A stretch of 10,013 nucleotides of DNA from Desulfuromonas sp. SDB (GTDB taxonomy: Bacteria > SDB-A), in the NCBI GenBank assembly GCA_001412365.1, contig LKUE01000321.1, positions 1 to 10,013 on the forward strand, written 5' to 3'. Numbering within the stretch: position 1 is the stretch's first letter; every line of letters begins with the position of its first letter. The notes under the pieces were generated by a model, which saw nothing but the letters and a program-made list of their open reading frames with translations, had not been told where the DNA came from and did no database searches. Below, piece after piece: positions 1-10,013 of the stretch. The position numbers and the translations under genes are program-made.

Positions 1-120
1 CCAAGAACACTAATTACACTAATCCCCCCACAACCTCTCCAGGGGAATAGAACCTAGATGGAGAGAGAGCAGACAGAATTTGGGAGGAGGTAATTTTGTC
101 AACGGGATCAGAATTTTAGG
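1..120. other. Left-edge stretch without a supported gene
   Basis: I see no credible coding region on either strand. The stretch contains a short C-run (about 25-30) and a purine-rich run (about 57-91) that includes a GGGAGGAGG block resembling a ribosome binding site. The only reading frame after that block, from a TTG, closes within eight codons, so I do not call it a gene. It lies beyond the terminator of the minus-strand gene to its right and may be the tail or leader of a gene outside the window. Confidence 0.5.
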
Positions 121-121
121 C

Positions 122-151
122 AAAAAAAAGGCAGGACGTAAATCCTGCCTT
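122..151 (-). terminator. Intrinsic terminator of the small secreted protein gene
   Basis: Read on the minus strand this is a perfect 9 bp stem, AAGGCAGGA pairing with TCCTGCCTT (plus-strand arms 128-136 and 143-151), with a 6-base loop, followed at once by a T-run (plus-strand A-run 122-127). It begins 24 bases after the stop codon of the minus-strand gene at 176-604, which fits Rho-independent termination of that transcript. On the plus strand the hairpin is followed by no T-run, so it should act in one direction only. Confidence 0.9.
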
Positions 152-175
152 GTCTAAGGATAATTTAGGTTTTTC

Positions 176-604
176 TTACTTAGAATCGAAAGTTCCGTGA
201 TACCATTCATAACCGTTGACATACACGTAGAAGTCATAAACTCCGGTATAATCAACATCGAATTCCCATTTTTGGATCATGTAATCATCTGTGGAGTCAA
301 AATAAAATTCATCTGACCACCAGTCATCACCATTAGCATCATTAATTCTGAATTGACATACAAAATCGTTGTCAACTTCATCCCAACTGAATACTAAGGT
401 TGCTTGAGTATCATAAACATAGCCGCCGTCGCAGTCATTTTCCAAAAGCCAGTCATCGTCAGCTTCTACATCATCCATTCCCCCTTCAATTACGAAAAGG
501 GCAGCCCAGTCAAAATTAACTTCATCGGAATGGCTGGTGGGAGCAGCATATAATGATCCAAGCACAAATCCTAAAACTGACAGCACTATAATTGCTTTTT
601 TCAC
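176..604 (-). CDS. Small secreted acidic protein, possible FnIII/Ig-like fold
   Basis: This encodes a 142-residue protein that I do not recognise as a named family. It starts at a GTG preceded by AGGAGG at a good distance. Residues 1-20 form a classic Sec signal peptide (two lysines, a hydrophobic core, then SLYA-A), so the mature protein of about 120 residues should be exported. There is no lipobox cysteine, membrane anchor or sorting tail. The mature part is very acidic, rich in Asp, and has seven Trp and many Tyr. Its only two cysteines, C58 and C83, could form a disulfide. An FSWDEVD segment (72-78) and a final TGVYDFYVYVNG segment (120-131) look like strands of a small beta-sandwich, and resemble the first domain of the lipoprotein at 6315-7340. 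It is transcribed alone, divergently from scpB, and ends in its own terminator. A role in binding metal, carbohydrate or the cell surface is possible but unproven. Confidence 0.85.
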   Translation of the reverse strand: MKKAIIVLSVLGFVLGSLYAAPTSHSDEVNFDWAALFVIEGGMDDVEADDDWLLENDCDGGYVYDTQATLVFSWDEVDNDFVCQFRINDANGDDWWSDEFYFDSTDDYMIQKWEFDVDYTGVYDFYVYVNGYEWYHGTFDSK

Positions 605-663
605 TTTTCCTCCTTGTTGTATAAACCCAACAAATTTTATCCTTATGAAGAATTCCTTTAATA

Positions 664-693
664 TTACCTTGTTTTTATTAATTTTGCTATAAT
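664..693 (+). promoter_or_regulatory. Extended -10 promoter for the scpB operon
   Basis: A perfect TATAAT lies at 688-693 and is preceded by TG one base upstream (685-686), giving the extended -10 form TGnTATAAT. A poor -35 match, TTACCT at 664-669, sits 18 bases upstream; extended -10 promoters often tolerate a weak -35. Transcription would start near base 700, leaving a leader of about 60 bases before the scpB start at 763. In an AT-rich genome TATAAT arises by chance, but its location just upstream of the first gene of an operon supports it. Confidence 0.5.
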
Positions 694-752
694 TTTTTAA
701 AATTTAATGGTAAATAATCATCCACTGCCTTCGGGTGAAATTTGATAATAAC

Positions 753-757
753 AGGAG
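753..757 (+). promoter_or_regulatory. Ribosome binding site that fixes the scpB start
   Basis: AGGAG is followed by five bases and then ATG at 763. The open frame extends seven codons upstream to a TTG at 742, but that codon has no good Shine-Dalgarno sequence, and the AGGAG would then lie inside the coding region. The ATG at 763 is therefore the better start. Confidence 0.8.
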
Positions 758-762
758 AAGAT

Positions 763-1401
763 ATGGATTTTGAAATCTTGCAGGAATTTGAGAAAAATGA
801 ATATTTTGAATTAGCCAAAAAGATCGAAGCATTGTTAATTGCAGCAGGAGAGCCGATTTCATTAGGAAAAATAAAGGGAATTTTAAAAGATCCTACTGTA
901 AAGGAAATCAAGTATGCCCTGGAAATATTAAATGCTTTTTATGACCAGACCAAAAGGTCATTCCATATTTTAGAAATAGCCGGAGGATATCAAATTTACA
1001 CCCGACCGGAGCACAGTGAGAATATCAGCAAGCTTTTCAATATCCGGGAAAGCAAGTTAACTCAATCTGCTCTGGAAACTGCTGCAATTGTAGCCTATAA
1101 ACAGCCCACCACTAAATCGGAAATTGAAGAAATTAGGGGAGTATCCTCAGATAGTCCGTTGAAAACACTTATGGATAGGAATTTAATTAAGATAACCGGT
1201 AGGGGAGAAGGTCCGGGAAGACCGGTGCTGTATGGAACCACCAATGAATTTTTAAGATATTTTCAATTGAACTCTCTTTCTCAGCTTCCTCCTATGGAAG
1301 AGATATCCCTGTTCAATTATGATCAATTGAACAGTGAAGATTATTCCGAAGATACCCAGGATGAAGCCTCACCTCAACCCCCACCGGAAAATGATGAATA
1401 A
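763..1401 (+). CDS. scpB: Segregation and condensation protein B (ScpB)
   Basis: ScpB is the kite subunit of the bacterial SMC-ScpA-ScpB condensin, which compacts and helps segregate newly replicated chromosomes in the cytoplasm. The 212-residue product has the family's two winged-helix domains. The first covers roughly residues 12-85 (IEALLIAAGEPIS near the start, GGYQIYTRPE at 74-83). The second covers roughly 99-170 and carries the family hallmark: ALETAAIVAYKQP at 103-115, IEEIRGVSSDSPL at 121-133, then GRGEGPGRPVLYGTT at 146-160 and NSLSQLPP. The last 35 residues are an acidic, Pro-rich, probably disordered tail, as is common in ScpB. It is the first gene of a four-gene operon and overlaps the next by 11 bases. 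The usual partner gene scpA is not directly upstream: the preceding gene is divergent. ScpA must be elsewhere. Confidence 0.96.
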   Translation: MDFEILQEFEKNEYFELAKKIEALLIAAGEPISLGKIKGILKDPTVKEIKYALEILNAFYDQTKRSFHILEIAGGYQIYTRPEHSENISKLFNIRESKLTQSALETAAIVAYKQPTTKSEIEEIRGVSSDSPLKTLMDRNLIKITGRGEGPGRPVLYGTTNEFLRYFQLNSLSQLPPMEEISLFNYDQLNSEDYSEDTQDEASPQPPPENDE

Positions 1402-2071
1402 TATAATTAAAACTACTCCTAAACTTGGTTATGACCGATATTTAATTAAAACCGACCTGGTCACTGAAAAAAATACTGTTGAAGAAGTGGTGAGTAAATA
1501 TGGGGGGTCTTTTATTGAAAACGGAGATATTTTAGTATTGGCGGAAAGTGTGGTGGCTATAAGTCAGGGCAGGGCAATTCCGGTAGACAAAATAAAAATT
1601 TCTGTTCTTGCCAAAATTTTATGGAGATTTGTTACCAGGAATCCCAGCGGAATTGGTTTGAGAAGTCCCACCAGTATGCAGTGTGCAATTGACGAGTCAG
1701 GGGGATTGAGAATTGTTATTGCTGCAATTTTCGGTGGAATAACCAAATTATTCGGAAAAAGCGGAATATTTTATAGAATTGCCGGAATGCAGGCAGCTAC
1801 TATTGATGCCGCCTTCACCTCTCCAGTGGAGCCTTATGATAAATGTGTAATAAAAGGACCTAAAAATCCAAATAAAGTAGCTTCTGATATTGCTGCCAGA
1901 TTTAATATCCAGGCTGCAGTTATGGACATCAACGATATAGGCGGTTCCTGGGTCCTGGGGGCAAGTAACGATGTGGACCGGGAGTTGCTCAGCAGGATAA
2001 TGCTGGATAATCCCATGGGGCAGGGAAAACAGATGACCCCCTTATGCCTACTCCGAAAAAAAAGAACCTGA
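1391..2071 (+). CDS. F420_ligase-family protein (CofE/FolC2-like, COG1478)
   Basis: The 226-residue product resembles the family of coenzyme F420-0:gamma-glutamyl ligase, which adds glutamate to F420-0 using GTP. Family-like features are NGDILVLAESVVAISQGR (44-61, the GD-I-V-K/S-V-S-x-GR region of CofE) and a C-terminal block VDRELLSRIMLDNPMGQGKQ at 195-214. The central part (84-143: NPSGIGLRSP, AIDESGG, GIFYRIAG) matches a divergent bacterial branch rather than true archaeal or actinobacterial CofE. Some members of this superfamily (FolC2 in Chlamydiae) instead add glutamate to folate, so F420 synthesis should not be assumed; no other F420 gene is seen here. The start is ATG 1391 or the adjacent ATG 1394, with only a weak GGA upstream; the overlap with the end of scpB suggests translational coupling. 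Longer in-frame starts from 1334 lie inside scpB and add only basic, non-family sequence. Confidence 0.82.
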   Translation: MMNNIIKTTPKLGYDRYLIKTDLVTEKNTVEEVVSKYGGSFIENGDILVLAESVVAISQGRAIPVDKIKISVLAKILWRFVTRNPSGIGLRSPTSMQCAIDESGGLRIVIAAIFGGITKLFGKSGIFYRIAGMQAATIDAAFTSPVEPYDKCVIKGPKNPNKVASDIAARFNIQAAVMDINDIGGSWVLGASNDVDRELLSRIMLDNPMGQGKQMTPLCLLRKKRT

Positions 2072-2082
2072 ATTTAAATTTC

Positions 2083-2811
2083 ATGAGAATTAATAAATTT
2101 CTAGTAAGAGCAAAAATTGCTCCCAGCAGACGGAAAGCAGATCAATTGATCAATGCAGAATTAGTAGAAATTAACCACAGAATAGCAAAATGTGGGGATA
2201 TGGTTGATCCCCAGGTTGATCAGGTATGTTTTAAGGGCAGGAAAATATCAATTAATGATAATGAAAAAAAATATATTGCATTGTACAAGCCCCGGGGATA
2301 TATTTGTTCTCACCGGAAATATCCGTATCAGCTTAATATTCTGGATCTTTTGCCCCCAGGTATAAGGTGGATTTGGTCGGGAAGGCTGGATAAGCCCAGC
2401 GAAGGGTTGATGTTGGTCAGCAATGACGGGTATTGGATTGATCGGGTAACTCATCCCTCTTACCAGGTAGATAGAGTTTATCAGGTTGAATTAAAAACAG
2501 AATTAACTGATGCTCAAAGGGCAAAGTTGGAGAAGGGGATAATGGATAAGGGGGAATTGCTTAAAGCTAAAAAGGTGGTCGGAAAAGGAACTGATATTAA
2601 AATAGTACTGTCCGCCGGAAAGAACCGCCAGGTTAGAAGGATGATAAAAAATTTTAACATCGAAATCTTGAACTTGAAAAGAATAGAACATGGCATTGTC
2701 CATTTAAACCATCTTAAACCTGGACAATGCAGAAATTTAAATCGAGGAGAAATTGATTATTTCTTTAATTTGACAAAACAGAATAAAAGTTGTAAGTTAA
2801 CCGAAAATTAA
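2083..2811 (+). CDS. rluB: RsuA/RluB-family rRNA pseudouridine synthase
   Basis: The enzyme converts a specific uridine of rRNA to pseudouridine; RluB proteins modify the peptidyl-transferase region of 23S rRNA. The 242-residue product begins with an S4 RNA-binding domain (1-60: MRINKFLVRAKIAPSRRKAD). The catalytic domain follows: ALYKPRGY at 67-73, the active-site motif GRLDKPSEGLMLVSNDG at 100-116 with the nucleophilic Asp at 103, and GKNRQVRRM at 179-187. These are hallmarks of the RsuA/RluB/RluE/RluF branch. Placement beside scpB, a frequent arrangement in bacteria, favours RluB over RsuA, but the exact target base is not readable. I chose ATG 2083 because the S4 domain starts exactly there; ATG 2044 would add 13 lysine- and asparagine-rich residues and overlap the previous gene by 28 bases. 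Neither start has a strong ribosome binding site, so coupling to the preceding gene (stop 12 bases upstream) is likely. Confidence 0.92.
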   Translation: MRINKFLVRAKIAPSRRKADQLINAELVEINHRIAKCGDMVDPQVDQVCFKGRKISINDNEKKYIALYKPRGYICSHRKYPYQLNILDLLPPGIRWIWSGRLDKPSEGLMLVSNDGYWIDRVTHPSYQVDRVYQVELKTELTDAQRAKLEKGIMDKGELLKAKKVVGKGTDIKIVLSAGKNRQVRRMIKNFNIEILNLKRIEHGIVHLNHLKPGQCRNLNRGEIDYFFNLTKQNKSCKLTEN

Positions 2812-2824
2812 ATCAGGAGGTCGT

Positions 2825-3079
2825 GTGCCAAGTAATGATTCTACGAAGAAAAGAGTTAGACAAAATAAAAAGAGAAATCTGAGAAATAAAATTATTAAGA
2901 AAAAAGTTAAAACTGCAGTAAAGAAGGTTACTACTTCGGAAAATGCTGAAGATAAGCAGAAAAGTCTTAACCAGGCTTATTCGCTTTTAGATAAATCTCA
3001 GAGAAAAAATATCTATCATAAAAATAAAGTTGCCCGAATTAAGAGAAATTTGTCTACTCAAAAGGAAAAAACCGAATAG
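2825..3079 (+). CDS. rpsT: 30S ribosomal protein S20
   Basis: S20 binds 16S rRNA early in assembly of the small ribosomal subunit. The 84-residue, strongly basic product has the expected length and pattern: a short N-terminus ending in TKKRVRQNKKRNLRNK (8-23), then alternating Lys-rich helices (KKKVKTAVKKV), and YSLLDKSQRKNIYHKNKVARIKRNL near the C-terminus in place of the usual LDKAAKKGVIHKNKAARKKSRL. The start is GTG at 2825, with a full AGGAGG at 2815-2820 ending four bases upstream. Non-ATG starts are well known in rpsT (Escherichia coli uses TTG) and are tied there to autoregulation; the same may apply here but is not shown. It is the last gene of the scpB operon, 13 bases after rluB, and converges on the next minus-strand gene with only 19 bases between stop codons and no clear terminator. 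Confidence 0.95.
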   Translation: MPSNDSTKKRVRQNKKRNLRNKIIKKKVKTAVKKVTTSENAEDKQKSLNQAYSLLDKSQRKNIYHKNKVARIKRNLSTQKEKTE

Positions 3080-3098
3080 AAAAAACAATGATCTGCAT

Positions 3099-4973
3099 TT
3101 AGCGGATTTCTATACTGTGGGTCTGGATCCGGGTTTTAATATTTCTGGCTAAACTATCCCTTGGCTCCAGACCGGTGATAATATCAACCAAAGGTATCAA
3201 AGAGCTGTCTAAAATTCCCTGATTGTACTGTGCTTCCCTGAATACTATTCTCCACACTCCCTGTTTAACATAATCAGTTACCATTTTCACCCGGACATGA
3301 TGATGGTAAAGAGCAGCGGGAACTTCATCAAAATTTACTTTTTTCCACTGTTCCCTCTCTCTGTTTAAATCCGCAGGGGTTAAACCGACTGCATCGGTAA
3401 ACATAAAACCATAGGGAATTAGATTTTCCGGAATCCAATAAGCTAAATCCAGGTCGGGATAATCGGTATACATCCTGGAGGAGGGTCGGGAAACAAAAAT
3501 CCCCCCCCTGGATTGACCATATTTTATTATGGAAAAAATTAAGTTCTGAAAGCCGGCTTGAAGCTTGTTAATATCCACAGGTTGGTTGTTCTCCCAGGCT
3601 TCCAGTTGCCCTAAGTAATCGGCAATTTCAACTGCCCAAAATTCAGCTAATTCCGGGTTTTGGCGGTTTAATGCTTGTACATACCAGGACCTTCTCAACA
3701 GTTCCTTGTCTATGACCAGAATATCCGGGCGAAAATTTTCAACCAGCTGCAGGTACAGCATCGGAGATACCTCGTCCCAGGACATAGATCCGGGAGCATT
3801 TACCAGGTATACTGACGATTCGGGGAGAAAGCTGAGAATTGATTTTGGATACTGATAACTTAAACGAAAATCATGTTTATCATTGCGGGGAAAATAAAAG
3901 ATCAGAGGGATTAAAACCATGGATAGACAAATCCAGGAAAAGTGACGGAATGAGAATTTTTGACCTAACCAGTGCACCCCGTATCCGCTGGTTACCGCCA
4001 GTGCCACCACTGATGGTATTAAGTAACTGGCAATATCGGGTATCTTGTAAAGAGAGGTGTAGGCTAGGTTGAAAATAATCAGGATGAGTAGAATGACAAA
4101 ATTTCTGCGCTGATTTTGATAAAGATTTAAAAATCCAAAAATTGAAAATAAAGCCAGAGGTAAAAATAAGTTTCCCAGTAAAAGGGAAAGTAAATTTTTT
4201 AAATTTGTAAATATCCCGGTCAGTCCGTCTGAGAACATCCATACATGGTATTGTTTTCCGGACACATGCCATAAAAAGTAGTTAAATCCCCGGTTAATGC
4301 CGCCCCAGTTTAAAGGAGGAGATAGAGAAGATCGAATAATTATAACCAGGTAAGGGGATAATCCCAGGAAAAACAAAGCCATTGCCAAGATAATATTTCT
4401 CCGATTACCTTCTTTCCGGTATTGCCATAATTTCCAGATGAATATTGGAAATACTGCTCCGATTACCAGCAGGTGATTGGTCAACAACAAACCAGCCAGG
4501 TAGAATATTATCAGAAAAGATTTCCCATGGTTGGAAAGAGCTAAAAGTAAAAATAATCCAAGTAAAAATGCGGATAATGAGTATACTTCAGTTTCAGTGG
4601 CAATATCCCATACTACCGGATGAAAGGCAAAACATAAGCCGGCAAAAAAAGCGGGAAAATATCCTGTACTCTTCCTGACCAAAAGCATTATTGAAACTGC
4701 TCCCGCACTGGCAAAGAGGGCAGAAAGAAGGTTGGAGGTAAATGCTGGATTAAGAGGTGAAAGTATTTGGAAAAATCTGGATATCAATATGTACAGCGGA
4801 TATCCGGTGGGATGAGGTATGCTCAGGGTTAGTCCGCACACAGTCAATTCACCGGCATCAATGAACATAACTGTTCTGGCGGTAGTCAGAAAATAAATGA
4901 ACAGTATAATCAAACCGGTTAATACTACCGGTAAAAATGAATACTTGTTTTTAATTATGTTAAAAATTTTCAT
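3099..4973 (-). CDS. DUF2723/TMEM260-like GT-C membrane glycosyltransferase
   Basis: The 624-residue integral membrane protein has the hallmarks of DUF2723: a first membrane helix (about 13-31), FIDAGEL (37-43) with the acidic pair D39/E42 expected in the first outer loop of GT-C enzymes, HPTGYPLY (54-61), WDIATETEVYSL (122-133), TNHLL (165-169), NWGG..FLWHVSG..Y (222-242), and a run of further hydrophobic helices to about residue 361. The soluble C-terminal part, probably periplasmic, keeps the family block MLYLQLVENFRPDILVID (405-422) and SWYVQAL. The human relative TMEM260 is a protein O-mannosyltransferase; for bacterial members the acceptor is mostly unknown. The start ATG overlaps the end of the upstream GT2 gene by 14 bases and lacks its own ribosome binding site, so the two are probably made together. 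The GT2 enzyme is a plausible source of its lipid-linked sugar donor, presumably in the inner membrane. Confidence 0.85.
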   Translation of the reverse strand: MKIFNIIKNKYSFLPVVLTGLIILFIYFLTTARTVMFIDAGELTVCGLTLSIPHPTGYPLYILISRFFQILSPLNPAFTSNLLSALFASAGAVSIMLLVRKSTGYFPAFFAGLCFAFHPVVWDIATETEVYSLSAFLLGLFLLLALSNHGKSFLIIFYLAGLLLTNHLLVIGAVFPIFIWKLWQYRKEGNRRNIILAMALFFLGLSPYLVIIIRSSLSPPLNWGGINRGFNYFLWHVSGKQYHVWMFSDGLTGIFTNLKNLLSLLLGNLFLPLALFSIFGFLNLYQNQRRNFVILLILIIFNLAYTSLYKIPDIASYLIPSVVALAVTSGYGVHWLGQKFSFRHFSWICLSMVLIPLIFYFPRNDKHDFRLSYQYPKSILSFLPESSVYLVNAPGSMSWDEVSPMLYLQLVENFRPDILVIDKELLRRSWYVQALNRQNPELAEFWAVEIADYLGQLEAWENNQPVDINKLQAGFQNLIFSIIKYGQSRGGIFVSRPSSRMYTDYPDLDLAYWIPENLIPYGFMFTDAVGLTPADLNREREQWKKVNFDEVPAALYHHHVRVKMVTDYVKQGVWRIVFREAQYNQGILDSSLIPLVDIITGLEPRDSLARNIKTRIQTHSIEIR

Positions 4974-6096
4974 AGATGGCAGAGTTTATGTTTTGAATCA
5001 GTGACTTTATCATTTTACATTCAATATTTCCAGAATTTTTGAAAATTTGTGATTTTTCATTATGATGTTTTAGACGGGGGAAACTGAACTTAATTTCATC
5101 GGGCGATACTTCGGCAGTTGCCAGAAAATTGGAAAAATGTAAATAATTTTCCATTAGCAAATTCAAATCATACGGTTTTAGAAAATAAATATTTTTTCCG
5201 GTTAAATCTTGAGATTCATCATTATAATAAAAACTGATCAAATTGAAATTATCTTTTAGACCTTCGGTAAATATCTGTCCCCACCTGGATAAGTGGAAGG
5301 GGCAAACTAAAAAAATTTGTTTGAGGTTTTTGTGGAAGGAAGAGGATTTGATAATCCAATTAAACCGGTAATATTTTTTGTTACTGGTTGTACTGGAGGA
5401 AATAATTTCAGAAAACAAATTTAAAAATAGTTTTATCAGTTTAAAAAAACTGTACTTGGAATAATCATCTTTGCGGGAATAATGAGGGGTGGGAATTTCT
5501 TTAATGCTATAACCTAATTTTAGTGCCAGCACCGGAACAAAGGCGGATTTTTTCTGATGATTGAGTATATTTTTCACTGCATCGTATCTGTATGCTTTTA
5601 GCATGCTTCCGATATCATGGATATTTTCATTGAAAAACTTGGACAGGAATAAGTTCAGGATAAATGAATAAATCCTTCGTAGCGGTAAATCATCCCTGTT
5701 TTTTCTCCATCCGGATAAGATCATATCCTCAGGCTGAATATTTCGGATTAACATATTTATTGCCCGGGGAGGAGATTGGAGATCAGCATCGCAAGTGATA
5801 ATAAATTTTCCTGAAGCCTGGCTCATACCTGCCAGCACCGCTTGATGTTGACCAAAATTTTCCGATAATTTGATGACGGTCAGGGGAAATTTAGTACAGC
5901 GGATTTTTTCAAGCAGAATTTTTAAAGTTTCATCTTTACTGCCGTCATCAATATATATCAATTCAAAAGCTGAGGATTGTTTTTCCATAAATTTTGACAG
6001 ACGGTAATGGTTTTTGTTAATAGTTGCCTGCTCATTGAAAACTGGTATGACCATACTGAACTCAATTTTTTTATTTATGTTTATATGATATTGCAT
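4960..6096 (-). CDS. GT2 glycosyltransferase, DPM1/ArnC-like, with novel C-terminal region
   Basis: The 378-residue protein has a GT-A catalytic domain at about 10-230 of the type that moves a sugar from a nucleotide donor to polyprenyl (dolichyl or undecaprenyl) phosphate at the cytoplasmic face of the membrane. Visible motifs are MVIPVFNE (15-22), IDDGSKDET (49-57), ENFGQHQAVLAG (79-90), the metal-binding DADLQSPP (103-110), RRIYSFILN, GSMLKAYRYD (163-172) and YSKYSFFKLIKL (212-223). These closely follow ArnC and GtrB-like enzymes. Those usually end in two membrane helices; here residues 235-378 are instead soluble, rich in Asn, Phe and Lys, and unrecognised. The start ATG at 6096 has no evident ribosome binding site. 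It is the first gene of a two-gene unit with the DUF2723 protein, which suggests donor synthesis feeding protein or polymer glycosylation. Which sugar it uses cannot be told from sequence. Confidence 0.88.
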   Translation of the reverse strand: MQYHININKKIEFSMVIPVFNEQATINKNHYRLSKFMEKQSSAFELIYIDDGSKDETLKILLEKIRCTKFPLTVIKLSENFGQHQAVLAGMSQASGKFIITCDADLQSPPRAINMLIRNIQPEDMILSGWRKNRDDLPLRRIYSFILNLFLSKFFNENIHDIGSMLKAYRYDAVKNILNHQKKSAFVPVLALKLGYSIKEIPTPHYSRKDDYSKYSFFKLIKLFLNLFSEIISSSTTSNKKYYRFNWIIKSSSFHKNLKQIFLVCPFHLSRWGQIFTEGLKDNFNLISFYYNDESQDLTGKNIYFLKPYDLNLLMENYLHFSNFLATAEVSPDEIKFSFPRLKHHNEKSQIFKNSGNIECKMIKSLIQNINSAIYENF

Positions 6097-6134
6097 AAAT
6101 TGATAATAACAGCAGGATTAAATCCAAGTACAAT

Positions 6135-6162
6135 ATTTTAAAATAAATCTGTTGATATGCAA
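6135..6162 (-). promoter_or_regulatory. Candidate promoter of the GT2-DUF2723 unit
   Basis: On the minus strand a TTGCAT (-35, plus-strand 6157-6162) is followed after 16 bases by TAAAAT (-10, plus-strand 6135-6140, five of six matches to TATAAT). Transcription would begin about 30 bases upstream of the ATG at 6096. The -35 matches only three of six positions, and the base composition makes chance matches likely. Confidence 0.3.
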
Positions 6163-6193
6163 ACAAAGATAAGGGTTAAAGATATTATTTTTA

Positions 6194-6222
6194 TTGACTT
6201 TAACAACCTTTATTGATAAGTT
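6194..6222 (+). promoter_or_regulatory. Candidate promoter of the lipoprotein operon
   Basis: TTGACT at 6194-6199 matches five of six -35 positions. At a 17-base spacing the -10 would be TAAGTT (6217-6222), only a three of six match. It lies about 90 bases upstream of the first lipoprotein start. The good -35 and the position support it; the poor -10 does not. Confidence 0.28.
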
Positions 6223-6300
6223 AATTAGCAGTACAAGGAATTTTTTAGAATTCTGTATGGAATGATATGAAATAGTTTGTGCTTATCCTATTTATTACGG

Positions 6301-6307
6301 AAGGAGG
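6301..6307 (+). promoter_or_regulatory. Ribosome binding site that fixes the first lipoprotein start
   Basis: AAGGAGG lies seven bases upstream of ATG 6315. The open frame reaches back to a GTG at 6279, but this strong site would then be inside the gene, and the extra 12 residues would sit in front of the signal peptide's basic N-region. ATG 6315 is therefore preferred. Confidence 0.85.
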
Positions 6308-6314
6308 GAACGCG

Positions 6315-7340
6315 ATGATAAAAAAAGCACGAACGATGCATGTATTAATATTTATAATTTTTATTTCTGCTTCAATTTTCGTTGGCTGTTCAACTATACC
6401 TTTAGAAGAGGGTAGTCAGGCAGAGGTAGAAATCGAGGTTACCTATAACCTTATTGCAGAGGGAACTAGTGCTGATGGACTGGGGATTAGATTTTCCTGG
6501 GATCAAATTGACGGTGCTAGATTGTATCGTTTGTTATTTGATGTAAACGGTACCACTTTAGTGGATACTGTTTTCGCTGCATTTGAAGTGGATAGTGCTG
6601 GAGACACTGCCTATAATAATTTTTTCGTTCACGAAAATATAACCCAGTTGGGAGATTATAAGGTCCAGTTCTCTACATCCAGCTCAGGAGGATCATGGCA
6701 AAATATTGATTCAGCATCCACTGTAACTGAATCCGGAGCATCATATCTGGTTTCTTATGACTGTGCTGGTCCTTTTGCCATGTATTGGGATACAGCTGGT
6801 TTTGAGATAATCGGCAGAGAAAATATGTCTTTGCATTCAGTAGCCGAAATATATCTCTATGATCCCTGTGATTCTGCTTGGAGAATTGATACCACCTTGT
6901 TTGTAATTGACACTACGGTAACTGCCATTGACACAACCATTGTTATTGATACACTGGTTGTTCCACCTGAAACTACTGTTGTAATAGACACTACTTTTGC
7001 CTATGACACCACCATTACCGAAGACAGCGCTACCGCCTTTATACAATTCAATACCGGAATAACTCCTCCACTACTGGGAGCAAATCAATCAGGCGTAGTC
7101 AACGCCGGCACTGATAGTACTTGGTCTAATTTAACTGTAGCACGGTTAGGAGATGAATACGGTACTTCCGCACTAATATCTCTCAATGACATCTTTTGGC
7201 TGCAGAGTTCTGATGGAAGATATATGAAGTTGAGAATTGACAGTATGTACATTGCTCCGGTTACCAGTGATCTTGACACTGCTATTGTCTATTTTACCTA
7301 CCGCTATCAATTAATTCCTAATTTTAGATATGTATATTAA
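6315..7340 (+). CDS. FnIII-like lipoprotein with Asp-Thr-Thr repeat tract
   Basis: This 341-residue protein belongs to no named family I recognise. Residues 1-24 form a lipoprotein signal peptide (basic N-region, hydrophobic core, lipobox FVGC) with lipidated Cys25, so the mature protein should be anchored to an envelope membrane. Residues 44-121 look like an FnIII/Ig-type sandwich: IRFSWDQIDGARLYRLLFDV at 58-77, closing with LGDYKVQFSTSSSG (112-125). Residues 126-190 contain Cys150 and Cys185, perhaps a disulfide. Residues 191-233 are a low-complexity tract of [I/V/Y]-D-T-T units, and 240-341 a further beta-rich region ending in alternating Tyr/Phe strands. Every one of its 16 Asp-Ser/Thr pairs is followed by A, I, L, V, M or T, matching the Bacteroidetes O-glycosylation sequon. 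It heads a three-lipoprotein operon with tight spacing (12 bases to the next ATG). A structural or carbohydrate-related envelope role is likely, but the function is unknown. Confidence 0.85.
   Translation: MIKKARTMHVLIFIIFISASIFVGCSTIPLEEGSQAEVEIEVTYNLIAEGTSADGLGIRFSWDQIDGARLYRLLFDVNGTTLVDTVFAAFEVDSAGDTAYNNFFVHENITQLGDYKVQFSTSSSGGSWQNIDSASTVTESGASYLVSYDCAGPFAMYWDTAGFEIIGRENMSLHSVAEIYLYDPCDSAWRIDTTLFVIDTTVTAIDTTIVIDTLVVPPETTVVIDTTFAYDTTITEDSATAFIQFNTGITPPLLGANQSGVVNAGTDSTWSNLTVARLGDEYGTSALISLNDIFWLQSSDGRYMKLRIDSMYIAPVTSDLDTAIVYFTYRYQLIPNFRYVY
6885..7013 (+). repeat. Asp-Thr-Thr protein repeat tract in the first lipoprotein
   Basis: This encodes residues 191-233, with six D-T-T/L units (Asp at 192, 199, 206, 212, 225, 231) spaced 6-7 residues apart except for one 13-residue gap, each preceded by Ile or Tyr. 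The codons vary between copies (GAT or GAC; ACC, ACT, ACA or ACG), so this is a repeat kept at protein level rather than a recent DNA duplication. It probably forms an extended linker or stalk between the N- and C-terminal beta domains and contains closely spaced Thr residues suited to O-glycosylation. Confidence 0.8.
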
Positions 7341-7352
7341 AGGAGGATTTAA

Positions 7353-8351
7353 ATGGTAATAAGTAAAACCAGGATAATTATTTCGATAATTGCCATATTT
7401 GCAGTCTTCCTTGCCGGTTGCTCAAAAAAACCATCTGATCCGGATATTTCTGATTCAGTAGCTCCATTCATTAATCAAGATGATTCAACTACTGCAGGAA
7501 TTACAACCGGTATTGCAGGTATTGAGTTCACTGGGAATACCATTAATGTATATTTAAGCGTTAAAAGTACCGAAAATTTTCCAGTGGACAGTCTTTGGGC
7601 TGGGAACTTTGACATAAGCGAAATTTACGATAATGGTCAAGGAGGTTTAGATACAGTTGACCTGATTTATGAAGATTTAGCTGTAACTAAACACATATTC
7701 TCAGACAATTCCAATGTTTCCATAATTTTACTTAAGAGTAATTCCAGCACTGTATCTGCATATGGCACAAATATGAATACTGGCATGAAATTGGTAGCCA
7801 ATGAAAAAAGAGCTGCTGATTCTTTGGCAGTTTTAGCTTTCCATAGTTACGATACCCTGCTCACTGATTTCACCAGAAACATCGCTCTGATTGAAGGAGC
7901 TATTGATGAACCAGATTATTGGGGAAGAAGTTGTCAGTTTAGAGCATTGTACCGGGCCATTGATGAATTGATGGATCAAACGGGAAGAAAAGGAATCATC
8001 GTATTCGGAGATGGATTGAACAATGAAGACCCCCGTGAACAAAATGCGGTAATTGACAGCTTAGTCAATTGTAACATTCCAGTGTACTTTGTAGTTTACG
8101 GTGATACCCCTGATACCAATTGTTTGGAAACTATATGTAATCAAACTGGCGGATTTTATACCTACTACCGTACTTCCGCTTCGATGTGGGCAATGATGGA
8201 TGATATCAGAAACAATTACGACTTGTACAAGATCAGCTGGACCAGAAGAACTCCTTCCGGCAGAAGAGGTATTATTGATATTTCCACCCAGTATCAGAGT
8301 GCAATTGGAATTTCATCAAGCACAGCACTTTATTATTTTGAGGCTCCTTAA
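7353..8351 (+). CDS. VWFA-related domain lipoprotein with degraded MIDAS
   Basis: The 332-residue protein has a clear lipoprotein signal (lipobox FLAGC, lipidated Cys23). Residues 55-110 match the small beta domain that precedes the VWA fold in bacterial VWFA-related proteins (TIGR03436-like): FPVDSLWAGNFDISEIYDNG at 76-95. The VWA fold spans about 120-295: SIILLK strand (123-128), LAVLAFHSYDTLLTDFT (158-174), RALYRAIDEL (197-206), GRKGIIVFGDGLNNED (211-226), PVYFVVYG, CNQTGGFY (262-269) and a closing YKISW (292-296). VWA domains usually bind a metal through D-x-S-x-S; here the equivalent positions read K128-x-N130-x-S132, so the site has lost its key Asp, while Asp220 of the third loop remains. 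It is therefore more likely a protein-binding scaffold than a classic metal-dependent adhesin. AGGAGG at 7341-7346 supports the ATG at 7353. Second gene of the lipoprotein operon. Confidence 0.9.
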   Translation: MVISKTRIIISIIAIFAVFLAGCSKKPSDPDISDSVAPFINQDDSTTAGITTGIAGIEFTGNTINVYLSVKSTENFPVDSLWAGNFDISEIYDNGQGGLDTVDLIYEDLAVTKHIFSDNSNVSIILLKSNSSTVSAYGTNMNTGMKLVANEKRAADSLAVLAFHSYDTLLTDFTRNIALIEGAIDEPDYWGRSCQFRALYRAIDELMDQTGRKGIIVFGDGLNNEDPREQNAVIDSLVNCNIPVYFVVYGDTPDTNCLETICNQTGGFYTYYRTSASMWAMMDDIRNNYDLYKISWTRRTPSGRRGIIDISTQYQSAIGISSSTALYYFEAP

Positions 8352-8365
8352 AAAGGAGGATATGA

Positions 8366-9964
8366 ATGAGATTTAAACTTTCTTTGATATTCTATATTCT
8401 AGTTGCAACGGTAGCTTTTATCTGGTTTGGGTGTTCCACTGCTCCTGAAGGTCCCGAGCCGACAAATAAAGCGCCTGAAACTTATATAGCAAATGTCCCC
8501 CCGGTAGGTGATACTATTCCAGCAGTTACTTTAGTATACTGGTATGGTGTTGACGATGACGGATTTATTGCTTATTACGAATGGGCTCATACAGCTGACT
8601 CAGTGGATCCAAATCAGATCACCGATTGGGATTCAATTGCGGCAACTGATGATACCATGGCTTTAACCGTTGATGATGTTGATCCCTCTATTATTGTAAT
8701 TGACACCTTAATTGACACTACCGTTGTGGGTATTGATACTTTTATAGATTCGACCTTCACTTATTTTTTCACCGGTTATTTCTATGTACGGGCATACGAT
8801 AATGAAGGTGCGGTTGATCCTACTCCAGCGTGGAGAGGATGGAATGTATACAGTGTGAAACCCAGAATTGAGATCACTGCGCCGGATGCATCATCAGGTA
8901 TGCTCAGTCATTATTTAGCCACTGATCCAATATTTTTCCCCAAAGGAGATACTCCAACTGTATTTATACTTGATGATACTACTGCCCTGTGGAAGGGGGT
9001 AGAAGTGTGGTGGAACCGGGCAGATACCTTGAATCAAGAGGGCAATGATCCTATCGGCTACCGGTTTAGAATTGATAATGAAAACTGGAGTAATTGGACT
9101 GATGAAGATCCTGCTACTGCCGGTGATTCCTATATATACTTCACCGGACCAATAGCTGATGGAATGCACACTTTCCATCTCCAGGGAAGAAATGCCTCCC
9201 ATATTGAGAGTAGAATTGATTCAATGTGCTTTTATGCGGTAAATCCCAATATTGATGACGGTAAGATAATAATTGCTCTGGCTTCCGGATTGACCTACAA
9301 CCTAAATCAGTTCTGGTATGATACCTTGATGATGAAAGTAAGACCTAATGCTGACTATGAAATACTGAACCGCGAATTCACCCAGCCAATGTTCACCCAT
9401 CAGGATTTGCAGGGAGTTAGTCTAATAATTTATATTAAAGATGATATGACTACCTCTGATCCTGGAATCAAAAAGGATTCTTTGATTTTATGGAACTATA
9501 CCAATGTGGGCGGAAAAGTTTGGATCTTCGGTTTAAAGATGCTCAATGTTCTGGAGCCAACTATGATTGGAACCCAGTTAATTGAAGAAAGATTCGGTAT
9601 AGAATTTTTTGGCATATCTAATACTAAAACCCTTAGGGGTGTCTATCCCTGCTGGCAGGCTCCAAATTACAACTTGCCCTCAGACACCTTGCTAGTAGAT
9701 GAAGATCATGCTTTCCCCTCGGATACAATGTTATCTTTATGTGAGAACTACAGGTCATCCGATCCCAATGTAGAGGTAATCTATCATTGGTTCGGAAACA
9801 CTCCCTGGAATGAAACTCCGGTAGGAATAACTCATCTGGATACCCAAAGAGATATTCAGATAGCTTTATTCGGATTCTCAGGATACTGTATGCATTGGGA
9901 TAGTTTAAGTTATGAACCGATTGCAACCATCTACGATGAAATGCTAACCTGGTTCGGATTGTAA
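8366..9964 (+). CDS. Multidomain lipoprotein: Ig-like N-terminus, Rossmann-like C-terminus
   Basis: This 532-residue protein starts at ATG 8366, six bases after AGGAGG (8354-8359). The signal peptide ends in lipobox WFGC with Cys23. A short Pro-rich linker leads to NKAPETYI (34-41) and YWYGVDDDGFIAYYEW (58-73), a pattern seen in Ig-like domains of large exported proteins of FCB and candidate-phylum bacteria. An Asp-Thr tract sits at 112-130. A second beta-sandwich region spans about 166-292, including GYRFRIDNENWSNW (231-244) and DGMHTFHLQGRN (265-276). Residues 298-532 look like an alpha/beta domain: GKIIIALASG (299-308), VSLIIYIKDD (351-360) and LWNYTNVGGKVWIFG (375-389), the last like the YV-x-x-GG-x-LW-x-x-G segment of glutamine-amidotransferase-like or ThuA-like folds; I see no catalytic Cys-His pair. 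Last gene of the lipoprotein operon, 14 bases after the VWFA gene. Envelope role likely, substrate unknown. Confidence 0.85.
   Translation: MRFKLSLIFYILVATVAFIWFGCSTAPEGPEPTNKAPETYIANVPPVGDTIPAVTLVYWYGVDDDGFIAYYEWAHTADSVDPNQITDWDSIAATDDTMALTVDDVDPSIIVIDTLIDTTVVGIDTFIDSTFTYFFTGYFYVRAYDNEGAVDPTPAWRGWNVYSVKPRIEITAPDASSGMLSHYLATDPIFFPKGDTPTVFILDDTTALWKGVEVWWNRADTLNQEGNDPIGYRFRIDNENWSNWTDEDPATAGDSYIYFTGPIADGMHTFHLQGRNASHIESRIDSMCFYAVNPNIDDGKIIIALASGLTYNLNQFWYDTLMMKVRPNADYEILNREFTQPMFTHQDLQGVSLIIYIKDDMTTSDPGIKKDSLILWNYTNVGGKVWIFGLKMLNVLEPTMIGTQLIEERFGIEFFGISNTKTLRGVYPCWQAPNYNLPSDTLLVDEDHAFPSDTMLSLCENYRSSDPNVEVIYHWFGNTPWNETPVGITHLDTQRDIQIALFGFSGYCMHWDSLSYEPIATIYDEMLTWFGL
8699..8755 (+). repeat. Second Asp-Thr repeat tract, in the third lipoprotein
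   Basis: This encodes residues 112-130, with four I-D-(T/S)-x units (Asp at 113, 117, 124, 128). It is the same style as the tract in the first lipoprotein of the operon, though shorter and set within, not between, the predicted N-terminal beta domain. Copies differ in codon use, so the repeat is not a recent DNA expansion. Confidence 0.65.
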
Positions 9965-9988
9965 TTAACTGTTATTAAATAGAATAAA

Positions 9989-10013
9989 AAAGGTTGGTTT
10001 TTAACCAACCTTT
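9989..10013 (+). terminator. Intrinsic terminator of the lipoprotein operon
   Basis: A perfect 11 bp stem (9989-9999 with 10003-10013, AAAGGTTGGTT against AACCAACCTTT) with a 3-base T loop begins 24 bases after the stop of the last lipoprotein gene. The T-run expected after the stem starts within the arm and is cut by the window edge. An A-run on the left side (9985-9991) means the hairpin could also terminate transcripts from the minus strand. Confidence 0.85.

Follow-up and report, generated by a model that had tools for sequence, protein, structure and literature searches.

Does a pair of glycosyltransferase genes modify the sequon-rich lipoproteins encoded beside it? A preliminary description of the 10,013-nucleotide stretch of contig LKUE01000321.1 analyzed here (the window) had proposed such a protein O-glycosylation locus, with machinery and substrates on either side of one intergenic region. 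General O-glycosylation in Bacteroidota (the LFG system of B. fragilis) acts on the sequon D-S/T-A/I/L/V/M/T and has mannose as the reducing-end sugar (PMC12871550). Its core OTase was still undiscovered as of a 2025 review, which advised a search for homologues of eukaryotic O-mannosylation enzymes, noted that an LFG-like locus (metG, wzx flippase, glycosyltransferases) is not conserved in all Bacteroidota, and placed sequon enrichment mainly in Bacteroidota and the sister phylum Fibrobacterota (PMC12871550). The window comes from a separate, little-known, uncultured bacterial phylum. Four of its genomes were compared: the window genome (G000), a sister genome of another genus that carries the orthologous cluster (G001), and two more sister genomes, G002 and G003.

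Table 1. Features of the candidate locus, in window coordinates.
Feature	Position	Strand	Basis
TMEM260-like (PF11028/DUF2723, CAZy GT117-type) GT-C transferase, 624 aa	3099..4973	-	Pfam, phmmer, motifs, fold
GT2, ArnC/DPM1 type, 378 aa	4960..6096	-	PF00535, ArnC/PgfS models, structures
Divergent intergenic region	6097..6314		alignment with G001
LP1, lipoprotein, 341 aa, 16 sequons	6315..7340	+	counts, density rank, G001 alignment
LP2, lipoprotein, weak von Willebrand A similarity, 332 aa, 7 sequons	7353..8351	+	profile match, counts
LP3, lipoprotein, 532 aa, 15 sequons	8366..9964	+	counts, density rank

A recount of D-(S/T)-(A/I/L/V/M/T) gave exactly the numbers described previously, with 16, 7, and 15 sequons in LP1, LP2, and LP3, respectively (38 in total). 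The seven remaining proteins of the window hold three, one each in the small secreted protein, S20, and the DUF2723 protein, and none is present in ScpB, the F420_ligase-like protein, RluB, or GT2. All 16 D-S/T pairs of LP1 are sequons, and LP2 and LP3 contain 9 and 19 such pairs, respectively. Composition-preserving shuffles predicted 2.4 sequons for LP1 (p 0.0002), about 2.0 for LP2 (1.95; p 0.002), and 2.8 for LP3 (p 0.0002), and control motifs were rare in the three proteins together (Glu 2, Asn 1, reversed 7). One linker of LP1 (AWRIDTTLFVIDTT...TEDSATAF) holds about 7 of its 16 sequons. The sequon density of LP1 and LP3 exceeded that of all 79 sampled exported proteins of the window genome, with LP2 ranking third, and LP1 and LP3 likewise occupied ranks 1 and 2 among 66 exported proteins of G001. 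A distant relative of LP1 in G002 contains no sequon.

Selection for the D-(S/T)-hydrophobic sequon in exported proteins extends across the genome. In 81 exported proteins of the window genome, Asp preceded Ser/Thr-hydrophobic 229 times versus 89 expected (z 15), and an unbiased scan identified Asp as the only residue enriched at this position (2.58-fold, with the next-best residue at 1.12). Immediately after Asp, Ser and Thr were enriched 2.91- and 2.11-fold, respectively (next-best residue, 1.45), and the order of preference at +1 was L, V, I, A, C, T, F, M, S. The excess of Asp was confined to -1, with no enrichment at -3, -2, +2, or +3, and Glu did not substitute for Asp (E[ST]hy 0.69 versus D[ST]hy 2.58). 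The preliminary description had named a lack of enrichment in exported proteins as an outcome that would count against it. Exported proteins were enriched and cytoplasmic proteins of the same genome were not (207 versus 187); for Asp over Glu, the difference between the two compartments gave p 2e-13. Three sister genomes repeated the enrichment (z 10), and the signature was also detected in WOR-3 in pooled loci. Retention of individual sites between G000 and G001 was in the expected direction, at 23/34 for sequon Asp versus 35/67 for other Asp and 25/35 versus 88/159 for Ser/Thr, an effect too weak to be used as evidence of selection on single sequons.

The family assignments made earlier for both glycosyltransferases held. 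The GT-C protein matched PF11028 (E 1e-20; 74.5 bits versus a curated cut-off of 24.2), the Pfam family formerly called DUF2723 and now named TMEM260-like. A phmmer search aligned it with the human TMEM260 structure 9rql over about 415 residues (E 5e-16), and a family profile matched it at 2e-65. Its D39-x-G-E42 and H54-P-T-G-Y-P59 motifs are kept in at least 97% of 77 relatives. The AlphaFold model (pLDDT 91) has a predicted GT-C fold, for which the best matches were Pmt1-Pmt2 (Z 27), Pmt4 (26.5), and ArnT (25.6). TMEM260 itself was absent among the Foldseek/VIA matches for this model; its relationship to the window protein rests on sequence. With an intact active-site motif, the protein is a candidate periplasm-facing protein O-glycosyltransferase.

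The GT2 gene overlaps the downstream TMEM260-like gene by 14 nt, and its product matched PF00535 (E 1e-24). Its domain is nearest to those of polyprenyl-phosphate-sugar synthases: it matched the ArnC and PgfS models at 9e-46 and 4e-30, both under the equivalog cut-off, and the structures of ArnC (9bhc, E 3e-38) and of dolichol-phosphate mannose synthase (5mlz, 3e-12). Given a score of 156 bits against a cut-off of 529, it is related to ArnC but is not ArnC proper (undecaprenyl-phosphate 4-deoxy-4-formamido-L-arabinose transferase). We regard it as a candidate polyprenyl-phosphate-sugar synthase. Hydropathy analysis revealed no COOH-terminal membrane segment in the window GT2 and one in the G001 orthologue.

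On the lipoprotein side of the intergenic region, alignment with G001 revealed a TTGACT (about 6194-6199), N17, TAAGTT (about 6217-6222) arrangement upstream of LP1 that is kept between the two genera, as well as a conserved ribosome binding site, GGAAGGAGGGAA, at about 6299-6310. The latter favors ATG 6315 as the start of LP1, with GTG 6279 as an alternative. A generic scan of the region yielded no more promoters than expected by chance, so that the promoter-like element is inferred from its conservation. The common control region proposed earlier amounts only to a shared intergenic stretch. For LP3, AlphaFold modeling from two sequences gave a pLDDT of 32, and no relatives were found in viral contigs.

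Conservation of the neighborhood, put forward previously as a check, was borne out between two genera of the lineage and not in the other TMEM260-like loci surveyed. The whole cluster is also present in G001 at 42-47% identity, whereas among 80 other TMEM260-like loci a GT2 neighbor was found at only 1, and exported genes were no more common near the TMEM260-like gene than farther away (93/411 versus 98/441). This survey rules out a lipoprotein neighborhood as a general trait of TMEM260-like genes. G002 and G003 lack the glycosyltransferase pair yet show enrichment (1.90 and 2.42, respectively). They cannot serve as natural knock-outs, and the lack of the pair is uninformative, because ScpB, RluB, S20, and flanking genes are missing there as well; in these genomes the region probably escaped assembly or binning. 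Among 14 named control genomes, PF11028 was found solely in Bacteroides ihuae. Ten PF11028-positive genomes gave a pooled but heterogeneous enrichment of 1.51, compared with 1.11 for PF11028-negative genomes, and little or no enrichment was apparent in the small samples from the positive genomes G027 (0.92), G047 (0.91), and G028 (1.11). As a predictor of sequon enrichment, the presence of a TMEM260-like gene is heterogeneous, confounded by phylogeny, and suggestive at most.

It is plausible that general O-glycosylation of the Bacteroidota type operates in this lineage, outside Bacteroidota itself, with the window pair as its putative initiating mannosyltransferase module. The reading that we tentatively prefer is that the pair performs general sequon O-glycosylation. 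Ser/Thr in D-(S/T)-(L/V/I/A/T) of exported proteins would be glycosylated after export. The ArnC/DPM1-like GT2 would load a single sugar, most likely mannose, onto undecaprenyl phosphate at the cytoplasmic side, the lipid-linked sugar would then be flipped, and the TMEM260-like enzyme would move it to sequon Ser/Thr in the periplasm via its D39-x-G-E42 site. The divergently transcribed LP1 to LP3 would be among the main substrates. The link between machinery and substrates drawn in the preliminary description is in part upheld by the protein families, the top sequon density of the lipoproteins, and conservation in two genera; it is weakened by the proteome-wide extent of the enrichment, by PF11028-positive genomes without enrichment, and by the GT2 pairing at 1 of 80 loci. 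Also counting against the preferred reading are the other candidate transferases of the genome, the window GT2 having no predicted COOH-terminal membrane segment where the G001 orthologue has one, and the sequon-free LP1 relative in G002. Given that the whole exported proteome is enriched, the position of sequon-rich lipoproteins beside a glycosyltransferase is insufficient to tie the two together.

A transferase encoded elsewhere, such as a Wzy_C/PglL-like O-OTase or another TMEM260-like paralogue, might instead glycosylate the sequons, with the window pair decorating a different acceptor (for example lipid A, a glycan of the envelope, or an outer glycan residue) in the manner of ArnC-ArnT. 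We consider this possible, if less probable. The window genome encodes three Wzy_C proteins (two in each sister genome), two further PF11028 genes and one fragment, and PMT_2 proteins; in addition, the GT2 is nearest to ArnC, the GT-C model also resembles ArnT, and PF11028 does not predict enrichment. The sequence family, however, is that of TMEM260, a protein O-mannosyltransferase, the best fold match is Pmt1-Pmt2, and in two genera the lipoproteins with the highest sequon density lie opposite the pair.

That the pair is instead a dedicated modifier of LP1 to LP3, with another enzyme responsible for general sequon glycosylation, would fit the joint occurrence of the five genes in two genera and the lack of this arrangement around other TMEM260-like genes. 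The three lipoproteins nevertheless carry the type of sequon that is found throughout the exported proteome, and G002 and G003 do not bear on the matter, so that we judge this unlikely. Least probable is that exported beta-rich proteins or repeat linkers favor the motif for structural reasons unrelated to glycosylation and that the gene order is coincidental. Although LP1 and LP3 do contain repetitive VIDTT-type linkers, the excess depends on Asp at precisely -1, Glu and Asn being no substitutes, and it is absent from exported proteins of E. coli (54 versus 46) and of genomes without PF11028 (z 0.8). It also persisted when the ten proteins with the highest sequon density were left out (165 versus 77), and LP1 without its linker retained 9 sequons versus 1.4 expected.

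The inferred system shares with that of Bacteroidota the sequon, the exclusion of Glu, the restriction to exported proteins, and a similar +1 preference whose order is close to that published (PMC12871550). It differs in its occurrence in a separate small phylum (and WOR-3 in pooled loci) and in a TMEM260-like/GT2 module that the Bacteroidota system as described does not have. Human TMEM260 (GT117) has the same D-x-G-E and HPxGYP motifs, but its substrates are the IPT domains of plexins, cMET, and RON (PMC11292533), whereas the putative acceptors here are sequon proteins. The presumed division of labor is that of ArnC-ArnT, although the window GT-C belongs to PF11028 and ArnT modifies lipid A. 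The window GT2 also resembles PgfS, a membrane glycosyltransferase from the streptococcal Pgf pathway of protein O-glycosylation.

These findings add an uncultured lineage of phylum rank to those with the sequon signature, and they offer, as a candidate first-sugar enzyme, one homologue of a human O-mannosyltransferase that is directly testable in tractable Bacteroides or Flavobacterium. A broader proposal, which we regard as doubtful, casts TMEM260-like enzymes, supplied by ArnC/DPM1-like synthases, as the transferases still missing for the initiation of sequon-directed O-glycosylation in Bacteroidota and related FCB phyla alike. Sequon O-mannosylation in bacteria and TMEM260 O-mannosylation in humans would then have a common origin, and this locus would be a rare case of joint encoding of donor synthase, transferase, and favored substrates. 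In a contig scan, relatives of the transferase were found in WOR-3, Stahlbacteria, Ignavibacteria, and others.

We recounted the sequon D-(S/T)-(A/I/L/V/M/T), the general O-glycosylation motif of Bacteroidota, in the proteins of the window, and the hand counts of the preliminary description, including three matches in the seven proteins other than the lipoproteins LP1 to LP3, proved exact. About seven of the sixteen sequons of LP1 lie in a repetitive linker, without which the protein retains nine versus 1.4 expected. This linker, a VIDTT-type repeat with several extra sequons, is mostly absent from LP1 of G001, a genome of the same phylum and another genus, so that linker expansion can raise sequon number.

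Positions of window features and sequon counts of the lipoproteins, with counts in composition-preserving shuffles
Feature	Positions	Strand	Sequons	Sequons in shuffles
Small secreted protein	176-604	-		
F420_ligase-like protein	1334-2071	+		
TMEM260-like GT-C transferase	3099-4973	-		
GT2	4960-6096	-		
C-terminal part of GT2, a 150-residue soluble-looking extension	4960-5404			
LP1	6315-7340	+	16	2.4
LP1 linker	6880-7030			
LP2	7353-8351	+	7	1.95
LP3	8366-9964	+	15	2.8

The source genome is a 3.14-Mb draft of 433 contigs (estimated contamination, 3.9%), with the window being one complete contig of 10,013 bases. A query capped at 400 genomes yielded four from its phylum, so that, by the database taxonomy used, the source belongs neither to Bacteroidota nor to another large phylum. 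For gene calling, a simple script relying on open frames and on signal-peptide and lipobox rules was applied to about 0.5 Mb, approximately one sixth of the genome, with both calls and localization being heuristic. In a motif scan that did not favor the sequon, Asp was the sole residue enriched before [ST]-hydrophobic in 81 exported proteins (229 versus 89 expected, 2.58-fold; 1.12 for the runner-up), only Ser (2.91) and Thr (2.11) were clearly enriched between Asp and the hydrophobic residue, and the preference at +1 descended in the order L, V, I, A, C, T, F, M, S. The Asp excess was confined to position -1 (2.49, versus 0.98 to 1.24 at -3, -2, +2, and +3). Shuffling yielded a z of 15.3 for exported proteins, the ratio for cytoplasmic proteins was 1.11, and the Asp/Glu contrast between the two classes had a p of 2e-13; with the ten densest proteins left out, 165 sequons were still found versus 77 expected. 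The three sister genomes showed the same enrichment (z 10.2), and none was apparent in genomes without PF11028 (the TMEM260-like family, formerly DUF2723; z 0.8) or in E. coli (54 versus 46 expected), the control samples from other phyla being small. The enrichment in exported proteins on which the preliminary description had made its reading depend was thus borne out: the sequon is real and selected, characterizes the exported proteome and not specifically the window locus, and represents a Bacteroidota-type sequon under genome-wide selection outside Bacteroidota. These sequons very probably carry glycans.

The profile is in agreement with the sequon described from glycoproteomics of Bacteroidota, the phylum in which enrichment has mainly been reported, with Fibrobacterota mentioned as similar (PMC12871550). 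Pooled loci of Bacteroidetes, Ignavibacteria, and Kapabacteria, analyzed as a positive control, gave a z of 10.0. WOR-3 is another lineage outside Bacteroidota with this excess (67 versus 34 in exported proteins of the pooled WOR-3/Stahlbacteria loci L168 to L226; z 6.1).

The locus is still special, in degree. LP1 and LP3 exceeded all 79 sampled exported proteins of their own genome in sequon density, with LP2 ranking third, and among 66 exported proteins of G001 they ranked first and second, with LP2 seventeenth. The cluster is conserved in the two genera, with G001 keeping the whole arrangement of LP3-LP2-LP1 divergent from GT2 and the TMEM260-like gene, flanked by S20, RluB, the F420_ligase-like gene, and ScpB; the five cluster genes are 42-47% identical. 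Given gaps of only 12 and 14 nt between the lipoprotein genes and a 14-nt overlap of the GT2 and transferase genes, each side looks like an operon. Comparison with G001 also revealed a conserved ribosome site and TTGACT-N17-TAANTT element upstream of LP1.

Pfam assigned the two enzymes to the families named in the preliminary description, PF00535 for GT2 and PF11028 for the GT-C protein. The latter is a homologue of human TMEM260 (phmmer, 5e-16; profile, 2e-65; structure, 9rql), a CAZy GT117 enzyme that O-mannosylates IPT domains (PMC11292533), and has intact D39-x-G-E42 and HPTGYP motifs, which are kept in nearly all of 77 relatives. Its AlphaFold model was confident (pLDDT 91), and the best solved structural neighbors of the model were Pmt1-Pmt2 (Z 27.0), Pmt4 (26.5), ArnT (25.6), and STT3 (25); scores this similar indicate tied families of one predicted fold, which alone does not give the acceptor. 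GT2 was nearest to ArnC and PgfS, scoring under the ArnC equivalog cut-off; the G001 orthologue carries, in place of the extension, a short hydrophobic C-terminal segment.

The pair fits the two-step logic of ArnC-ArnT or of Dol-P-Man synthase and PMT, in which GT2 would load one sugar onto polyprenyl phosphate and the GT-C enzyme would move it to an acceptor on the opposite membrane face. We slightly favor the view that the pair makes a lipid-linked sugar and transfers it to protein, and more tentatively suggest that LP1 to LP3 might be its substrates. In Bacteroidota, the first sugar of the O-glycan is a hexose, usually mannose, and a review that describes the OTase and core machinery as unidentified suggests that homologues of the O-mannosylation system of eukaryotes be sought (PMC12871550).

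Several results argue against a tight link between enzyme and substrate. Among 80 other TMEM260-like loci, a GT2 gene was a neighbor in one, and exported genes were equally common near and far from the TMEM260-like gene. Sequon ratios in ten PF11028-positive genomes of other phyla were heterogeneous, ranging from 0.9 to 3.9 (the sample of one genome contained no exported protein), so that PF11028 is not sufficient, and the source genome contains further PF11028, Wzy_C, and PMT_2 genes. The sister genomes G002 and G003 keep the enrichment and lack the locus. Both (94% and 100% completeness) are also without S20, ScpB, and RluB; given that S20 is nearly universal, the absence probably reflects a shared assembly or binning gap rather than real loss. 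The preliminary description survived most of the refutation tests that it had set: the enrichment held, and the expected neighborhood was conserved locally, in G001, and not generally. Its interpretation as a glycosylation locus is supported in part.

In the phylum of G056, a genome from outside the source phylum, PF11028 was present in 97 of 98 genomes, including those of 0.8-1.0 Mb, and was nearly always single-copy, a pattern suggestive of an important conserved role; the only member sampled had a sequon ratio of 2.1 (14 versus 7). The F420_ligase-like protein, encoded between ScpB and RluB, is 64% identical in G001 and scored well under the CofE equivalog cut-off. The small secreted protein, rich in Asp and Trp and with no family match, shares 72% identity with a protein encoded on another G001 contig (C55), a higher level of conservation than that of the five genes of the cluster. 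All four genomes of the phylum share a second TMEM260-like paralogue with WEDS at the active-site position (loci L002, on contig C14 of the source genome, L014, L015, and L107), which adjoins similar genes where the flanks were read.
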